Part shown: piece by piece, positions 1 to 64,000 of the stretch
Layout: each line of letters starts with the position of its first letter
Position numbering within the stretch: position 1 is the stretch's first letter
Assembly (NCBI RefSeq): GCF_001243045.1
Contig: NZ_LN849007.1
Location: 1,826,989 to 1,890,988 of the forward strand
Reading direction: 5' to 3'
Origin: Clostridium niameyense
Lineage (GTDB): Bacteria; Bacillota; Clostridia; Clostridiales; Clostridiaceae
DNA length: 64,000 nt
Notes under the pieces: model-generated
What the model saw: the letters and a program-made list of their open reading frames with translations, nothing else
What the model was told of the DNA's origin: nothing
Database searches by the model: none
Translations under genes and position numbers: made by a program

Positions 1-75
1 ACAACTTATATAAGTATATTTATGTAATAACTTGTAAATACTCCTAATAGTACTTATCTATAAAGGAGATTTTTT

Positions 76-780
76 ATGGAAAATTATATTAAGGTTAATT
101 CCAGAGAGGAAAAAGTTAAAAAGCTTTTAAATAAAGGTATTAAACTTTTTAAAAATAATAAAATTGATGAGGCTTTCAAAAATTTTGATTGTGCATTAAA
201 ACTAGATAAAAATCACGCTAATACATATTTAATAAAAGGGGAAGCCCATTTAGATATGAATGAAATAGAAGATGCAAAAAAGTATATTAAAACCTATTTA
301 AAATTTATTCCTAACAGTAAAAAAGCCTATCTAGATTTAATAAAAATATACGATATAGAGGGATCTTTTGAAAAATCAATTTACTGTTGCAATAGACTTA
401 TAGAACTAGATCCTAAAAATGATGACTTTTACTTTAAAAAAGCTAATTTTTTAAACATGTGCTTTAATTTTCATGCTTCCCTAATATACTGCAATATGTG
501 TCTTAGTATAAATCCTAATCACTATGATGCTCTTTGTCTTAAAGGCGCGCTATTATTTTCTTTAGATAAACCTAAAGAATCTTTAAATATATACTCTAAA
601 GCAATAAAAATAAACATTAATAACGCTAAAGCTTATGTGGAAAAAGCTCTAGTATATAAAAATATAGGCAACTATAGGGCTGCTTTAAAATTTGCAAAAA
701 AAGCTTATGAAATAAATCCTAAAGATGAATTTTGTAAATGCCAATATATAATATTAAAAAATTTATGTAGTTTTTATTAA
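76..780 (+). CDS. Tetratricopeptide repeat protein
   Basis: This 234-residue protein consists almost entirely of helical 34-residue TPR units, about six of them. It has the usual spacing of small and aromatic residues (for example the segments near residues 30-60, 100-130 and 165-230) and conserved Pro at unit ends such as LDPKN and INPNH. TPR proteins are scaffolds for protein-protein contacts, and the partner here cannot be deduced. There is no signal peptide or membrane segment, so it is probably cytoplasmic. A clear AAAGGAG ribosome site lies 7 bases before the ATG. The gene stands alone and is followed by a hairpin element. No specific function is claimed. Confidence 0.85.
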   Translation: MENYIKVNSREEKVKKLLNKGIKLFKNNKIDEAFKNFDCALKLDKNHANTYLIKGEAHLDMNEIEDAKKYIKTYLKFIPNSKKAYLDLIKIYDIEGSFEKSIYCCNRLIELDPKNDDFYFKKANFLNMCFNFHASLIYCNMCLSINPNHYDALCLKGALLFSLDKPKESLNIYSKAIKININNAKAYVEKALVYKNIGNYRAALKFAKKAYEINPKDEFCKCQYIILKNLCSFY

Positions 781-787
781 ATATTAT

Positions 788-846
788 AAAAAGGAGCTGT
801 CTTACAATGCATAAAATGCAATATGAGAAGCCCCTTCTATGTTTTA
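788..846. terminator. Imperfect hairpin element, probable terminator between convergent genes
   Basis: An imperfect inverted repeat starts AAGGAGCTGTC and ends near GAGAAGCCCCTT. Its inner stem TGCAT/ATGCA closes on an AAA loop, and it is followed by CTATGTTTT. It sits between the convergent TPR and patatin genes. The sequence resembles the element at 44425-44479 (see findings), so it may be one copy of a dispersed terminator-like repeat. Confidence 0.55.
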
Positions 847-863
847 TGGCAAAAGCTATTATT

Positions 864-1778
864 TTACCTTCTATATTTTCTTATATAGTTTTCAAAGTTC
901 CATGACTTTAAGAATTTATCTGCCCTTTCATATCCGATATTAAATAAATCTTCTTTCTTACTTAAATCAATATGAAAATCTGTACTTTTAACTCCTAACG
1001 TTGGTATAGATATAGTTCTTACTTTGTCCTTATCATTTAAATATGTCTCATCATAACATTCTATAACCGTGTCTGCTACATCATAAACATAAGAGAGAAA
1101 ATCTGCTTTACCGCATATAATTTTTTCTTTACTTTTCTTAAGTTTAAATCCTAAAGTTGGCCATCTTGGTACACTTTCTACGTCAAATATCCATATAGGA
1201 TAATTACTTGTAAGACCTCCGTCAACTATATAAACATCTTGTCCCATATAATTAAGCTTTACAGGAGTGAATACGAAAGGTATGCTTATACTCATTCTAA
1301 CAGCTTTAGATATTTCAAACTCCATAGGATCTATACCATAGTCTTTTATATCATCAGGTAAAACTAATAATTTTTTATTAGTTACATCTGTAGCAATTAT
1401 TTTTAATCTGGACTGCCCATTTATACTTATATCCTTAAATTTTAATTTATCTTTTTTCTTGTATAAGTATATAAGATATTTTTCTATAGAATCTGTACTT
1501 AAAATCCCTTTTTCTATAAGAAGTTCTAATGGCTTACCAACTAGGGGTATATTCTGCAGTAATGATTTTTCCTCTAACTTCTTATAATCTATATTGTAGA
1601 TTATTTCTTTTAGTTCTCTTCCTGTATATCCCACAGCTAAAAGAGATGCTACTATAGCTCCAGCAGAAGTTCCTGCAAGTCTTTTCCAAATAATATTCTC
1701 CTCTTCTAATCTATAAATAGCACCTATAAAGCCTATAGCTTTTACTCCTCCTCCTTGAAAAACAGCATCTGCCTTCAA
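864..1778 (-). CDS. Patatin-like phospholipase
   Basis: This protein is a predicted lipid acyl hydrolase of the patatin family with a Ser-Asp dyad. The N-terminus carries the glycine-rich oxyanion loop GGGVKAIGFIGA (about residues 9-20). The nucleophile elbow GTSAG follows near residue 37 and the catalytic Asp motif DGG near residue 186. No signal peptide is seen, so it is probably cytosolic. At 304 residues it has the usual size for bacterial single-domain patatins. The start is a TTG with AGGAG placed about 8 bases upstream. Substrates of such enzymes cannot be read from sequence. It is the last gene before a convergent terminator and is separated from the upstream small membrane-protein gene by a terminator. 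Confidence 0.88.
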   Translation of the reverse strand: MKADAVFQGGGVKAIGFIGAIYRLEEENIIWKRLAGTSAGAIVASLLAVGYTGRELKEIIYNIDYKKLEEKSLLQNIPLVGKPLELLIEKGILSTDSIEKYLIYLYKKKDKLKFKDISINGQSRLKIIATDVTNKKLLVLPDDIKDYGIDPMEFEISKAVRMSISIPFVFTPVKLNYMGQDVYIVDGGLTSNYPIWIFDVESVPRWPTLGFKLKKSKEKIICGKADFLSYVYDVADTVIECYDETYLNDKDKVRTISIPTLGVKSTDFHIDLSKKEDLFNIGYERADKFLKSWNFENYIRKYRR

Positions 1779-1897
1779 ATTAATAACTCCTAATTAATGC
1801 TTTCTTAGTATACATATGAATTTTACAATTTTTATGTTACACAAGTTAAATTTAACTTAGTTAAAAATTATATTCATAAATTAATCTATAAAAATAT

Positions 1898-1938
1898 AAA
1901 GAGGTTATTACAAAATTTTATTTTGTAACAGCCTCTTT
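1898..1938 (-). terminator. Intrinsic terminator after the small membrane protein gene
   Basis: An 18-base near-perfect inverted repeat (AAAGAGG...TTACAAAA against TTTTGTAA...CCTCTTT) with a 5-base loop is followed on the minus strand by a T-rich run. It lies about 115 bases beyond the stop of the gene at 2055-2357. Confidence 0.7.
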
Positions 1939-2054
1939 TAAAAATGAAAAGAATGAAAAACCATAGCTTAATACGTGTATAAGGAGAAGTAATTGCAATT
2001 TCTATTATTTGTTTTTAAATTATTTTTAATTAAGTATTTTAAGTCGCAATATTT

Positions 2055-2357
2055 TCAATTAGCAATATAAATTAATGGCACAATCATTATAAAAAATATT
2101 ATTACTTCTCCCATTATGGCTACAGAAGTAAAATAAACAGGATTTAACAATTTTGAAAATGCAATTATAATAAATATGCTTGAAAGAATAAGAAGTACAT
2201 TACTTACTAATTTACGTAATTTTTTCTCATCATCTTTCTCTTTCTCACATCTTGATATTTCCCCGTAATTCGATACCACTAAACTAAGCTTTCCAATTTT
2301 CATAATTATACCTAATATGGCTAAAATAGCAGGCCCTATAAAAACAACTATATTCAT
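2055..2357 (-). CDS. Small membrane protein of unknown function
   Basis: This 100-residue protein has an N-terminal hydrophobic helix (about residues 3-30), a charged middle rich in Lys, Glu and Asp, and two further hydrophobic stretches (about 50-67 and 75-98). It is therefore probably an integral membrane protein. AGGTGGTG precedes the ATG at good spacing. No family is recognised. It is transcribed alone, with a terminator downstream and a long AT-rich non-coding region upstream. Confidence 0.6.
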   Translation of the reverse strand: MNIVVFIGPAILAILGIIMKIGKLSLVVSNYGEISRCEKEKDDEKKLRKLVSNVLLILSSIFIIIAFSKLLNPVYFTSVAIMGEVIIFFIMIVPLIYIAN

Positions 2358-2970
2358 AATGACACCACCTTAGTAAATTTTTTATATTTGTCAATTTATA
2401 TTTTAAAATACAATGTTATATATTTAACGTTTTAATACAAAGATTGTTTAATTAATAACTAACTTTCTATCCTCATTGTAACACTATTTCATAAATAAAA
2501 ACAACATCCTTTTCCAAATAAAAAAAGAGTTTAACTAATTTAACTAGTTTAAACTTCATTTTCCTTATTTATTCATTAATATTCACAATTTATAAATGTA
2601 TATTTAAATTTAATTTATAGTTAATTTTCTTAATTTTAAATTTATTATTTTATAAATACATATTTAATTTAAAGACACAATTTTGATAAATTATTAGCAT
2701 TATTTTTACCAATTATTAAAAATCCCTCTAGTATATTAAACAGTATATAAACTTTTATGATAATTGTTATACATATTGAATGTTTATATTAAATTTATAA
2801 TATTTTATATAATAAAAAAGTATTCTATAAAATTTATAGAATACCTTTTTGAAGGGTAATTATAAAATAATGAAATTATTAGATTTTTATAGCTTCATAT
2901 ATTATGTCATAGAAATTTTATGCCATTAAAAATTAGCATTAATTATTAAAATGTACTAAAAAAATTTCAA
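2358..2970. other. Long AT-rich intergenic region
   Basis: No convincing gene is seen on either strand: stops are dense in all frames and no ribosome site precedes an open frame. The only clear structure is a hairpin at about 2815-2851 (AAAAAGTATTCTATA paired with TATAGAATACCTTTTT). It is terminator-like on both strands but has no obvious transcript to end. Confidence 0.5.
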
Positions 2971-2975
2971 TTTGA

Positions 2976-3018
2976 TTTAATATTTGTCTCATGTTGATAT
3001 AATAGTCGATATGAGACA
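2976..3018 (+). promoter_or_regulatory. Putative promoter with dyad operator upstream of yfcE
   Basis: A TATAAT box at 2998-3003 has a weak -35 TTTAAT at 2976-2981 (16-base spacer). It lies inside an inverted repeat with arms TGTCTCAT (2985-2992) and ATGAGACA (3011-3018). The dyad is centred almost on the -10 box, the usual geometry of a repressor site. The regulator is unknown. Confidence 0.4.
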
Positions 3019-3099
3019 TTTTCATATGATTTATTTTATAAAAATTTATTATAGTGTATAATAAAATTAATAATACAAAATTATATAGAAAGGAGCCTT

Positions 3100-3651
3100 A
3101 TGTTATTTATGAAATTATTTTTTATTTCTGATATCCATGGTTCAGCTTATTATTTAAGCAAAGCTTTAGACATATATGCAAAAGAAAATGCTGATTATAT
3201 AGTTATATTAGGAGATGCCCTTTATCATGGGGCTAGAAATCCACTTCCTAAAGAATATAATCCTAAGAAAGTTGCAGAACTTCTAAATACATATAAAAAT
3301 AATATCATAGCTGTAAGGGGTAATTGTGATAGCGAAGTAGACCAAATGGTTCTTAATTACCCACTTATGAGTGAATATTCTACCATATTATATAATGGTA
3401 AAAGATTATTCTTAACTCATGGACACATCTATAATAAGAATAACTTACCTAACATAAATAGTGGTGATATATTGATATCTGGACATACTCATATACCAGT
3501 AATTGAAAAATTAAACAATATTCTATTTATAAATCCAGGTTCAATCACTTTCCCAAAAGAAAATACTCCTCATTGCTATGGAATTCTTTGTGAAAATTTA
3601 TTTAAAATAAAAACTTTAGAAGGTGAAATTTTTAAAGAGATAAATATTTAA
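3100..3651 (+). CDS. yfcE: YfcE-type metallophosphoesterase
   Basis: This is a calcineurin-like phosphodiesterase of the MJ0936/YfcE family, 183 residues long. All metal-binding motifs are visible: SDIHG (D-x-H) near residue 10, GDALYH near 38, GNCDSE (GNHD/E variant with Cys) near 76, THGH near 107 and SGHTH near 130. The family hydrolyses phosphodiester model substrates and the physiological target is usually unknown. GGAG lies 4 bases before the first ATG and 13 before a second ATG at 3109. Homologues begin at the second Met (MKLFFISDIHG), so the true start is uncertain by three codons. A bidirectional terminator follows. Confidence 0.88.
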   Translation: MLFMKLFFISDIHGSAYYLSKALDIYAKENADYIVILGDALYHGARNPLPKEYNPKKVAELLNTYKNNIIAVRGNCDSEVDQMVLNYPLMSEYSTILYNGKRLFLTHGHIYNKNNLPNINSGDILISGHTHIPVIEKLNNILFINPGSITFPKENTPHCYGILCENLFKIKTLEGEIFKEINI

Positions 3652-3667
3652 TATAACTTATTATATA

Positions 3668-3699
3668 AAAAAGATACTCTTAATCTAGAGTATCTTTTT
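3668..3699. terminator. Bidirectional terminator
   Basis: A perfect 13-base inverted repeat (AAAAAGATACTCT paired with AGAGTATCTTTTT) closes on a 6-base loop and has T runs in both directions. It lies between the convergent yfcE and CWB2 genes. Confidence 0.85.
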
Positions 3700-3722
3700 A
3701 AACATAATATTTAAATATATTA

Positions 3723-5177
3723 TTAAGGTCTATATTGTTGTTCTATTTCTGTTACTAGTCCATTTTTGATTTTGATTCTATATATAGGTCTTTTATTTTT
3801 ATAATTGTTTGTAAATTTTCCAAAGTCAACTTTTGTTATAATTTTGTTTCCATCATTATCAAAAGCTAATGTCTTTATAATAGCGCTATCACTTACTGTT
3901 AATTTTATTTTATCACTTATTGGAGTATCTACTCCGCCATCCTCTAGAAAATATTCCCCATTATAATTAGGTACAGATATACTTCCTAAAATATTTTGAT
4001 ATTCCAAAGCTTCATCTACATTTGTAATAAATTTATCCATTCTTCCTTCAATATATTTCATCCTATCTTTTTCATAAGTTCCTTCTATATAAAATAAATG
4101 TTCTTCTTTCCCTCTTAATATATTCTCTACACCTTCACCTATGCAAAATTTACTTCCTAATAGAATCATATTAGAAATTTTATTTTCATCTATATATTTC
4201 TTTTGAGTTAATATATTACTTCCATCTGTAAGAAGTATTGGTGCTTTTAATTTACTTGCTAATGCGCCACCAGATAATGCATCTGGGAAATTACTTCCTA
4301 TAGCTATTACTGCATATTTATTATCTAATTCATTTTTAAAATACTTAAATATATTTAATGATGTTTCATATCTATCTTCACCATATAATCTTAATATATT
4401 TTTAGATTGAATCTCTGGAACTAAATTATTAACTTCATTAACTATGTTATCTCCAAGTACACCCTCTGAGCCAATTAAAAATACTTTAGAAGGTTGTATA
4501 TCTTTAATTGTATCTTTCATAATTTCTGGTAAACTATTTTTTTTAGACATTAATATGGGATATCCTTTGATAGCTGCCACACTAGATACACTTAAAGCAT
4601 CAGGAAAATTCTCCCCAGTTACAATTACAACTGGTGTACCCTTTTCTACTTTCATATTATCTACTATTATTTTATTTGTATCAAATCTGTCATTTCCACC
4701 TAATCTTTTTATATTTTTATATCCTTTTTTATTAAAATAACTTATAAATTCGTCTTCAACTACATCCTTACTACCTAAAATAAATATTGTTCCATCTTTA
4801 GATAAATTACTTTCTATATATTTTATAGAATTCTTGCTTCCATTTAAAGTCTTATCTACTAATAAAATAGGTGCATTTAATTTTTTAGAAAGCACACTTC
4901 CTGTAAGGGCATCAGGAAAATTATTTCCGTTAGCTATAATTACATTGGATATATGCTCTTTAGCAAATTGTTCGCATATTTTTTGGGATGTTTCAAATCT
5001 ATCTTTTCCACCTAATCTTTGTACTTTAATATTAGGATTGGATTTAAAATTATATTCTGGAGATATCTTACCTATATTCTCCTTTGCATATACATTATGC
5101 GAAACTGAACCATAGAATGTTATTAATAAAAATGAACTTAATAGAATGCCTATCAATTTTTTCTTGTTTTTTAACAT
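3723..5177 (-). CDS. Secreted cell-wall protein with three CWB2 repeats
   Basis: A signal peptide (positive MLKNKKK then a hydrophobic stretch, about residues 1-30) is followed by three consecutive cell-wall-binding type 2 repeats. Each repeat opens with the hallmark RLGGxDRF/RLYGEDRY motif (about residues 50, 145 and 265) and contains GxNFPDAL. Three CWB2 modules form the trimeric anchor that binds anionic wall polymers in clostridia. The C-terminal 130 residues or so are a separate domain of unknown role. I place the start at 5177. An upstream in-frame ATG at 5192 overlaps the ribosome site GGAGGG itself, which lies at proper distance from 5177. The gene is monocistronic and divergent from the first amidase gene. 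Confidence 0.88.
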   Translation of the reverse strand: MLKNKKKLIGILLSSFLLITFYGSVSHNVYAKENIGKISPEYNFKSNPNIKVQRLGGKDRFETSQKICEQFAKEHISNVIIANGNNFPDALTGSVLSKKLNAPILLVDKTLNGSKNSIKYIESNLSKDGTIFILGSKDVVEDEFISYFNKKGYKNIKRLGGNDRFDTNKIIVDNMKVEKGTPVVIVTGENFPDALSVSSVAAIKGYPILMSKKNSLPEIMKDTIKDIQPSKVFLIGSEGVLGDNIVNEVNNLVPEIQSKNILRLYGEDRYETSLNIFKYFKNELDNKYAVIAIGSNFPDALSGGALASKLKAPILLTDGSNILTQKKYIDENKISNMILLGSKFCIGEGVENILRGKEEHLFYIEGTYEKDRMKYIEGRMDKFITNVDEALEYQNILGSISVPNYNGEYFLEDGGVDTPISDKIKLTVSDSAIIKTLAFDNDGNKIITKVDFGKFTNNYKNKRPIYRIKIKNGLVTEIEQQYRP

Positions 5178-5299
5178 GCTGATTCCCTCCATTAAACTCT
5201 ATTTAATATAATTATACCTATTATGTAAATAAAAAACAATAAGTATAATATATTCCTTAATACCTTATATTTCTTTTAATTTTATTAATTAATAAAATT

Positions 5300-5359
5300 A
5301 ACATCTTTCTTAATATTACATAAATATATAATGATATTAATTTTATTGGATAATTTTTT
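5300..5359 (+). promoter_or_regulatory. Conserved leader of the first Amidase_6 gene, possible sporulation-type promoter
   Basis: AACA at 5300-5303 and ACATAAATATATA at 5318-5330 (15 bases between AACA and CATA), then TGATATTAATTTTATTGGAT and the start, are repeated almost base for base upstream of the paralogue at 9225. The AACA/CATA pair resembles the AC ... CATA pattern of mother-cell sigma-K promoters, though the trailing TA is off by one. No good Shine-Dalgarno sequence is present. Confidence 0.35.
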
Positions 5360-5860
5360 ATGAGTATTTATTTAAGGAAAGAAGCTGTAAAATACGCTAT
5401 GCAATATGCCTTAATTCCAAATCCTAATTATAAATATTTTGAAGTACATGAAGGCGTTGGTGGTGATTGTACAAATTTTACTTCCCAATGCTTAAAAGCA
5501 GGCGGTGCTCCCTTGGTTTATAATTTTATTAATCCATGGTGGTACAATAATAAAAATGGTATTGTGTGTTGGACCTTATCTTGGACTGTAGCTCATTCCC
5601 TTTATTGGCGCTTAATAATAAATAATGAATATAATTTAAATGGTCCTAAAGGCATAGAAACTGAAAATATAGATGATCTCGAAATAGGAGATTTAATATT
5701 TTATGAGGATATTAATGGTTTAATCTATCACTCAGCAATAATTACATCTTTCTTTTATGGTGAACCTTTAATATCCCAACATACTTTTAATGCATTAAAT
5801 ATACCCTATCCAAAACCTTATAGAGCTGTAAAAAATCATTTCTTAAAAATATATGTATAA
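5360..5860 (+). CDS. Amidase_6 domain protein (copy 1)
   Basis: This 166-residue protein matches the putative amidase domain (Amidase_6) over its whole length. It shows NPNYKYF near residue 21, the GGDCTNFTSQCLKAGG core holding the presumed catalytic Cys37, a WW pair near residue 60, and a late YHSAIITS segment with the presumed His. The fold is thought to be NlpC/P60-like, so a peptidoglycan or peptide amide bond is the likely target. No signal peptide is present. This suggests a cytosolic or mother-cell location, or release by lysis. The ribosome site is weak. The protein is a close paralogue of the one at 9225-9725, and the transport operon lies between them. Confidence 0.82.
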   Translation: MSIYLRKEAVKYAMQYALIPNPNYKYFEVHEGVGGDCTNFTSQCLKAGGAPLVYNFINPWWYNNKNGIVCWTLSWTVAHSLYWRLIINNEYNLNGPKGIETENIDDLEIGDLIFYEDINGLIYHSAIITSFFYGEPLISQHTFNALNIPYPKPYRAVKNHFLKIYV

Positions 5861-5972
5861 ATTAAACATTTCTGAACTGAAATAAACATATATCTCATTA
5901 TTTTTATAAATATCATTGATATAATTTTATCATATTAAAATTATAAATTTAAATCTATAATTTTTTTAAATA

Positions 5973-6012
5973 AATAAATTCATTCATCTTTATAAAAATG
6001 AATGAATTTATT
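5973..6012. terminator. Perfect 15-base hairpin, possible terminator
   Basis: AATAAATTCATTCAT (5973-5987) pairs perfectly with ATGAATGAATTTATT (5998-6012) around a 10-base loop. No clean T tract follows, so it is a weak terminator for the first amidase gene or a structured element ahead of the transport operon. The rest of 5861-6198 holds only the promoter described separately. Confidence 0.45.
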
Positions 6013-6067
6013 CAAATTTCTGTTTACTATACTGTATAAACTCCCTCTTATCTAATAAACTAATAAC

Positions 6068-6101
6068 TTGTAGAAATGTTTCGTATATGATAATATTATC
6101 A
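6068..6101 (+). promoter_or_regulatory. Promoter of the transport operon overlapped by a Fur-like palindrome
   Basis: A -35 TTGTAG (6068-6073) and a -10 TAATAT (6091-6096) are 17 bases apart. The perfect palindrome TGATAATATTATCA (6088-6101) covers the -10. Classical Fur half-sites are TGATAAT and ATTATCA, normally with one base between them; here the spacer is missing. Repression by a Fur-family protein under metal sufficiency is the natural inference. Confidence 0.5.
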
Positions 6102-6198
6102 CATATGAAATATTTGTATCTTATTGAAATAATTATTTATAAATTTATTCATAAGTACATAAAATTATTAATTTTAAACATTTAAAGGGGGATTTTTT

Positions 6199-7224
6199 AT
6201 GAATAAAAAATTAATAGCTTTGACACTATCTACACTTGTATTAATGGGAGGTATAACTGGTTGTGCAAATTCCCAAAATACTAGTAAATCAAAGGAGCCT
6301 ACTAAAACTGAACAATCAAATAAAAAACCATTAAAAGTAGATTTTGTACAAACTAGTAGACATGATGATAGTGTAAACAAATTCTCACAAACATACGATA
6401 AAAAACCTAAAAAAGCCTTAGCTATAACAAATTGTATGATAGAAATGATGTTATCTATGGGACTAGAAGACCAAATGGCTGGTACTGCCTATGCTGATGG
6501 TGAAATTTTACCTTCTTTAAAGCCTGCTTACGATAAAATACCTATAATGAGTAAAACTCATCCTTCTAAAGAAGAATTATTATCAAAGGGAGTAGACTTT
6601 ATCATAGGTTGGGGTAGCAGTTTCAATGATAAAGGTGTAGGTACTGTAAATTGGTTAAATGAAAATAATATAAAAGTATACATACCAAAATCTTCTGATG
6701 CAGATGCAAAAATAGATTCTATGTATGAAGATTTTACGAATTTAGGAATAATTTTTGGTAAAGAAGATAAGGCCCAAAAAGTAAATGATAAAATTAAATC
6801 TGAGTTAAAAGAAACTACAGATAAAATTAAAGGTATAGATAAAAAAGTAAAAGTTTTAGGATATGATTCTGGAACAGATAAAGCAGTGGTTGTTGGAACA
6901 GGTATAAGTAATGAAATAATAAAACTTGCTCAAGGTGAAAATATATTTGCTGATGTAAAGAAAACCTACCCTGAAGTATCTTATGAAGAAATAGTAAAAA
7001 GAAATCCTGATGTAATAATGGTACTAGAGTACTCTATAGGAAATGGTGGCGAAACTTTTGAAAATAAAGTTAAAGCACTTAAAGCAAATCCTGCTTTAAA
7101 AGATGTAAATGCAATAAAAAATAATAAATTTATAAAAGTAGATTTAGCAGAATTATATCCTGGTGAAAGGGTGCCTGCTACTGTAAAGAAATTAGCCAAA
7201 GAATTCTATCCTGATAAATTCTAG
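6199..7224 (+). CDS. ABC transporter substrate-binding lipoprotein, iron complex or corrinoid type
   Basis: The N-terminus is a lipoprotein signal with the lipobox ending in GITGC (Cys22). The mature part is a class III periplasmic-binding domain (helical-backbone FepB/BtuF type, Peripla_BP_2): LAITN near residue 75, ELLSKGVDFIIGW near 130, a long connecting helix near 190-215, and VKRNPDVIM near 270. It captures a chelate outside the membrane and delivers it to the permease encoded next. AAAGGGGG lies 7 bases before the ATG. The ligand could be a ferric siderophore, haem or cobalamin. The Fur-like promoter and the lack of a cobalamin riboswitch here favour iron, but this is inference. Confidence 0.88.
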   Translation: MNKKLIALTLSTLVLMGGITGCANSQNTSKSKEPTKTEQSNKKPLKVDFVQTSRHDDSVNKFSQTYDKKPKKALAITNCMIEMMLSMGLEDQMAGTAYADGEILPSLKPAYDKIPIMSKTHPSKEELLSKGVDFIIGWGSSFNDKGVGTVNWLNENNIKVYIPKSSDADAKIDSMYEDFTNLGIIFGKEDKAQKVNDKIKSELKETTDKIKGIDKKVKVLGYDSGTDKAVVVGTGISNEIIKLAQGENIFADVKKTYPEVSYEEIVKRNPDVIMVLEYSIGNGGETFENKVKALKANPALKDVNAIKNNKFIKVDLAELYPGERVPATVKKLAKEFYPDKF

Positions 7225-7236
7225 GATGGTGATTTA

Positions 7237-8319
7237 ATGACAGCCTTTACTAAAAGAATATCTACAAAAAATACAAGTACTAAAAACAATTATGGTTTAA
7301 AATTATTTATACTATTTATAATATTAATTTTATTAACTACTATTTGCATAACTTTAGGTTCTGTAAGCATCGACGTAGATGTAACTCTTAAGTCCCTTAC
7401 AAATAGTTTATTACAAAAAGAAGTTTTTATTAAAACTTGGGAAGATAACATAGACACTATAATTTTTAAGCTTCGACTTCCTAGATTACTTTTAGCTATA
7501 GTCTCCGGTGGGGCTTTAGCCTTAGTAGGAGTTTTAATGCAGACTTTAACACGAAATTCCCTAGCAGATCCTTATATACTAGGTATATCTTCTGGTGCAT
7601 CTGCTGGTGCTACATTATCTATAGTGTTAGGTACTTTTAGTTTTATGGGTACCTTTGGGACAGCTTTCGGTGCATTTTTGGGATCTTTACTTGCATCTAT
7701 ATTAGTATTTACTATATCTAAAGTGGGTAAAAACTATTCCAAAACTAGATTAATTTTAACAGGAGTTGCAATTTCCTCAATATTTACTGCCATAACTAAT
7801 TTTGTTATAACTTTTGCTAAAAATGATAGCTTAGTAAAAAGTGCAGTATTTTGGACTGTTGGAAGTCTAGCTGGAGCAAATTATAGGCAGGTACAGTATG
7901 CCTTTGTAATACTTACTATAGTTTTAATTATTACTATGATATTTTACAGAGATTTAGATGGACTTCTTTTAGGTGAAGCTGTAGCAAGAAATATTGGTAT
8001 AAATACAAAATTTATAATTAGATATATTATGCTAGCTTCTACTTTACTTACTGGTACTATAGTAGCCTTTACTGGAGTAATAGGATTTGTAGGTCTTATA
8101 GTTCCTCATATTGCTAGACAGATGGTAGGATCTTCTCATAAAAAACTAATACCATTTTCTATTGTTATAGGGTCAATATTAATGGTAGTTACAGATACCC
8201 TAGCAAGAACTATACTTTCCCCTGAAGAAGTTCCAATAGGAGTTATAACTGCTTTATTAGGAGGTCCATTCTTCCTATATTTAATGCATAAAAACACCTA
8301 TAGATTTGGGGGTAAATAA
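7237..8319 (+). CDS. FecCD-family ABC permease
   Basis: This 360-residue permease of the FecCD/BtuC type has about ten hydrophobic segments. Family hallmarks include LRLPRLLLAIVSGGALALVG near residue 80, TRNSLADPYILGISSGA near 110, and the cytoplasmic loop around GEAVARNIGI near 245, followed by FTGVIGFVGLIVPHIAR near 280. Only one permease gene is present, so it probably forms a homodimer. It starts 12 bases after the binding-protein stop and ends directly against the ATPase start, indicating one operon. Confidence 0.92.
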   Translation: MTAFTKRISTKNTSTKNNYGLKLFILFIILILLTTICITLGSVSIDVDVTLKSLTNSLLQKEVFIKTWEDNIDTIIFKLRLPRLLLAIVSGGALALVGVLMQTLTRNSLADPYILGISSGASAGATLSIVLGTFSFMGTFGTAFGAFLGSLLASILVFTISKVGKNYSKTRLILTGVAISSIFTAITNFVITFAKNDSLVKSAVFWTVGSLAGANYRQVQYAFVILTIVLIITMIFYRDLDGLLLGEAVARNIGINTKFIIRYIMLASTLLTGTIVAFTGVIGFVGLIVPHIARQMVGSSHKKLIPFSIVIGSILMVVTDTLARTILSPEEVPIGVITALLGGPFFLYLMHKNTYRFGGK

Positions 8320-9096
8320 ATGAAATTACAACTAGATAATATAAAATATAAAATAGGCACAAAAGAACTTCTTCGTGGAATAAACATAAAGGTTAATGAA
8401 GGACAGTTTGTTGGATTAATAGGACCTAATGGTTGCGGAAAAACCACACTGTTAAAAAACATTTATAGATACTTAACTCCTAATGAAGGGGTTGTGTATA
8501 TAGATGATAAAAATATATTCAATATGAATAATAAAGATTTATCTAAACTTTTAGCAGTAGTTATGCAAGAACATAACTTAGAATTTGACTTTTCAGTAAA
8601 AGAAATTGTAAGCATGGGCAGATTTTCTTCTATGGAACGTTTTGCAAGTATAGATGGTAATGATGAAAATCTTATAACTAACTCATTAAGAAAGGTAGGA
8701 CTTCAGGGTTACGAAGATAGAAGTTTCTTAAGTTTATCTGGTGGTGAAAAACAGAGAGTGATGATAGCATTAGCTCTTTGCCAAAACACTAAACTTATAG
8801 TATTAGATGAACCTACTAATCATCTAGATATAAAATATCAACTTGAAATTATTCACATGCTAAGGCATTTAGATATTACTACCTTTACAACTATACATGA
8901 TATGAATATAGCGGCTACTTTTTGTGACTATATTTATGTAATGAAAGACGGCGAAATAGTAACTCATGGAACTGTAGAAGAAATTTTTACTAAAGAAATG
9001 TTTAAAGAAATTTTTGAAGTAGATGCTCATATATACAGAAACCCTTATAACAATAAATTAAATGTAAGTTATTTATATTGTTGTAAAGATAACTAA
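8320..9096 (+). CDS. FecE/BtuD-type ABC transporter ATPase
   Basis: This is the nucleotide-binding subunit of the importer, 258 residues. It shows Walker A GPNGCGKTT near residue 35, the Q loop near 84, the signature LSGGEKQRV near 140, Walker B LIVLDEPTNHLD near 160 and the switch His in TTIHDMN near 193. Its ATG comes immediately after the permease stop, so translation is coupled. A strong terminator follows within two bases of the stop. Confidence 0.93.
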   Translation: MKLQLDNIKYKIGTKELLRGINIKVNEGQFVGLIGPNGCGKTTLLKNIYRYLTPNEGVVYIDDKNIFNMNNKDLSKLLAVVMQEHNLEFDFSVKEIVSMGRFSSMERFASIDGNDENLITNSLRKVGLQGYEDRSFLSLSGGEKQRVMIALALCQNTKLIVLDEPTNHLDIKYQLEIIHMLRHLDITTFTTIHDMNIAATFCDYIYVMKDGEIVTHGTVEEIFTKEMFKEIFEVDAHIYRNPYNNKLNVSYLYCCKDN

Positions 9097-9097
9097 C

Positions 9098-9144
9098 AGG
9101 AAGTTCCACCATAAAAATTTATTTTATGATGGAACTTCCTTTTT
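9098..9144 (+). terminator. Strong intrinsic terminator of the transport operon
   Basis: AGGAAGTTCCA...CATAAAA pairs with TTTTATG...TGGAACTTCCT with a single mismatch, followed by TTTTT. The stem begins right after the ATPase stop codon. Confidence 0.9.
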
Positions 9145-9165
9145 AATATATAGATATAAAACATT

Positions 9166-9224
9166 AACACTTTATTCCTATAAAACATAAATATATATGG
9201 ATATCAATTTTAATAGATGATTTT
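9166..9224 (+). promoter_or_regulatory. Conserved leader of the second Amidase_6 gene
   Basis: AACA (9166-9169), 16 bases, then CATAAATATATA (9186-9197) and GATATCAATTTTAATAGATGATTTT before the ATG. This repeats the leader of the first amidase gene with few changes. As there, a Shine-Dalgarno sequence is essentially absent (only GATGA). A sporulation sigma factor is a candidate, not a demonstrated one. Confidence 0.35.
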
Positions 9225-9725
9225 ATGGGTAAGTATTTAAGAGAACAAGCAGTAGACTATGCAACAATATTTGCTTTATCTCCAAATCCCAATTATAAGT
9301 ATTTTGATGTTATAGGAACTATTGGTGGAGATTGCACAAACTTCACTTCTCAATGTCTAAAAGCCGGTGGTGCTCCTTTCGTTTTTGATAGTAGCCATCC
9401 TTGGTGGTATAAAAACGATCCTCTTAATCCAAGTTGGTCAATTTCTTGGGCTGTAGCACATTCTCTTTATTGGTGCTTAAAAGTAAATCATAATAATGAT
9501 TTACCAGGACCTAAAGGTTCTGAAACAAAAAATATAAATGAACTTAAGTTAGGTGATCTAATATTTTATGAAGATATTAATGGTTTAATATTTCATTCAG
9601 CTATAATTACTTCTTTTGCTCATGGTAAACCTTTAATATCTCAACATACCTTTAATGCTTTAAATATACCCTATGAAAAATCTTATAGAGCCACAAAAAC
9701 TCACTTTTTAAAGATATCTTTATAA
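9225..9725 (+). CDS. Amidase_6 domain protein (copy 2)
   Basis: It has the same length (166 residues) and domain as the protein at 5360-5860. The two are clearly paralogous along their whole length, sharing the blocks GGDCTNFTSQCLKAGGAP, GDLIFYEDINGL and PLISQHTFNALNIPY. The presumed catalytic Cys37 and His are kept. The differences are mainly in the region around residues 55-70 and in charged surface residues, so both copies look functional. No signal peptide is present. It is placed right after the transport operon terminator and has its own leader. Confidence 0.82.
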   Translation: MGKYLREQAVDYATIFALSPNPNYKYFDVIGTIGGDCTNFTSQCLKAGGAPFVFDSSHPWWYKNDPLNPSWSISWAVAHSLYWCLKVNHNNDLPGPKGSETKNINELKLGDLIFYEDINGLIFHSAIITSFAHGKPLISQHTFNALNIPYEKSYRATKTHFLKISL

Positions 9726-9747
9726 ATTTTTAAAATATATAAAATTA

Positions 9748-9780
9748 AAGCTTATAGCCCTACTACAAAGCTATAAGCTT
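9748..9780. terminator. Bidirectional terminator ending the cobalamin cluster
   Basis: AAGCTTATAGC (9748-9758) pairs with GCTATAAGCTT (9770-9780), with T-rich sequence on both sides. It lies between the convergent second amidase gene and cobO. Confidence 0.8.
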
Positions 9781-9794
9781 CTTTATTTTTTAAT

Positions 9795-10316
9795 TTAGTT
9801 TTCTATACCTATTCTCGCTCCTATGCCTTTTTCATAATAATGCTTTATCTCCTTCATTTCTGTTACTAAATCTGCCTTTTCTATAAGTTCTTTAGGAGCA
9901 TACCTTCCAGTTAATATTACCTCTATCTTAGGATTTCTTTTTTCTATAATACTTATAAGTTCATCTACTGTAAATAATTTATAATATAAAGCTATATTTA
10001 CCTCATCCATAACAACTATATCATATTCATTAGACATTAATATTTTTTCTATTTTTTTAAGACCTTTCCTTGCAAGAGATATATCTTCCTCTTCTGGATT
10101 ACCAAATATAAATTTATTTCTTCCAAATTGCTGCATATGAAAATTTGGTAAATTTTCTGGAGCTTTTAATTCACTATATTTCATACCTTTTGTAAACTGT
10201 CCAAAAAAAACTTTTTTACCTGAACATACTGCCCTTAAAGATAATCCCAATGCTGCTGTAGTTTTTCCCTTTCCATTACCAGTATAAATCTGTATATATC
10301 CTTTTTCTTGTTCCAT
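9795..10316 (-). CDS. cobO: Corrinoid adenosyltransferase, CobO/BtuR type
   Basis: It transfers the 5'-deoxyadenosyl group of ATP to reduced corrinoid (cob(I)yrinic acid a,c-diamide or cobinamide), forming the Co-C bond. At 173 residues it has the CobA/CobO/BtuR length. It shows P-loop GNGKGKTTAALG near residue 13, FGQFTKG near 38, VVMDEVNIAL near 95 and the C-terminal KHYYEKGIGARIGIE. It is the last gene of the long cobalamin cluster. AAGGGG lies at good distance before the ATG. Confidence 0.93.
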   Translation of the reverse strand: MEQEKGYIQIYTGNGKGKTTAALGLSLRAVCSGKKVFFGQFTKGMKYSELKAPENLPNFHMQQFGRNKFIFGNPEEEDISLARKGLKKIEKILMSNEYDIVVMDEVNIALYYKLFTVDELISIIEKRNPKIEVILTGRYAPKELIEKADLVTEMKEIKHYYEKGIGARIGIEN

Positions 10317-10363
10317 TTTAAACTACCCCTTCTTAGTATATTAAATTAAATACTAATTGAAAT

Positions 10364-11194
10364 TTATATGTTTATTAACGTTTCTAATGTATATGTATTT
10401 AAACCCTTATATTTTTTACAAAGATTAGATGATTTAATTAAGTCCTGTTTATTATCATATATAATTCCTAATGCATCACCACTATGACACCCTACTATTC
10501 CCAATCCATTAGTTTCATTCTTGTATTTTGATACTAAATCAAAATAATCATAATTTAATCTAGTAAAATTTCTTTTTATACTTTCCGTAGAAATTTCTCC
10601 TATACCTCTTAAATCAGATTTTAAAATAGATTGCCTAAGTTTAGGTATTAAATCTTCTATAGATTCCATAGGTGGTAAATCTCTCTTATTAAATTCTATA
10701 GTATTTATTATTTTATTTCCTTGGAAAACTAATATATAAAATTTAATATAATTCCCTAATTCTTCTTTGAACTTCCCTGTTTTATAATCAAATAGAGTAA
10801 ACTTATCAAATATAATACTATCTGTAGGTTCTACTTTAACTGAATTTAATATAAGTTCTTTTTCTGAATAGGGCTTTTTAAACATATTAGTTAAGGCTTT
10901 ATATACCGCACATATATCTGCTGTACTACTGGCTAAACCCTTTCCCCTAGGTATTTCGCTTTTAATTTCTATATGAATATTTTTTATAAATTCTTTATAT
11001 CCCCAATTTAAAAGTAAGATTTCCATAAATTTATTAACCTTAATATTTGTTTTAGTTTTTTTTCCCTTATAACTTTCAAAAATTCTTATGTTAGTGTATA
11101 AATTTATAGGGGTAGAAACTAATAAAGATTTCTCCCCTAAAGTACCTTGTAGTATTTCTCCAAAACTTCCTGGGTGTTTTGCCCTAAATTCCAT
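10364..11194 (-). CDS. pduX: L-threonine kinase, PduX type
   Basis: This GHMP-superfamily kinase makes L-threonine O-3-phosphate, which CobD decarboxylates to the aminopropanol phosphate linker of cobalamin. It begins with the family's PGSFGEILQG (residues 8-17) and carries the GHMP ATP motif PRGKGLASSTAD (near 93) and a late GLGIVGCHSGDALG (near 225). The 276-residue length and its place in a cobalamin cluster beside cobD fit PduX rather than homoserine or mevalonate kinase. AAGGAG precedes the ATG. Confidence 0.88.
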   Translation of the reverse strand: MEFRAKHPGSFGEILQGTLGEKSLLVSTPINLYTNIRIFESYKGKKTKTNIKVNKFMEILLLNWGYKEFIKNIHIEIKSEIPRGKGLASSTADICAVYKALTNMFKKPYSEKELILNSVKVEPTDSIIFDKFTLFDYKTGKFKEELGNYIKFYILVFQGNKIINTIEFNKRDLPPMESIEDLIPKLRQSILKSDLRGIGEISTESIKRNFTRLNYDYFDLVSKYKNETNGLGIVGCHSGDALGIIYDNKQDLIKSSNLCKKYKGLNTYTLETLINI

Positions 11195-11211
11195 TGATAT
11201 TCTCCTTAGAA

Positions 11212-11997
11212 TTAATTCATCTCATCCTTTATATGATTAACATATATTTGTTGAATTTCTTTATTTTCTCCCAATCCTTTTAATGATACATTCACTTTAA
11301 AACCGTGATGTTCTAATATACTCTTAAAAGAGTCTTCTTCATCTGATGCCATATCAATATTAGCGTGTTCCCCTGCTACTAGCATAAATGGCATTAATAA
11401 AACTTCCCTTATATTCTTTTCCTTTAATTTTGGCACTACATTATAAATTGAAGGTTCACTTTCTACATTACAAATATATAAATTAGAATTTATATGTTCT
11501 TTTAAATAATAATCAAATTGAAAATACGAAGCATTAGCTCTATGTTCTGTACCATGCCCCATAAGTACTACAGCTAAATCTTTTTTAATGTCTGGTAATT
11601 GATTTTTTACTGCCTTTGATGCTATAGAATAATCTTTATTATTATAAAGAAGTGGTCTTCCTAATTTTAGTTCTTTAAAATCATCCTTGAAAATCTCAAC
11701 AGCTTTTTCAACTTTTTCATATTCTTCTCCGAACATAATATGTAAAGGTTGAACTATAACTTCTTCAAAACTATCCATTTTTAACTTTAAAAGTGCTTCA
11801 TAAGGTGTATTTATTTTTATATTATCTCTTTTTAAAATCTTATTTATTATCATATATGAAGTAAACGCTCTTCTTACTTCATATTCTTTAAAATTTTCTT
11901 TAATAAAATTTTCTGTACTTTCTATACAAGACTTTAAGGCATCGTCATAACTTGTGCCAAAACTTACAACTAATATAGCTTTCTTCATTTTTTTCAT
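11212..11997 (-). CDS. cbiK: Sirohydrochlorin cobaltochelatase CbiK
   Basis: It inserts Co2+ into sirohydrochlorin (factor II), the committed step of the anaerobic cobalamin branch. At 261 residues it has CbiK length. Visible are LVVSFGTSY at the N-terminus, the metal/proton-handling His in LMGHGTEHRAN near residue 145, and the second His in VAGEHANIDMASD near 207. The start is unusual. The strong site AGAGAGGTGA lies 50 bases upstream, separated from the ATG by a hairpin (see 12006-12057). An alternative ATG at 11988 gives MKKAILVV, closer to homologues. Confidence 0.93.
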   Translation of the reverse strand: MKKMKKAILVVSFGTSYDDALKSCIESTENFIKENFKEYEVRRAFTSYMIINKILKRDNIKINTPYEALLKLKMDSFEEVIVQPLHIMFGEEYEKVEKAVEIFKDDFKELKLGRPLLYNNKDYSIASKAVKNQLPDIKKDLAVVLMGHGTEHRANASYFQFDYYLKEHINSNLYICNVESEPSIYNVVPKLKEKNIREVLLMPFMLVAGEHANIDMASDEEDSFKSILEHHGFKVNVSLKGLGENKEIQQIYVNHIKDEMN

Positions 11998-12005
11998 ATA
12001 AACAT

Positions 12006-12057
12006 TTAGTAAAAGTTATTAAATCTAATTAACCCTTAACTAACTTCTCACCTCTCT
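12006..12057 (-). promoter_or_regulatory. Ribosome site separated from cbiK by a hairpin
   Basis: On the minus strand AGAGAGGTGA (12057-12048) is followed by 4 bases, a stem TTAGTTAAGGGTTA/TAACTTTTACTAA (12043-12006, one bulged T), 8 bases and the ATG. Folding the stem would reduce the spacing from 50 bases to about 12. The same arrangement precedes cbiH. Confidence 0.5.
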
Positions 12058-12074
12058 AATTTTATTTTAATATT

Positions 12075-12560
12075 CTAAAATATTTTTTTAAATTCTTTAG
12101 GAATAAACTTATACACAATCAATGCTAAAACTATATTCACTATAGCTGCTAGAGTAAGTATTGGAAGTACAGAAAGTACTCCTTTTCCCACAATAGGCAT
12201 TACGCATAAGACAGATATAGGCCCATTTATAATAGTTCCCACAATAATTGATAAAATTACAGCTAATTTAGCGTTCTTATTTTTAAACTTATTGTAAACC
12301 AATGAGAATAAACTCATAGTTATTGCCATATCCACCATAATTATAATATGTACCGGTAAACTTAACGGAAATCCGCTAGTTAAAGCCGTTAAAAAATGTG
12401 CTATTGCTCCTATTACTGCTCCAACTACTGGTCCAAATATTAATGCACCTAAAAAAGCTGGCATAGAATCAAAAGCTATAGTTCCCATTATTTTTATATT
12501 AGCTCCTATAAAACTTAACGCTATAAATAAAGCTATAATTACTATTTTTTTAGTTTTCAT
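12075..12560 (-). CDS. cblT: ECF transporter S component, probable CblT (alpha-ribazole/DMB uptake)
   Basis: This 161-residue membrane protein has about five or six hydrophobic helices and the fold size of ECF S components (ECF_trnsprt). LGALIFGPVVGAVIGAIAHF (near residues 37-56) is the typical conserved S-component stretch. In Firmicutes lacking CobT, a B12-regulated S component CblT works with the kinase CblS to salvage alpha-ribazole or dimethylbenzimidazole. A CblS-like gene occurs at 51450, and no cobT is found in the window. The ligand call therefore rests on context; another corrinoid precursor is possible. GGAGG precedes the ATG. Confidence 0.7.
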   Translation of the reverse strand: MKTKKIVIIALFIALSFIGANIKIMGTIAFDSMPAFLGALIFGPVVGAVIGAIAHFLTALTSGFPLSLPVHIIIMVDMAITMSLFSLVYNKFKNKNAKLAVILSIIVGTIINGPISVLCVMPIVGKGVLSVLPILTLAAIVNIVLALIVYKFIPKEFKKIF

Positions 12561-12597
12561 AAATAATCCTCCGCATTTTTTATATTTATTTTAATAA

Positions 12598-13365
12598 TTA
12601 ATCAATATAATTTCCTACATATTTTACTAAATCTTTTATTGCATTAAATTTATTTTTATAACTTATATTCTTTCTTCCTATGACAAAGGCATATATATTG
12701 CACTCTATGCAAGCTAATATTTTTTCTTTTGTACCCCCTCTAATACCACTATCTTTTAATATCAATGCTTCCCCGTCATAATCCTTTATAAAAGCCTTAT
12801 TTAGTTCTTTACTTATTGGCCCTTTTATAGCTATAATATCTTCTACTGCTATTTTCAAATTTAAACACTTCTCAATTACCTGAACAGAAGGTAGTACTCT
12901 ATAAATAATTCTATTTGTTAAATTCAAATCTAGTATTTTTTCTATACTCCTACTGCCAGTAGTATTTAATATATTTCCTTCTATATTATTTAAAGCTTTT
13001 TTTAAGTCTTTATAATCTTCTAAAACAACTACTTTATCATTTTCCTTAAATTCTTCTACAATAGAAGGTCTTTCATATCTTACATATTTTATATTTAATT
13101 TTCTGCAAACTTCTATAGCATTATTACTTATCTCTAAAGCATATGGATGAGAAGCATCTACTAGAATTTTAACTTTATTTTTATTTAATATATTAAAAAG
13201 TTCTTCTTCATTTAAAGGTTTATCATTTAATATTTTATATTTGTAATTTTTTAAAAGTTCTCCCCCATAAGCTGTAGCTGTAGTTACTAAAATATTATCT
13301 GTAAATTTATTCAAATAAGAAAGTATATCTCGTCCTTCTGAAGTTCCTAATATCAAACCTATCAT
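12598..13365 (-). CDS. cbiJ: Cobalt-precorrin-6A reductase CbiJ
   Basis: It reduces cobalt-precorrin-6A to 6B with a nicotinamide cofactor. It begins with the family's GLILGTSEGRDI (GTxEGR) and carries VDASHPYALEISNNA near residue 100, LNTTGSRSIEK near 136, and a late KDSGIRGGTKEKI. The length of 255 residues is normal. AGGAG lies 9 bases before the ATG. It lies between cbiH and cblT in the same run. Confidence 0.92.
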   Translation of the reverse strand: MIGLILGTSEGRDILSYLNKFTDNILVTTATAYGGELLKNYKYKILNDKPLNEEELFNILNKNKVKILVDASHPYALEISNNAIEVCRKLNIKYVRYERPSIVEEFKENDKVVVLEDYKDLKKALNNIEGNILNTTGSRSIEKILDLNLTNRIIYRVLPSVQVIEKCLNLKIAVEDIIAIKGPISKELNKAFIKDYDGEALILKDSGIRGGTKEKILACIECNIYAFVIGRKNISYKNKFNAIKDLVKYVGNYID

Positions 13366-13394
13366 TTTATATCTACTCCTAATTTTAAAAAATT

Positions 13395-14120
13395 TTATTC
13401 TACCTTATACCCTCTTTTAGTTATAAATTTATTTTCTTTTATAAAACTACTGCTATTTCCAATGATAACCATAGACATCATATCTGCAAAATCATCTTTA
13501 AAATTCTCTAAAGTATATAGATGAATTTCCTGACCTTCTCTCAAAGCATTCTTTACTATAGCTACGGGAGTTTTATCATCTCTATATTTTTTTATTATTT
13601 CTATACATTCCTTTAAATAATAAGGCCTTCCTTTACTTTTAGGATTGTATAAAGATATAACAAAGTCTCCCTTTGCTGCTAACTCCACTCTATTTTTTAT
13701 AACACTATAAGGCGTCATTAAATCACTTAAACTTATATTACAATTATCATGCATAAGCGGTGCACCTATCAAAGATGCAGCTGAAGAAGATGCTGTTACA
13801 CCTGGAATTATCTCAATATCTAAATTTTTATCTTTATTCATTTCTAATATAAGTCCTGCCATCCCATAAATTCCTGCATCACCAGTACTTATTATAGAAA
13901 CTATATTATTTCTGCTAAGTTCTAAAGCTTTAATACATCTATCTTCTTCTTTTTTCATTCCTGTAGAGTACACTTCTTTTCCTTCTATTAAAGATTGTAC
14001 GTAGTTTATGTATTTTGAATATCCAACTATTATGTTACTTTCTTTTAAAGCTTGTTGCGCTTTTATAGTCATATTTTCTAAACTACCTGGGCCTATTCCT
14101 ACTACATATAGCTTTCCCAT
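13395..14120 (-). CDS. cbiH: Cobalt-precorrin-3 C17-methyltransferase CbiH
   Basis: This SAM-dependent enzyme methylates C17 and drives ring contraction. The tetrapyrrole methylase core is seen as VVGIGPGSLENMT at the N-terminus, SIISTGDAGIYGMAGLI near residue 76, EIIPGVTASSSAA near 100, and FVISLYNPKSKGRPYYL near 152; the NPKSKGRP block is specific for CbiH/CobJ. It is 241 residues and lacks the C-terminal fusions seen in some species. Like cbiK, it has a ribosome site separated from the start by a hairpin. Confidence 0.93.
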   Translation of the reverse strand: MGKLYVVGIGPGSLENMTIKAQQALKESNIIVGYSKYINYVQSLIEGKEVYSTGMKKEEDRCIKALELSRNNIVSIISTGDAGIYGMAGLILEMNKDKNLDIEIIPGVTASSSAASLIGAPLMHDNCNISLSDLMTPYSVIKNRVELAAKGDFVISLYNPKSKGRPYYLKECIEIIKKYRDDKTPVAIVKNALREGQEIHLYTLENFKDDFADMMSMVIIGNSSSFIKENKFITKRGYKVE

Positions 14121-14127
14121 TTTTATA

Positions 14128-14173
14128 TTTAGTGAGAACTAAACACTTTCTCAACTAAAATTTTCACCTCTCT
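14128..14173 (-). promoter_or_regulatory. Ribosome site separated from cbiH by a hairpin
   Basis: AGAGAGGTGA (14173-14164) is followed by 4 bases, a stem TTTAGTTGAGAA/TTCTCACTAAA (14159-14128, one bulged base), 7 bases and the ATG of cbiH. Linear spacing is about 43 bases; with the stem folded it is about 11. Confidence 0.5.
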
Positions 14174-14194
14174 TCTTTATAAATTATTTTAAAA

Positions 14195-15205
14195 TTATAA
14201 TTTCCCTATAGCTAAAGTCATTCCATTTAATTTCTGCTTTTCTTTAATAATTTTTGCTCCCCTCAAATATATACAAGGTTCACATACGGCACCTACTCCA
14301 ATAGTCTTTTTTACAAATTCACTTCTGTTGAATTTTTTCTCTACTTTTTTTATTTCTTCTACAGAATAAGTTTGAAACTTACAATTTAAAAAACTAGAAA
14401 GTTCTATTAATGCCTTCTCTTCTTTTTTTATATCTACAGATACTATAGTCTTTATACTATTTAAATCTATATTTTCTTCTTTTAAAACTTTAACTACATT
14501 ATTTTTCATAATCTCAGCATCATAATTTTTTCTACAGCCTATGCCTAATACTATATTCTTTCGGATTAATTTTAAAAAAGCATTTTTGTTTATTACTTCA
14601 TTTTTTTCTAGTTTATATTTATTAGTTATACAAACTATACCTTGAGCTTTATCAAACTTACTTTTATATCCCCTTGGAATTTTTATCAAGTTTTCTTCAT
14701 CTATAAAAGCAACTTTTTCTCCATTTACAAGTAAAGCTGAAATTTTCTTAGCATCTTTTAAATTACCTATTACAAGATTGTTTTTTTTAGCTATTACATC
14801 TGGTGCCTCTACATTTAAATTATCCGTAGCTGTAGTTATTATAGGTTCAGCCTCTATAATCTTAGCTATTTTATTTGTTAAATCATTAGCTCCACCTAAG
14901 TGTCCACTTAAAAGGCTTATAACATACCTTCCTATACTATCAATTACAATTACTGCAGGGTCTTTATCTTTACTTTTTATAAAAGATGCAATAGAACGTA
15001 CAGCTATACCTGTAGAACTTATAAATACTATAGCATTATAATTTTTAAAAGTTTTATCCACTACATCTTTAAAATCAAAACTATTATTTTGTAATCCACA
15101 GCTATCATATTTACTATATAAATCTATATTTATATTTTCCTTAATTTTATCTACCACATCATTACCTATTTTAGTTACATTAATTATAGCAATTTTCATT
15201 TTCAA
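14195..15205 (-). CDS. cbiG: Cobalt-precorrin-5A hydrolase CbiG
   Basis: It opens the delta-lactone of cobalt-precorrin-5A with loss of acetaldehyde. N-terminal and middle domains show AIVFISSTGIAVRSIA near residue 55, DPAVIVIDSIGRYVISLLSG near 82 followed by HLGGAND, and ITTATDNLNVEAPDV near 118. The C-terminal CobE/GbiG domain begins at LGIGCRKN near 220 and includes GVGAVCEPCIYL. At 336 residues it is full length. The open frame begins at TTG (15205), with AAGGTGG about 10 bases upstream. An ATG two codons later (15199) is an alternative. Confidence 0.92.
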   Translation of the reverse strand: MKMKIAIINVTKIGNDVVDKIKENINIDLYSKYDSCGLQNNSFDFKDVVDKTFKNYNAIVFISSTGIAVRSIASFIKSKDKDPAVIVIDSIGRYVISLLSGHLGGANDLTNKIAKIIEAEPIITTATDNLNVEAPDVIAKKNNLVIGNLKDAKKISALLVNGEKVAFIDEENLIKIPRGYKSKFDKAQGIVCITNKYKLEKNEVINKNAFLKLIRKNIVLGIGCRKNYDAEIMKNNVVKVLKEENIDLNSIKTIVSVDIKKEEKALIELSSFLNCKFQTYSVEEIKKVEKKFNRSEFVKKTIGVGAVCEPCIYLRGAKIIKEKQKLNGMTLAIGKL

Positions 15206-15251
15206 TTTGTATTTTCCACCTTTTAATTAAACAGTTTTTTTATTATGCTTT

Positions 15252-16016
15252 CTAAGTATTCTTTCCTTTTCTAAATTCATGCGTGAATTTTTCATCATAA
15301 AGTAAACTTTTATCATAACTACAATTTATAAAATCTCCTACTAATATTTGAGCAGTTTTTCTTATATTAGCTTCTTTAACCTTCTCAGATATATTGTCCA
15401 ATGTTCCTATAACAACTTTTTCATCTTCCCACGTAGCTCTTTGAATTACGGCTATAGGTACATTTTTACCATAACCTTTTTTTAATTTATCTACCACCTT
15501 ATCAATCATACCTACAGATAAAAATAGCGCCATAGAAGCTCCTGTTTTAGCTAAAACCTCTAAATCTTCCTTCTCTGGTACTGGCGTTCTTCCTTCTACC
15601 CTTGTAAGTATTACTGTTTGACTTATACTAGGCAGTGTAAATTCTTTTTTAATGGATGCCGCCGCTGCTGTAAATGAACTTACTCCTGGAATCACTTGAT
15701 AGGAAATATTTAGCTCATCTAATTCATCCATTTGTTCTTTTATAGCTCCATAAATAGATGGGTCTCCTGTATGAAGTCTTACAATCAACTTTCCTTCATA
15801 ACTAGCCTTTTTTACAACCTCAATAACTTCTTTTAATGTCATAGAAGCAGAATTATGAATTTCCACCTTTTCCTTGCAATATTTTAAATGCTCAGAACTT
15901 ACTAAAGATCCTGCATATATTACTACATCTGATTTAGCTAAAATATCTCTTCCCTTTACTGTTATTAAATCTGGATCTCCTGGACCTGCTCCTATAAAGT
16001 AAACTTTACCTTCCAT
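15252..16016 (-). CDS. cbiF: Cobalt-precorrin-4 C11-methyltransferase CbiF
   Basis: This SAM-dependent methylase belongs to the Cbi series, with FIGAGPGDPDLITVKG at the N-terminus, VVIYAGSLVS near residue 31, VRLHTGDPSIYGAI near 80, and YQVIPGVSSFTAAAA near 103. The AGSLV block and the VEGRTPVPEKE segment near 140 are typical of CbiF/CobM. The 254-residue length is normal. GTGGAGG precedes the ATG, and the gene lies 23 bases upstream of the minus-strand cbiG leader region. Confidence 0.93.
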   Translation of the reverse strand: MEGKVYFIGAGPGDPDLITVKGRDILAKSDVVIYAGSLVSSEHLKYCKEKVEIHNSASMTLKEVIEVVKKASYEGKLIVRLHTGDPSIYGAIKEQMDELDELNISYQVIPGVSSFTAAAASIKKEFTLPSISQTVILTRVEGRTPVPEKEDLEVLAKTGASMALFLSVGMIDKVVDKLKKGYGKNVPIAVIQRATWEDEKVVIGTLDNISEKVKEANIRKTAQILVGDFINCSYDKSLLYDEKFTHEFRKGKNT

Positions 16017-16040
16017 TTTAAACCTCCACTATTACTAAAT

Positions 16041-16718
16041 TTATTCCTTATTAGCTATTATAAGAGACATGTAATCTTTAGAATTTAATATTTCTTCTCT
16101 TGTTTTTAATATCTCTTGTCCTTCTCTATAGGCTCTTTTTACACAAATATACTTAAACCCTTTTTCATCTAACTTATTTAGAACCTGTTCTGTATTTTTA
16201 TAAAATTTCATCACTACCACATATTTTTCATCTTTAATAGAATCTAATCTATTACCCGGAAGTATTAGTAAGGGTTCATCCCCTATAACCAAGGTTTTAC
16301 CTGCTAAACTAGCTGCTGCACAAAAAGAAGTTATTCCAGGTACTGTTTCTATATTTAAATTATGATTTTTCATATATTCTAGTAAATATATATATGTACT
16401 GTATACAAAAGGATCTCCTATAGTTAAAAAGGCTACATCTTTACCCTGTCCTAATAAATTTTCTATAAACCTATAATTTTCATATATTTCTACTTCTTTC
16501 TCTTTTTTCATAGGAAAATATTTAAGATAAACCGAAGCCTTAGAATTTATAAATTTTTTAGCTGTATTTAAAGCTATACTATCTCCACTTTTTTTAGCTA
16601 TAGGTGCTATGACTACATCACAATTTTGTAATATTTTTACTGCTCTTAATGTTAACAAATCTTCATAACCCGGACCTACACCAATGCCATATAATGTTCC
16701 ATATCCATTGTCTACCAT
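16041..16718 (-). CDS. cbiL: Cobalt-precorrin-2 C20-methyltransferase CbiL
   Basis: It adds the C20 methyl group to cobalt-factor II/precorrin-2. It has YGIGVGPGYEDLLTLRAV at the N-terminus, VVIAPIAKKSGDS near residue 34 (the APxxK block of CbiL/CobI), AFLTIGDPFVYSTY near 95 and IETVPGITSFCAAA near 120. The length is 225 residues. AGAGGTGAAG lies directly before the ATG. A 139-base gap separates it from cbiT upstream, with no gene visible in it. Confidence 0.93.
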   Translation of the reverse strand: MVDNGYGTLYGIGVGPGYEDLLTLRAVKILQNCDVVIAPIAKKSGDSIALNTAKKFINSKASVYLKYFPMKKEKEVEIYENYRFIENLLGQGKDVAFLTIGDPFVYSTYIYLLEYMKNHNLNIETVPGITSFCAAASLAGKTLVIGDEPLLILPGNRLDSIKDEKYVVVMKFYKNTEQVLNKLDEKGFKYICVKRAYREGQEILKTREEILNSKDYMSLIIANKE

Positions 16719-16857
16719 TAAACTTCACCTCTTACCTATACCTTGATTATTTTTTTATTTTAGTAATATTTTTTTATCATTGTATATCTTTAAATTTAAA
16801 CTTCAATATTCAATGTTACTATTAATCTTTATAACATAATTAATTTATTAGAATTAA

Positions 16858-17433
16858 CTATAAATCCTCTCCATCTTTAAATGCTGTTATTATAAATATG
16901 GGGTTATTGGCTATAAGCATATTTACATTTCCTTTTGTCTTGCTTATAGAAACTTGTATACATTCTGTATTATATTTTAACTCTTTTAAAGTTTGTAAAG
17001 CCACATATACATTAGTTATTGTTATAAAGTTTAAAACCATTGTTCCTTCTTTTGAAAGTTTTTGTCCATAAATTTTTATAATTTGCTCTAAATTTCCTCC
17101 ACTTCCCCCTATAAATATGCTATCAAAAATATCATCTATATTTTTTTCTACTTTTAGTGCTTCTCCTTCTATTACCTTTAAATTCTCACAATTAAACTTT
17201 TTTTTGTTTTTTTTAATGGCCCTTAAAGCTTCTTCATCTTTTTCTATAGCTATAACTGTACCTTTGCAACATATTTTAGCGGCTTGAATACTTATACTAC
17301 CTGTACCCGCCCCTATATCTAAAACTCTACAATTCTTATCTAAATTCATTTTAGCTAAAGATAATATTCTTATATCTTCCTTTGTCATGGGACAGTTTCC
17401 TCTTATAAACTCTTGGTCTTTTATATACTTCAT
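16858..17433 (-). CDS. cbiT: Cobalt-precorrin-6B C15-methyltransferase (decarboxylating) CbiT
   Basis: This is a Rossmann-type methyltransferase, not a tetrapyrrole-methylase fold. It methylates C15 and decarboxylates the C12 acetate. Visible are RGNCPMTKEDIRILSLAKM near residue 11, the SAM motif VLDIGAGTGSISIQAA near 39, and IFIGGSGGNLEQII near 107. CbiT is 191 residues and separate from CbiE here, as usual in clostridia. AGGAG precedes the ATG. Confidence 0.93.
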   Translation of the reverse strand: MKYIKDQEFIRGNCPMTKEDIRILSLAKMNLDKNCRVLDIGAGTGSISIQAAKICCKGTVIAIEKDEEALRAIKKNKKKFNCENLKVIEGEALKVEKNIDDIFDSIFIGGSGGNLEQIIKIYGQKLSKEGTMVLNFITITNVYVALQTLKELKYNTECIQVSISKTKGNVNMLIANNPIFIITAFKDGEDL

Positions 17434-17459
17434 GAGGTTTCACTCCTAATTTTTAAATA

Positions 17460-18068
17460 TTAAAAATTTAAGTTTTTTATGTAAATTATACTTAGTTTTG
17501 AAAAAGTTCTACTTTTTAAAACTTCACACTTCCCCTTAATTATTTTCTCGTCATCATAAGATAGGTTTTCTCCTATTATAACTTCTGCATTTATATTATT
17601 TTTTAAAAGTAAACTACATAATTTATCTGGACTGTTATTTCTATCTGTAAGCCATATAGACTTTTCATATGACCTAACCTTTTCTATAAATTCTTCTTCC
17701 CTTCCATGAAGACTTCCTAAAAAACTGTTTTGCCAACTTTCATTAATTTTTGCCATCATATATTGATAAGAACTTATTCCTGGAATTACTTCAATTTCAC
17801 CTTCATAATTTTTTTTAATAAAATTAGTTATTCCATAAAAACAAGGATCTCCCGATGCTACTATAGCTATATTTTTATCATTATTTTGTTTTATATAATC
17901 TGTAACACTACTTAATTTTGTTATTATTTTTTTATTATTATTTATAAAATCTAAGCTTTCTATAGCTCTTTTAAAACCCATTATAAAATTTACCTCTTCT
18001 AAAACCTTTATAGCTTTATTTAAAATATAATCTCTATGACCTGGACCTAAACCCACTATATAAATCAT
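17460..18068 (-). CDS. cbiE: Cobalt-precorrin-7 C5-methyltransferase CbiE
   Basis: This tetrapyrrole methylase for C5 works with CbiT. It shows VGLGPGHRDYILNKAI at the N-terminus, IAIVASGDPCFYGITNFI near residue 70, and EVIPGISSYQYMMAKI near 97. The SFLGSLHGRE segment near 115 is characteristic of CbiE. Its 202 residues are the normal size for the unfused enzyme. AAAGGTGAAAAG precedes the ATG. Confidence 0.93.
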   Translation of the reverse strand: MIYIVGLGPGHRDYILNKAIKVLEEVNFIMGFKRAIESLDFINNNKKIITKLSSVTDYIKQNNDKNIAIVASGDPCFYGITNFIKKNYEGEIEVIPGISSYQYMMAKINESWQNSFLGSLHGREEEFIEKVRSYEKSIWLTDRNNSPDKLCSLLLKNNINAEVIIGENLSYDDEKIIKGKCEVLKSRTFSKLSIIYIKNLNF

Positions 18069-18146
18069 CTTTTCACCTTTAACCTCACTTTAATATATAA
18101 ATTCAAAATACTAGCTTTGAAAATGTAAAATCCCCAATAAGGTATA

Positions 18147-19226
18147 TTATTTTATAGAAGAATATAAAACTCCCTTTTCCATTGCATACATTATGATATC
18201 TGCCTTTATCGAATCATAAGTGTATTGCTCTACTTTTTTTATAATTTTTTCTCCTATATTCCTATAAAGTTTTTCATATCCATCTCCTAATAAATTAATT
18301 GCCCCTTCTGTTGTTTTTTGCTCATAAATTTTTTGTACAAGTTCTCTATTCTCCCCCATTAAAGCAAGTTCTAAAGCTAAAGTTTCAAGTCTTGTATCAC
18401 ATACCCTGCTATGAGTATTAAAACAACCAGCAGCTATTTTGGAGATTTTTCCCACATGACCTACTATAGTTACCCTCTCTACCTTTCTTTCCATACAACA
18501 ATTAAGGGCAAATCCTACATAGTTGGACATTATAATCATATTATTCTCTTTCAAATTAAGCTCTTTTGCCTTCTTCTCACCCATATTTCCAAACAATAGC
18601 ACTAATTCCTTTTCACCCTTGCAAGTTTTTTGATTTATTTCTAACTCTATAGAAGATTTAAGAGCATCTTCTGACATAGGCATTACTATTCCAGTAGTAC
18701 CAAGAATAGATATTCCCCCTAATATGTTCAATCTAGGATTAAAGGTCTTTTTAGCAATTTCTTCACCAGAAGGTACAAAAATTGTTATTTCTATTCCTGT
18801 ATCCTTAGGCATTACGGACTTTACTTCCTTTTCTATCATAGAGCGAGGAACTGGATTTATAGCAGGTTCTCCTTTTTTTATATATAAGCCCTCCCCACAA
18901 ACTATTCCTACACCTTTTCCACCCTTTAAACTATAACCTTTATCTTTTCTTTCAACCCTTGCCCATATTTCTATACCATGAGTAATATCTATATCATCCC
19001 CACCATCTTTCACTACTGCACATTCTACAAAATCCTTATGTAAATTTATCTTTTCAATTGGAATTATAAGCTCTATACCTTTTGGAGTGTCAATACTTAC
19101 TTCTTTTAATTTTTTACCATAAAAAAGGAATATAGCTGCAGCTTTTGCAGCCGCTGTTGCACAAGATCCTGTAGTATATCCACATCTAAACCTTTTTCCA
19201 TCACAATTTATATATAAATCTAACAT
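18147..19226 (-). CDS. cbiD: Cobalt-precorrin-5B C1-methyltransferase CbiD
   Basis: It methylates C1 in the anaerobic pathway. The N-terminal [19 protein letters not shown] (residues 12-30) is the CbiD signature. Further family blocks are [12 protein letters not shown] near 73, [18 protein letters not shown] near 110, and the late [20 protein letters not shown] near 245. At 359 residues it is complete. GGAGG precedes the ATG. On the upstream side it follows the MerR insert, so it is separated from cbiC and cbiA by genes unrelated to cobalamin. Confidence 0.94.
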
Positions 19227-19276
19227 ATATCCTCCAAATTATATTTTAAAATATTAACTAAAACCTTTATAACCTC

Positions 19277-19864
19277 TTATAAATTATCAATTATTCTTAA
19301 AAATCTATTTACATATCTAGAATCAAAGTAACAAAGTTCATAATTCTTTTTTGATGATATTTTTTTAACCTTACCACTCTTCATAATACTTTTATCAAAT
19401 ATTTCAAGCTCTAAATAAGTGTCTTCAAATGGACTATTAGATTGATAAAAATTTATGCTTTTTCCGTCCTTAAAATTAACAATATAATAAAATTCGCCTG
19501 CATGACCTTTAAACACTTTTAATCTTTTTCCTTTAAATCCTGCATGTACCTTGTAAATATCATTATATGAGTATACAGTACCTTTAGGATTTAAAAAACT
19601 ATAATCAATAATTTGATCTTTTGTTACTACTGTAATTCCCATAACAGCCATATATAATAAAATTAAATTTAAAATCGCAGTAATAATAATATTTTTTCTT
19701 ATAAAATTAAATATTTGAAATCCCCATTTCCACTCTACATTTTTTATTTTTTTATATAATGTAGAAATAAATGCAGCTGCAATTTCTATTTCAAAAAATA
19801 AGAATATATAACAATAGGGTGGTTTAAAATTACACATTAAGTAATCCTTAGGAACAAGCAACAT
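19277..19864 (-). CDS. C-terminal half of a frameshifted MerR-membrane protein
   Basis: The annotated Met is not a good start, since no ribosome site precedes it. The frame stays open upstream to the A6 run at 19917-19922, reading YFLTIILSLSVFVIITKLQE before this Met, which completes a membrane helix. The segment has one or two further hydrophobic helices (about residues 18-35 and 55-80) and a mostly polar 100-residue end. Read with the MerR gene upstream, one base added or lost in the homopolymer gives a single continuous protein of about 430 residues. I regard it as the tail of that gene, not an independent protein. Confidence 0.5.
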   Translation of the reverse strand: MLLVPKDYLMCNFKPPYCYIFLFFEIEIAAAFISTLYKKIKNVEWKWGFQIFNFIRKNIIITAILNLILLYMAVMGITVVTKDQIIDYSFLNPKGTVYSYNDIYKVHAGFKGKRLKVFKGHAGEFYYIVNFKDGKSINFYQSNSPFEDTYLELEIFDKSIMKSGKVKKISSKKNYELCYFDSRYVNRFLRIIDNL

Positions 19865-19914
19865 TTCCTGTAACTTTGTAATTATTACAAAAACACTTAA
19901 AGATAAAATTATAG

Positions 19915-20550
19915 TTAAAAAATACTTAATAACATATAACCAGTACCTCTAATTTTTTTATCTTGTTGTTTAAAAAAACCCCTCCACATTAAAGTTAATA
20001 TAACTGTACTTATTATGACTAAAATACTATTTATAATCATAAATTCATATTTATGATTGAAAATATTATAAAACCACCATAATAATGGTCCACTAAGCAT
20101 TAAAGTTTTTAATATTTGATGAGATAGTGAAACATTTTTAAGTTCATTTATATCATTCATAAACTCTTTAATTTCTTCACTTTCAATATACTCAAAATCA
20201 TGAAAATATAAACTTAAATTAACATTAGGATCTTTCTTTAAATCTTTTAACAAAATCTCAATAATATTCTTTTTAATATCCATACTTAACTCATTTTGTT
20301 CTAAATCTTTAAGCCTATTTTTTAAAAGGTCACATAATAAAACCTTATTTTCACAAAGACTCTTTATTTGAGAAATAGAAAAATCAAGTTTTCTAAGGAT
20401 TTTTATTTTCTTTAATTCATTAATAGTGTCTTCACTATACTGTCTATAACCATTTAAATTCCTCTTAACAAAAATTAATCCTTCACTCTCATAAAATCGA
20501 ATAGTCTTAGCTGACAATCCAGTTAATAGTTCTGCTTCTTTTATCTTCAT
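19915..20550 (-). CDS. MerR-family regulator with C-terminal membrane segments (truncated by frameshift)
   Basis: Residues 1-70 form a MerR winged helix: IKEAELLTGLSAKTIRFYES, then EGLIF and the wing NGYRQYSEDTINELKKI. A coiled region follows, then two hydrophobic helices (about 145-165 and 170-190). The reading frame stops inside the third helix at the T6 tract of the minus strand, and the adjacent frame continues it (see 19277-19864). A membrane-anchored MerR protein would sense envelope or membrane-soluble signals. GGGGAG precedes the ATG. It lies inside the cobalamin cluster with no evident link to it. Confidence 0.75.
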   Translation of the reverse strand: MKIKEAELLTGLSAKTIRFYESEGLIFVKRNLNGYRQYSEDTINELKKIKILRKLDFSISQIKSLCENKVLLCDLLKNRLKDLEQNELSMDIKKNIIEILLKDLKKDPNVNLSLYFHDFEYIESEEIKEFMNDINELKNVSLSHQILKTLMLSGPLLWWFYNIFNHKYEFMIINSILVIISTVILTLMWRGFFKQQDKKIRGTGYMLLSIF

Positions 20551-20661
20551 TTTTACTCCCCTTTGTACATTTTATATATATTAAACACCTTCCCCCTACT
20601 GGAATGTCAATAAATTTTAAGAATTTTATTAGAATTATTATCAGTTAAAAGATAATTGATA

Positions 20662-21123
20662 CTACCCTTCCCCTATGTCATCAATTAACCAAGGTGAATT
20701 TTTATCTTCTCTAATAAGGGTGAACCATTTAACATATTCTCCACTATCTTCCGGACCAAATTTATCATTTTTATATTTAACTTTATATTTAACTTTATAA
20801 ATTATGACGTTTTCTTTTTTCGTACCATCTACATTTCCTCGGCCATACTTTATATAAGCTTCCTTTTGTTTAAGATCATTGTCCTCTTTTATATTTTCTA
20901 ATTTAATATATTTTAGATTTCCAAAGTTAAACATAACATTAAAGGTACAAGTATTTTTTGTTAATGTTGAAAGTACTCCTTTTTTATTTTTGTTATTATA
21001 ATATTTGAAATAATTTTGTATCACCTTATCAGATTCCAACAATTTTCCATTATCATTAAATTTACAACATCCTATTAATACAATCAAAGAAAGTAAAATT
21101 ATTAATAAAAGTTGTTTTTTCAT
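20662..21123 (-). CDS. Small lipoprotein of unknown function (DUF4829-like)
   Basis: A 153-residue protein with a lipoprotein signal, MKKQLLLIILLSLIVLIGCC, so the mature N-terminus is Cys19 or Cys20. The rest is polar and resembles NTF2-like DUF4829 lipoproteins of clostridia: VIQNYFKYYNNKNKKG near residue 35, a lysine-rich repeated strand KYKVKYKVKYKN near 115, and WFTLIRED near the end. Its function is unknown. It directly precedes, in plus-strand coordinates, cbiC and belongs to the same inserted segment as the MerR gene. AAGGAG precedes the ATG. Confidence 0.7.
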   Translation of the reverse strand: MKKQLLLIILLSLIVLIGCCKFNDNGKLLESDKVIQNYFKYYNNKNKKGVLSTLTKNTCTFNVMFNFGNLKYIKLENIKEDNDLKQKEAYIKYGRGNVDGTKKENVIIYKVKYKVKYKNDKFGPEDSGEYVKWFTLIREDKNSPWLIDDIGEG

Positions 21124-21163
21124 ATTTATTCTCCTTAAGGTTTACTTAATAAAGATGGTTTAA

Positions 21164-21790
21164 TTATCTTTCAACTATCATATACATTAATGCATTTACT
21201 ATAGAAGCCGCTACATTACTTCCACCTTTTCTTCCTCTTATAGTTATAAAAGGTATGTCTAATTTTTCCAATTCTTTCTTTGACTCTTTGGCTCCTACAA
21301 ATCCTACAGGAACACCTATGATAAATTTAGGTTTTGCCTTTCCTTCTTTTATAAGCTCTATAAGTTTAAAAAGTGCTGTTGGTGCATTTCCAAAAACAAA
21401 AAATTCTATTCCCTCCTCTACCGCTTTTTCTACAGCAGCCATAGACCTAGTTATACCTCTTTCTTTTGCAATACATGCAATATCTTCTCTTGATACAAAA
21501 CATTGAACAGTACAATTTAATTGTTTTAATGCTGTTTTATTTATACCAGATAAAGCCATATTGGTGTCTGTATAAATATTTGTGCCTTCTTTTAATATTT
21601 TTTTTCCTTCTTCTATAGCACCTTTTTTTATATAAACCAAATCCTTATACTCAAAATCTGCCGTAGTATGTATTACTCTTTTTATTATTTTCAGCTCTTC
21701 TTCTGAAAAATTATGTTCTCCCATTTCTAATTCTATTATTTCAAAACTTCTTTTTTCTATATCCATAGGTTTTTTTATATAATCTTTCAT
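21164..21790 (-). CDS. cbiC: Cobalt-precorrin-8 methylmutase CbiC
   Basis: It moves the methyl group from C11 to C12, giving cobyrinate. It shows RVIHTTADFEYKDLVY near residue 39 (HTTADxE, with the catalytic His), YTDTNMALSGINK near 74, FGNAPTALFKLIELI near 133 and GVPVGFVGAKESK near 159. At 208 residues it is full length. AAGAGGGG precedes the ATG. On the minus strand it comes just after cbiA. Confidence 0.94.
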   Translation of the reverse strand: MKDYIKKPMDIEKRSFEIIELEMGEHNFSEEELKIIKRVIHTTADFEYKDLVYIKKGAIEEGKKILKEGTNIYTDTNMALSGINKTALKQLNCTVQCFVSREDIACIAKERGITRSMAAVEKAVEEGIEFFVFGNAPTALFKLIELIKEGKAKPKFIIGVPVGFVGAKESKKELEKLDIPFITIRGRKGGSNVAASIVNALMYMIVER

Positions 21791-21888
21791 TACTACCCCT
21801 CTTATATTTCCTGCATATTTATTTAAATTATAGCCAAATAACTAAGTAATAATATTTAAAACCATATTCTTATACCTGAAGTAACATT

Positions 21889-23208
21889 TTACTTAATTAA
21901 TTGTTTTAAAAAATTTATATTACCGAAAAAATGAATATGAGGATATGCAGCTAGTGTATTATTTTTTATATATCCGCAATTCCACTTTTTAGTTTTACCA
22001 TTATACATATCTTTAGTAACAGAATATATGTTATTATCATTTAATTCTACATAAGATTTATGAAACTCATGACAATTAATTTTAATTTTCTTTGACAACA
22101 TACTGTTTGTATTTTCTACTTCTAACTTTGCATATCCAAAATTTTGAAGCTTTTGTGTCATATAAGATTTTCCTTTGAAAAATCCTACTGTTTTATAAAA
22201 GTTTCCTTGAAAATCCTCTATACCTTCTGTTAAATACATAAGTCCACCACATTCTGCATAACATTTAAGGCCATTATTTAAATTTTCTTTTATGCTATTT
22301 AACATAGATTTATTATGACTTAACTCTTTTATAAAAACCTCTGGATATCCTCCACCTATATATAAAAAATCTAAATTTTCTGGTAACTTTTTATCTTCTA
22401 CAGGACTAAAATATTTTATACTTCCTAAATTACTTAAAAGCTCTAAGTTCTCCTTATAATAAAAACTAAAAGCTTTATCATAAGCTACTCCTATATTTAA
22501 ATTTTTGTTTTCTAAATAAAATTCATCTTTATATTCTTCTGTTTTTCTAAAATACTTTATTAAATTCTTCACATCTACATACTTTAAAATTAATTCACTA
22601 CATATATCTATTTTTTCTTCTAAATCTTCTATCTCACTACTTTGTATAAGACCTAAATGTCTACTTTTAATTTCTAGTTTTTTCTCCTTAGGAATGTATC
22701 CAAAAACTTGCAAATCACAATTTTTCTCTATTAAAGTTTTTAATAACTTGTAATAACCTTCACTTACTTTATTAAATATTACTCCTACTATGTCTACATC
22801 TTCATAATTTAATATTCCCATAAGTTCTGCACATAAAGTAGCACTTTGAGCTTTAGGGGTTAAAACTAAAATTATAGGTAATTTTAAAGCTTTTGATATA
22901 TGAGCTGTAGAATATTTTGTATCTATACCCTTACCATCATAAAGTCCCATTACCCCTTCTATTATTCCTAAATCTCCTAATCCTCTATTATAGGATGCTT
23001 TAACACCATTTTCCCCCATTAAAAACAAATCCAAATTTCTAGATGGATTACCAGTTACATAAGAATGAAAAACTGGATCTATATAATCTGGACCTACTTT
23101 ATATCCCTGTACTTTATAGCCTCTTTTTATAAGTGCTTTCATAAGACCTAAAGTTACAGTAGTTTTTCCACCACCACTGCTATTTGAGGATATTATTATA
23201 CTTTTCAC
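21889..23208 (-). CDS. cbiA: Cobyrinate a,c-diamide synthase CbiA
   Basis: It amidates the a and c side chains of cobyrinate using glutamine and ATP. The N-terminal P-loop SNSSGGGKTTVTLGLMKAL (residues 8-26) is followed by GPDYIDPVFH near 41 and IEGVMGLYDGKG near 83. The C-terminal class I-type glutaminase domain has IGGGYPEVF near 286 and the catalytic Cys in YAECGGLMYLTEG near 325. At 439 residues it is full length. The start is GTG, with AAAGGGG upstream. Confidence 0.94.
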   Translation of the reverse strand: MKSIIISSNSSGGGKTTVTLGLMKALIKRGYKVQGYKVGPDYIDPVFHSYVTGNPSRNLDLFLMGENGVKASYNRGLGDLGIIEGVMGLYDGKGIDTKYSTAHISKALKLPIILVLTPKAQSATLCAELMGILNYEDVDIVGVIFNKVSEGYYKLLKTLIEKNCDLQVFGYIPKEKKLEIKSRHLGLIQSSEIEDLEEKIDICSELILKYVDVKNLIKYFRKTEEYKDEFYLENKNLNIGVAYDKAFSFYYKENLELLSNLGSIKYFSPVEDKKLPENLDFLYIGGGYPEVFIKELSHNKSMLNSIKENLNNGLKCYAECGGLMYLTEGIEDFQGNFYKTVGFFKGKSYMTQKLQNFGYAKLEVENTNSMLSKKIKINCHEFHKSYVELNDNNIYSVTKDMYNGKTKKWNCGYIKNNTLAAYPHIHFFGNINFLKQLIK

Positions 23209-23291
23209 TAAAACACCCCTTTAAAATTATTTGTGATAATTAAAGAATTTCTCATTAAATGAAAAATTCTTTAATTACACCTAAATAATTA

Positions 23292-24266
23292 CTACTTTCT
23301 ATCTTCTTTAATCCACTTACTAGCTTGTAGGGCATAATAAGTTATTATCATATCAGCACCTGCTCTTTTTATAGATGTTAACATCTCCATAGCTACTCTT
23401 CTTTCATCTATTAAACCAGCATTTGCTGCTGCCTTTACCATTGCATATTCTCCACTTACATTATAAGCTGCAATTGGGAACTCAAATCTATCCCTTGCCA
23501 TTCTTATAACATCTAGATAAGGTAGCGCTGGTTTTATCATCACTATATCAGCACCTTCATCTATATCATCTTGTATTTCAAGCATAGCTTCTCTTGCATT
23601 AGCAGGATCCATTTGGTAAGTCTTTCTATCCCCAAATTGTGGTGCTGAATGTGCAGCTTCTCTAAATGGACCATAAAAAGCTGAACAATATTTTGCACTA
23701 TATGCCATAATTGAAACATGTTTAAATCCATTTTCATCTAATATATTTCTAATAGCCTCAACTCTTCCATCCATCATATCTGATGGTGCTATCATATCTG
23801 CTCCCGCCTTTGCATAAGATAAAGATATTTTAGCTAAATATTTTAAAGTTTCATCATTATCTATTTTTTCTCCATGAATAATTCCACAATGACCATGACT
23901 CGTATATTGACACATGCATACATCAGCTATTATAAATAATTCTGGCATTAATTCTTTTAATCTTCTAATTCCTCTTTGAACTACTCCATTATCATCAAAA
24001 GCTGCTGATGCGCACTCATCCTTATGGTCTGGAACTCCAAATATCATTATACCTTTTATTCCTGACTCTTTAATTTCCTCTACTAACTCATTTAATCTAT
24101 CTATAGAATAATGATAGTTTCCTTCTAAAGAAGTTATTTCTTCTTTTATATTTTCTCCTTCTACTACAAACATAGGATATATAAAATCTTCTTCCCTAAC
24201 CACAGTTTCTCTTACCATAGCTCTTATTGCATTATTTTCTCTAAGTCTTCTATGTCTTCTAAACAC
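23292..24266 (-). CDS. hemB: Delta-aminolevulinic acid dehydratase (porphobilinogen synthase)
   Basis: It condenses two aminolevulinates to porphobilinogen. The zinc-cysteine segment [14 protein letters not shown] lies near residue 115, and the Schiff-base lysines are in [14 protein letters not shown] near 195 and [10 protein letters not shown] near 248. The frame is open from a GTG at 24275, but that codon abuts the GCGAGG ribosome site. I prefer the GTG at 24266, which gives [11 protein letters not shown], matches the family N-terminus and has normal spacing. It provides early tetrapyrrole supply inside the cobalamin cluster. Confidence 0.94.
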
Positions 24267-24347
24267 TTTATTCACCCTCGCATTTCTTTATTTTATATTT
24301 AAATTAAAATATAAAATTTCTTCAAATTATATATTTTAAATTTTCTC

Positions 24348-25805
24348 TTATTTATCTAGAAGTTTATCTATTATTCCTTCTATATAGTATCTATCACAAA
24401 TCTCACAACTTATATTATTTTTACTAAGTTCTCTTTTTGTAATTGGGCCTATTGCAATGACTTCCTTGCTTCGTATTTTGCTTAAACCTACTATAGAAAT
24501 CATATTTCTAACGGTAGATGGACTTGTAAAGATAACTTTGTCTACACCCTCAAATCTAGTTTTATCTTGTAGATCCCCACACAATGTTTCATAAATATAT
24601 ACTTCATCTACCATACATTGTTCTTCAATTAAGGCTTTTACTAAAAATTCTCTTGCATTTTTAGAACGTGGAACAAGTATTTTATCTCCTGCCTTTATAT
24701 ATTTTTTCATATCCTCAAAAAGACTTTCTGCTACAAACTCCTTTGATAAAATAGTAGGGACAACTCCTTTACTTCTAAGTTCTATAGCAGTTGCTGGTCC
24801 TATCACCGCAAACTGTGCTTTTATATTTCTAATATCATATTCTTTTTTATTTAAATAATTAAAAAAGATTTTTACTGCATTTACACTAGTAAAAACTATA
24901 TAATCATATTGTTTTAATTTATCTATATAATTATCTAAATTGTAGTCTGTATTTTTTATTTTTATTGAGTTTATTTCTGTAACATCAGCACCTAAGTTCA
25001 ATAATTTTTCTTTTAACTCTTTAGATTGATTTTTAGTACGAGTTATACATATATTTTGTCCAAATAAAGGTTTATTTTCATACCAATTTAATTGGTTCGA
25101 AAATCTAACTACTTCTCCAATAACTATAACAGATGGAGATACTATATTATTTTCTTTAACTTTAATTTCTATATCCTTTAATGATCCTATAACTCTTTTT
25201 TGCTTAGAGGTAGTTCCTCTCATTATAACTGCAACACTAGTATTTTCATCCATGCCATTTTCTAAAAGATTTTCAACTATTAAACTTAAATTTCCTATTC
25301 CCATCAAAAACACTAAAGTACCACCGATAGTAGCTGCTGACTTCCAATTTATATCCAACTTATCCTTAGTTTTTCCTGTAAAAACATGAAAACTTCTAGC
25401 TAAAGCTCTATGAGTAATTGGTATACCTGCATAATTTAACACAGCTATAGGAGATGTAATTCCTGGAATAACTTCAAAATCCATATTTTCATCTATTAAT
25501 CTTAACGCTTCTTCCCCTCCTCTGCCAAAAACATAAGGATCTCCACCTTTTATTCTTCCTACTATATGCCCTTTTTTAGCTAATTTAACTATAATATCAT
25601 TTATCTCTTCCTGAGTTTTATAATGACACCCAGGTTCTTTTCCACAATAATATACTATACAATCTTCATTTAAGTAACTTAATATTTCATGATTTGCTAA
25701 TCTATCATACATAACAGCAGTACACTTTTTTAATGCTCTAATAGCTTTTAATGTAATAAGTTCTTCATCACCTGGACCTACTCCCATTAAATATACTTTT
25801 CCCAT
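24348..25805 (-). CDS. cobA-hemD: Uroporphyrinogen-III C-methyltransferase / uroporphyrinogen-III synthase fusion
   Basis: This is a two-domain fusion of 485 residues. Residues 1-240 are the SUMT methylase: MGVGPGDEELITLKA, YDRLANHEILSYL near 34, GRIKGGDPYVFGRGGEEALR near 82, VIPGITSPIAVLNYAGIPIT near 113, which makes precorrin-2. Residues about 250-485 are HemD: ICITRTKNQSKELKEKL, VFTSVNAVKIFF near 315, and FTSPSTVRNM near 435. The fusion is common in clostridia. GGAGGG precedes the ATG. It lies downstream of hemC with 15 bases between. Confidence 0.94.
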   Translation of the reverse strand: MGKVYLMGVGPGDEELITLKAIRALKKCTAVMYDRLANHEILSYLNEDCIVYYCGKEPGCHYKTQEEINDIIVKLAKKGHIVGRIKGGDPYVFGRGGEEALRLIDENMDFEVIPGITSPIAVLNYAGIPITHRALARSFHVFTGKTKDKLDINWKSAATIGGTLVFLMGIGNLSLIVENLLENGMDENTSVAVIMRGTTSKQKRVIGSLKDIEIKVKENNIVSPSVIVIGEVVRFSNQLNWYENKPLFGQNICITRTKNQSKELKEKLLNLGADVTEINSIKIKNTDYNLDNYIDKLKQYDYIVFTSVNAVKIFFNYLNKKEYDIRNIKAQFAVIGPATAIELRSKGVVPTILSKEFVAESLFEDMKKYIKAGDKILVPRSKNAREFLVKALIEEQCMVDEVYIYETLCGDLQDKTRFEGVDKVIFTSPSTVRNMISIVGLSKIRSKEVIAIGPITKRELSKNNISCEICDRYYIEGIIDKLLDK

Positions 25806-25820
25806 TTTACCCTCCTAAAG

Positions 25821-26693
25821 TTAACCTTTTAAGACTTTTTCAGCTAAGGTTTCACCTAATTTTTCATAATCACCTTTAGGTCCTATAATTTCATCCTTTA
25901 TCAATCTATTTTCTACTTCAAATATACCTATTATGTGCATTTTATCATCTTTAATAGATGCATACGCCCCTATAGTTGAGTGGCAATCACCTTTTAGTGC
26001 TTTCATAAATGACCTTTCTGCTAAAACACATATTCTAGAATTGTAACAATCTAAGTCTTTAAATAATCTTTTATTCTCATTATGTATAATAACTTCTATT
26101 CCCAAAGCACCTTGTCCAACAGCTGGTATCATTTCATTGGTAGTAAAATAATCCGTAACTAAATGTTCTAAATTAATTCTTTTCAGTCCAGCTGCTGCTA
26201 AAATTATTCCATCTAAATTTTCCTTTTTTATTTTTTCTATTCTACTTTGTACATTTCCCCTTATTGGAATTATTTCCAAATCTGGTCTTAATAATTTAAG
26301 TTGGGCCCCTCTTCTTTTACTACTAGTTCCTATCCTAGCCCCATATCTTAAATCTTTAAAATGAACATTATTTAAAGAAATAAATACATCTCTCACATCT
26401 TCTCTTTCTGGTATTGCAATTATTTCAAATCCCTTTGGTAATTCATAAGGAACATCTTTCATACTATGAACTGCTGCATCTGCCCTTTTTTCTAAAAGTG
26501 CTAATTCTATATCTTTAACGAATAATCCTTTTCCACCTATTTTATCTAAAGAAACATTTAAAATTTTATCTCCTAAAGTTTGGATTAATAACTTTTCACA
26601 TTCTACATTATATCTATCTTTCAATAAATTTATAACTATATCTGTTTGCACCCTAGCAAGTTTACTCCTTCTAGTTCCTAATGTTAGCTTCAA
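25821..26693 (-). CDS. hemC: Hydroxymethylbilane synthase (porphobilinogen deaminase)
   Basis: It polymerises four porphobilinogens. It has [13 protein letters not shown] at the N-terminus, [13 protein letters not shown] near residue 78, [13 protein letters not shown] near 126, [11 protein letters not shown] near 144, and the cofactor Cys in [12 protein letters not shown] near 235. At 290 residues it is normal. It starts at TTG, preceded by GGAGGTATAGATT, and overlaps the end of the precorrin-2 dehydrogenase gene by 23 bases, so the two are translationally coupled. Confidence 0.94.
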
Positions 26694-27306
26694 AATCTAT
26701 ACCTCCATAAAACATATTCAAAATCATATTACCATAACCTTTTTTAAAAAAGAAATAAAAATCATCACTACATACAAAATTCATTATTTCATTTTTTGAA
26801 TTATGCTTTTTTAAATTTTCTCTTAAGCTTGAAACATATTCTATATAATCATCATAACTTTCTAATTGTTTTTTTATTTTTTTTCCTAAAAAAGTTGTAA
26901 CATTAGGACATGCTTTCTTACTATTTAAAGAGAAAACCATATTACTAGTTTCCCTTTGAAAACTATTAAAACATGTACTTTTTCTATTATTAGAACAATC
27001 TATATATAACTTATATAAATCATCGCACTTTTCTCTTATAAAACAATTTAGATCTTCGTCATCTGTAGCTATAACTACTAAATGTTTATCAATTATATAT
27101 TTTTCATGAAATTTGTCTTCTATATAATGAACATTGTACTTTTCTATTAGTTTTCTAATGTTATCTGAGATATTAGCAGATACTAAAAATACATTACATC
27201 CTCTATTTAAAAATGATGTTAACTTTATATAAGCTGCCCTACCTCCACCAATTATTAATATTCTGGTCTTATTAGATTTTAGAGCTATAAGATTATATTG
27301 TTCCAT
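26671..27306 (-). CDS. Precorrin-2 dehydrogenase (CysG N-domain/Met8-like)
   Basis: It oxidises precorrin-2 to sirohydrochlorin with NAD+. The N-terminus is a Rossmann fold, [20 protein letters not shown] (residues 16-35), followed by [11 protein letters not shown] near 77 and [21 protein letters not shown] near 123, matching CysG N-terminal domains. At 211 residues it is free-standing. Its C-terminal tail is atypical and Lys/Asn/Phe rich. It feeds CbiK. The usual clostridial neighbour hemA is not present in the window. GAGGG precedes the ATG. Confidence 0.82.
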
Positions 27307-27358
27307 TTTATTCCCTCATTTTTTGATTATATTGAATATACAGTAATTTTTAATATAA

Positions 27359-28063
27359 TTATAATTTTACCACATAAATTAAAAATACTAATATAGATAT
27401 ATAGATTAATATAAACAAAAATCTTATAAATGAAAATTTAAATTCTTCCTCTAAATAAGGAGTGTATCCTCTATACCCTCTACTATGCAAACCTTCTTTT
27501 ATTATTTTCCATCTATTTAAGGTATTTATAAACAGTAATCCTGCCATTTTACCTGTATTCTTTATTTTTAACTTATATCCATCAAAACCCCCTCTAGATT
27601 TTATAGAGTTATATAATATAACATGTTCATCATTTATAACTATTAAAAATCTCTCCATTGCCTTGGCAATATCGCACATATCTCTCAAGTAAGAACTCTT
27701 AGATAAACAATACAAAACATCATCTATTGGAGTTGTAAGTGAAAAATAAGATAGGCACAATCCAGCGCTTACACTTTTAAGTATTAGAGTTAAAGTATAT
27801 AAAATACCATAATCAAAAATAAAAGTTATAGATGAAATTGCTGCAAAAGTCGTTACCTCTAAAGTTATTTTTGTAAAAATTTTAATACTATTTTTACAAA
27901 TTAAGTTTAAGAAAATAAAAAATAATATATTTATAATTACTATTTTATAGTTTTGAGTAAATCCCAATATTACAATTGGGATTATACTCAAAACAGCTTT
28001 CTCTAAAGGATGAACTTTTGAGAATCTACTGGTTTTTGAGAGAAGCATTATTAGCTTTAGCAT
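27359..28063 (-). CDS. cbiQ: Cobalt ECF transporter T component CbiQ
   Basis: This is the energy-coupling membrane subunit that links the substrate subunits to the ATPase. It has about six hydrophobic helices and the two cytoplasmic Ala-Arg-Gly-type coupling motifs, here SIKSRGGFDGYK near residue 160 and GLHSRGYRGYTPY near 192. At 234 residues it is close to family size. The start overlaps the end of cbiN by 38 bases; an internal ATG at 28048 is possible. No CbiO gene follows. Confidence 0.9.
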   Translation of the reverse strand: MLKLIMLLSKTSRFSKVHPLEKAVLSIIPIVILGFTQNYKIVIINILFFIFLNLICKNSIKIFTKITLEVTTFAAISSITFIFDYGILYTLTLILKSVSAGLCLSYFSLTTPIDDVLYCLSKSSYLRDMCDIAKAMERFLIVINDEHVILYNSIKSRGGFDGYKLKIKNTGKMAGLLFINTLNRWKIIKEGLHSRGYRGYTPYLEEEFKFSFIRFLFILIYISILVFLIYVVKL

Positions 28064-28325
28064 TTTTCTTCTTACCTATATAATAACCTATAACTCCAGC
28101 TCCTAATGCAGCTTGAGATGCAAATAATAAACTTTCTATTTCTCCAGAAGGTGGTTCCCAGATATGATTAAACCATGGTTTATAATCTTTATCTATTTCT
28201 GTTATAACTTCTTCAGCTTGATCATCTGCTCCTGCAAATTCTCCACCTTTTGCTCCTCCTATAACTAAAGAACCTAGCATAATTACTAGAGATAATATAA
28301 TTATGATAATATTTTGCTTTTTCAT
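28026..28325 (-). CDS. cbiN: Cobalt transport accessory protein CbiN
   Basis: This 99-residue protein has two membrane helices (about residues 5-24 and 68-85) around an extracytoplasmic loop. The loop contains GGEFAGADDQAEEVI near 27 and YKPWFNHIWEPPSGEIESLL near 48, the CbiN signature. It stimulates cobalt uptake by CbiM. It lies between cbiM and cbiQ with nearly no spacing, and GTGAGG precedes its ATG. Confidence 0.92.
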   Translation of the reverse strand: MKKQNIIIIILSLVIMLGSLVIGGAKGGEFAGADDQAEEVITEIDKDYKPWFNHIWEPPSGEIESLLFASQAALGAGVIGYYIGKKKNAKANNASLKNQ

Positions 28326-28328
28326 ATT

Positions 28329-29048
28329 CTATACCTCACTTAAAGTTTTTATTTCTTCATTTGAGTATTTTGAAATAAACTCAAATATCATTATAGTTAT
28401 TAGTCCTTCAACTATAGCAAGAGGTATTTGAGTTACTGAAAAAATAGTGCAAAACTTAGTAAAAGATGCTAAAACTCCTCCTGTCTTAGCTGGAAAAGAC
28501 AATGCTAATTGCAATGAAGTAATTGTATATGTAGCTAAATCACCTAAACAGGCTGATAAAAATACAGCTACTTTTTTATTTTTATTTTTTAATCCTTTAA
28601 ATATTAAATAAGAAACTATAGGTCCTACTATACCCATAGAAAAAGTATTAGCTCCTAAAGTTGTAATACCACCATGAGCCAAAAGTAATGCTTGAAATAT
28701 TAATACTATTAGTCCTACTACAGACGCTATAAAAGGCCCAAATATCATAGCTGCAAGTCCTGTACCTGTTGGATGTGAACAGCTACCTGTAACAGATGGT
28801 ATTTTCATAGCAGATAATATAAAAGAATAGGCTGCTACTACTGCTAAAAGCATTTTTAAATCCTTATTTTTCGCTGTGTTTTTTCTTATTTGTTTTAATC
28901 CTACTATTATAAATGGTACACTTAAAACAAAATATATAATTGCCCACTTTGGTGGTAAAAATCCCTCTGCTATATGCATAGCATGTACCTGTGATGATAG
29001 AGCTATTATAAGTGCTCCAACAAATAATGTTAAATATTTTTTATTCAT
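28329..29048 (-). CDS. cbiM: Cobalt ECF transporter S component CbiM
   Basis: This is the substrate-specific subunit for Co2+. A signal-like N-terminus is processed or retracted so that the motif MHIAEGFLPP (residues 24-33) places His residues for metal binding, which is diagnostic of CbiM/NikM. Further blocks are SCSHPTGTGLAAMIFGP near 91 and HGGITTLGANTFSMGIVGP near 124. It has about seven helices. TAGGAGGGG precedes the ATG. On the minus strand it follows cobD. Confidence 0.94.
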   Translation of the reverse strand: MNKKYLTLFVGALIIALSSQVHAMHIAEGFLPPKWAIIYFVLSVPFIIVGLKQIRKNTAKNKDLKMLLAVVAAYSFILSAMKIPSVTGSCSHPTGTGLAAMIFGPFIASVVGLIVLIFQALLLAHGGITTLGANTFSMGIVGPIVSYLIFKGLKNKNKKVAVFLSACLGDLATYTITSLQLALSFPAKTGGVLASFTKFCTIFSVTQIPLAIVEGLITIMIFEFISKYSNEEIKTLSEV

Positions 29049-29089
29049 TTTCCCCTCCTATTTACTCATAATATTTTTAATAAATTTAT

Positions 29090-30178
29090 TTAAATATTTT
29101 TTAAAACATTTATAAGCTTTTTATTATTTTCATGATCTTTTATAGCAAGTCTTACGAATGTATTATTTAAACCTTTGAAATCACAGCAACTTCTTATAAT
29201 AATCCCTCTATTTAATGCAATATCATTCAACTCATCTGCTGTTATTTTGTTTAGTTCGCATAATATAAAGTTACTATAGGTATCATAAACTTTACTAAAT
29301 GTACTTATTCTTTTAAGTTCCTTTATAAAAATGATTCTTTCCTTTTCTATATAATCTATAGAGTTTTTTATATAATCATAATCTTTAAGTACGTATTTAA
29401 CTGCTACTTCCACAAAAGAATTTACGTTCCATGGATTTTGTTTCTCTTTTATTCTTTTTATCAAATCACTATTTTTGCTTATACCATATCCAAATCTTAT
29501 CCCAGGTAATGCAAAAAACTTTGTTAAAGCCTTTATTATAAATAGGCATTTATATTTACTACACAACTTCAATAAACTTAAAGACTTAATTCCTGTAAAC
29601 TCTATAAAAGCTTCATCTATTAAAACCATTTTTTTATTCTTTTCACAATAATCTAATATGGATATAAAATCTTCTTTTAAAATCACATCTCCATTAGGAT
29701 TGTTAGGATTTCCTAATATGATTCCCTCTGTTTTCTTTAAAGAGTTATGTATATTTTCATAATTAAAGGTCATATCTTTATTTAAATAACAATAATCTAT
29801 TTTCAAATTCCATTTTTTAGCACACAACTCGTATTCCACAAAAGACGGAATTACAATAGTTATACTTTTTAATGTACTTATAGCTAAGTCTATTAATTCT
29901 ATCGCTCCATTTCCTAATACTAAATCATTCCTAGTAAAATCAATACATTCTTTATAATCTTCATAATAAAAGTAATTACAATAAAAGTTTAAATAATCTA
30001 ATATATTATTTTTTAGACTTCTATAATGTATATCTGGATAAACTTGTACCTTTTCCAATGCTTCATTAATATGATTTTTAAAACTATTAGAAACCCCCAA
30101 AGGATTTATATTGGAACTAAAATCTATAAGACTTTTTCCTTTTAAAATCCCTTCTGTATAAATATCTCCTCCGTGCAT
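29090..30178 (-). CDS. cobD: Threonine-phosphate decarboxylase CobD
   Basis: This PLP enzyme of the aminotransferase I/II fold produces (R)-1-amino-2-propanol O-2-phosphate from threonine phosphate. It has MHGGDIY at the N-terminus, DFSSNINPLG near residue 19, GNPNNPNG near 157, and the PLP-lysine segment KALTKFFALPGIRFGYG near 215. The frame is open from a GTG at 30190, but that codon lies in the AAGGTGGGA ribosome site. The ATG at 30178 gives the family N-terminus. PduX at 10364 supplies its substrate. Confidence 0.92.
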   Translation of the reverse strand: MHGGDIYTEGILKGKSLIDFSSNINPLGVSNSFKNHINEALEKVQVYPDIHYRSLKNNILDYLNFYCNYFYYEDYKECIDFTRNDLVLGNGAIELIDLAISTLKSITIVIPSFVEYELCAKKWNLKIDYCYLNKDMTFNYENIHNSLKKTEGIILGNPNNPNGDVILKEDFISILDYCEKNKKMVLIDEAFIEFTGIKSLSLLKLCSKYKCLFIIKALTKFFALPGIRFGYGISKNSDLIKRIKEKQNPWNVNSFVEVAVKYVLKDYDYIKNSIDYIEKERIIFIKELKRISTFSKVYDTYSNFILCELNKITADELNDIALNRGIIIRSCCDFKGLNNTFVRLAIKDHENNKKLINVLKNI

Positions 30179-30220
30179 ATATAATCCCACCTTAAAACTC
30201 TTACTTTAAATTAATTTAAT

Positions 30221-31189
30221 TTATATTCCTATTAAATATATTACTATTGCAATTATAGCTAACATAATTACTTCACTAGAGTACATAAGCATTATAGATT
30301 TTTTTATATGAATTTCTCTCAATTCATTTATCTTATCTCCTATGGTAGGTTTTTTTAAAATTTCACCAAAATAAACATTGTTTCCTCCTAATTGTATATT
30401 TAAGGCTGCTGCTGTAGCCCCTTCTGGATAGGCACAATTAGGACTTTTATGATTTTTTCTATCTCTAATCATTATTTTCAAACTTTTAAATATACCTCCA
30501 CCTACTATAGGTGCTACTATACACATAAAAAAACCAGTTAACCTTGCAGGTATAAAATTAAATACATCATCTACCTTAGCTGGGAAAAAGCCTATATCCT
30601 TATATTTTTCATTTAAATATCCCAACATAGAATCCATAGTATTAATAGATTTATACATCATAGATAAAGGAGCTCCTCCAATAATTCCATAAAGCATAGG
30701 CGCAATAATTCCATCTGAAGTATTTTCAGCTACAGTTTCTACATCTGCTCTTATAATCTCTTTTTCACTTAAATTTGTAGTTTCTCTCCCAACTATATAA
30801 GAAAGTTTTATCCTGGCTTCTTTTATATCTTTTTTATCTAAAGCATAATAAACTTTTATGGCTTCCTTATGTAAACATCTAGCAGACAATGTAGTCCACA
30901 TTATAAAAATATTAATTGCATGGTAAAAGTAAAAATTAAATCTACAAATTTTAAGTGTAATAAAAGGAATTATAAAGCCTGCAAAAGCCACTATTAATAC
31001 AATTAATCCACCATATAACTTTAAATTTTCTTCACTCTTTGCTTTTTTTCTAAACTTTTTTTCCAAAAATCCAATAAGTTTTCCTATATATATTACTGGA
31101 TGAGGAAATCCATAAGGATCTCCTAAAATCCAATCTATTAATACCGCAATTAAAACATCTATAAAATTTAATATAATATTAAAATACAC
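30221..31189 (-). CDS. cbiB: Adenosylcobinamide-phosphate synthase CbiB
   Basis: This membrane protein attaches the aminopropanol(-phosphate) arm to adenosylcobyric acid. Of its 322 residues several stretches are hydrophobic. Conserved blocks are DWILGDPYGFPHPVIYIGKLI near residue 18, GRETTNLSEKEIIRADVETVAENTSDG in the middle (split here as GRETTNL and VAENTSDGI), and SPNCAYPEGATAAALNI near 245. It starts at GTG with AAGGAAGG upstream and is followed by cobD. Confidence 0.93.
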   Translation of the reverse strand: MYFNIILNFIDVLIAVLIDWILGDPYGFPHPVIYIGKLIGFLEKKFRKKAKSEENLKLYGGLIVLIVAFAGFIIPFITLKICRFNFYFYHAINIFIMWTTLSARCLHKEAIKVYYALDKKDIKEARIKLSYIVGRETTNLSEKEIIRADVETVAENTSDGIIAPMLYGIIGGAPLSMMYKSINTMDSMLGYLNEKYKDIGFFPAKVDDVFNFIPARLTGFFMCIVAPIVGGGIFKSLKIMIRDRKNHKSPNCAYPEGATAAALNIQLGGNNVYFGEILKKPTIGDKINELREIHIKKSIMLMYSSEVIMLAIIAIVIYLIGI

Positions 31190-31227
31190 TCTTTACCTTC
31201 CTTATCTTTAACTTAAACTAATAAAAC

Positions 31228-32718
31228 TTATCTTTCTATTCCCATAATAGAGTAAATCTTATTCATATCTAAGCTACTTCTAACTAAACTTGCTAATTTA
31301 TCAATTTCCTTTTCACGAATATTTTCATAAATCTTAGACTTCTTTTTACTTATTCCTTTTTTAACTCTTAGTTCATTTATTATTTTTTCTCTAAAATATA
31401 TTGAATCAAAAATTCCATGAATATAAGTTCCAATTACATTACCTTCTTCATTTATAGCACCATCAAAATATTCATTTTTATGTCCACTTTTATTGAAAAT
31501 CTTAAATAAAGGCTTTGTATCCTTTCCATATTTACTTATACCCATATGGATTTCATAACCATAAATCCTATTTCCATCATTTATATCATCATATAAATAC
31601 TGCCCACTTACTCTAGTTGTGACCTTTTCCTTTTCAAAAGTAGTTTCCATATCTAAAATTCCAAGTCCATTAATATATTCTAAATCTGTTTCTACTTTAA
31701 AAGGGTCCTTAATAATTTTTCCAAGCATTTGATAACCACCACATATACCTATTATTTTTCCAGTTTTACTATATTGTTTTATTAAATTCTCCAGTCCACT
31801 CTGTCTTAAATATAAAAGATCCTCTAATGTATTTTTAGTCCCAGGTATAATAAGTAAATCTGGGTGACCAAACTCTTCTTTTGAAGTTATAAATCTTAAA
31901 GATATATCTTCTTCAATTTTTAATGCATCTAAATCCGTAAAATTTGATATATGAGGTAGTTTTATTACAGCTATATCAATATCGGCATAAACTTTTTTAT
32001 TAAACTCCACTGCTCCATCTTCATCCTCTAAATTTAAATTCATATAAGGCACTACCCCTAAACAAGGAATGTTTACTATATCATAGAGCATATCTAAACC
32101 AGGATCTAATATTTTTACATCTCCTCTAAATTTATTTATTATGGTACCTTTTACTCTCTTTTTTTCATCATCTTTTAATAAAAGCATAGTACCTGCAATA
32201 GATGCAAAAACTCCACCCTTATCTATATCTCCAACTAACAATACTGGAGAATCTACAAGTTCTGCAAGTCCCATGTTAACTATGTCCTTATCTCTTAAGT
32301 TAATTTCCGCTGGACTTCCTGCTCCCTCTATAACTACTACATCAAATTTTTCTTCTAATTTTGTAAAATGTTCTTTAATCATAGCTTTAAATTTAGGCTT
32401 TAAATTGTGATATTCCATGGCAGTCTGATTTCCATAAACCTTACCATTTACAATAATTTGAGATTTTTTATCTCCAGTAGGCTTTAATAAAATAGGATTC
32501 ATATAAACTTCAGGCTCTAATCCTGAAGCATAGGCTTGTAGCGCTTGAGCTCTTCCCATTTCCTTACCATCTAAAGTTATATATGAATTTAAGGACATAT
32601 TTTGAGATTTAAAAGGACAGACTCTATAACCGTCCTGTTTAAATATTCTACAAAGTGCTGCTACTAATAGACTTTTTCCAACAGAAGATGCTGTACCTTG
32701 AACCATTATTTTAGCCAT
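31228..32718 (-). CDS. cobQ: Cobyric acid synthase CobQ/CbiP
   Basis: It amidates the b, d, e and g side chains of adenosylcobyrinate diamide. It has [19 protein letters not shown] at residues 8-26, [12 protein letters not shown] near 37, EIGRAQ-like [12 protein letters not shown] near 51 and [13 protein letters not shown] near 128. The glutaminase Cys is in [11 protein letters not shown] near 330 and the partner His in GTYIHGIFD near 430. At 496 residues it is full length. It is the first gene of the long cluster, directly under the cobalamin riboswitch. Confidence 0.95.
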
Positions 32719-32762
32719 TTTATCTCTCCATTTACAAATTATATATTTTTATAAAAAATAAA

Positions 32763-32793
32763 ATCGGTGGTAAACTATGAAGTTTCCACCGAT
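32763..32793 (-). terminator. Expression-platform terminator of the cobalamin riboswitch
   Basis: On the minus strand ATCGGTGGAAACT pairs with AGTTTACCACCGAT (one bulged base, 4-base loop) and is followed by TTTATTTTTTAT. It lies between the aptamer and cobQ and 44 bases before the cobQ start, so ligand binding probably causes premature termination. Confidence 0.85.
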
Positions 32794-32847
32794 GCATAAC
32801 AAAAAAACTGGTGTAATATAACCAGGTATATTCTCTAACACAAGTTT

Positions 32848-33035
32848 TTCTTTCCCTCCGAAAGTTTACCTTTTAAAACTTAGGCAGGTCTCCTGGCTTA
32901 TGAATCATCCGTACCTTTTCCTTCCTCTTATAAAAGAGTGGTTTTTAAAAGGTTTGTTATCACTTACAGTAGCGGGGGCTGCTGCGGATTTAAACCGCAT
33001 TCCCTTTTCACTTTATAAAAGCACCTAAATTTTTT
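32848..33035 (-). promoter_or_regulatory. Cobalamin riboswitch aptamer
   Basis: The minus strand shows the standard elements in order: TTTAGGTGC opening, AAAGGGAATGCGG, GCAGCAGCCCCCGCTACTGT core, a variable arm with TAAGAGGAAGG, and the B12 box AGCCAGGAGACCTGCC (32898-32883). It ends with CTTTCGGAGGGAAAG. It controls cobQ and, by read-through, the genes down to cobO. It is the only such element I find in the window. Confidence 0.95.
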
Positions 33036-33100
33036 CCTATTAAATTATCATATCTAAAAGATTATAACAAATATAGTCCTCTGTCAATATTTATAATTAT

Positions 33101-33583
33101 TTAAAACAGATGTGAAATCACAAAAACTATAGAATTCCTTAAACTATGAATTATAACAACAACCCAAAATGGATGAAGTTTTTTATCCTCATAAACAATA
33201 TAAGAATATGCAAGTAGTACACCTATTAAAGTTGTATGTATTACATAAAGAATATTATAAAAATGTGATACTCCGAATATTAAAGCTGATATAAAAATCA
33301 CTGCTAAATCATTATTTTTTGCTCTTTTTCTTAAAAGCTTTATAATTCCATATTGAAACACTAAGGTTTCCAGCAATGGTGCTATTATACCAACAGCTAC
33401 TAGCTCCACTATATATGGGGCCTTGGATATACTTAATTGAGTTTGTGAATTCTCAATATTTAAAATTTGTACTATACTACCAAAAATAGCTGAAATAATG
33501 AAAGTCGCAATTGTAATAATTATAATAAATTTTATAGTAGATAATTTTCTTAAAAAATTATCTAGTGGTTTTAAAAATTTCAT
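33101..33583 (-). CDS. CPBP-family intramembrane protease-like protein
   Basis: This 160-residue protein has about four membrane helices. The CPBP (Abi) motifs are recognisable but altered: motif 1 reads LLETLVFQ (ET...Q instead of EE...R) near residue 60, motif 2 FGVSHF near 98, and motif 3 IHSLRN near 145. Catalytic activity is plausible but not certain. The frame is open from 33640, overlapping cobU. The ATG at 33583 is preceded by GGGGGAG and gives a normal N-terminus. It follows cobU in the same direction and ends just before the riboswitch. Confidence 0.75.
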   Translation of the reverse strand: MKFLKPLDNFLRKLSTIKFIIIITIATFIISAIFGSIVQILNIENSQTQLSISKAPYIVELVAVGIIAPLLETLVFQYGIIKLLRKRAKNNDLAVIFISALIFGVSHFYNILYVIHTTLIGVLLAYSYIVYEDKKLHPFWVVVIIHSLRNSIVFVISHLF

Positions 33584-33612
33584 AACTCCCCCTATAATTA
33601 TACTATAATTTT

Positions 33613-34170
33613 TTATTTTATTTTTAATGGTATGCCACAAGTAACTAAATAAACCTCATCACTTATGGATGCTATAAATTTATTTATACTTCCTGCAAAA
33701 TCCCTGAATATTCTTCCAAGTTTATAAGCTGGCACTATACTATACCCTACCTCATTAGTAACCATAATTAGTTGCTTTTTATTTTCTATTGCAGCATATA
33801 TTAATTTTTCAAATTCTTTTTTTATTCTATTTAATAACTCTTCTAACTCATCTGAACTTATTTTATGGTAATCTATATTCTCTTGGAACATTAAATTTGT
33901 TATCATTACTGTTACACAATCAAGTAATATATATTTCTCACTTCTTTTATATAATACTTTATCTAAATTATAGGACCCCTCATAAGTATTCCAAGCCTTC
34001 GGTCTTCTTTCCCTATGTTTTTCTATTCTATTTTTCATTTCATCATCTGTAATATTTGCTGTAGCTATATACAAAACTTCTTTTTCATCTTTAAGTAAAC
34101 TTTCAGCAAATTCACTTTTACCGCTTCTAGCACCACCTGTTATAAGTATTATTTTACTTTCATGCCCCAT
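33613..34170 (-). CDS. cobU: Adenosylcobinamide kinase/guanylyltransferase CobU
   Basis: It phosphorylates adenosylcobinamide and transfers GMP from GTP, giving AdoCbi-GDP, the substrate of CobS. It has P-loop ITGGARSGKSEFAE near residue 10, YIATANITDDEM near 34, and KHRERRPKAWNTYE near 51 with the guanylylated His. VTNEVGYSIVPAYKLGRIFRD (shown in parts) near 135 is the family block. At 185 residues it is normal. It lies upstream of the riboswitch, in line with the helicase-S24 gene 22 bases before it. Confidence 0.93.
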   Translation of the reverse strand: MGHESKIILITGGARSGKSEFAESLLKDEKEVLYIATANITDDEMKNRIEKHRERRPKAWNTYEGSYNLDKVLYKRSEKYILLDCVTVMITNLMFQENIDYHKISSDELEELLNRIKKEFEKLIYAAIENKKQLIMVTNEVGYSIVPAYKLGRIFRDFAGSINKFIASISDEVYLVTCGIPLKIK

Positions 34171-34192
34171 AAATTATCTCCACCTTAAATAA

Positions 34193-35680
34193 TTATTTTC
34201 CCTTTATAATTCCTACAGCTATTCCCATAATATTTGCTCCTTCTTCTACTATAGGTATAGCATCATACTTATCATTTTCTGGCATAAGTAAAATTTTAGA
34301 TTTATTTATTGAGAGTCTTTTAAGAGTTGCATCTCCAAATAAATTTACTGCTACTATATCTCCATTTTGTGCCATTTGTTCTCTTTTTATAACCACATAA
34401 TCCCCATTTTCTATATTAGCACCTATCATACTATCTCCCTTTACTTTTAATATAAAACAATCCTTCATACCTTTAATCCAATACTTAGGTATATAAAAAT
34501 TATCTTCTACATAAGGGTTCATTAAAATAGGTTGTCCTGCAGCTATATCATTAAATACTGGAAGTGATACTAAATCACGCTCTTTATATTCATCAACGTA
34601 CCCCTCTTGTTTTACTGAAATTTCCTTATTATTATCCATATCCTTATAAAATTTATAATCCCTTTTATGTTTTATATCTATATAATGGAACTTATTCTCA
34701 GCAGTATAGGATAACCTCTTTAAGTTCAATTCATTATCTATATTCACTTTAGAAGAAACATTAAACTTTTTACTAAAATTAAATCTTTTGAAATCAAAAC
34801 CTAAATTTAAATCACTTAATTTGCGTTTTGATATTATCCAACCATTATACTGTGGATTTTCTTCCTTATCTGCTACAAAAAATATACTGGAATGTTCAGT
34901 ATATTTTCTTAATGCTTGTACAAACTTCAGTTCTGATTTAGTAAAAATTTCTGTTTCATCTACTATTATATGAGAAAATTTATACCTTTCTTTTAGAACT
35001 TCACATAAGGCCATATTTATTTTATTATTATAATCTATTAATTTTTTTTCTTTTAATTTATTATTATAAAAAGTCATTACATGAAATATGGCTTCTCTCA
35101 TCCTTGAACTTTTTATAACTCTTTGAGGTCCTTGTCCTTTTTCCACCTTACGTCCTATTCTATCTGCATTTTTATAGTCTTCATAATTAAAATACATACA
35201 ATCTTTAATCCAATTTATTTCTTCTAAAAAAAACTTTTTATATTTTGTATTTACATATTTTAATGTTTTATATTTAGGTTCTATAAAATTTATTCCTTCT
35301 TCTATTATTTCTACCTTTTCTGTTTCACTTATTAGATTATAATTTATTTTATTTGCATCTACATATTTTAAAAAATATTTATTTATAATTTTATCTATAG
35401 TATTAAAACATACTTTATCTTCTATGTAATAAAATAAAGTTCTATATTGAATTTCTTCATTTTGTGCTTTATCATATATTTTTTTAATTTTTTCTAAATT
35501 TCTCTTACCCTTTGATGTAATTAATATTTTATCCTTTTCATACATACAATATTGATTTTTAAGATATAGTCCTCTATATATAGCTGTGGTAGTTTTTCCG
35601 GTATCTATAGCACCTCTTAATAATGAATACCCTAAGTATTTATTTTTAACTATTTTATTTTGCCTTTTTTCTAAATTCAC
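34193..35680 (-). CDS. Helicase-like P-loop ATPase fused to a LexA-type S24 peptidase
   Basis: The N-terminal half resembles the first RecA domain of UvrD-type (SF1A) helicases: Walker A GAIDTGKTTT (residues 23-32), Walker B/motif II IIVDETE near 243, and a weak motif III SIFFVADKEENPQY near 268. Motifs IV-VI are not visible, so it is probably not a complete helicase. Residues about 373-495 form a peptidase S24 domain with the Ala381-Gly382 cleavage site, Ser417 (GDSM) and Lys454 (ATLKR). The 35- and 37-residue spacings equal those of LexA. There is no LexA DNA-binding domain. It starts at GTG after GGTGGTGG. Function is not established; a RecA-responsive switch is inference. Confidence 0.75.
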   Translation of the reverse strand: MNLEKRQNKIVKNKYLGYSLLRGAIDTGKTTTAIYRGLYLKNQYCMYEKDKILITSKGKRNLEKIKKIYDKAQNEEIQYRTLFYYIEDKVCFNTIDKIINKYFLKYVDANKINYNLISETEKVEIIEEGINFIEPKYKTLKYVNTKYKKFFLEEINWIKDCMYFNYEDYKNADRIGRKVEKGQGPQRVIKSSRMREAIFHVMTFYNNKLKEKKLIDYNNKINMALCEVLKERYKFSHIIVDETEIFTKSELKFVQALRKYTEHSSIFFVADKEENPQYNGWIISKRKLSDLNLGFDFKRFNFSKKFNVSSKVNIDNELNLKRLSYTAENKFHYIDIKHKRDYKFYKDMDNNKEISVKQEGYVDEYKERDLVSLPVFNDIAAGQPILMNPYVEDNFYIPKYWIKGMKDCFILKVKGDSMIGANIENGDYVVIKREQMAQNGDIVAVNLFGDATLKRLSINKSKILLMPENDKYDAIPIVEEGANIMGIAVGIIKGK

Positions 35681-35784
35681 GTTTCCACCACCTATAATAT
35701 AAAATTATTAACATTATTTTATATTATAACTCATATTTACATAATTGTGATGTTCTCTTTACATACTTCCCTATAAAATAAAAA

Positions 35785-35814
35785 ACTAATCTTGAAAATC
35801 CCTTCAAAATTAGT
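35785..35814 (-). terminator. Terminator of the GntR/ABC operon
   Basis: On the minus strand ACTAATTTTGAA pairs with TTCAAGATTAGT (one mismatch or bulge) and is followed by TTTTTTATTTT. It lies 11 bases beyond the last permease stop and upstream of the helicase-S24 gene. Confidence 0.85.
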
Positions 35815-35824
35815 CTGAAATATT

Positions 35825-36484
35825 CTAAAAATCTTTATTTATATAAATTTTTACAGATATAAAATAAGATATTATATAAATTAATATAGTTATAATTGCA
35901 ATAAAAAATAAAATTCCATTAACGTTATCTATTTTTATTATAAAACTTATTATATTTTTTCCTATAATAGTTTTGGGTATTTTGTCCATTATTTGAGGTA
36001 GTAAAATCATTAGTATATACATAATAACATTTACTTTATTTGTTTTTTCTAGATTTTTAGTTGAAAATGGTATGTATATAGAAAAATATATAAAACTAAT
36101 TAATAAGCTCATTAGTAAAATTCTAAAATCGGCTATAGTTCCACCATCAATTGATAATAATTTTAGTAAGATCGTTTCTAGAACAGCAAGAACAGAAAAA
36201 AATAAATTATATATAATAAGAGTAATATATTTCAACAAAATAATATGCTTTCTTGATATAGGAAAACTATTTATTATCATTGTTTCCCACTTATTTTTAT
36301 ATGTTTCCATAGATACAAAACAAAAATAACTCATAAATATTACTGAATATAAGTAAACATATACATTATTATAATCTCCTAAGGTTACTTTATATATAAT
36401 AAAATTTATTACTAAAAAAATTGGAACTACATATAACATAGATCTTTTTATAATTCTTAAATCCTTCATTATTAAATTAAACAT
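35825..36484 (-). CDS. ABC-2 type permease subunit (ABC_membrane2-like)
   Basis: This 219-residue protein has about six hydrophobic helices after the short amphipathic start MFNLIMKDLRIIKRSM. It is the third permease of the cluster and more divergent than the two tandem paralogues upstream. It has the same plan, including a loop NSFPISRKHIILLKYI near residue 72, equivalent to NSLPVxRxEVVISKYL in the others. This loop is typical of BcrB/YtrC-type ABC exporters. AAAGGTGG precedes the ATG. The exported compound is unknown. Confidence 0.75.
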   Translation of the reverse strand: MFNLIMKDLRIIKRSMLYVVPIFLVINFIIYKVTLGDYNNVYVYLYSVIFMSYFCFVSMETYKNKWETMIINSFPISRKHIILLKYITLIIYNLFFSVLAVLETILLKLLSIDGGTIADFRILLMSLLISFIYFSIYIPFSTKNLEKTNKVNVIMYILMILLPQIMDKIPKTIIGKNIISFIIKIDNVNGILFFIAIITILIYIISYFISVKIYINKDF

Positions 36485-36496
36485 TTTATCCCACCT

Positions 36497-37120
36497 TTAT
36501 AAATCCCTAATTGGGTATAGAATTAAAGATACTGATATAGAAATTATAAGTATTATAACTACTAACAAAATAAATAAATAATTATTAAACAAATTCATTA
36601 TATATGAAATAGATAGGTGTGAGGATTTAGATAAAAATCCAAAACAACTTCCACATATTCCTGGATAAAGTATCATACTGGTTATTTGTGATACTTTTGA
36701 ATTTGCTGAAAAATACACTAAATAATTTATAGAATTAATGAAGGTAATAAAAACTATTATGCTTATGGCTCCCTTAAAACTTAAAGGATTATATCCAAAT
36801 CCTTTTAATATATAAGATAATGGTTGGCATAATATGGTGAAAATAAAAATCATTAAAACTCTATTTAAATACTTAGAAATAACAACTTCATGTCTATTTA
36901 CAGGTAATGAATTTATAATATAACTTCCTTTATAATTATTATCCATAGCATCTGATGTATAACTAAACATATATACTAAACTAAAAATAATATAAAAATA
37001 TAAACCCTCTGTTGTAAGTTTATTTCCTAAAAATATTAATACTAAAACTATAGCCCATATGCTTTTTAAGCCACTTTTGCCCTGTAAAAACTCTTTTTTT
37101 AATAAATTTAAATTAAACAT
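36497..37120 (-). CDS. ABC-2 type permease subunit, tandem paralogue B
   Basis: This 207-residue membrane protein with about six helices begins MFNLNLLKKEFLQGKSG and contains NSLPVNRHEVVISKYLNRVL near residue 70. It is clearly paralogous to the next gene upstream (37134-37757), with the same length and alignable from end to end. The frame is open from 37159, but AGGAGAGG lies just before the ATG at 37120, which matches the paralogue's N-terminus. The two probably form a heterodimeric channel with the ATPase encoded at 37750. Confidence 0.78.
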   Translation of the reverse strand: MFNLNLLKKEFLQGKSGLKSIWAIVLVLIFLGNKLTTEGLYFYIIFSLVYMFSYTSDAMDNNYKGSYIINSLPVNRHEVVISKYLNRVLMIFIFTILCQPLSYILKGFGYNPLSFKGAISIIVFITFINSINYLVYFSANSKVSQITSMILYPGICGSCFGFLSKSSHLSISYIMNLFNNYLFILLVVIILIISISVSLILYPIRDL

Positions 37121-37133
37121 ATAACCTCTCCTC

Positions 37134-37757
37134 TTATAAATCCTTTTTTTCGTAAACATTTAAGGACACAATAACAGAAATTAAACATATTAATACTACA
37201 ATTAAAATTCTTAAATTACTATTAAGTATTTCAATAATAAAGTTTAGTTTTCCAGAAAGTCTCGTTGTAAATATCATAAAACTCCCAATACACATTAATG
37301 TATAAACTAATAATCTAATTATTTGAGATATTTTATTATTAAAGCAAAAATATAGTACGTAACTAAAAGTATTATATAGTGTAATACCTAATATTATATT
37401 TAATGCTACTTTAAAATCTAAAGGCTTTATGCCAAAAGGATTTATTGCATGAGTTATTACCTTTAAAATTATTGTAGCAATAATAGTATAAATTAATGAT
37501 GATAGATATTTTGAAATAACAACTTCACGCCTAGTAACAGGAAGAGAATTTATAATATATGATCCTTTTTTTTGCCCATCCATAATATCTATAGAAGCAG
37601 TTATAGTATATATAGCTGGTAAAATAATAAAGAAATATAATCCATCTAAATTAAAGTTTCTTCCTAAAAAAACATATAATAAAGTAAGTAAAAATGCATG
37701 TTTAACATAAACTTTGGCTTGTAGTAATTCTTTTTTTAATAAATTTATGTTAAACAT
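37134..37757 (-). CDS. ABC-2 type permease subunit, tandem paralogue A
   Basis: Also 207 residues with about six helices: MFNINLLKKELLQAKVYV at the start and NSLPVTRREVVISKYLSSLI near residue 70. The frame opens at a GTG (37766) that is part of the AAAGGTG ribosome site. The ATG at 37757 is chosen, which also overlaps the ATPase stop by 8 bases, so the pair is translationally coupled. Its end lies 13 bases before the start of paralogue B. The tandem duplication is evident. Confidence 0.78.
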   Translation of the reverse strand: MFNINLLKKELLQAKVYVKHAFLLTLLYVFLGRNFNLDGLYFFIILPAIYTITASIDIMDGQKKGSYIINSLPVTRREVVISKYLSSLIYTIIATIILKVITHAINPFGIKPLDFKVALNIILGITLYNTFSYVLYFCFNNKISQIIRLLVYTLMCIGSFMIFTTRLSGKLNFIIEILNSNLRILIVVLICLISVIVSLNVYEKKDL

Positions 37758-38616
37758 CCCTATCACCTTTTACAGTAAATAACATTATATCTTCCAATGT
37801 AGGCTTTTCTATAACAACATTATTCTTATACTTTTTTTCTATAAAACCCCTTTTCTCTGTTAATGCCTCAAATCCAAATTTGTTTTTTCTTATAGCTACA
37901 AAATCCTTTTTGTTCTCTAAATTTAAAATATCATTTCCTCCTTTTATTAAGGCATACGACTCCATTATTTCATCCTTTTCTTTAGAAAAAACAATTTCTC
38001 CGTTATTAATAAAAGTTATATAGTCCGCAACTTTTTCTAAATCTGTAGTTATATGTGTAGAAAAAAATATACTTTTATCTTCATTTTGTATTATTTCATA
38101 AAGTATATCCAATATTTCCCTCCTGAATATAGGATCTAAACCTGCAGTAGGCTCGTCCATTATTATAAATTCTGCATTATGACTTAAAGCCACCGCTAAT
38201 GCAAACTTTGTTTTCATTCCTTTAGATAATGTTTTTATTTTAGATTTAGTATCTAATCCAAATTGATTTAAATATTTATTAAATGTTTCATCACTCCATT
38301 GAGAGTAAAAAGGCTTTATTATTTTTATTACCTCTCGTATTTTTAAATCCTCATAATAATAATTTTCATCATATACAAAACCAATTCTATCTTTTATTTC
38401 TTTTTCACATTTAATATTATCCATTCCAAAAACTTTAATTTCACCACTATTTTTCTTTATAAGATTCATTATAAGTTTTATAGTAGTACTTTTTCCTGAA
38501 CCATTTGGTCCTATAAATCCCATTATATAGCCCTTGGGAACATTGAACCTTATATCCTTCAAAGTAAAATTTTTATACTCTTTTCTTAAATCTTTAATTT
38601 CTAAAATGTTTTCCAT
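37750..38616 (-). CDS. ABC transporter ATPase, BcrA/YtrB type
   Basis: This 288-residue nucleotide-binding subunit has Walker A GPNGSGKSTT near residue 35, the Q loop FVYDENYYY near 80, the signature LSKGMKTKFALAVAL near 130 (LSKGM form common in exporters with GntR control), Walker B FIIMDEPTAGLDP near 150 and the switch His in FFSTHIT near 185. A C-terminal extension of about 70 residues follows, as in BcrA-like proteins. The frame is open from 38640. The ATG at 38616 has AGGGGG upstream and gives the normal N-terminus MENILEIKDL. Confidence 0.9.
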   Translation of the reverse strand: MENILEIKDLRKEYKNFTLKDIRFNVPKGYIMGFIGPNGSGKSTTIKLIMNLIKKNSGEIKVFGMDNIKCEKEIKDRIGFVYDENYYYEDLKIREVIKIIKPFYSQWSDETFNKYLNQFGLDTKSKIKTLSKGMKTKFALAVALSHNAEFIIMDEPTAGLDPIFRREILDILYEIIQNEDKSIFFSTHITTDLEKVADYITFINNGEIVFSKEKDEIMESYALIKGGNDILNLENKKDFVAIRKNKFGFEALTEKRGFIEKKYKNNVVIEKPTLEDIMLFTVKGDRDV

Positions 38617-38633
38617 AAAAAATCCCCCTAAAA

Positions 38634-39008
38634 TTAACATTCTTCATATAAAATGGTAAGCATTTGTATAAGTTCTTCTAAGGATACCTCCATCATTTTG
38701 CTGTCCTTTATTATTTCACACAACTTATCTTCCATAATTTTCATTTTCTTTTCTCTCATAAGTTCTCTATTTTGAGGAGCTATAAAACTACCTTTTCCAG
38801 GAACTGTTTGTATAAATCCTTCCCTCTCTAATTCCTCGTAAGCTCTTTTAGTAGTTATGACACTAATACTAAGTTCTTTTGCCAAATTTCTTATAGAAGG
38901 TAATGCTTCTCCTTCTTCCACATTTCCTTTTATTATATTTTCTTTTATTTGATCTACTATCTGCTGATAAATGGCTTTACCTGCAGAATTGGATACAATT
39001 ATATTCAT
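38634..39008 (-). CDS. GntR-family regulator, YtrA subfamily
   Basis: This 124-residue protein has a GntR winged helix at residues 10-75: AIYQQIVDQIKENI, LPSIRNLAKELSISVITTKR (split as LPSIRNLAKEL and VITTKRAYEELE) and the wing FIQTVPGKGSFI. A short C-terminal dimerisation helix follows. This size and its place ahead of a BcrA-type ATPase and permeases are typical of YtrA regulators. It is probably an autorepressor acting at the palindrome 39052-39078. The ATG at 39008 has AAGGAG 7 bases upstream; the ATG at 39014 is too close. Confidence 0.9.
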   Translation of the reverse strand: MNIIVSNSAGKAIYQQIVDQIKENIIKGNVEEGEALPSIRNLAKELSISVITTKRAYEELEREGFIQTVPGKGSFIAPQNRELMREKKMKIMEDKLCEIIKDSKMMEVSLEELIQMLTILYEEC

Positions 39009-39051
39009 AGACATTCTCCTTTTAACAGTGTCTTCTTGTACATACCATATA

Positions 39052-39094
39052 TACTGTATATATATATTATATACAGTACATATATAGAAATCAA
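39052..39094 (-). promoter_or_regulatory. Promoter and palindromic operator of the GntR/ABC operon
   Basis: A -35 TTGATT (39094-39089) and a -10 TATAAT (39071-39066) have exactly 17 bases between them on the minus strand. Inverted arms TACTGTATATA (39052-39062) and TATATACAGTA (39068-39078) with 5 bases between them cover the -10. This is the expected arrangement for YtrA-type autorepression. Confidence 0.75.
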
Positions 39095-39147
39095 TACCCT
39101 ATTATGAAAAAGTACATATTACTCACTTAATAATATGTACAACAACT

Positions 39148-39486
39148 TTATATAAATTTCTTATAATCTAAAATCGGAATTATATTTATAACAGGTTCCT
39201 CATAGGGATGGATATTTTTTATGGTTTTTAATACTTCTTTAAGTAAAATTTTCTTACAACAAAACTCAGCTTTAACCTCTTCCTCTATAGAAAGCCTTCC
39301 AATACTTCCTTCAAAGGGATTTGCTCCATTTAAAGGTCTCCATGAACCTTTCACTTTTGTAATAGTCATACAACTGTCATAATTTCCACCTATAGTTAAT
39401 GCACCTATAGAATTTAAATTTTCCCTAAGAACCTTTAAATATTCTTCAGGTATAAATGTTTCTATTTTAAATATATCAAATTCCAT
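39148..39486 (-). CDS. NIF3/YqfO-associated domain protein
   Basis: This 112-residue protein matches the small PII/CutA-like domain found inserted in YqfO-type NIF3 proteins, here free-standing: ETFIPEEYLKVLRENLNSIG near residue 8, GNYDSCMTITKVKGSWRPL near 34, NPFEGSIGRLSIEEEVKAEF (near 57), and HPYEEPVINIIP near 92. The molecular role of the stand-alone domain is unknown. AAGGAGAG precedes the ATG. It is probably a single gene. Confidence 0.78.
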   Translation of the reverse strand: MEFDIFKIETFIPEEYLKVLRENLNSIGALTIGGNYDSCMTITKVKGSWRPLNGANPFEGSIGRLSIEEEVKAEFCCKKILLKEVLKTIKNIHPYEEPVINIIPILDYKKFI

Positions 39487-39554
39487 GAAAATCTCTCCTT
39501 ATTACATAAAAAAATTATATATTTATTATAGCAAAGTATTAAGAATTCAAAAAA

Positions 39555-39590
39555 ATATCTAGAAGGTACTATAAATTCCATTCTAGATAT
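39555..39590 (-). terminator. Terminator of the aminotransferase operon
   Basis: ATATCTAGAA (39555-39564) pairs perfectly with TTCTAGATAT (39581-39590) and is followed on the minus strand by a run of T. It lies just beyond the stop of the aminotransferase gene at 39607. Confidence 0.85.
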
Positions 39591-39606
39591 TTTAGATTAT
39601 TTTTAT

Positions 39607-40728
39607 TTATTTTTCATAAAACTTCTTAATTGTTTCACAAACAAAATCTACTTCTTCTTCTTTTAGTTCAGGATATATTGGCAATGCTAATATTTCTTTT
39701 GAAATTTTTTCAGCTACTGGGAAATCCCCTTTTTTATATCCTAAGTAACTAAAACATTTTTGAAGATGTAGCGGTATAGGATAATAAATGCTATTTCCTA
39801 TTTCATGTTCTTTTAAATAAGCTACTAGCTCATCTCTTCTTTCTGCTAATATATTAAATACATAATATACTGGTTTTTGATCTCCTTTTATTTTAGGAAA
39901 TCTTATATTCTTACAATCTTTAAGTCTTTCCATATACATATTGGCTAACTTTTCTCTATTTTTAATAGCTTCATCTATATATTTTAACTTTACAGAAAGT
40001 ACTGATGCTTGCATTGCATCTAATCTTGAATTATATCCTATGTAATCATAATGATATTTCTTAGATGCTCCATGTACTCTAAACATTTTAGCTTTTTCTG
40101 CTAGTTCATCATTATTAGTAACGATCATGCCACCATCACCATATCCACCTAAAGTTTTAGTTGGGAAAAATGAGAATATACCAAAGTCACCAATAGTACC
40201 TGCATGTCTATATGTTTCTCCATTACCTTTCCATCTCATTCCAAAGGCTTCTGCAGCATCTTCTAAAACTCTTAAATCATGCTTGTTAGCTATTTCCATT
40301 ATTTTATCCATGTTATTCATTTGAGAGAATAAATGAATAGGTAATATACCTACTGTATTAGAATTTATTTTTGACTCTACTTGATTTAAATTCATTTCAA
40401 ATGTTTCTTCATCAATATCTACAAATACAGGTTTTGCTCTGTGCTTTGCAATACAAGAAGTTGAAGCTAGAAATGTAAATGGAGAAGTAATAACTTCCTT
40501 TCCATCTTCAAAACCTAAAATATGAGATGCTATTACCAAGGCATCTGTACCTGATGCTACTCCTATAGCATGCTTTGCTCCTGTATATTTTTTTATTTCT
40601 TCTTCAAAATTCTTTACTGTTGGTCCTAATATAAAACTTCCACTATCTATTACATCAAATATAGCTTTATCAAATTCAGCTTTTTTTTCTGAATACTCTC
40701 TTTGAGACGTATAAAAATTAACTTTCAT
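39607..40728 (-). CDS. DegT/DnrJ/EryC1 aminotransferase (second gene)
   Basis: This is a PLP-dependent aminotransferase of the DegT family, 373 residues. It shows FILGPTVKNFEEEIKKYTGA near residue 32, GVASGTDALVIA near 57, the Asp near EDAAEAFGM (about 157), and the PLP lysine in FFPTKTLGGYGDGG near 187. The family aminates keto groups of nucleotide sugars. No sugar-nucleotide genes are nearby, so the substrate is unknown. It is 23 bases downstream of the next aminotransferase and only distantly similar to it. Confidence 0.9.
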   Translation of the reverse strand: MKVNFYTSQREYSEKKAEFDKAIFDVIDSGSFILGPTVKNFEEEIKKYTGAKHAIGVASGTDALVIASHILGFEDGKEVITSPFTFLASTSCIAKHRAKPVFVDIDEETFEMNLNQVESKINSNTVGILPIHLFSQMNNMDKIMEIANKHDLRVLEDAAEAFGMRWKGNGETYRHAGTIGDFGIFSFFPTKTLGGYGDGGMIVTNNDELAEKAKMFRVHGASKKYHYDYIGYNSRLDAMQASVLSVKLKYIDEAIKNREKLANMYMERLKDCKNIRFPKIKGDQKPVYYVFNILAERRDELVAYLKEHEIGNSIYYPIPLHLQKCFSYLGYKKGDFPVAEKISKEILALPIYPELKEEEVDFVCETIKKFYEK

Positions 40729-40751
40729 GTTTAAATCTCTCCTTTTAAAAT

Positions 40752-41927
40752 CTATTTAATTACTTTTTCTACTGCTTTTACAAGTTCTTTAGCTACATAT
40801 TCTGTATCTTCTAATGTTAATGTAGAATACACTGGTAGAGATATTTCATTACAGAATTGAGCATAAGCGTTTGGATAATCTTCTATTTTATATCCTAAAT
40901 TTTTGTATAATGTAAACATTGGAAGTGGCTTAAAATGTACATTTGTTGCTATGTCTTTTTCAGCCAATATTTTTATAACTTCACTTCTTTGTTTTTCATT
41001 AAATCCTTTTATTCTTAAAGGATATAAATGATAAGAAGTTTCTCTGATTTCATCTTTTTTAAATGGTATTATAGCCCAATCTTTTTCAGCTAATACTTTT
41101 GTATAAGTATCAAATATAGCTTCACGTTTTCTTAACATATCTTCATACCTTGTAAGTTGAACAAGCCCTATAGCCGCTCCCATATCTGTCATATTACATT
41201 TATGGCCATCTGTTACTATATCATACTCCCACGCCCCTGCTTTCATTTTAGATAAAGCATCTTTTGATTGACCGTGTAAAGATTCTAATTTGAAATCCTT
41301 TAATAGATCTTCTCTTCCTTTAAAATTGTTATTATCAAAAGTTATTCCCCCACCTTCTGCTGTTGTAAGATTTTTTACTGCATGAAAAGAAAATACATGG
41401 AAATCCATTTGACCTCCTACTTTTTTTCCTTTATATATGGCACCTAATGAATGTGCAGAATCTGAAACTAAAACTATATCTTCACGACCTTTTTCCTTTA
41501 ATATTTCTCTTATTGCGTCATAATCTACGGGAACACCTGCAAAGTCTACAGTATATATAGCCTTAGTTTTTGGAGTTATAGCATCTTTTAATTTATCTAT
41601 ATCTATTAAAAAAGTATCCTTTTTAACATCTACATAAGTTGGTTTTATACCTCTATGTATTAGCACGCTAGAAGTAGCAGTATAAGTATAAGGAGTAGTT
41701 ATAACTTCATCTCCTTCTTTTATATCTAAAGTCTTTAGTATAAGTTCTAATCCGGCTGTAGCACTAGATAGAGCAATAGCCTTATTTGAATCACAGTATT
41801 TAGCTAAATTTTCTTCGAATTCTTTAGTTTTAGGGCCTGAAGTTATCCAACCAGATTTTAAAACCTCCACTACTGCATTTATTTCATCTTGTGTTATATC
41901 TGGTGGTGAAAATGGTATTTTTTTCAT
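40752..41927 (-). CDS. DegT/DnrJ/EryC1 aminotransferase (first gene)
   Basis: This 391-residue enzyme belongs to the same family, closer to the UDP-4-amino-sugar (PseC/ArnB) type: SGWITSGPKTKEFEENLAKY near residue 27, ALSSATAGLELIL near 51, DSAHSLGAIYKGKKVGG near 155, PLP lysine in FSFHAVKNLTTAEGG near 178. The frame is open from 41945; AAGGAT lies before the ATG at 41927. It comes directly after the MerR-methyltransferase gene and is probably controlled by it. Confidence 0.9.
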   Translation of the reverse strand: MKKIPFSPPDITQDEINAVVEVLKSGWITSGPKTKEFEENLAKYCDSNKAIALSSATAGLELILKTLDIKEGDEVITTPYTYTATSSVLIHRGIKPTYVDVKKDTFLIDIDKLKDAITPKTKAIYTVDFAGVPVDYDAIREILKEKGREDIVLVSDSAHSLGAIYKGKKVGGQMDFHVFSFHAVKNLTTAEGGGITFDNNNFKGREDLLKDFKLESLHGQSKDALSKMKAGAWEYDIVTDGHKCNMTDMGAAIGLVQLTRYEDMLRKREAIFDTYTKVLAEKDWAIIPFKKDEIRETSYHLYPLRIKGFNEKQRSEVIKILAEKDIATNVHFKPLPMFTLYKNLGYKIEDYPNAYAQFCNEISLPVYSTLTLEDTEYVAKELVKAVEKVIK

Positions 41928-41952
41928 AATAATCCTTCCCTTCATAAATTCA

Positions 41953-43152
41953 TTATTTTATACTTTTAAAATATCCTGTATCTTTTGTTATATATATATT
42001 TCCCTTTTTTCTTATTTCATTTTCCAAATAATCATAAATATTTTTTAAATCTTTTGAAGATAAACTTATCTTGTTATTTCCCGGCATAGAAAATATATAA
42101 TCTAGTATATATACAGGATCTGTTACCATTAAATTATCTTCATATCGTTTTGTGTAAACTTTTTTAAAGTAGTTAGATATTACATCTAAACCGTTTTCCA
42201 ATTGAAAACTATCTGTACTTTCCCAACTTTTACTAGTTAAATTATATATATTAAATTTAGATATAATTTCTCTTATTTCCTTCATATGATTTTTTCCTAC
42301 AGTAGATGAAAAAAAAGTACCTTTAGGCTTTAATACTCTTTTTATTTCATCTAAAGCTTTATCTATATTGTCTACATGATAAAGCATATGATTTGCAATA
42401 ACCACATGAAAACTCTCATCTTCAAAAGGAATACTTTGAGCATCTACAATTTTAAATTTAAATCTATCCTTTTTATAACCTAAACTTTTTTTTGCATCTT
42501 TTAACATACCTTTAGAAAAATCCGTTAAAGTTATGTCCCAAGTTTCTGGAATCTTTTTAAAATTTTTATTCCATAAAGCAGCATCACCACAACCTAATTC
42601 TAATATTTTAACATTATCTTGTAGTTTAAGTTGCTTAAAAAACCACTGCATCCATCCTTCTTTATTAGTACTAAATAATTCATGTATTTTAATTCTTGCT
42701 CTTAAATTAGATGCATTTTCATATTGCTGTGCCCAGTTTTTATCAGAATTTATAGCACTAATTATATTAACAAACTTATACCAATCTAATTCCTTATCTA
42801 AATCTAACATATTAGCTGCCTCATCCAAAGCTTTTATAACAGATTGTATATGTTTTATTTTTTCTTTCATTATTTCCTTTTGAATTTCTAAAGATTTTTT
42901 TAAGTCCCTATGATTTAAATCATACTTCATTATATTAGCTATATCATCTAAAGAAAGTCCTATAAACTTTAAAGTTAATATTTTTTGCAACTTTCCAAAA
43001 TCCTCTTTGCTATATAATCTATGGCCTGCATCATTATAAGAGGTAGGACTTAGTAAATCTATTTTATCATAATATCTTAAAGTTCTTAAGGTAACACCTG
43101 CCTTTTTAGCAAATTCACCTATAGTAAATAATTGTTCAGTGCTTTTTTCCAT
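41953..43152 (-). CDS. MerR regulator fused to a SAM-dependent methyltransferase
   Basis: Residues 1-75 are a MerR winged helix (LFTIGEFAKKAGVTLRTLRY, then YDKIDLLSP and the wing GHRLYSKEDF). A coiled helix runs to about 120, followed by a region of low similarity to about 180. A class I methyltransferase domain then occupies about 185-330: VKILELGCGDAALW, LTDFSKGML, the VVIANHMLYHV block and VLKPKGTFF. The C-terminal tail of about 70 residues is not recognised. Thus one protein may sense and modify the same ligand. The gene starts a run with two DegT aminotransferases and has a MerR-type promoter. AGAGGTG precedes the ATG. Confidence 0.85.
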   Translation of the reverse strand: MEKSTEQLFTIGEFAKKAGVTLRTLRYYDKIDLLSPTSYNDAGHRLYSKEDFGKLQKILTLKFIGLSLDDIANIMKYDLNHRDLKKSLEIQKEIMKEKIKHIQSVIKALDEAANMLDLDKELDWYKFVNIISAINSDKNWAQQYENASNLRARIKIHELFSTNKEGWMQWFFKQLKLQDNVKILELGCGDAALWNKNFKKIPETWDITLTDFSKGMLKDAKKSLGYKKDRFKFKIVDAQSIPFEDESFHVVIANHMLYHVDNIDKALDEIKRVLKPKGTFFSSTVGKNHMKEIREIISKFNIYNLTSKSWESTDSFQLENGLDVISNYFKKVYTKRYEDNLMVTDPVYILDYIFSMPGNNKISLSSKDLKNIYDYLENEIRKKGNIYITKDTGYFKSIK

Positions 43153-43235
43153 ATAAACACCTCTATATAAATTATAAGAAATAAATATAATCCAATTAAA
43201 GTATTACCATTCATATCTTTAATTTATTATATACT

Positions 43236-43266
43236 ATAATAACCCATAACGTAAGGTAAGGTGCAA
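43236..43266 (-). promoter_or_regulatory. MerR-type promoter with 19-base spacer
   Basis: On the minus strand a -35 TTGCAC (43266-43261) and a -10 TATTAT (43241-43236) are separated by 19 bases containing an imperfect dyad around CCTTACGTTATGG. An over-long spacer with a dyad between the boxes is the hallmark of promoters activated by MerR proteins. The remainder of 43153-43462 shows no gene. Confidence 0.65.
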
Positions 43267-43483
43267 TACTTTTGTAAAAATTTTATTTTTAACTTTATTT
43301 TCTATAATTATCATACTATTTTATGTTAAGCTTTTAATATACATTCATTAATTAAATAAAACTCATATATTTTTATATAAAAATACCACTTATCTTCTAT
43401 AAACAACCACCTATTTAAAATTAATATTCAAAATAAATAATTTTTCTTATAATATAGTTGCAATGAAAAACGGAGGTGACATA

Positions 43484-43924
43484 ATGCAGGTTGAAATAAA
43501 AATAGAAGAAAATTGTCAAGATCCAAAAATAATAATACTCACTAATAAAATTACAGAAGAAGTAAATGAAATCATAAAAAAGCTTTCATATACTAAGCCA
43601 GAGACAATAGCTGGTTTTAAAGGAGATACTCTGCAGATAATTAACCCAGATGATATTATTAGAATTTTCACTTCAAATCAAAAGGTATATGCTATAACAG
43701 ACGAAGGGGAATTTATAGTTAAACTAAGACTTTACGAATTTGAGGAAAGATTAGACAAAAGTACTTTTGTAAGAATCTCTAATTCAGAGATAATTAATTT
43801 AAAAAAGGTTAAAAATATGGATCTTAGTTTTAGTGGGACTATTTGTGTAAAATTATCTGGTAACATTACAACCTATGTTTCTCGGCGTTATGTCTCCAAA
43901 ATCAAAAAAACATTAGGAATTTGA
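43484..43924 (+). CDS. LytTR-domain DNA-binding regulator
   Basis: This 146-residue protein has no receiver domain. Its C-terminal half is a LytTR DNA-binding domain: IFTSNQKVYAITDEGEFIVK near residue 58, LDKSTFVRISNSEIINLKKV near 90 and YVSRRYVSKIKK at the end. This is the standard form that is paired with a DUF3021 membrane protein, which modulates it. The frame is open from 43463, but CGGAGGTGA lies before the ATG at 43484. A TATAAT at 43448-43453 is a likely -10. Confidence 0.88.
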   Translation: MQVEIKIEENCQDPKIIILTNKITEEVNEIIKKLSYTKPETIAGFKGDTLQIINPDDIIRIFTSNQKVYAITDEGEFIVKLRLYEFEERLDKSTFVRISNSEIINLKKVKNMDLSFSGTICVKLSGNITTYVSRRYVSKIKKTLGI

Positions 43925-43934
43925 GGTGGTTTAT

Positions 43935-44393
43935 ATGAAGAAGAAAATAATTTATAGAGGATTTTTAGGATTCCCTTTGGGGACTTTTATAAGCTATACT
44001 ATCACAATTATTATTTCATTAATTTTTGCTAATGGTTATTATTCTCCAGCAGTTCCTATTTTAATTAAACAATGTGGAAATGAAATTAATGCGGTTATTA
44101 TCCAATTTGTTTTATCAGGTATTTTCGGTAGCATTTGTTGTTCTAGCTCAGTGGTATGGGAACGCGACGACTGGAGCATTTTAAAGCAATCCTTTATTCA
44201 CTTTATTATTATATCTTTTACATTATTCCCTATAGCTTACTTAACTCATTGGATGGAACGTTCTATTATAGGGACTATAACTTATTTTGCTATATTTATT
44301 TTCATATATATTGTAATTTGGATAATTGAATATAGTATATGGAAACATAGAGTTAATCAAATAAATAAAAAAATACAAAATAAAAATAAATAA
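43935..44393 (+). CDS. DUF3021 membrane protein
   Basis: This 152-residue protein has four hydrophobic helices (about residues 12-33, 53-70, 85-105, 112-135). The GFLGFPLGTFISYTITI start and the later SVVWERDDWSILKQSFIHF, a variant of the WxxxxWSxxxqt family block, mark DUF3021. It almost always sits next to a LytTR regulator, as here, and is thought to hold it at the membrane or inhibit it. The open frame starts at a GTG (43926) inside the GAGGTGG ribosome site; the ATG at 43935 is preferred. Confidence 0.85.
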   Translation: MKKKIIYRGFLGFPLGTFISYTITIIISLIFANGYYSPAVPILIKQCGNEINAVIIQFVLSGIFGSICCSSSVVWERDDWSILKQSFIHFIIISFTLFPIAYLTHWMERSIIGTITYFAIFIFIYIVIWIIEYSIWKHRVNQINKKIQNKNK

Positions 44394-44424
44394 AATATAC
44401 CTTTTATTATATTATTATAAAACT

Positions 44425-44479
44425 AAAAGGACTTCTCCCAATACACAAAATGTAATGTGAGAGTCCCTTATATATTTTT
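44425..44479 (+). terminator. Imperfect hairpin element, probable terminator
   Basis: AAAAGGACTTCTC pairs imperfectly with GTGAGAGTCCCTT around an inner ACA...TGT stem, followed by ATATATTTTTC. It ends the LytTR/DUF3021 operon, faces the convergent folK, and shares sequence with the element at 788-846. Confidence 0.55.
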
Positions 44480-44538
44480 CAACAGAACTTTATAAAAAAA
44501 TTTAATCATTTATAGTGTATTTTAATATAATATCTACT

Positions 44539-44994
44539 TTAAACTAACAATTCATATAATTCCTTCATAGATTTTTTAAAAACTGGATGACATAACTCTG
44601 AATCTATATCACATAAGGGTTTTAAAACAAATTTTCTATTTTGCATATCTGGATGAGGAACTTTTAAATTTTCTTCATTTATTATTAAATCATCATAGAA
44701 AATTATATCTAAATCTATGGTTCTTGGACCCCATTTTCTTTTTCTTACCCTCTTTAATTCTTTTTCTATAGCTAAAAGTTCTTGTAATAACTCGTTAGGA
44801 TCTAAGGTAGTTTCTACCTTTAATACTCCATTTAAGAATCTATCTTGATCTAATACTCCATAAGGTTCAGTCTCATATATAGATGAAATCTTAATAATGT
44901 TTATTTTTTTCTCTCTTATTTTATCTAAAGCTTTTTTTATATTATCTCTTTTATCTCCCATATTACTACCAAAGGCTATATAAGCTATATGCAT
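44539..44994 (-). CDS. folK: 6-hydroxymethyl-7,8-dihydropterin pyrophosphokinase
   Basis: It transfers pyrophosphate from ATP to hydroxymethyldihydropterin. It has AYIAFGSNMGDKRDNI at residues 4-19, SSIYETEPYGV near 39, RKRKWGPRTIDLDIIFYDD near 85 and VPHPDMQNRKFVL near 112. All are family signatures. At 151 residues it is single-domain, not fused to FolB as in some bacteria. It overlaps the end of folP by 10 bases, with AGAGG before the ATG. Confidence 0.95.
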   Translation of the reverse strand: MHIAYIAFGSNMGDKRDNIKKALDKIREKKINIIKISSIYETEPYGVLDQDRFLNGVLKVETTLDPNELLQELLAIEKELKRVRKRKWGPRTIDLDIIFYDDLIINEENLKVPHPDMQNRKFVLKPLCDIDSELCHPVFKKSMKELYELLV

Positions 44995-46184
44995 CTTACT
45001 GCCTCTAACATTCTTATAGCCTTTATATTCTCTTGCACATCATGAACTCTAATCATTTGTAATCCTTCCTCTACTGCTAAACAAGATAAGGCTATAGTAC
45101 CTTCCAATCTTTCCTCTGTAGGTATATCCCCTAAAACTTTACCTATAGTAGATTTTCTTGATGCAGCCAACAGTACTGGGAGATTAAAACTTTTCAGTTC
45201 TGAAATTCTATTCATAAGCTTTAAATTATGTTCTAATGTTTTTCCAAAACCTATACCTGGATCTAATATAATCTTATCTTCTGATATTCCATTAGATTTT
45301 GCATACTCTAATCTTTCATTAAAATATTCCAAAACCTCTTTCATTAAATCATTATAAGTAGGATTTACTTGCATATCCTTAGGTTTTCCTTTTGTATGCA
45401 TAAGTATTATTGGTACATTATATTCTTTAACTATATTAGCCATATTAGAATCAAACTTCATTGCACTTATATCATTTACAATATCTGCTCCTGCTTTTAT
45501 AGCCTCTCTTGCTGTATTAGCTCTGTAAGTATCTATTGATATTATGCAATCTTTAAATTTTTCTTTTATTGCCTTTATAACCGGTACTACTCTTCTTATT
45601 TCCTCATCTTCACTTACAGGATTTGAACCTGGTTTTGTAGATTCTCCTCCTATATCTAAAATATCCGCTCCCTGATTTAACATTTTTTCCGCTGTTTTTA
45701 AAGTTTCTTCCATTGTTTGTTTTCGAGAACCATCATAAAAAGAATCTGGAGTGCAGTTTATAATACCCATTACCTTCATTTTTTCATAATTTATTATTCT
45801 TCCATCACATAGCACTGTTCTTAACTCTTTATTTTTATTAATAAAATAATCTTCTAACTCTTCTATTATTTTAGGAATCTTAAAAAAGGTCATATTTCTA
45901 ATTTTCTCTATTAGTTTTCTATATTGTCTACAAGTTCCTAAAAGAATTATATCTGAAGTTTCTACCTTACAATCTATACAATGTTTATTTACGGCGCAAT
46001 CTCCTCCAAGGGCTATTAGTTCCTGTTTTATTATGTTAGCTGCTGGTGATTGTACATCAAATATTTTTAAAGGTATAATATTATTTTTGTTTAAAAATAT
46101 ATTTACACTAGCACTATGTACTCCTATTTTATGAAATTCTTCAGGAAAACTTTTTTCATTTAACTTAATAATCAAATTTACCAT
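44985..46184 (-). CDS. folP: Dihydropteroate synthase, long clostridial form
   Basis: It joins hydroxymethyldihydropterin pyrophosphate to p-aminobenzoate. The catalytic TIM barrel occupies about residues 130-399: VMGIINCTPDSFYDGS, ADILDIGGESTKPGS, SIDTYRANTAREAIKAGADI (split), LMHTKGKPKDMQ, DPGIGFGKT and LAASRKSTI. About 125 residues precede it, with a Cys-containing stretch (GGDCAVNKHCIDCKV near 60). The extension is absent from the 270-residue enzymes of most bacteria. The ATG at 46184 overlaps the folE2 stop; a TTG at 46175 has better spacing to AGAAAGG. Confidence 0.93.
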   Translation of the reverse strand: MVNLIIKLNEKSFPEEFHKIGVHSASVNIFLNKNNIIPLKIFDVQSPAANIIKQELIALGGDCAVNKHCIDCKVETSDIILLGTCRQYRKLIEKIRNMTFFKIPKIIEELEDYFINKNKELRTVLCDGRIINYEKMKVMGIINCTPDSFYDGSRKQTMEETLKTAEKMLNQGADILDIGGESTKPGSNPVSEDEEIRRVVPVIKAIKEKFKDCIISIDTYRANTAREAIKAGADIVNDISAMKFDSNMANIVKEYNVPIILMHTKGKPKDMQVNPTYNDLMKEVLEYFNERLEYAKSNGISEDKIILDPGIGFGKTLEHNLKLMNRISELKSFNLPVLLAASRKSTIGKVLGDIPTEERLEGTIALSCLAVEEGLQMIRVHDVQENIKAIRMLEAVRCI

Positions 46185-46942
46185 CCTTTCTCAACTGTAG
46201 CAAAAGCATTATGATTATGAATACTCTCCATACTTTCTACTAAAACTCTATAGGATTTTATCATTGCATTAGCTTCAAGCCTCAAAGCCACTTCCCTAGC
46301 TACATCTTCTACAAACCTAGGATTATCATAAGCTTTTTCCGTAACCCACTTTTCATCTACTCTTTTTAATACAGAATATACTGGAACACTGGCACTTTTT
46401 TCTGCTATTTCCACTAAATCATCTATCCATATTACTTTTGAAGCAATTACTTCTATAGTAACTATAGCTCTTTGATTATGAGCTCCTCTATCACTTATCT
46501 CCTTTGAACAGGGACATAGGGTTTGAACTGGTGTGGCAACTTTTAAAATAAGTTCAAATTCTTTATCTTTTATAGCTTTTAAAAAACATTCCACATTACT
46601 TAAAGAGCTAATATTACTTACGGGAGATTTTTTATTCATAAAATAAGTAAATTTCATGTTTAAAGTTGAAACCTTAGCTTCTAATTTTTCTTTAAGTTCA
46701 TCTAATGTATTTTCTAAATTTTTATAGTTTACAGTTTCCAAGTTTTCTAGACATTGAATAAATCTACTCATATGAGTTCCTCTTATATCATGAGGTAAAT
46801 CTACAGATACTGATAACTCTGCTACAGTATGTTGATGTCCATTATCCTTATTCTTAACTATAATCGGCCATTTTAAATTCTTTATTCCTACATTTTTTAA
46901 TGGAATATTTCTTAAATCCTTTTGTTTTTGTATATCCTTCAC
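46178..46942 (-). CDS. folE2: GTP cyclohydrolase I type B
   Basis: It forms dihydroneopterin triphosphate from GTP, the first step of pterin synthesis, with the metal-flexible FolE2 fold. It has VDLPHDIRGTHMSRF near residue 47, VATPVQTLCPCSKEISDRGA (near 140, with the conserved Cys) and AHNQRAIVTIEV. At 254 residues it is normal. It starts at GTG, with GGGGTGA 7 bases upstream, directly after the PTPS gene. FolE2 is typical of organisms that save zinc or lack folE. Confidence 0.95.
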   Translation of the reverse strand: MKDIQKQKDLRNIPLKNVGIKNLKWPIIVKNKDNGHQHTVAELSVSVDLPHDIRGTHMSRFIQCLENLETVNYKNLENTLDELKEKLEAKVSTLNMKFTYFMNKKSPVSNISSLSNVECFLKAIKDKEFELILKVATPVQTLCPCSKEISDRGAHNQRAIVTIEVIASKVIWIDDLVEIAEKSASVPVYSVLKRVDEKWVTEKAYDNPRFVEDVAREVALRLEANAMIKSYRVLVESMESIHNHNAFATVEKGW

Positions 46943-47302
46943 CTACAAATCACCCCTATAAACAACAGAACTCGTAGCAGTCTCCCAAACTTCTATTTCA
47001 TATAAACTACAATTATCCCTTTTTAGTTTTAAAAAAAGTTGTTTCCAAATCCATATGGCTATATTTTCTGCTGTAGGTTGCTTTATTATATCATTTATGT
47101 ATGCATGATCTAACACATTTAATACATTTTCTTTCACGATCTTTTTAAGTTCGGTAAAATCCATTATCATATCTTCTTTATCTAATGTTCCTGAAAGCTT
47201 TACAACTAATTTATATGTATGACCATGAAGTTTCTCGCATTTTCCATGATAATGAATTAAATTATGAGCTGCATCAAATTTAAATTCTTTACTAAGTATC
47301 AC
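46943..47302 (-). CDS. 6-pyruvoyltetrahydropterin synthase family protein, probable FolB replacement
   Basis: This 119-residue T-fold enzyme shows FKFDAAHNLI with the zinc His, then CEKLHGHTYKL near residue 25. The next zinc ligands lie within the HGH. The motif has both the catalytic Cys and a Glu in CExxHGH. This combination is described for PTPS-I/III proteins, which can cleave dihydroneopterin to hydroxymethyldihydropterin and so replace FolB. The operon has folE2, folP and folK but no folB, which supports this over QueD. The start is the GTG at 47302; the GTG at 47311 overlaps GGGGAG. Confidence 0.8.
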   Translation of the reverse strand: MILSKEFKFDAAHNLIHYHGKCEKLHGHTYKLVVKLSGTLDKEDMIMDFTELKKIVKENVLNVLDHAYINDIIKQPTAENIAIWIWKQLFLKLKRDNCSLYEIEVWETATSSVVYRGDL

Positions 47303-47437
47303 TATAATCACTCCCCAAATTACTCCTAAAATTTATAAAAAATATTTAAAACCATGAAATTTTATTCTTCATTATATTTATAGTATATAATACATTCTTA
47401 TAAATTTTAATACAATAAAATAATATATTTATACATA

Positions 47438-47478
47438 AAAAACACTAAGATTTTAAATTATCAAATCTTAGTGTTTTT
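47438..47478 (-). terminator. Terminator of the small coat-protein operon
   Basis: A perfect 16-base inverted repeat (AAAAACACTAAGATTT paired with AAATCTTAGTGTTTTT) with a 9-base loop, T runs at both ends, 20 bases past the stop of the gene at 47499. Confidence 0.9.
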
Positions 47479-47498
47479 ATTAATAAAACTTTTTGTTC

Positions 47499-47744
47499 TT
47501 AACAGCTTAATTGACTTTTAACTTCTTGTATTTCCTGTGGTGTAGCTTGTGCTGCTGGTTTATAAAATCCTTTTTGTTCTGCTACTTTATAGAAATTATA
47601 TTGGCTCATTTCATCTTTATTTCTTATTTGTTGTAATTCTTGTCTTAATTGTTGATTACTAGTTTCAGAAATAAAACCTGAATATTTAGTTAAACTGCTC
47701 TTTAACATTGAAAGTACATCATTCATCATATCTTTTTCTTGCAT
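47499..47744 (-). CDS. CotF-like spore coat protein, C-terminal type
   Basis: This 81-residue protein matches the C-terminal half of CotF-family coat proteins: MMNDVLSMLKSSLTKYSGFI, LRQELQQIRNKDEMSQYNFY (about 33-52) and EQKGFYKPA. The same segment forms the end of the 161-residue protein at 58942 (LNHIQKEEQNHGKAVFDYM and SKGMYNVK). It is encoded 18 bases downstream of its N-terminal counterpart. AAGGAGG precedes the ATG. It probably is made in the mother cell during sporulation. Confidence 0.85.
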   Translation of the reverse strand: MQEKDMMNDVLSMLKSSLTKYSGFISETSNQQLRQELQQIRNKDEMSQYNFYKVAEQKGFYKPAAQATPQEIQEVKSQLSC

Positions 47745-47761
47745 TACTATTCCTCCTTAAA

Positions 47762-47944
47762 TTATCCTAAATAAGTCATTAATTTTTGTTTTGTATTATT
47801 AGCTTCATCAGCAGATTGTTGGAACATTTGCTTAATTTCAGGATCCTGACATTGTTGTGCATAACAACTTAATTTATTATGAGCAGTTTCGTGAGCACCT
47901 ATTAAGTGTCTTAAATTTTGAAGTTCTAATTGAGTTAAATTCAT
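47762..47944 (-). CDS. CotF-like spore coat protein, N-terminal type
   Basis: This 60-residue protein, MNLTQLELQNLRHLIGAHET then AHNKLSCYAQQCQDPEIKQM and a helix ending YLG, corresponds to the N-terminal half of CotF proteins. This is a ferritin-like helical hairpin in which the metal ligands are only partly kept. It aligns with the first 65 residues of the protein at 58942. The frame is open from a GTG at 47956, which is part of the AGGGGTG ribosome site; the ATG at 47944 is chosen. Confidence 0.82.
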   Translation of the reverse strand: MNLTQLELQNLRHLIGAHETAHNKLSCYAQQCQDPEIKQMFQQSADEANNTKQKLMTYLG

Positions 47945-48068
47945 TATAACTAACACCCCTTTTTCTTTAATACATTAATATTGTTACTTTTTTTCAACAA
48001 AAATATTCTTAAATAACTAAATGCCATTAAATAACAATGTAATTTAAACCAGAGTGTTATTTTAAAAT

Positions 48069-49445
48069 CTACTTATTATTTTTATCCAATTCATTAAAAA
48101 ATATGGTAAAAGTTGTTCCTTTCCCTTCTTCACTTTCTACCTGTATTGTAGCTAAATGAAGCTGTATAATCTTTTTTATAATAGTAAGTCCAAGTCCCAT
48201 GCCTTCAATTCTATTTCTGCTTTTATCCGCCCTATAAAATCTTTCAAATATAAAAGGTAAATCCTCTTTTTTTATTCCCATACCATTATCCTCTACTGAT
48301 ACTATTATTTTTTTATTTTTTTCATATAAACTTAATATTATTTTTCCACCTTTAGGCATAAATTTAAGAGAATTTGATAAAATATTTATAATTACCTGTT
48401 TTAACTTATCCTTATCTCCCAATATAAAATATTTTTTTTCCAGTCCTAAATTATAAATTAATTTTATATTTTTTTCTTCTGCATACCAGGCAAAATCATA
48501 ATAAATATTTTTTAATAATTGATTTAAATCTATTTTAGTAAAGTTTAAAGAGAGTGATTCTTCCTCAAATTCTCTCAGCACATTTAAATTATTTAACAGT
48601 TTTCCAAATCTAATTACCTCTTCATTAAGAGATACTAATCTCTCATTGGTAACCTCAAAGTATCCATCAATCATAGCTTCTAAATTATTCTCTAATATAT
48701 TTAATGGGGTTCTTATTTCATGGGATATATCAGATACAAGTCTTTTTCTTAACATATCCTGTTGCTTTAATTTTTCTGCTAATGAATTTACACCTATTTT
48801 TAATTTTTCTAATTCAATTATATTAGTTTTTATATTAGAACGCACATCAAAGTCTCCATTTGATAATGAAAAATACATATTAGATATATCTTTAATAGGT
48901 TTAGAAAATTCTTTTGATATGTAAAAACTTACTATTACTATTATCAGAATTGATATAATACCACTTATTATAATACTTCTATTTATATCTAACCTAAAAT
49001 TTTCATTTTCCTTATATATACTACCAGAAGAATTATACCCTATCCTTACATATCCTATTATCTTGCCATTATTCTTTAAACTAAAATTTTTAAAGGAATA
49101 TGTATCTTTTCTAGAATTTAAAATTTTCTTATTAAACTTAATATTATCTTTAGGAACTGTTGACCATATAATATTTTTATTTTTGTCCAATAAAGTAATA
49201 TAGTAATCTTCTATTTTACTATCATATTTTATTTCTTTTACGGAATTTTTATCCCAATGCTTTTCTTTTTTATATATTTCTTCAAAATATTTTACTATTC
49301 TTTCATTTCTTCCATCTTCAATACCCATAAGATACTTATTAAATTTATTATTTACAGTTATATTTACAAAAATTAAAATTAAAAGCATTAATACAAAAAA
49401 TGATGAAGTTAAAATAATTCCTAATTTTTTCTTTATACTAACCAT
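48069..49445 (-). CDS. Sensor histidine kinase
   Basis: This 458-residue membrane kinase has a first helix at about residues 8-28, an extracytoplasmic sensor of about 125 residues, and a second helix near 155-175. HAMP follows to about 230, then HisKA with the phosphoacceptor in VSDISHEIRTPLN near 240. The ATPase domain has N box NILSNSLKFM near 345, VEDNGMGIKKED (G1) near 375, FERFYRADKSRNR and GMGLGLTIIK (G2). The stimulus is unknown. Its ATG follows immediately on the response-regulator stop, so the pair is coupled. Confidence 0.93.
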   Translation of the reverse strand: MVSIKKKLGIILTSSFFVLMLLILIFVNITVNNKFNKYLMGIEDGRNERIVKYFEEIYKKEKHWDKNSVKEIKYDSKIEDYYITLLDKNKNIIWSTVPKDNIKFNKKILNSRKDTYSFKNFSLKNNGKIIGYVRIGYNSSGSIYKENENFRLDINRSIIISGIISILIIVIVSFYISKEFSKPIKDISNMYFSLSNGDFDVRSNIKTNIIELEKLKIGVNSLAEKLKQQDMLRKRLVSDISHEIRTPLNILENNLEAMIDGYFEVTNERLVSLNEEVIRFGKLLNNLNVLREFEEESLSLNFTKIDLNQLLKNIYYDFAWYAEEKNIKLIYNLGLEKKYFILGDKDKLKQVIINILSNSLKFMPKGGKIILSLYEKNKKIIVSVEDNGMGIKKEDLPFIFERFYRADKSRNRIEGMGLGLTIIKKIIQLHLATIQVESEEGKGTTFTIFFNELDKNNK

Positions 49446-50132
49446 TTAAAAATCTCCACAAAACTTATAACCAGCTCTTATAACTGTTACTATATACTTA
49501 GGATTTTTATTATCTTCTTCTATTTTTTTTCTAATATTCTTTATATGTACATCTATAGTTCTATCTATTCCTTGAAAATCAATACCAAAAGCTTTTATTA
49601 TAATTTGTTCTCTAGTTAAAACCATATCTTTATTTTTAGCTAATATATATAAAATATCAAATTCATTTGGAGTTAAACAAATCTGTTTTCCTTTTACTTT
49701 AACTATTCTCTTCTCTGTATCAATTAATAAGTTGCCTTTATTAAAAGATAATATAGATATTTTATTTTGTTTATTAATTCTCCTGAAAAGAGCATTAACC
49801 CTAACAGTTAACTCTCTTGGACTAAAAGGCTTTACAAAATAATCATCAGCTCCTATAGATAAACCCTGAATCTTATCATTTAATGTTCCTTTAGCTGTCA
49901 AAATAAATATATATACTTCAGACATTTTTCTTATAGCTTTACATACTTCTTCACCATCTATGTCCGGTAACATTAAATCTAATAAAATCAATTGAAAATC
50001 TACTTTTTTAAAAATATCTATTCCACCCAAACCTGTATCGGCACAGTATACATTATATCCTTCTCTTTCTAAATAAACTTTTATGACTTCAGAAACTTTA
50101 TTTTCATCTTCTATTATAAGAATATTATTCAT
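49446..50132 (-). CDS. OmpR-family response regulator
   Basis: This 228-residue regulator has a receiver domain at 1-115 (acidic pair in IEDENK, phosphoacceptor Asp in LLDLMLPDIDG near 52, Thr in TAKGT near 80, Lys in YFVKPFSPREL near 102). A winged-helix DNA-binding domain occupies 130-226 (LTPNEFDILYILAKNKDMVL, VDVHIKNIRKKIE in the form TIDVHIKNIRKKI, and VIRAGYKF). It is the partner of the kinase encoded next. AGAGGTGA precedes the ATG. Target genes are not apparent. Confidence 0.95.
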   Translation of the reverse strand: MNNILIIEDENKVSEVIKVYLEREGYNVYCADTGLGGIDIFKKVDFQLILLDLMLPDIDGEEVCKAIRKMSEVYIFILTAKGTLNDKIQGLSIGADDYFVKPFSPRELTVRVNALFRRINKQNKISILSFNKGNLLIDTEKRIVKVKGKQICLTPNEFDILYILAKNKDMVLTREQIIIKAFGIDFQGIDRTIDVHIKNIRKKIEEDNKNPKYIVTVIRAGYKFCGDF

Positions 50133-50240
50133 TGAATCACCTCTAAAATACTTTTATTTCCTTATGAAAATTATAACCATATTTAACTTAAATAAGCTAG
50201 AGGTAATTTAAATATATTAGTATGAAAATTTATTAAACAA

Positions 50241-50315
50241 AAAAATAAAACAGATAAAAATATTCCTTAAAGTAAATAAATTGTTTTAGGAAATATTTTT
50301 ATCCATTTTATTTTT
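50241..50315 (-). terminator. Terminator of the NlpC/P60 gene
   Basis: A long inverted repeat (AAAAATAAAAC.GATAAAAATATT.CCT against AGGAAATATTTTTATC.TTTTATTTTT) with two small mismatches spans the gap between the hydrolase stop and the response-regulator gene. It is rich in T on the 3' side. Confidence 0.8.
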
Positions 50316-50325
50316 ATATTTTAAA

Positions 50326-51348
50326 CTATTTAATTCTTTTAGCTCCACAGAAAGACCTATCCGATAATGATGATACTTTAACTACGTCTCCTGTATGTGG
50401 TGCATGTACATACTGTCCATTACCTATATATATACCTACATGTCCTCCACCTCTAAAGAAAACTAAATCTCCAGGTTGTAATTGTCCCTGTGATACTGGG
50501 TTACCTACTCCCATTTGAGATTCAGAAGTTCTTGGAAGTCCTACTCCATTTTGAGCATAAACATATTGAACAAATCCTGAACAATCAAAACCTGATGGAC
50601 TTGTTCCACCCCAAACATAAGGTGTACCTAAATATCCTAATGCAGTAGACACAACTGATCCAGATCCACCACCTGATTTTCCAAATGAAACATTTCCTCC
50701 TCTAGAATAACTTGTAGATGTTTGTGCACTTCCTGAATTTGAAGCATATTCAGTTGTAGATTGTTGTTTTTGAAACTCTGCTACTAGAGTGTTTTGTTTC
50801 TCTTTATCTGCTTTTAATTTTGCAAGATTTTTTTCATTTTCTGATTTAGTAGCTACTAACTTCTCTTTTCTACTAACTAGCTCTGCTTTACTTTTAGCCA
50901 TAAATTCTTCTTTTTCTTTTAAACCATTTATAACTTTTTTATCATTACTTACAATAATTTTTAAAAATTCTAATCTGTCTATAAAATCACTTATTCCCTT
51001 AGAATCTAAGATTACACTTAAATATTCTTCTGCACCTGATATGTACATAGATCTAATTCTTTTATTAAATATCTCTTTGTTTTTGCTTATATCTTTTTGT
51101 ACTGTATCTATGTCTTTTTCTAATTTTTTCATTTTATTCTCTGTATCAGATATTTCTTTTTTATTATTATTTAACTTTGTTAATGTAGATTCTATTTGAC
51201 TATCTAAAACCTCTATTTTATTTTCAACTTCTGAAATATTGCTTGCTGTTGAAGATTGTGCATTATTGGGCGCTGCAAATACTATATTGCTAGATAACAT
51301 GAAAACGCTTAACAGTCCCGCCGTGGCATAACTTAAAATTTTCTTCAA
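50326..51348 (-). CDS. Secreted NlpC/P60 peptidoglycan hydrolase with coiled-coil domain (CwlO-like)
   Basis: A signal peptide (about residues 1-26, ending near VFAAPN) leads into a long coiled coil (about 40-200, the PcsB/CwlO-type region). A Ser/Gly-rich linker follows, then a C-terminal NlpC/P60 endopeptidase: Cys in GFDCSGFVQYVYAQNG near 258, His in GHVGIYIGNG near 303 and the third residue in YVHAPHTG near 315. It probably cuts stem peptides in growing cell wall, where CwlO-type enzymes are activated by FtsEX. It starts at TTG with AAGGAGGGG upstream. Confidence 0.93.
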   Translation of the reverse strand: MKKILSYATAGLLSVFMLSSNIVFAAPNNAQSSTASNISEVENKIEVLDSQIESTLTKLNNNKKEISDTENKMKKLEKDIDTVQKDISKNKEIFNKRIRSMYISGAEEYLSVILDSKGISDFIDRLEFLKIIVSNDKKVINGLKEKEEFMAKSKAELVSRKEKLVATKSENEKNLAKLKADKEKQNTLVAEFQKQQSTTEYASNSGSAQTSTSYSRGGNVSFGKSGGGSGSVVSTALGYLGTPYVWGGTSPSGFDCSGFVQYVYAQNGVGLPRTSESQMGVGNPVSQGQLQPGDLVFFRGGGHVGIYIGNGQYVHAPHTGDVVKVSSLSDRSFCGAKRIK

Positions 51349-51449
51349 AAGTACCCCTCCTTACAGCCTATACTTAATTTATTTCGTTAATAAACAATTT
51401 ACATTATACTATGCGCATATGTAGATGATATGAAGATAATACTTTTTAA

Positions 51450-52208
51450 TTAAGAGTAATTATTAGATCTCATATGCCCTATAACTGTTATGTTTTTTAC
51501 ATTTTTTCTTAAATTCTTTAATTCCTTCTCATCTAACGCTGCTATAATAACTGTAGATGGACCCGCAGATTTTTTAATAAACTTCTCATCCTTATTATCT
51601 AGTTGAAATAATAAATTATTGTTGTTAGCTAATAGTTGGGCTTCATATAAAATACCTTTAGACCCTACAGGAACTATTTCGTATATTAATTTATTCTCAT
51701 AAAATTTCTTTATAGATTTATAATCTATAATTTCATTATCATTTTTTAAATCTATCTCAGACCCTACTTTAGGCAATCCTATAGAAACTACAACACAGGG
51801 TTTCTTTATATTATTTATTTTTATTTTAGAATTATCAGCTATTCCTATAACAGACATCCCCACCCCTGTAGAATAAGTAGGAAAATTTTCTTCCGTACTA
51901 CCTGTAAGAACTATATCAGAAATATCCGCTTGCTTTAGTTCCTCTTTTATTCCATTTATAATTTCTAAACCTGTTGGATTCATTTCACAACATACTGCAT
52001 TAGTTATTGTAACTACCTCAGCCCCTGTTGATATAACCTCCATAATCCCTACTCTTGCAGTAAATTTTCCTGTATAGAAAGCTGGTATTTTTAAAACATC
52101 ATATTGTTTCATGCCTATACTACCACAACTATCACAAGCTATAACCATAGTTTTACTTTCATCTAATTTAATTAAAGTTAAATCTCTAATTTTTTTTATA
52201 TTCACCAT
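51450..52208 (-). CDS. cblS: PurM-like protein, probable alpha-ribazole kinase CblS
   Basis: This 252-residue protein resembles AIR synthase-related (PurM-fold) ATP-using enzymes: VIACDSCGSIGMKQYD near residue 22, then FTARVGIMEVISTGAEVVTI (split), VLTGSTEENFPTYSTGVGMS near 97 and a C-terminal SAGPSTVIIAAL. It is the last gene of a cobC-cobS-cblS run. In Listeria and related Firmicutes an AIR-synthase-like protein, CblS, phosphorylates alpha-ribazole taken up by CblT, replacing CobT. Context and family fit this. The frame is open from 52217; I prefer 52208, with GTGAGG upstream. Confidence 0.78.
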   Translation of the reverse strand: MVNIKKIRDLTLIKLDESKTMVIACDSCGSIGMKQYDVLKIPAFYTGKFTARVGIMEVISTGAEVVTITNAVCCEMNPTGLEIINGIKEELKQADISDIVLTGSTEENFPTYSTGVGMSVIGIADNSKIKINNIKKPCVVVSIGLPKVGSEIDLKNDNEIIDYKSIKKFYENKLIYEIVPVGSKGILYEAQLLANNNNLLFQLDNKDEKFIKKSAGPSTVIIAALDEKELKNLRKNVKNITVIGHMRSNNYS

Positions 52209-52230
52209 TTTCCTCACTTTCTTTTAACTA

Positions 52231-52983
52231 TTATCTATATATTATAAGCATAGTTAATAAAAATATAAGTTCTATAATCTCATTACTAGCTCCTAAGGTA
52301 TCCCCCGTTAATCCATTTATTTTTCTTAAACACAATAAATAAAATAAATATGTTCCTATTAAGATGGTAAGAATAATCCTCAAAGCATTTTTAATTCCCA
52401 AGAAATATGTACTTACCCCTAATGTAAATAAACTACTTATTAAAACTATAGTCTTACTCATATTACCTATAAATATATTTCCAGAGCCACTTTTTTTAGC
52501 TGTCTTGCTAGATAGACATAAAAACAAAATACTGTTTTTTCCTACAATAGGTAATAAAATCAAAGATATAGTTATACCCTTTTGTATTAATAAAGTTAAT
52601 ATTTCTATTTTAAGTATTATATCAAATATTAAAGCTATACTTCCATAAGAACCTATCCTACTATCCTTCATAATCTCCATAATTTTATTTTTTTCTCTTA
52701 AAGAAAAAAATCCATCAAAGGTATCTGCAAGTCCATCTAAATGCAATCCTCCTGTAATCATAGCCGTTATTAATAATATTATTATAGCAATTATTTTATA
52801 TGGTAATAAATCTTTAAATAATATATATATAGCAAAATTTATCATACCTATAATTAACCCTACAATTGGTAAAAACATTGCTGCTGTTTTAAAGTTTTCT
52901 TTTGAACAATCCAGATTTTTATTTATGGGTATTCTAGTAAAAAACTGAATCATAAGCAAAAAATCATTTAATGTCCTTCTCAT
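52231..52983 (-). CDS. cobS: Adenosylcobinamide-GDP ribazoletransferase CobS
   Basis: This membrane enzyme joins AdoCbi-GDP to alpha-ribazole (phosphate). Its 250 residues contain about six helices. The CobS blocks are [12 protein letters not shown] at the start, [13 protein letters not shown] near 33, [17 protein letters not shown] near 85 with the acidic metal-binding cluster, and [14 protein letters not shown] near 110. The open frame begins at a GTG (52989) in the GGGAGGGTG site; the ATG at 52983 is chosen. It lies between cobC and cblS. Confidence 0.94.
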
Positions 52984-53005
52984 CTTCACCCTCCCTTTGT
53001 TTAAT

Positions 53006-53632
53006 TTATAATAAACCTATAGGTACTATATAATCTATAAATAAGTTTTCATATTCATATTTAATTAAAGTTATATCTCCATTTCTTGATGAAAAATTCC
53101 AATAAAAATCCATGTCCTCTTTTAATAAATAAGCATATATCATTCTAATTACACCGCCATGAGTAACTATTAAATAATTACCTTCTGGTTGCTTTTTTAT
53201 ACTTTCTATAAAATCTTTGGCTTTTGAAAAAAAACTTATGGCACTTTCACCTGATGGCGGTGTGAAGTTCTTCCAATCCATTTCCCATAATCTTTGTTGC
53301 TCTGGATATAATTTTCCTATTTCATCATAAGTTTTACCCTCAAATTCACCAAAATTCAACTCATTTATTCTGCTATCTTCAATTAATAAATTATTAATTG
53401 AAAACCCTTGTGTTAAAGATGCTTTATTTTTTTTAAGTATTATGTTTGCAGTATCTTTAGCCCTTTTTCTATTACTTACATATACTTTATTAAATTTTAT
53501 GTTTTCTAAAAATTTTCCAACCTTTTTTGATTGATCTACACCTCTTTTATTTAAAGATACATCCATTTTTCCATAGTAATTTTTATTTTTATTTTCTTCC
53601 GTTTCTCCATGTCTTACTAAGTAAATATTCAT
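53006..53632 (-). CDS. cobC: Alpha-ribazole phosphatase, histidine phosphatase family
   Basis: The histidine phosphatase signature [12 protein letters not shown] is at residues 4-15, with [19 protein letters not shown] after it. The second Arg lies in RAKDTANII near 55, the Glu in [13 protein letters not shown] near 88 and the second His in VTHGGVIRM near 155. By itself this family is broad, but its place directly before cobS and cblS supports CobC, which removes phosphate from alpha-ribazole phosphate or cobalamin phosphate. The ATG at 53632 follows TTGGAGGACATA; the TTG at 53644 is within the site. Confidence 0.85.
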
Positions 53633-53720
53633 TATGTCCTCCAAGCTTTTAATTTATATATAATTATAATACATCATTTTTTATACTATTTGTAATACTT
53701 TTATATTTAGGGAATATTGT

Positions 53721-55127
53721 TTACATAATTAATTTTAATAGATTATATATTTGAGTGGTACAAAAACACACAAATATGGCAATAGCTGTTGGCATCAATA
53801 CAGCAAATAATGTCCACTTTCTACTACCCGTTTCTTTTTTAATTGTCCAAATTGTAGTGCCACAGGGGAAATGTAACAATGAAAACAACATAGTATTTAT
53901 AAGTGTTAGGTATGTCCACCCATTATTAATTAATATGTTCCTAAATTGTTCTAGTGTCTCAAAATCAAGCATAGTTCCTTTCGATAAATAAGACATCATT
54001 AATATAGGTAATACTATTTCATTAGCTGGAAATCCTAGTATAAAAGCCAACAAAATAAATCCATCTAATCCTATAGCCTTTGCAAAAGGATTTAAACCAT
54101 TAGCTAAATGATTTAATATTGTAGTTTCCCCTAAAGTTACATTTGCAAGAATATAAGTTACAACACCAGCAGGTATAGCAACAATTATAGCCCTCATTAA
54201 AACAAAAATAGTTCTATCTATAATGGAAGTATAAAGTATTCGGCCTATTTGTGGTTTTCTGTAAGGAGGAAGTTCTAAAGTAAAGGATGAAGGTACTCCT
54301 TTTAAAATAGTCTTTGATAATACAAAAGACACTATTAAAGTTATTAAGATTCCTATTATAACCAACATTACTACCATTAAGGTAGCCATTATACTACTGC
54401 CTCCGCTTGGAAATTTAAGTCCAACAAAAATCATAGATAAAGCTATCAGTGTAGGGAACCTTCCATTACAAGGCACAAAATTATTAGTTAAAATTGCAAT
54501 TAACCTCTCCCTTGGTGATTCTATTATTCTGCAAGCTATAACGCCTGCAGCATTACATCCAAATCCCATGCACATAGTAAGGGCCTGTTTTCCATGTGCA
54601 CAAGCTTTTTTAAGAGCATGATCCATATTAAAAGCTACTCTAGGTAGATATCCTAAATCCTCCAACAGCGTAAATATAGGAAAGAATATAGCCATAGGTG
54701 GTAACATTACAGATATAACCCATGCTAAAGTTCTATACATACCTAATACTAATATACCATGTAGCCATTTTGGTGCATTTATATAATTAAAAAATTTAGT
54801 AAATTTTCTTTCTATTCCAAATAAAAAATTTGCAATAAGTTCTGATGGGACATTAGCTCCCTCTATAGTGATCCACAATGTTAATGCTAGTATCATAAGC
54901 ATTATAGGTATTCCTGTAACTTTTGAAGTTATTATATCATCAATTTTTTGTTGAGAAAGTAATTTTTTTTCATCTTTTTTTAAACATAAATCTACTATTC
55001 TTTCTGCCTTTTCATATATATTTTTCACAACTTTATCCCTTACACCATCTTCTTGAACTTTTCTAAAGGATCTTATCTCATAAAATAATTTTTTTATATC
55101 TGCTTTTGAGTATTCATTTTTTTCCAC
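53721..55127 (-). CDS. feoB: FeoB membrane domain (split ferrous iron transporter)
   Basis: This 468-residue protein carries only the membrane part of FeoB. It has an N-terminal helical spacer (about 1-65), then the Gate-FeoB_C-Gate region with about eight helices: MYRTLAWVISVMLPPMAIFF near 143, FTLLEDLGYLPRVAFNMD near 165 and CMGFGCNAAGVIACRIIESP (near 200, with the Cys pair), NFVPCNGRFPTLIAL near 228. It starts at GTG with its own ribosome site AGGGGTGAGG 12 bases beyond the GTPase gene's stop, so the split is real. No terminator is seen before cobC. Confidence 0.92.
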   Translation of the reverse strand: MEKNEYSKADIKKLFYEIRSFRKVQEDGVRDKVVKNIYEKAERIVDLCLKKDEKKLLSQQKIDDIITSKVTGIPIMLMILALTLWITIEGANVPSELIANFLFGIERKFTKFFNYINAPKWLHGILVLGMYRTLAWVISVMLPPMAIFFPIFTLLEDLGYLPRVAFNMDHALKKACAHGKQALTMCMGFGCNAAGVIACRIIESPRERLIAILTNNFVPCNGRFPTLIALSMIFVGLKFPSGGSSIMATLMVVMLVIIGILITLIVSFVLSKTILKGVPSSFTLELPPYRKPQIGRILYTSIIDRTIFVLMRAIIVAIPAGVVTYILANVTLGETTILNHLANGLNPFAKAIGLDGFILLAFILGFPANEIVLPILMMSYLSKGTMLDFETLEQFRNILINNGWTYLTLINTMLFSLLHFPCGTTIWTIKKETGSRKWTLFAVLMPTAIAIFVCFCTTQIYNLLKLIM

Positions 55128-55139
55128 AACCTCACCCCT

Positions 55140-55910
55140 CTATTCTATAATTTTAGTCAAATCAAACTTTAAATACTTACTTATAGAATTTAATATAGAT
55201 TTATCGCCGTCTAAAAGTCTTAACGCCAACCATCTTGACGGAATTTTACTTTTAAAAATTTTTTCTAATAAGGGGGTTATTTTTTCTAACTCTTTGTTTA
55301 TTTCATAATCATAATCTACCTGTACAGGATTAGTTTTTAATTCTCCAATACACATACTATACATGTTATCCTTTAACTCTTCTATTCCATCATTATTCCT
55401 AGCTATTGTAGGTACAATAGGTACTCCCAATTCTTTAAAAAGGGTATTTAGATTTATACGTATATTCTTTTTTTTAGCTTCATCCATTAAATTTAAACAA
55501 ACTATAACCTTATCTGTTATTTCCGTGATCTGTAATAATAAATTTAAATTTCTTTCTAAAGAAGTTGCATCTACTACTACTACTACAATATCCGGCTTAC
55601 CAAAACATATAAAATTTCTAGCTATCTCTTCTTCTATAGAACTTGATAATAAAGAGTATGTTCCTGGTAAATCTACTACTATAAAATTTTTATTTTTATG
55701 TTTAAAGTTTCCTTGAGCATTTGTTACAGTTTTTCCTGGCCAATTTCCTGTATGCTGGTGTAAACCTGTTAGAGAATTAAATACTGTACTCTTTCCTGTA
55801 TTAGGATTTCCTGCCAAAGCTATTATAAAATCTTCTGAACTTTCCCTTTTTACATCAAATAAATCTTCTAAGGATTTCTTAGTTGAAGAACTATAAGTTA
55901 ATCCCAACAC
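55140..55910 (-). CDS. feoB: FeoB GTPase domain (split ferrous iron transporter)
   Basis: This 256-residue soluble protein corresponds to the NFeoB region: G1 AGNPNTGKSTVFN near residue 33, the switch I stretch NWPGKTVTNAQG, G3 DLPGTYSL near 78, G4 LNLMDEA near 140 and a G5-like TIARNNDG near 170. A helical GDI-like domain fills the C-terminal 80 residues. It must assemble with the separate membrane protein encoded next. The start is GTG (or the following TTG) after GGAGGTGAT. FeoB normally joins both domains in one chain of about 700 residues. Confidence 0.93.
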   Translation of the reverse strand: MLGLTYSSSTKKSLEDLFDVKRESSEDFIIALAGNPNTGKSTVFNSLTGLHQHTGNWPGKTVTNAQGNFKHKNKNFIVVDLPGTYSLLSSSIEEEIARNFICFGKPDIVVVVVDATSLERNLNLLLQITEITDKVIVCLNLMDEAKKKNIRINLNTLFKELGVPIVPTIARNNDGIEELKDNMYSMCIGELKTNPVQVDYDYEINKELEKITPLLEKIFKSKIPSRWLALRLLDGDKSILNSISKYLKFDLTKIIE

Positions 55911-55924
55911 ATCACCTCCAATTT

Positions 55925-56161
55925 TTATAAAACTTCCACTAATATATCTCCTGCTTCTTCTTTTCTAAGCGCAATACATGTATCCCTTATAATGTAAGCT
56001 GTAGGATCTCCCCAAGGACTTTTCCTTAAAACATAGATTTTTGTATCATAAATTACCCCAAGATCCAACAACCTTTGTTTTAATAGTCCTTTAGCTTTTA
56101 TATTTTTTACTATACATTGATCACCAACATGAGTTTGAGATAATTTCATCAACTCACTCAT
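55925..56161 (-). CDS. feoA: FeoA-type ferrous iron transport accessory protein
   Basis: This 78-residue SH3-like protein begins MKLSQTHVGDQCIVKNIKAK after a 4-residue lead. It then has LLKQRLLDLGVIYDTKIYVL and a C-terminal IALRKEEAGDILVEV, all FeoA features. It is required for FeoB-dependent Fe2+ uptake. It is the first gene of the feo operon; GGAGATG precedes the ATG. The upstream intergenic region is shared with the divergent chemoreceptor-like gene, and I see no convincing Fur box there. Confidence 0.92.
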   Translation of the reverse strand: MSELMKLSQTHVGDQCIVKNIKAKGLLKQRLLDLGVIYDTKIYVLRKSPWGDPTAYIIRDTCIALRKEEAGDILVEVL

Positions 56162-56381
56162 TTATTCATCTCCAAATAAATATTTTCTCATATTTTATGC
56201 TATGAATTTAAATTTAGTTTTGTTACCGCAAAATAGTTTTATTTGACCAAAATTACATTTTTAAACCATAAAATGTTTTATTATAAAAAATATTACAAAT
56301 AAGTACTTTAATTAACTTTTTAAATAAGCTAAAATGATAATTATAATTGTTTATTTATTAAGTAAAATGGGGGGTTTTTTA

Positions 56382-58856
56382 ATGTTTTTTAATAAAAATA
56401 AGTCTTATAAAAAAATAAATACTAGTTTAGATAACAAAAAGAAAGATACTCATATAGTTAATAAAAATAACATTTTATATTTATTAACAAATAATCAAGA
56501 AAAAATAGTAACAAAAATAAATAATAAAATATTAGAAACAAATTCTGTTACTGAAGAATTAATAGAAATGACACAAAATATTGGTAATTATATTGAAGCA
56601 CAAATAAATTCTATAGCAAAAGTAACAAAAGAAATAAACAATTACTATTCTATGTCTGAGGAAGTTTTTTCTGGTACCGAAAACTCTAAAGAAATTTCTA
56701 AAAATACTGTAATCGTTGCTAAAGAAGGTAGCATAGCTGTAAAAAATACTATAGATGCAATGAGCGATATAAGAAAATCTATGAATTCCTCAAAAAATGT
56801 AGTTAATGAACTTAATCTTAAAGCTGAAAATATAAATAATATGCTAACTATCATTAAAGATATAGCAAATAATACAAACCTTTTATCTTTAAATGCATCT
56901 ATAGAAGCTGCAAGAGCTGGTGAGTATGGTAAAGGATTTGCAGTAGTAGCTGGAGAAGTAAAAAAACTGGCTCAAAGAAGTGTAGAATCCATAGCCTATA
57001 TTTCCGATAGTATAAAAGATATAAATGTTAGTATTGATAGAACTATAGATTCTATAGATGAAACTATGGAAAAGGTAAATGAAGGTACTGAGATAGCCAA
57101 TAAAACTATGTCTGCCTTTAATACTATAATAAATTCTATAGAATCTAGTACTAAAGTATCTAAGGAAATCAATGATGCTATTACGGAGCAAGTTAAACAT
57201 TTAGAAAATGTAATAAGCGCTACAGAAGATATGAGTTCTGATTCCGAAAAACTAATGTTTATAACAGAACTGGCTTCTTTAAATGCCCATTATAGTAAAA
57301 CTTCACTAGAATCTTTATCAGAAGTATCCCAAAATCTAAAACTTATTAATAATAATTTATTAAATCATTTAGATATTACAAAAGGTGATAGTAGTATAAC
57401 CTTAAACACTTACTTAAGTAAAAAACTCCAATATATTGATCCTGCCATGAGCTATGATTTTTATAGTAGTCTTATTTTAAGTAATATACATAGTAGCTTA
57501 CTAACAATAGATTCCTATGGAGAAATTTCTCCTGGTATAGCTAAAAATTGGCATTTAGAGAAAGATAATTTAACATGGATTTTTAATTTAAAAAAGGGTA
57601 TAACTTTTCACAACGGAAAAGAAATTATCGCACAGGATGTAAAATGTTCTTTAGAAAGGGTGTTAGACCCTAAATTAAATTCTCCGAATTCTTGGGTATT
57701 GGAATATATAAATGGATGTTCTGATTTTAAAAATGGATATTCAAATGAAGTAATTGGCATACAAGTATTGGATAAATATAGAATTTCAATAAAACTCTCC
57801 CACCCTTATAGTGGATTTTTATTAAATTTAGCATTATCATTTTGTTCTATATTAGATAAAGATGAAATAAAAAAAGGTAACGTGATAGGATGTGGACCTT
57901 ATATATTAGACGATCATACTGATTCTTTTTGTATACTACGTGCTTTCAAAAATTTTTATAATGGAATACCTTATACAGATAAAATAAAAATAAATTTTAA
58001 TTCTGAAAATTCAACTAAGGATTTTTTAGATAAAAATTTAGATTTTATTGCTTTAGAAAATGAAGAACAAATTAAAAATATAAAATCATCAGATTCCATA
58101 TCTATAACTACACAAAGTATAATGTCCACCTGCTACGCAAGTTTTAATTTAAATTCTACTTCTTTCTTTTGCAAAAATAAAGAAGCAAGATATGCACTTA
58201 ATTTAGCTATCAATAAAAAAAGAATTATAAATGAAGTTTTATATGGAATGGGCGAAGAAGCTAAGGGTCCTATTCCTCCTGGTATTATTGATAATTCTTA
58301 TTTAACTGGTTTTTCTTACAACAAATCTTTAGCAAAAGATATACTTCTTAAAAATGGATTTAATAAAAATAGAGATAAATTAAAAATATTGGTAAGGGAT
58401 GATGATAAAACTACATTTAAGAAAATAACTAGATGTATAGTTGAAGATTTAGAGGATTTAGGTATAGAATGTATATTAAAAAAAGTTCATTCCTCAGAAT
58501 ATTTACAACTAAATAATATCACACAATGTGATTTGGCTATAAGTAGATGGGTAGCTGATTCCGGTGATGCTGATAATTTCCTTCAACCATTATTTAATAT
58601 AAGCAATATGTCAAACATAGCAAGATATAATAATCCTGTAGTAATAGAAAAATTAGACAAAGCTAAAAAGTTAGTTAACCCTGAAAAAAGAAAAAATGTT
58701 TATAAAGAAATTCAAGATATCATTATAGAGGATGTACCTTGGATATTCCTATATCATCCTAAATCTGCTATAGCAAGTCACAAAAATATATTAGGAATTC
58801 AAATAAATCCTGTAGGAATGTATAGATACGATAATATAATGAAAAATAGTTTATAA
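56382..58856 (+). CDS. Chemoreceptor signalling domain fused to an oligopeptide-type solute-binding domain
   Basis: This 824-residue protein has no signal peptide or membrane helix. Residues about 50-330 are an MCP cytoplasmic coiled coil, with the CheA/CheW-binding hairpin tip near 157-199 ([20 protein letters not shown], then [18 protein letters not shown]). Residues about 345-824 are an SBP_bac_5 domain like OppA/Dpp[36 protein letters not shown] (split), [15 protein letters not shown], and the C-terminal [10 protein letters not shown]. It may be a soluble receptor for a cytosolic peptide-like ligand. The start at 56382 follows GGGGGG at 7 bases. The frame extends further upstream without a ribosome site. 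Confidence 0.88.
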
Positions 58857-58862
58857 TTTTTA

Positions 58863-58894
58863 AGGCTGTGTAAAAATCACTTTTTTCACAGCCT
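58863..58894. terminator. Bidirectional terminator
   Basis: AGGCTGTG (58863-58870) pairs with CACAGCCT (58887-58894), extended by A/T pairs inside and T-rich sequence outside. It sits between the convergent chemoreceptor-fusion and coat-protein genes. Confidence 0.8.
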
Positions 58895-58941
58895 ATTTCT
58901 ATAGTAATATTATATAAAAATTTTACGTTATAATAATTTAA

Positions 58942-59427
58942 TTATTTTACATTGTACATACCTTTACTATGCATATAATCAAATACTGCCTTGCCGTGGT
59001 TCTGTTCCTCTTTTTGTATATGATTTAAATCATCTCTTAATGTAGTATTAGTAAATTCAAAAATTGAAGTATCATATGTAGAGGATACATATTTCTCTGT
59101 CATTAATATATCTTCACAAAGTTCCTTATCTGATTTACTATTTAAACCTGCTGATGTATTATTACTAGGCATTTGAGCATTCATATTTTTATTTGAGTTT
59201 TGTTGTTTAGATTTTTCCATAGCTAAATTAGGCACTTGACCATTTAGCATTTGGTTTATAGTGTTTAGATGTTGTTTTTCATCCTCTAAACTTTGTAAAA
59301 ATATTTGTTTTAATTGTGGATCTTGGGCTTGATTTGCATAATTAGTATACTTTTCTATACACAATTGTTCATGACTTTTTTGATCTTCTAAAAGCATTCT
59401 TTCTTTTTGACTCAAATTATTATTCAT
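58942..59427 (-). CDS. CotF-family spore coat protein
   Basis: This 161-residue protein has two ferritin-like helical halves: LSQKERMLLEDQKSHEQLCI with NYANQAQDPQLKQIF in the first 60 residues, a Gln/Asn/Ser-rich linker (about 70-100), then LCEDILMTEKYVSSTYDTSI (near 104) and the end block EEQNHGKAVFDYMHSKGMYN. It is the fused equivalent of the two small proteins at 47499 and 47762. The ATG at 59427 follows GGAGGTG; the frame's earlier GTG is inside that site. Confidence 0.85.
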   Translation of the reverse strand: MNNNLSQKERMLLEDQKSHEQLCIEKYTNYANQAQDPQLKQIFLQSLEDEKQHLNTINQMLNGQVPNLAMEKSKQQNSNKNMNAQMPSNNTSAGLNSKSDKELCEDILMTEKYVSSTYDTSIFEFTNTTLRDDLNHIQKEEQNHGKAVFDYMHSKGMYNVK

Positions 59428-59482
59428 TAAAAACACCTCCACACTTATTTTGCTTTCTTCATAGATTTTTTATGCAATAAAA

Positions 59483-59510
59483 AAGCATTTTGCAAAAATG
59501 CAAAATGCTT
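59483..59510 (-). terminator. Terminator of brnQ
   Basis: AAGCATTTTGCA (59483-59494) pairs perfectly with TGCAAAATGCTT (59499-59510) around AAAA, and the minus strand continues TTTTTATTG. It is 12 bases past the brnQ stop. Confidence 0.9.
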
Positions 59511-59522
59511 GTAATGTTAATA

Positions 59523-60833
59523 TTAAGAGTCTGCTTGTAATGCTTCTTTTTCTTTATTATTATAAACTATAGTAGATATTACTAAAGCTATAGCAGATGG
59601 CACTAACCATGAAAAACCCGCACTAGCTAGTGGCATAAATCCAACTATTGATTTTAATAAACCAATACTACCATTTGTTAAAAGATTTAATGTATCTAAT
59701 ATGCTAACTATTAAAGTCACATATACAGTTGCTCTAACAACTTTATTATTTTTAACTAAACTACCAGCTAATGTTAAAATAATTAATACTATAACTATTG
59801 GATATAAAACTTGTAATACTGGTACTGCAAATCCAACTATTTTTTCAACTCCGCCAACTCCAAGCATAGCACTTATGGCACTTATTATAATAGCAAACGC
59901 ATTATAAGGTATTTTTCCTTTACTTAATCTACTAAAATAATCTGCTCCTGTAGATACAAGTCCTATAGCAGTAGTAAGACAGGCCAACCCAACAGCTGCT
60001 CCTAAAATTATAGTTCCCGCATTTCCTAATTCTCTTTTAACTATTTCAACAACTAAAGCTGATCTACCTATTTCTCCTGTAAATAATGTAGATGTTTGAC
60101 TTCCTAAAATCATAAGTCCACCATATACAAACCCTAATCCAAGTACTGCTACTAACCCCGATTTAACAGTAACTTTGATTACTTCCGAATCCTTTTTGTA
60201 CCCCTTAGATCTTACTGAAGAAATAATTATAGATGCAAATATTACAGATGCCATAGCATCCATTGTTTGATAACCTTCAAGCAAGGATTTTGAAAACGCA
60301 CCTTCAAAATTAGTATTAACTACAGGTCCTATTGGAGATATTATACCTTTTATTATTATTATTGCTAACATAACCAATAAAGCTGGAGTTAAAACTTTAC
60401 CTATACTATCAACTATTCCAGATGGCCTTAAAACAAAAGCCAATACTATAGCAAAATAAATTAAAACTGCTATAAAAGGACTAATTGATGGGAATATAGG
60501 ATGAACTGCAAGCTCATAAGTTGTTGCTGCGGTTCTAGGTATTGCAAGCATTGGTCCTATGGCAAGTAACAATGCTGTAGTTGCTATAACTGAAAAACCT
60601 TTACCAACCCTTCCTGAAATATCCGAGAAAGTTCCATTAATTTTAGCACAAGCTATAATTCCACTCAATGGTAATCCTACACCAGTAATTAAAAATCCTA
60701 TCATTGCAATTGGTGCTTTGGTTCCAACTGCTTTCCCCATATATGGAGGGAAGATTAGATTTCCAGCTCCAAAAAACATAGCAAAGAGTGCAAAACCAAT
60801 AACTACAAAATCTTTGGTTGATGATTTTTTCAT
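59523..60833 (-). CDS. brnQ: Branched-chain amino acid transporter BrnQ
   Basis: This LIVCS-family cation-coupled symporter for Leu, Ile and Val has 436 residues and about 12 helices. The N-terminal FALFAMFFGAGNLIFPPYMG (residues 14-33) is the family signature. RTAATTYELAVHP near 105 and YQTMDAMASVIFASII near 187 are further conserved blocks. AAGGGGG precedes the ATG. It is a single gene with its own terminator. A CodY-like site upstream suggests control by branched-chain amino acids. Confidence 0.95.
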   Translation of the reverse strand: MKKSSTKDFVVIGFALFAMFFGAGNLIFPPYMGKAVGTKAPIAMIGFLITGVGLPLSGIIACAKINGTFSDISGRVGKGFSVIATTALLLAIGPMLAIPRTAATTYELAVHPIFPSISPFIAVLIYFAIVLAFVLRPSGIVDSIGKVLTPALLVMLAIIIIKGIISPIGPVVNTNFEGAFSKSLLEGYQTMDAMASVIFASIIISSVRSKGYKKDSEVIKVTVKSGLVAVLGLGFVYGGLMILGSQTSTLFTGEIGRSALVVEIVKRELGNAGTIILGAAVGLACLTTAIGLVSTGADYFSRLSKGKIPYNAFAIIISAISAMLGVGGVEKIVGFAVPVLQVLYPIVIVLIILTLAGSLVKNNKVVRATVYVTLIVSILDTLNLLTNGSIGLLKSIVGFMPLASAGFSWLVPSAIALVISTIVYNNKEKEALQADS

Positions 60834-60888
60834 TTTTGTCCCCCTTATTTAAATTCACATTTAAAATTCATGCATAATTTTTATGGTT

Positions 60889-60937
60889 ATTATATCATAA
60901 AAATTCAAATTTCAAAATTAAATAAATTCAGAAATTT
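60889..60937 (-). promoter_or_regulatory. Putative brnQ promoter with CodY-like site
   Basis: On the minus strand a -10 TATAAT (60894-60889) has a weak -35 TTTTGA 17 bases upstream. Just beyond lies AAATTTCTGAATTTA (60937-60923), matching the CodY consensus AATTTTCWGAAAATT at 11 of 15 positions. The rest of 60834-61165 is AT-rich without a gene, and no T-box leader was found. Confidence 0.35.
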
Positions 60938-61165
60938 TTATTTTGTCCCTTAATTACATACTCCTAACACTCATTTATTCATTTTACTATTGATTTTCTC
61001 TTATTTTCTTTGATTATATCTAGATATTGTTATATTTATATCAACTTTTCATCCACTTTAAGCATATTTATTTAAAATTCTGAATATTTAAAAATATGTA
61101 TTATGAAAATGTTTTCTGTTAACATTATAACAATATAATATTCTCATATATTTTTAATTAAAATT

Positions 61166-61198
61166 AAACTGACAAAAATGCATTTTTTCTGTCAGTTT
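61166..61198 (-). terminator. Terminator of the amidohydrolase gene
   Basis: AAACTGACA (61166-61174) pairs with TGTCAGTTT (61190-61198), extended by an inner AAAATG/CATTTT stem, with T-rich sequence on the minus-strand 3' side. Confidence 0.85.
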
Positions 61199-61239
61199 GT
61201 ATAAAGGTTTATATAATTTTAGTAATTAATTATTAAAAT

Positions 61240-62412
61240 CTAGCAATTATATTGATAAACTATTTCCCCATTAATAATAGTATATAAGTTTTTAGATGTT
61301 ATTTTTAATGGACTATCATCATATATAACTATATCTGCAATTTTCCCCTTTTCTATAGTTCCTAAAAATTTTGAAATTCCTAAAATCTTAGCAGGATTTA
61401 TAGTAATAGCTTTTAAAGCCTCCTCCTCATCCAGACCTTCTTTAACAAGAAGTCCTGCAGATAACGGTAAATATTCTATTGGAACTACTGGGTGGTCTGT
61501 TATTAATGCAAATTCAATCTCTTTTTCTTTTAATAATATTGAAGATTTTAAACTTCTATTTTTAGTTTCAACTTTTCCATTAAAACTAATATTAGGCCCT
61601 AAAATTACTGGAAAAGATGATTTCTTAATATAATCTGAAACTAAATGTGCTTCTGTGCAATGATCTAATGTAATATCTACATCAAATTCTTTTGCTATTC
61701 TAATAGCTGTTAATATATCATCTGATCTATGCACATGGGCTTTTAATGGTATTTCTTTTTTTAATACGGGCATTAAGGCCTCCATTTTTATATTTTTTTC
61801 AAAAAATAAATTTTCCCTCAAGGCTCTCTCTTTTTTTGCTTTGTAGTTTTTAGCCTTAAACAAAGTTTCTCTTATTAGAGCCGCTATACCCATTCTAGTT
61901 ATAGGTATATTTGACTTTTTTCCAAAAGTAATTTTAGGATTCTCCCCAAAAGCTATTTTTATTGCTGCAGGTTGTTTTACAATCATATCATCTACACAAA
62001 TACCATTTGTCTTCATTATAGCAAATTGCCCACCTATAGGATTGGAACTACCTGGCCCTGTCATAACCGTAGTTATACCAGCTTTTATCGCTTTATAAAA
62101 AGAAGTATCTTTAGGATTTATACCATCTATAGCTCTCATATGTGGTGTTACTGGGCTTGAATTTTCATTTAAATCCATTCCCTCAAATTTAATTCCTTCT
62201 TCTACCATTCCTAAATGGCAATGAGCATCAATCATTCCAGGCATAACAAAAGCTCCCTTAGCATCTATAACTTCTAAATTTTCTATATATATTTTAGATA
62301 AATCAATATTTTCGCCAACTTCTTCTATTGTATTATTGTTAATTAGTATACAACTTTTCTTGCAAACTTTACCATTCATTCCATGAATATTAGCGTTTTT
62401 TATAAGAATCAA
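61240..62412 (-). CDS. Metal-dependent amidohydrolase (imidazolonepropionase-like)
   Basis: This TIM-barrel amidohydrolase is of about 390 residues. Metal motifs are GMIDAHCHLG (HxH) near residue 58, KAHVHRSDD near 220, LDHCTEAH near 245 and ITDHPVVP (Asp) near 308. The small beta-sandwich is formed by both ends (LIKNANIHG and IADIVIYDDSPL). This subgroup is often annotated as imidazolonepropionase-related, but the substrate is unknown and no histidine-utilisation genes are near. The open frame begins at a GTG in the AGAGGTG site; the TTG at 62412 is the likely start. Confidence 0.88.
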   Translation of the reverse strand: MILIKNANIHGMNGKVCKKSCILINNNTIEEVGENIDLSKIYIENLEVIDAKGAFVMPGMIDAHCHLGMVEEGIKFEGMDLNENSSPVTPHMRAIDGINPKDTSFYKAIKAGITTVMTGPGSSNPIGGQFAIMKTNGICVDDMIVKQPAAIKIAFGENPKITFGKKSNIPITRMGIAALIRETLFKAKNYKAKKERALRENLFFEKNIKMEALMPVLKKEIPLKAHVHRSDDILTAIRIAKEFDVDITLDHCTEAHLVSDYIKKSSFPVILGPNISFNGKVETKNRSLKSSILLKEKEIEFALITDHPVVPIEYLPLSAGLLVKEGLDEEEALKAITINPAKILGISKFLGTIEKGKIADIVIYDDSPLKITSKNLYTIINGEIVYQYNC

Positions 62413-62603
62413 GCAAATCACCTCTAATATTAATTCTAATAAATGTATATTTATTCAGATATTCATTAATAATCGTTATAATTATACAAATATATTTAAC
62501 AAAGTTTTAACCGTTTTCATTGTTGAATTCAAAGGTTTTTTAAGAATTCTACCATTGTATAAAATATTTTTTTTATTAATATGAATTTTTCCATTCATAA
62601 ATC

Positions 62604-62665
62604 AAAGATGAACTTCATTTTATGTACTTGTACTTTACTTTTTCTAATTAATGAAGTTCACCTTT
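62604..62665 (-). terminator. Terminator beyond the rhodanese remnant
   Basis: AAAGATGAACTTCATT (62604-62619) pairs with AATGAAGTTCACCTTT (62650-62665) with one mismatch. The loop is 30 bases and contains its own GTAC inverted repeat. It lies right after the stop of the sulfurtransferase fragment and may also end the dapB transcript. Confidence 0.65.
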
Positions 62666-62670
62666 TTATT

Positions 62671-62816
62671 TTATTTCAGATATTTAATATTATCTTTATA
62701 AGTTATCCAATCACTCAAGCTTCCTACATATAATTTAGGTTTTATATTTAACTTATCTAATAATGCAAAATTAAAGGTCCGTCGATTTCTAAAACACAAT
62801 AAACTATTATATGTTT
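62671..62816 (-). pseudogene. Remnant of a rhodanese-type sulfurtransferase (C-terminus)
   Basis: Read on the minus strand, KHIIVYC (62816-62796) and, after a small frameshift, FRNRRTFNFALLDKLNIKPK then LYVGSLSDWITYKDN (62793-62674) resemble the end of thiosulfate sulfurtransferases. These have VYC with the catalytic Cys, then LYVGSWSDW near the C-terminus. Everything before the catalytic loop is missing, and the frame is broken just after the Cys. It lies 54 bases after dapB with no start codon or ribosome site. The remainder of 62422-62870 contains only the terminator hairpin. Confidence 0.65.
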
Positions 62817-62870
62817 ACTTATAGTAATATGAAGAAGATAATTTATTTTTTTAGATTAATAAATTATCTT

Positions 62871-63665
62871 TTACAAATTTAACACTTCCTTCATAGTATA
62901 TAAACCAGCTTTTTTATCTTCTAAATATAAAGAAGCCTTACAAGCACCATTAGCGAAACATCTCCAATTATGGGCATGATGAGTTATTTCTAATCTCTCA
63001 CCCATAAGACCAAACATAACTGTATGACTACTTGATATATCTCCAGCTCTTAAAGAGTGATAGGTTATCTTTCCGTCCTCTCTCTCCCCTGAACCATATC
63101 TTCCAAATTCAGCTAATTTATTCAATTCCTTATTAAAAGCCTTAGCTAAAACCTGGCCAATTTCTAAAGATGTGCCACTTGGCGCATCCTTTTTGTATCT
63201 ATCATGCATCTCTATAATTTCAATATCAGATATATTTCCTATAGTTTCAGCTGCCATCTCAACTAACTTATACATAAGATTTACTACCATAGAAGTATTT
63301 CCTGCCAAAACTACAGGTATTTCTTTGGAAATTTCTTTGATTCTACTTATCTCCTGTGGTGAAAAACCTGTAGTACCACAAACAACAGCTTTTTTAGCTT
63401 TTAATGCTTTTTCAAACACTTCCATAGATGTCTTGGTATCGGTAAAATCAATGATACAATCATAATCCCTAATTGATTGTAAATTGTCCAAAACCTTGCA
63501 ACCTACATTTTTACCTAAATTTGAAACTACTCCTACATCTTCACCTATATAATCTCTGCCTTTAGGTCCTATTGCACCTACCAATTTTAACTTTTCATTA
63601 TCAACGCAAGCCTTAACTACAAGCTTTCCCATTTTTCCTCTTGGTCCTATAACAACTACTTTCAT
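62871..63665 (-). CDS. dapB: 4-hydroxy-tetrahydrodipicolinate reductase
   Basis: It reduces the product of DapA on the way to lysine, diaminopimelate and dipicolinate, the latter needed for spores. The Rossmann loop is VIGPRGKMGKLV (residues 4-15; Pro replaces the usual Ala). VVCGTTGFS near 95, EIIEMHDRYKKDAPSGTSLE (near 150, with the catalytic His and Lys) and the dimerisation-domain HHAHNW near 230 follow. At 264 residues it is complete. AGAGGATG precedes the ATG. No other lysine genes are in the window. Confidence 0.95.
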   Translation of the reverse strand: MKVVVIGPRGKMGKLVVKACVDNEKLKLVGAIGPKGRDYIGEDVGVVSNLGKNVGCKVLDNLQSIRDYDCIIDFTDTKTSMEVFEKALKAKKAVVCGTTGFSPQEISRIKEISKEIPVVLAGNTSMVVNLMYKLVEMAAETIGNISDIEIIEMHDRYKKDAPSGTSLEIGQVLAKAFNKELNKLAEFGRYGSGEREDGKITYHSLRAGDISSSHTVMFGLMGERLEITHHAHNWRCFANGACKASLYLEDKKAGLYTMKEVLNL

Positions 63666-63755
63666 AGAATCATCCTCTTTATTTTATAAAATTTTATTCA
63701 TATATTTATCTATTCTATCAATTCATAAAATATCCTCCACAATAAACTGATTATT

Positions 63756-64000
63756 CTATTTAGTTATTACAAAATTCATAGACTTGTAAGCAGATAACAA
63801 TAAAGAAATTAAATAAGACTCAAATACTATCATAAATATACTCTCTACTACTCTAGGTACCCATAAAAACATAAAATTTTTTCCTTGAAGTGCTGGTATA
63901 AACATCAAAAGAATAAATGTATTTATTGTTGTGGTTATTATTCTTGGTATACCTATAGTTATTATGATTTTCATATAGTTTTCATATATGTTTTTTAAAA
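63756..64000 (-). CDS. Partial membrane protein at the window edge
   Basis: From the Met at 63974 the frame gives 72 residues with two hydrophobic segments (about 10-30 and 45-63). The frame remains open without a stop to the end of the window, and no ribosome site precedes the Met. The true start is therefore probably outside, and this is the C-terminal part of a larger membrane protein. I do not recognise the family; the alternation of two short helices is faintly like DUF2798 proteins. Confidence 0.4.
   Translation of the reverse strand, partial: LKNIYENYMKIIITIGIPRIITTTINTFILLMFIPALQGKNFMFLWVPRVVESIFMIVFESYLISLLLSAYKSMNFVITK

What the first reader, a model, noticed from the sequence alone, without database searches (positions are those of the whole stretch)
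34193..35680. Helicase-like ATPase fused to a complete LexA-type self-cleaving domain
The S24 domain keeps the Ala381-Gly382 scissile pair, Ser417 and Lys454, with the same 35- and 37-residue spacings as E. coli LexA (Ala84-Gly85, Ser119, Lys156). The protein has no LexA helix-turn-helix. In its place is an SF1-type first RecA domain (Walker A GAIDTGKTT, motif II DETE) without recognisable motifs IV-VI. A plausible idea is a DNA-bound ATPase that is cut and inactivated, or released, on RecA activation, a damage-triggered switch that is not a repressor. It could serve DNA repair, competence or anti-phage defence. The co-orientation with cobU is odd and possibly accidental.
Basis: partly seen in the sequence, partly recalled or inferred. 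Interest (0 to 1): 0.75.

Follow-up and report, generated by a model that had tools for sequence, protein, structure and literature searches.

The report
Self-cleaving switch on a crippled helicase
This gene encodes a DNA-damage-style self-cutting switch attached to half of a DNA helicase that has lost its motor but apparently kept its ATP-binding pocket, a combination that seems to have arisen at least twice in one bacterial family and whose job is unknown.

Summary
Residues 15-303 fold like domains 1A+1B of Rep/PcrA/UvrD helicases and 372-495 like the LexA C-domain, with Ala381-Gly382, Ser417 and Lys454 present. At least 98 of 206 genomes of one family (that of C. bovifaecis) carry this short form; in 98 aligned relatives the scissile AAG and the Ser are invariant, the Lys in 97 of 97 readable. 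The "ATPase" reading needs correction. The parent is an ~815-aa protein, UvrD helicase + HSDR_N_2 nuclease + S24. The short form lacks motor domain 2A and the nuclease; relatives keep the P-loop Lys and mostly the Walker B Asp but have mostly lost the catalytic Glu, motif III and the motif IV Arg: an ATP-binding pseudo-helicase. The truncation arose at least twice (single origin rejected, p-AU 0.0013), with similar losses. LexA coexists in 94 of 98; a LexA box is rare (1 of 99; lexA control 20 of 20). No neighbour is shared family-wide; a DEDDh exonuclease adjoins 14 of 99. Best mechanism: constitutive, dimeric, ATP-dependent nucleic-acid clamp inactivated by (probably RecA-stimulated) self-cleavage. 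Cleavage and target are unproven.

The parts
34193..35680 (-). whole gene: pseudo-helicase (UvrD 1A/1B) + LexA-type S24 protein, 495 aa
34745..35680 (-). residues 1-312: UvrD/Rep-like domains 1A+1B, truncated at the position of motif IV
35588..35614 (-). Walker A GAIDTGKTT (residues 23-31); Lys29 kept in 98 of 98 aligned short relatives
34949..34960 (-). motif II DETE (residues 241-244); Asp kept in 90 of 98, Glu in 19 of 98 short relatives
34583..34696 (-). residues 329-366: beta segment homologous to the stretch between HSDR_N_2 and S24 in the long form
34196..34573 (-). residues 370-495: LexA-type S24 self-cleavage domain
34535..34540 (-). predicted scissile pair Ala381-Gly382
34430..34432 (-). 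predicted catalytic Ser417
34319..34321 (-). predicted catalytic Lys454

Best explanation
The protein is a domesticated, motor-less remnant of a helicase-nuclease-S24 protein, kept as a self-cleaving switch. Shown by sequence and model: a 1A+1B helicase half with ATP-binding residues, whose relatives have mostly lost the hydrolysis and coupling elements; a complete LexA-type cleavage module; at least two independent truncations of the longer form. Inferred: ATP-bound 1A/1B grips single-stranded nucleic acid or a partner (RNA polymerase, a replication or repair protein, or the DEDDh exonuclease encoded next to some relatives) without moving along it; the S24 domains pair two such halves as they do in LexA; the protein is made constitutively; when RecA filaments form (or another stress acts) the S24 domain cuts Ala381-Gly382, separating the clamp from its dimerisation part and ending its activity. 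It would be a damage-triggered release switch that is neither a repressor nor a polymerase subunit.
Against: No cleavage, DNA binding, ATP binding or dimerisation has been measured. The AlphaFold model is weak around the P-loop (pLDDT under 50 for residues 1-29, 76-86 and 271-328; pTM 0.50; six-row alignment), so an intact ATP site rests on residue conservation. A LexA-like protein can act without RecA (IrvR, abstract of PMC7101444). No partner or target is identified; the exonuclease adjacency is missing in 85 of 99 loci, the window among them. Absence of a LexA box can also be read against an SOS role. Walker B Asp is missing in 8 of 98 and the Q-motif Gln in 8 of 98 relatives, so ATP binding may not be universal; the window itself still has the motif II Glu.
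Confidence: 0.5

Rival explanations
1. UmuD-like role: cleavage releases an S24 fragment that activates a Y-family DNA polymerase, the helicase half delivering it to single-stranded gaps.
For: A UmuD-type model matches the S24 domain (76.7 bits to PRK10276). A second Y-family polymerase is commoner in genomes with the short form: 67 of 98 against 46 of 108 without (Fisher 0.00026, not corrected for kinship; 7 of the 120 matches, weaker than 1e-80, were left out).
Against: 31 of 98 short-form genomes lack that polymerase; the association may be kinship only; the S24 domain scores higher with LexA than with UmuD (105.6 against 76.7 bits); among the recurrent neighbour clusters I recognised no polymerase by eye (a DEDDh exonuclease is one of them).
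Confidence: 0.14
2. Antiphage or plasmid sensor: the short form keeps a defensive role of the longer helicase-nuclease and acts as a trip-wire cut on RecA activation.
For: Some long forms lie beside NERD-HRDC, HNH or McrB-like AAA (PDC-M26A) genes, and the one long form scanned resembles PADLOC GajB and NERD+UvrD models.
Against: The window protein matches no PADLOC model at E 0.01; its relatives sit in varied, mostly housekeeping-looking surroundings (judged by eye). None of 77 matching phage records, and 1 of 3471 matching plasmid records (the Ilyobacter long form), covers 80% of the query. Other long-form neighbours scanned are ordinary (MatE, an iron-hydrogenase-like protein).
Confidence: 0.15
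3. Unusual transcriptional regulator: the 1A/1B half binds DNA or RNA polymerase at particular promoters and is removed by self-cleavage, like a LexA or cI repressor.
For: Most of the best family and structure matches of the S24 part are repressors; a dyad over the likely promoter in one group of relatives could be an autoregulatory site.
Against: No sequence-specific DNA-binding family was matched in the N-terminal half; the dyad was seen only among close relatives and was not tested.
Confidence: 0.13
4. Decaying gene: a helicase-nuclease fragment on the way to loss, with the S24 domain still readable by chance.
For: Helicase motifs are degraded; relatives with other losses exist (L078, L158 without S24; L103, L137 split).
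Against: Long open frames in 98 relatives with invariant cleavage residues and P-loop Lys, 57% mean S24 identity; two independent truncations retain similar residues.
Confidence: 0.03

Closest known systems
LexA (TIGR00498 / PF00717 C-terminal domain)
   Same: S24 fold, Ala-Gly scissile pair, Ser-Lys dyad; best-scoring NCBIfam model for the S24 part.
   Different: No winged HTH; a pseudo-helicase half takes its place; occurs alongside LexA in 94 of 98 genomes and rarely has a LexA box (1 of 99).
UmuD
   Same: S24 self-cleavage domain without an HTH.
   Different: UmuD has only a short N-terminal arm (recalled); here ~370 residues of largely helicase origin precede the cleavage domain.
UvrD/Rep/PcrA SF1A helicases
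   Same: Domains 1A and 1B, P-loop Lys, Walker B Asp.
   Different: No domain 2A, no motifs IV-VI; motif II Glu and motif III lost in most relatives.
Long relatives: UvrD helicase + HSDR_N_2 nuclease + S24 (e.g. WP_013389202 of Ilyobacter polytropus, annotated only as S24 family peptidase)
   Same: Homologous outside the missing middle; same cleavage module.
   Different: Helicase motifs and nuclease-type residues intact in the 26 aligned (D 26/26, E 25/26, K 26/26); the window form lacks this ~300-residue middle.
Gabija GajB-type helicases
   Same: The long form of L003 resembles PADLOC GajB models.
   Different: The window protein matches none; no GajB protein carries an S24 domain as far as I recall.

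Membership tests
Peptidase S24 (PF00717) | Pfam score over the gathering cut-off | tested here: met
   99.6 bits against 23.3, residues 374-489
Peptidase S24 (PF00717) | Ser-Lys dyad and Ala-Gly scissile pair, conserved in homologues | tested here: met
   98/98 AAG, 98/98 Ser, 97/97 readable Lys in 98 short relatives
Peptidase S24 (PF00717) | self-cleavage, stimulated by RecA filaments | not testable with these tools
   needs purified protein
LexA repressor | N-terminal LexA winged HTH (PF01726) | tested here: not met
   no hit; TIGR00498 matches residues 352-493 only, 105.6 bits, under the 110.95 cut-off
UmuD | NCBIfam PRK10276 score over cut-off | tested here: not met
   76.7 bits against 110
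UvrD-type SF1 helicase | domains 1A/1B of UvrD fold | tested here: met
UvrD-type SF1 helicase | domain 2A with motifs IV-VI | tested here: not met
   absent in the alignment to long forms; the motif IV Arg is Asn307 in the window
UvrD-type SF1 helicase | ATP-hydrolysis residues (motif II Glu, motif III) | tested here: inconclusive
   the window keeps E242 but not motif III; the Glu survives in 19 of 98 relatives
Gabija GajB | PADLOC GajB model match | tested here: not met
   window protein: 0 families at E 0.01

The most novel reading that the evidence does not exclude
A third kind of output for RecA-triggered self-cleavage, beside repressors (LexA, cI) and polymerase subunits (UmuD): an ATP-binding, non-translocating pseudo-helicase clamp that is released from nucleic acid or a partner by cleavage, evolved at least twice by removing the motor and nuclease from a defence-like helicase-nuclease-S24 protein and then kept by much of a bacterial family as a stand-alone factor.
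Probability: 0.38. Interest if true: 0.85.

Novelty: new variant of a known kind. Interest (0 to 1): 0.7.

Why it matters
The RecA-controlled self-cleaving proteins that I know of are repressors or polymerase accessories (recalled). A conserved pseudo-helicase under the same switch would mean that DNA damage is also sensed by cutting proteins that sit on nucleic acid or on the replication/transcription machinery. The recurrent truncation gives a natural experiment: two lineages dropped the motor and nuclease but kept similar ATP-binding and cleavage residues, which tells which residues to mutate. At least 98 of 206 genomes of one family carry the gene, and none of the titles and abstract starts listed by my searches describes it.

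Tried and rejected
Pfam, NCBIfam and PHROGs on the window protein gave no firm name for the helicase half (only weak matches such as helicase IV 1.4e-7 and HelR 0.003, far below cut-offs). Two viral-contig scans found no relatives. Phage and plasmid searches: of the 30 rows listed for each, apart from the Ilyobacter plasmid long form and a Fusobacterium UvrD protein, the matches cover only the S24 end or little more (47 and 3441 further records not listed). Neighbourhood clustering found no partner shared family-wide; an earlier reading of mine, that there is no recurrent neighbour at all, was wrong: directly adjacent on the same strand are a DEDDh exonuclease in 14 of 99 loci, a metallophosphoesterase in 11, an ABC ATPase in 11 (all clade B), an aminotransferase-like protein in 8 and ClpS in 7 (followed by a ClpA-like gene in most), largely by lineage. 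LexA-box search: 1 of 99, with a working positive control. Idea that the short form replaces LexA: rejected, LexA HTH found in 193 of 206 genomes and in 94 of the 98 with the short form (G119, G154, G156, G194 are the exceptions). Idea that it regulates a long form in the same cell: rejected as a general role, 16 of 98 short-form genomes also hold one by frame length. Y-family polymerase link: weak, not corrected for kinship. The class-wide sample gave 11 of 391 genomes with matches, all in the first family, but only five candidates per genome were scored, so absence elsewhere is not firm. The 125-row AU test did not finish; the p-value comes from 57 rows picked after the 125-row tree was seen. 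The long-form model was poor (mean pLDDT 64, pTM 0.37) and was not used. Papers: search listings, passages of PMC6344619 and the abstract of PMC7101444; no other paper was opened.

Rows dropped before the counts: of 131 proteins matching the helicase half, 125 were aligned (99 short including the window, 26 long); dropped were L078 and L158 (no S24), L103 and two pieces of L137 (split genes) and L008 (cut short). L023 is cut by its contig end and kept. Weaker, partial or odd-length matches (among them G043, G052, G059, G063, G073, G158-G160, G173, G179) were not fetched, so 98 of 206 is a lower bound. Of 27 long forms counted by frame length, 21 were confirmed to carry S24. One stretch given to (L154:7001-7160) was a mis-set region of 53 aa and tells nothing.

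Full report

The longer relatives. A plasmid protein of Ilyobacter polytropus, annotated S24 family peptidase, matches 96% of the window protein but is 810 aa long. It consists of UvrD N-terminal domain, UvrD_C, HSDR_N_2 and S24. The same order is found in Clostridium bovifaecis and a Marinisporobacter genome, and ~815-aa proteins matching both the helicase half and S24 in Anaerobium, Desulfosarcina and a Lachnospiraceae genome. The nuclease-type residues of HSDR_N_2 are conserved in the 26 long forms aligned (D 26/26, E 25/26, K 26/26). Compared with these, the window protein is missing a middle of roughly 300 residues, domain 2A plus HSDR_N_2; the stretch just before S24 is again homologous.

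Spread. In the 206 genomes of the family to which C. bovifaecis belongs, 123 match the helicase half at E 1e-12. Open frames fall mainly into two classes, about 460-560 and 810-855 aa, with a few of other lengths. I fetched 100 loci for the first class and 20 for the second. At least 98 genomes hold a short form with S24; 27 hold a long form by frame length (21 confirmed with S24); 16 hold both. In a class-wide sample 11 of 391 genomes matched, all from that family (only five candidates scored per genome).

What is conserved. In an alignment of 99 short and 26 long proteins, the 98 short forms other than the window keep AAG at the cleavage site in 98, the Ser in 98, the Lys in 97 of 97 readable. 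They keep the P-loop Lys in 98, the Q-motif Gln in 90 and the Walker B Asp in 90. The motif II Glu remains in 19; motif Ia, motif III and the motif IV Arg are largely gone; in the 26 long forms these are intact. (The motif names and roles are recalled from work on UvrD-type helicases.) Mean identity over sampled pairs of short forms is 57% in S24 and 35% in the helicase half; of long forms 50% and 57%. So selection in the short form bears mainly on the cleavage domain, plus a sparse set of helicase residues.

Two origins. Trees put the short forms in two groups: A, 83 rows including the window, and B, 16 rows nested among long forms. With 57 rows a single short-form clade is rejected (log-likelihood 76.6 lower, p-AU 0.0013; 0 of 200 bootstrap trees). 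Short and long were told apart by length before any tree, but the 57 rows were picked after the 125-row tree was seen. Separate trees of the two halves also need two changes. Of 79 helicase-half positions invariant in long forms, retention in A and B correlates (Spearman 0.76): Q7, G23, G28, K29, E154, R195, H237 and D241 stay; E242, D245, A273, Q274, I276, Y277 and 307-311 go. The long state is the likelier ancestor because its motifs are those of helicases at large; the tree's root itself is not inferred.

Surroundings and control. No neighbour is shared across the 99 short-form loci. Some recur by lineage, directly adjacent and on the same strand: a DEDDh (RNase_T) exonuclease in 14 loci, upstream in 4 and downstream in 10; a metallophosphoesterase in 11; an ABC ATPase in 11, all of group B; ClpS in 7, among the window's nearest relatives. 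The exonuclease is the most suggestive, because it sits on either side in different parts of the tree; it is absent beside the window gene. cobU lies beside the gene in the window only. Long forms have a NERD-HRDC-type gene directly upstream in 6 of 26 and directly downstream in 1 (one cluster; two members checked by Pfam), an HNH gene directly downstream in 3, and McrB-like AAA genes beside 2 of those scanned; other scanned neighbours are ordinary. Canonical LexA is present in 193 of 206 genomes. The LexA box GAACN4GTTY lies within -200 to +60 of 1 of 99 short genes, 0 of 26 long genes and 4 of 842 other genes, but upstream of 20 of 20 lexA genes. In the group-B set that I aligned (9 rows) the upstream region holds a well conserved TATAAT-like element.

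How it most likely works. Shown: cleavage module complete and invariant in the relatives aligned; ATP-binding residues mostly kept, hydrolysis and coupling residues mostly lost, in two lineages. Inferred: the 1A/1B half, ATP bound, holds nucleic acid or a protein partner without moving; S24 pairs two molecules; self-cleavage at Ala381-Gly382, probably stimulated by RecA filaments, separates the two functions and ends the hold. RecA dependence is the usual rule for this superfamily but has an exception, IrvR (abstract of PMC7101444). Rivals are a UmuD-like polymerase helper, a defence trip-wire, an unusual regulator, and decay; the last is disfavoured by the invariance across 98 relatives.

Novelty. 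Ten literature searches of open-licence full texts; bear on an S24-helicase fusion or its genes. Five of the ten returned nothing, and none of the listed titles or abstract starts describes such a protein; two papers were opened, one for passages and one for its abstract. The S24 switch itself is well known, so I rate this a new variant of a known kind, with a fair chance of a new type of output.

Noticed in passing
L143-L162, L003, L005 (long forms): UvrD + HSDR_N_2 + S24 proteins, in 7 of 26 directly beside a NERD-HRDC-type gene (6 upstream, 1 downstream), in 3 followed by an HNH gene: a possible unnamed defence system with a self-cleaving helicase-nuclease.
   Followed up: partly
L050, L052, L053, L074 (upstream); L082, L098, L114, L116, L119, L122, L125, L126, L127, L129 (downstream): A DEDDh (RNase_T) exonuclease gene directly beside the short form on the same strand in 14 of 99 loci, on either side (one member checked by Pfam).
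   Followed up: partly
L043-L046, L048, L049, L051: clpS directly downstream of the short form in 7 loci, a ClpA-like gene usually after it.
   Followed up: no
L078:5680-7221, L158:5685-7652: Family members that lost S24 (513 and 655 aa, the latter keeping part of HSDR_N): modules of this family are lost in several combinations.
   Followed up: partly
L103:5893-8382 and L137:4369-7491: Family genes split into two frames (G105, pieces together of long-form size; G110, short-form size).
   Followed up: no
genomes G154, G156, G194: Short form present but no LexA HTH hit; they hold other S24 proteins of about 228-238 aa, in G154 and G156 within 10 kb of the short form.
   Followed up: no
upstream of short genes in L054, L055, L058, L063, L067 and relatives: A dyad resembling ATACTATTAGTAT overlapping the likely -10 element in a group of close relatives; possible operator.
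   Followed up: no
window 5360-5860 and 9225-9725: Two very similar 166-aa proteins (GGDCTNFTSQCLKAGG motif, amidase-like by eye) flank a putative iron/cobalamin ABC uptake set (by eye).
   Followed up: no
window 41953-43152: A MerR-type regulator apparently fused to a SAM methyltransferase (by eye).
   Followed up: no
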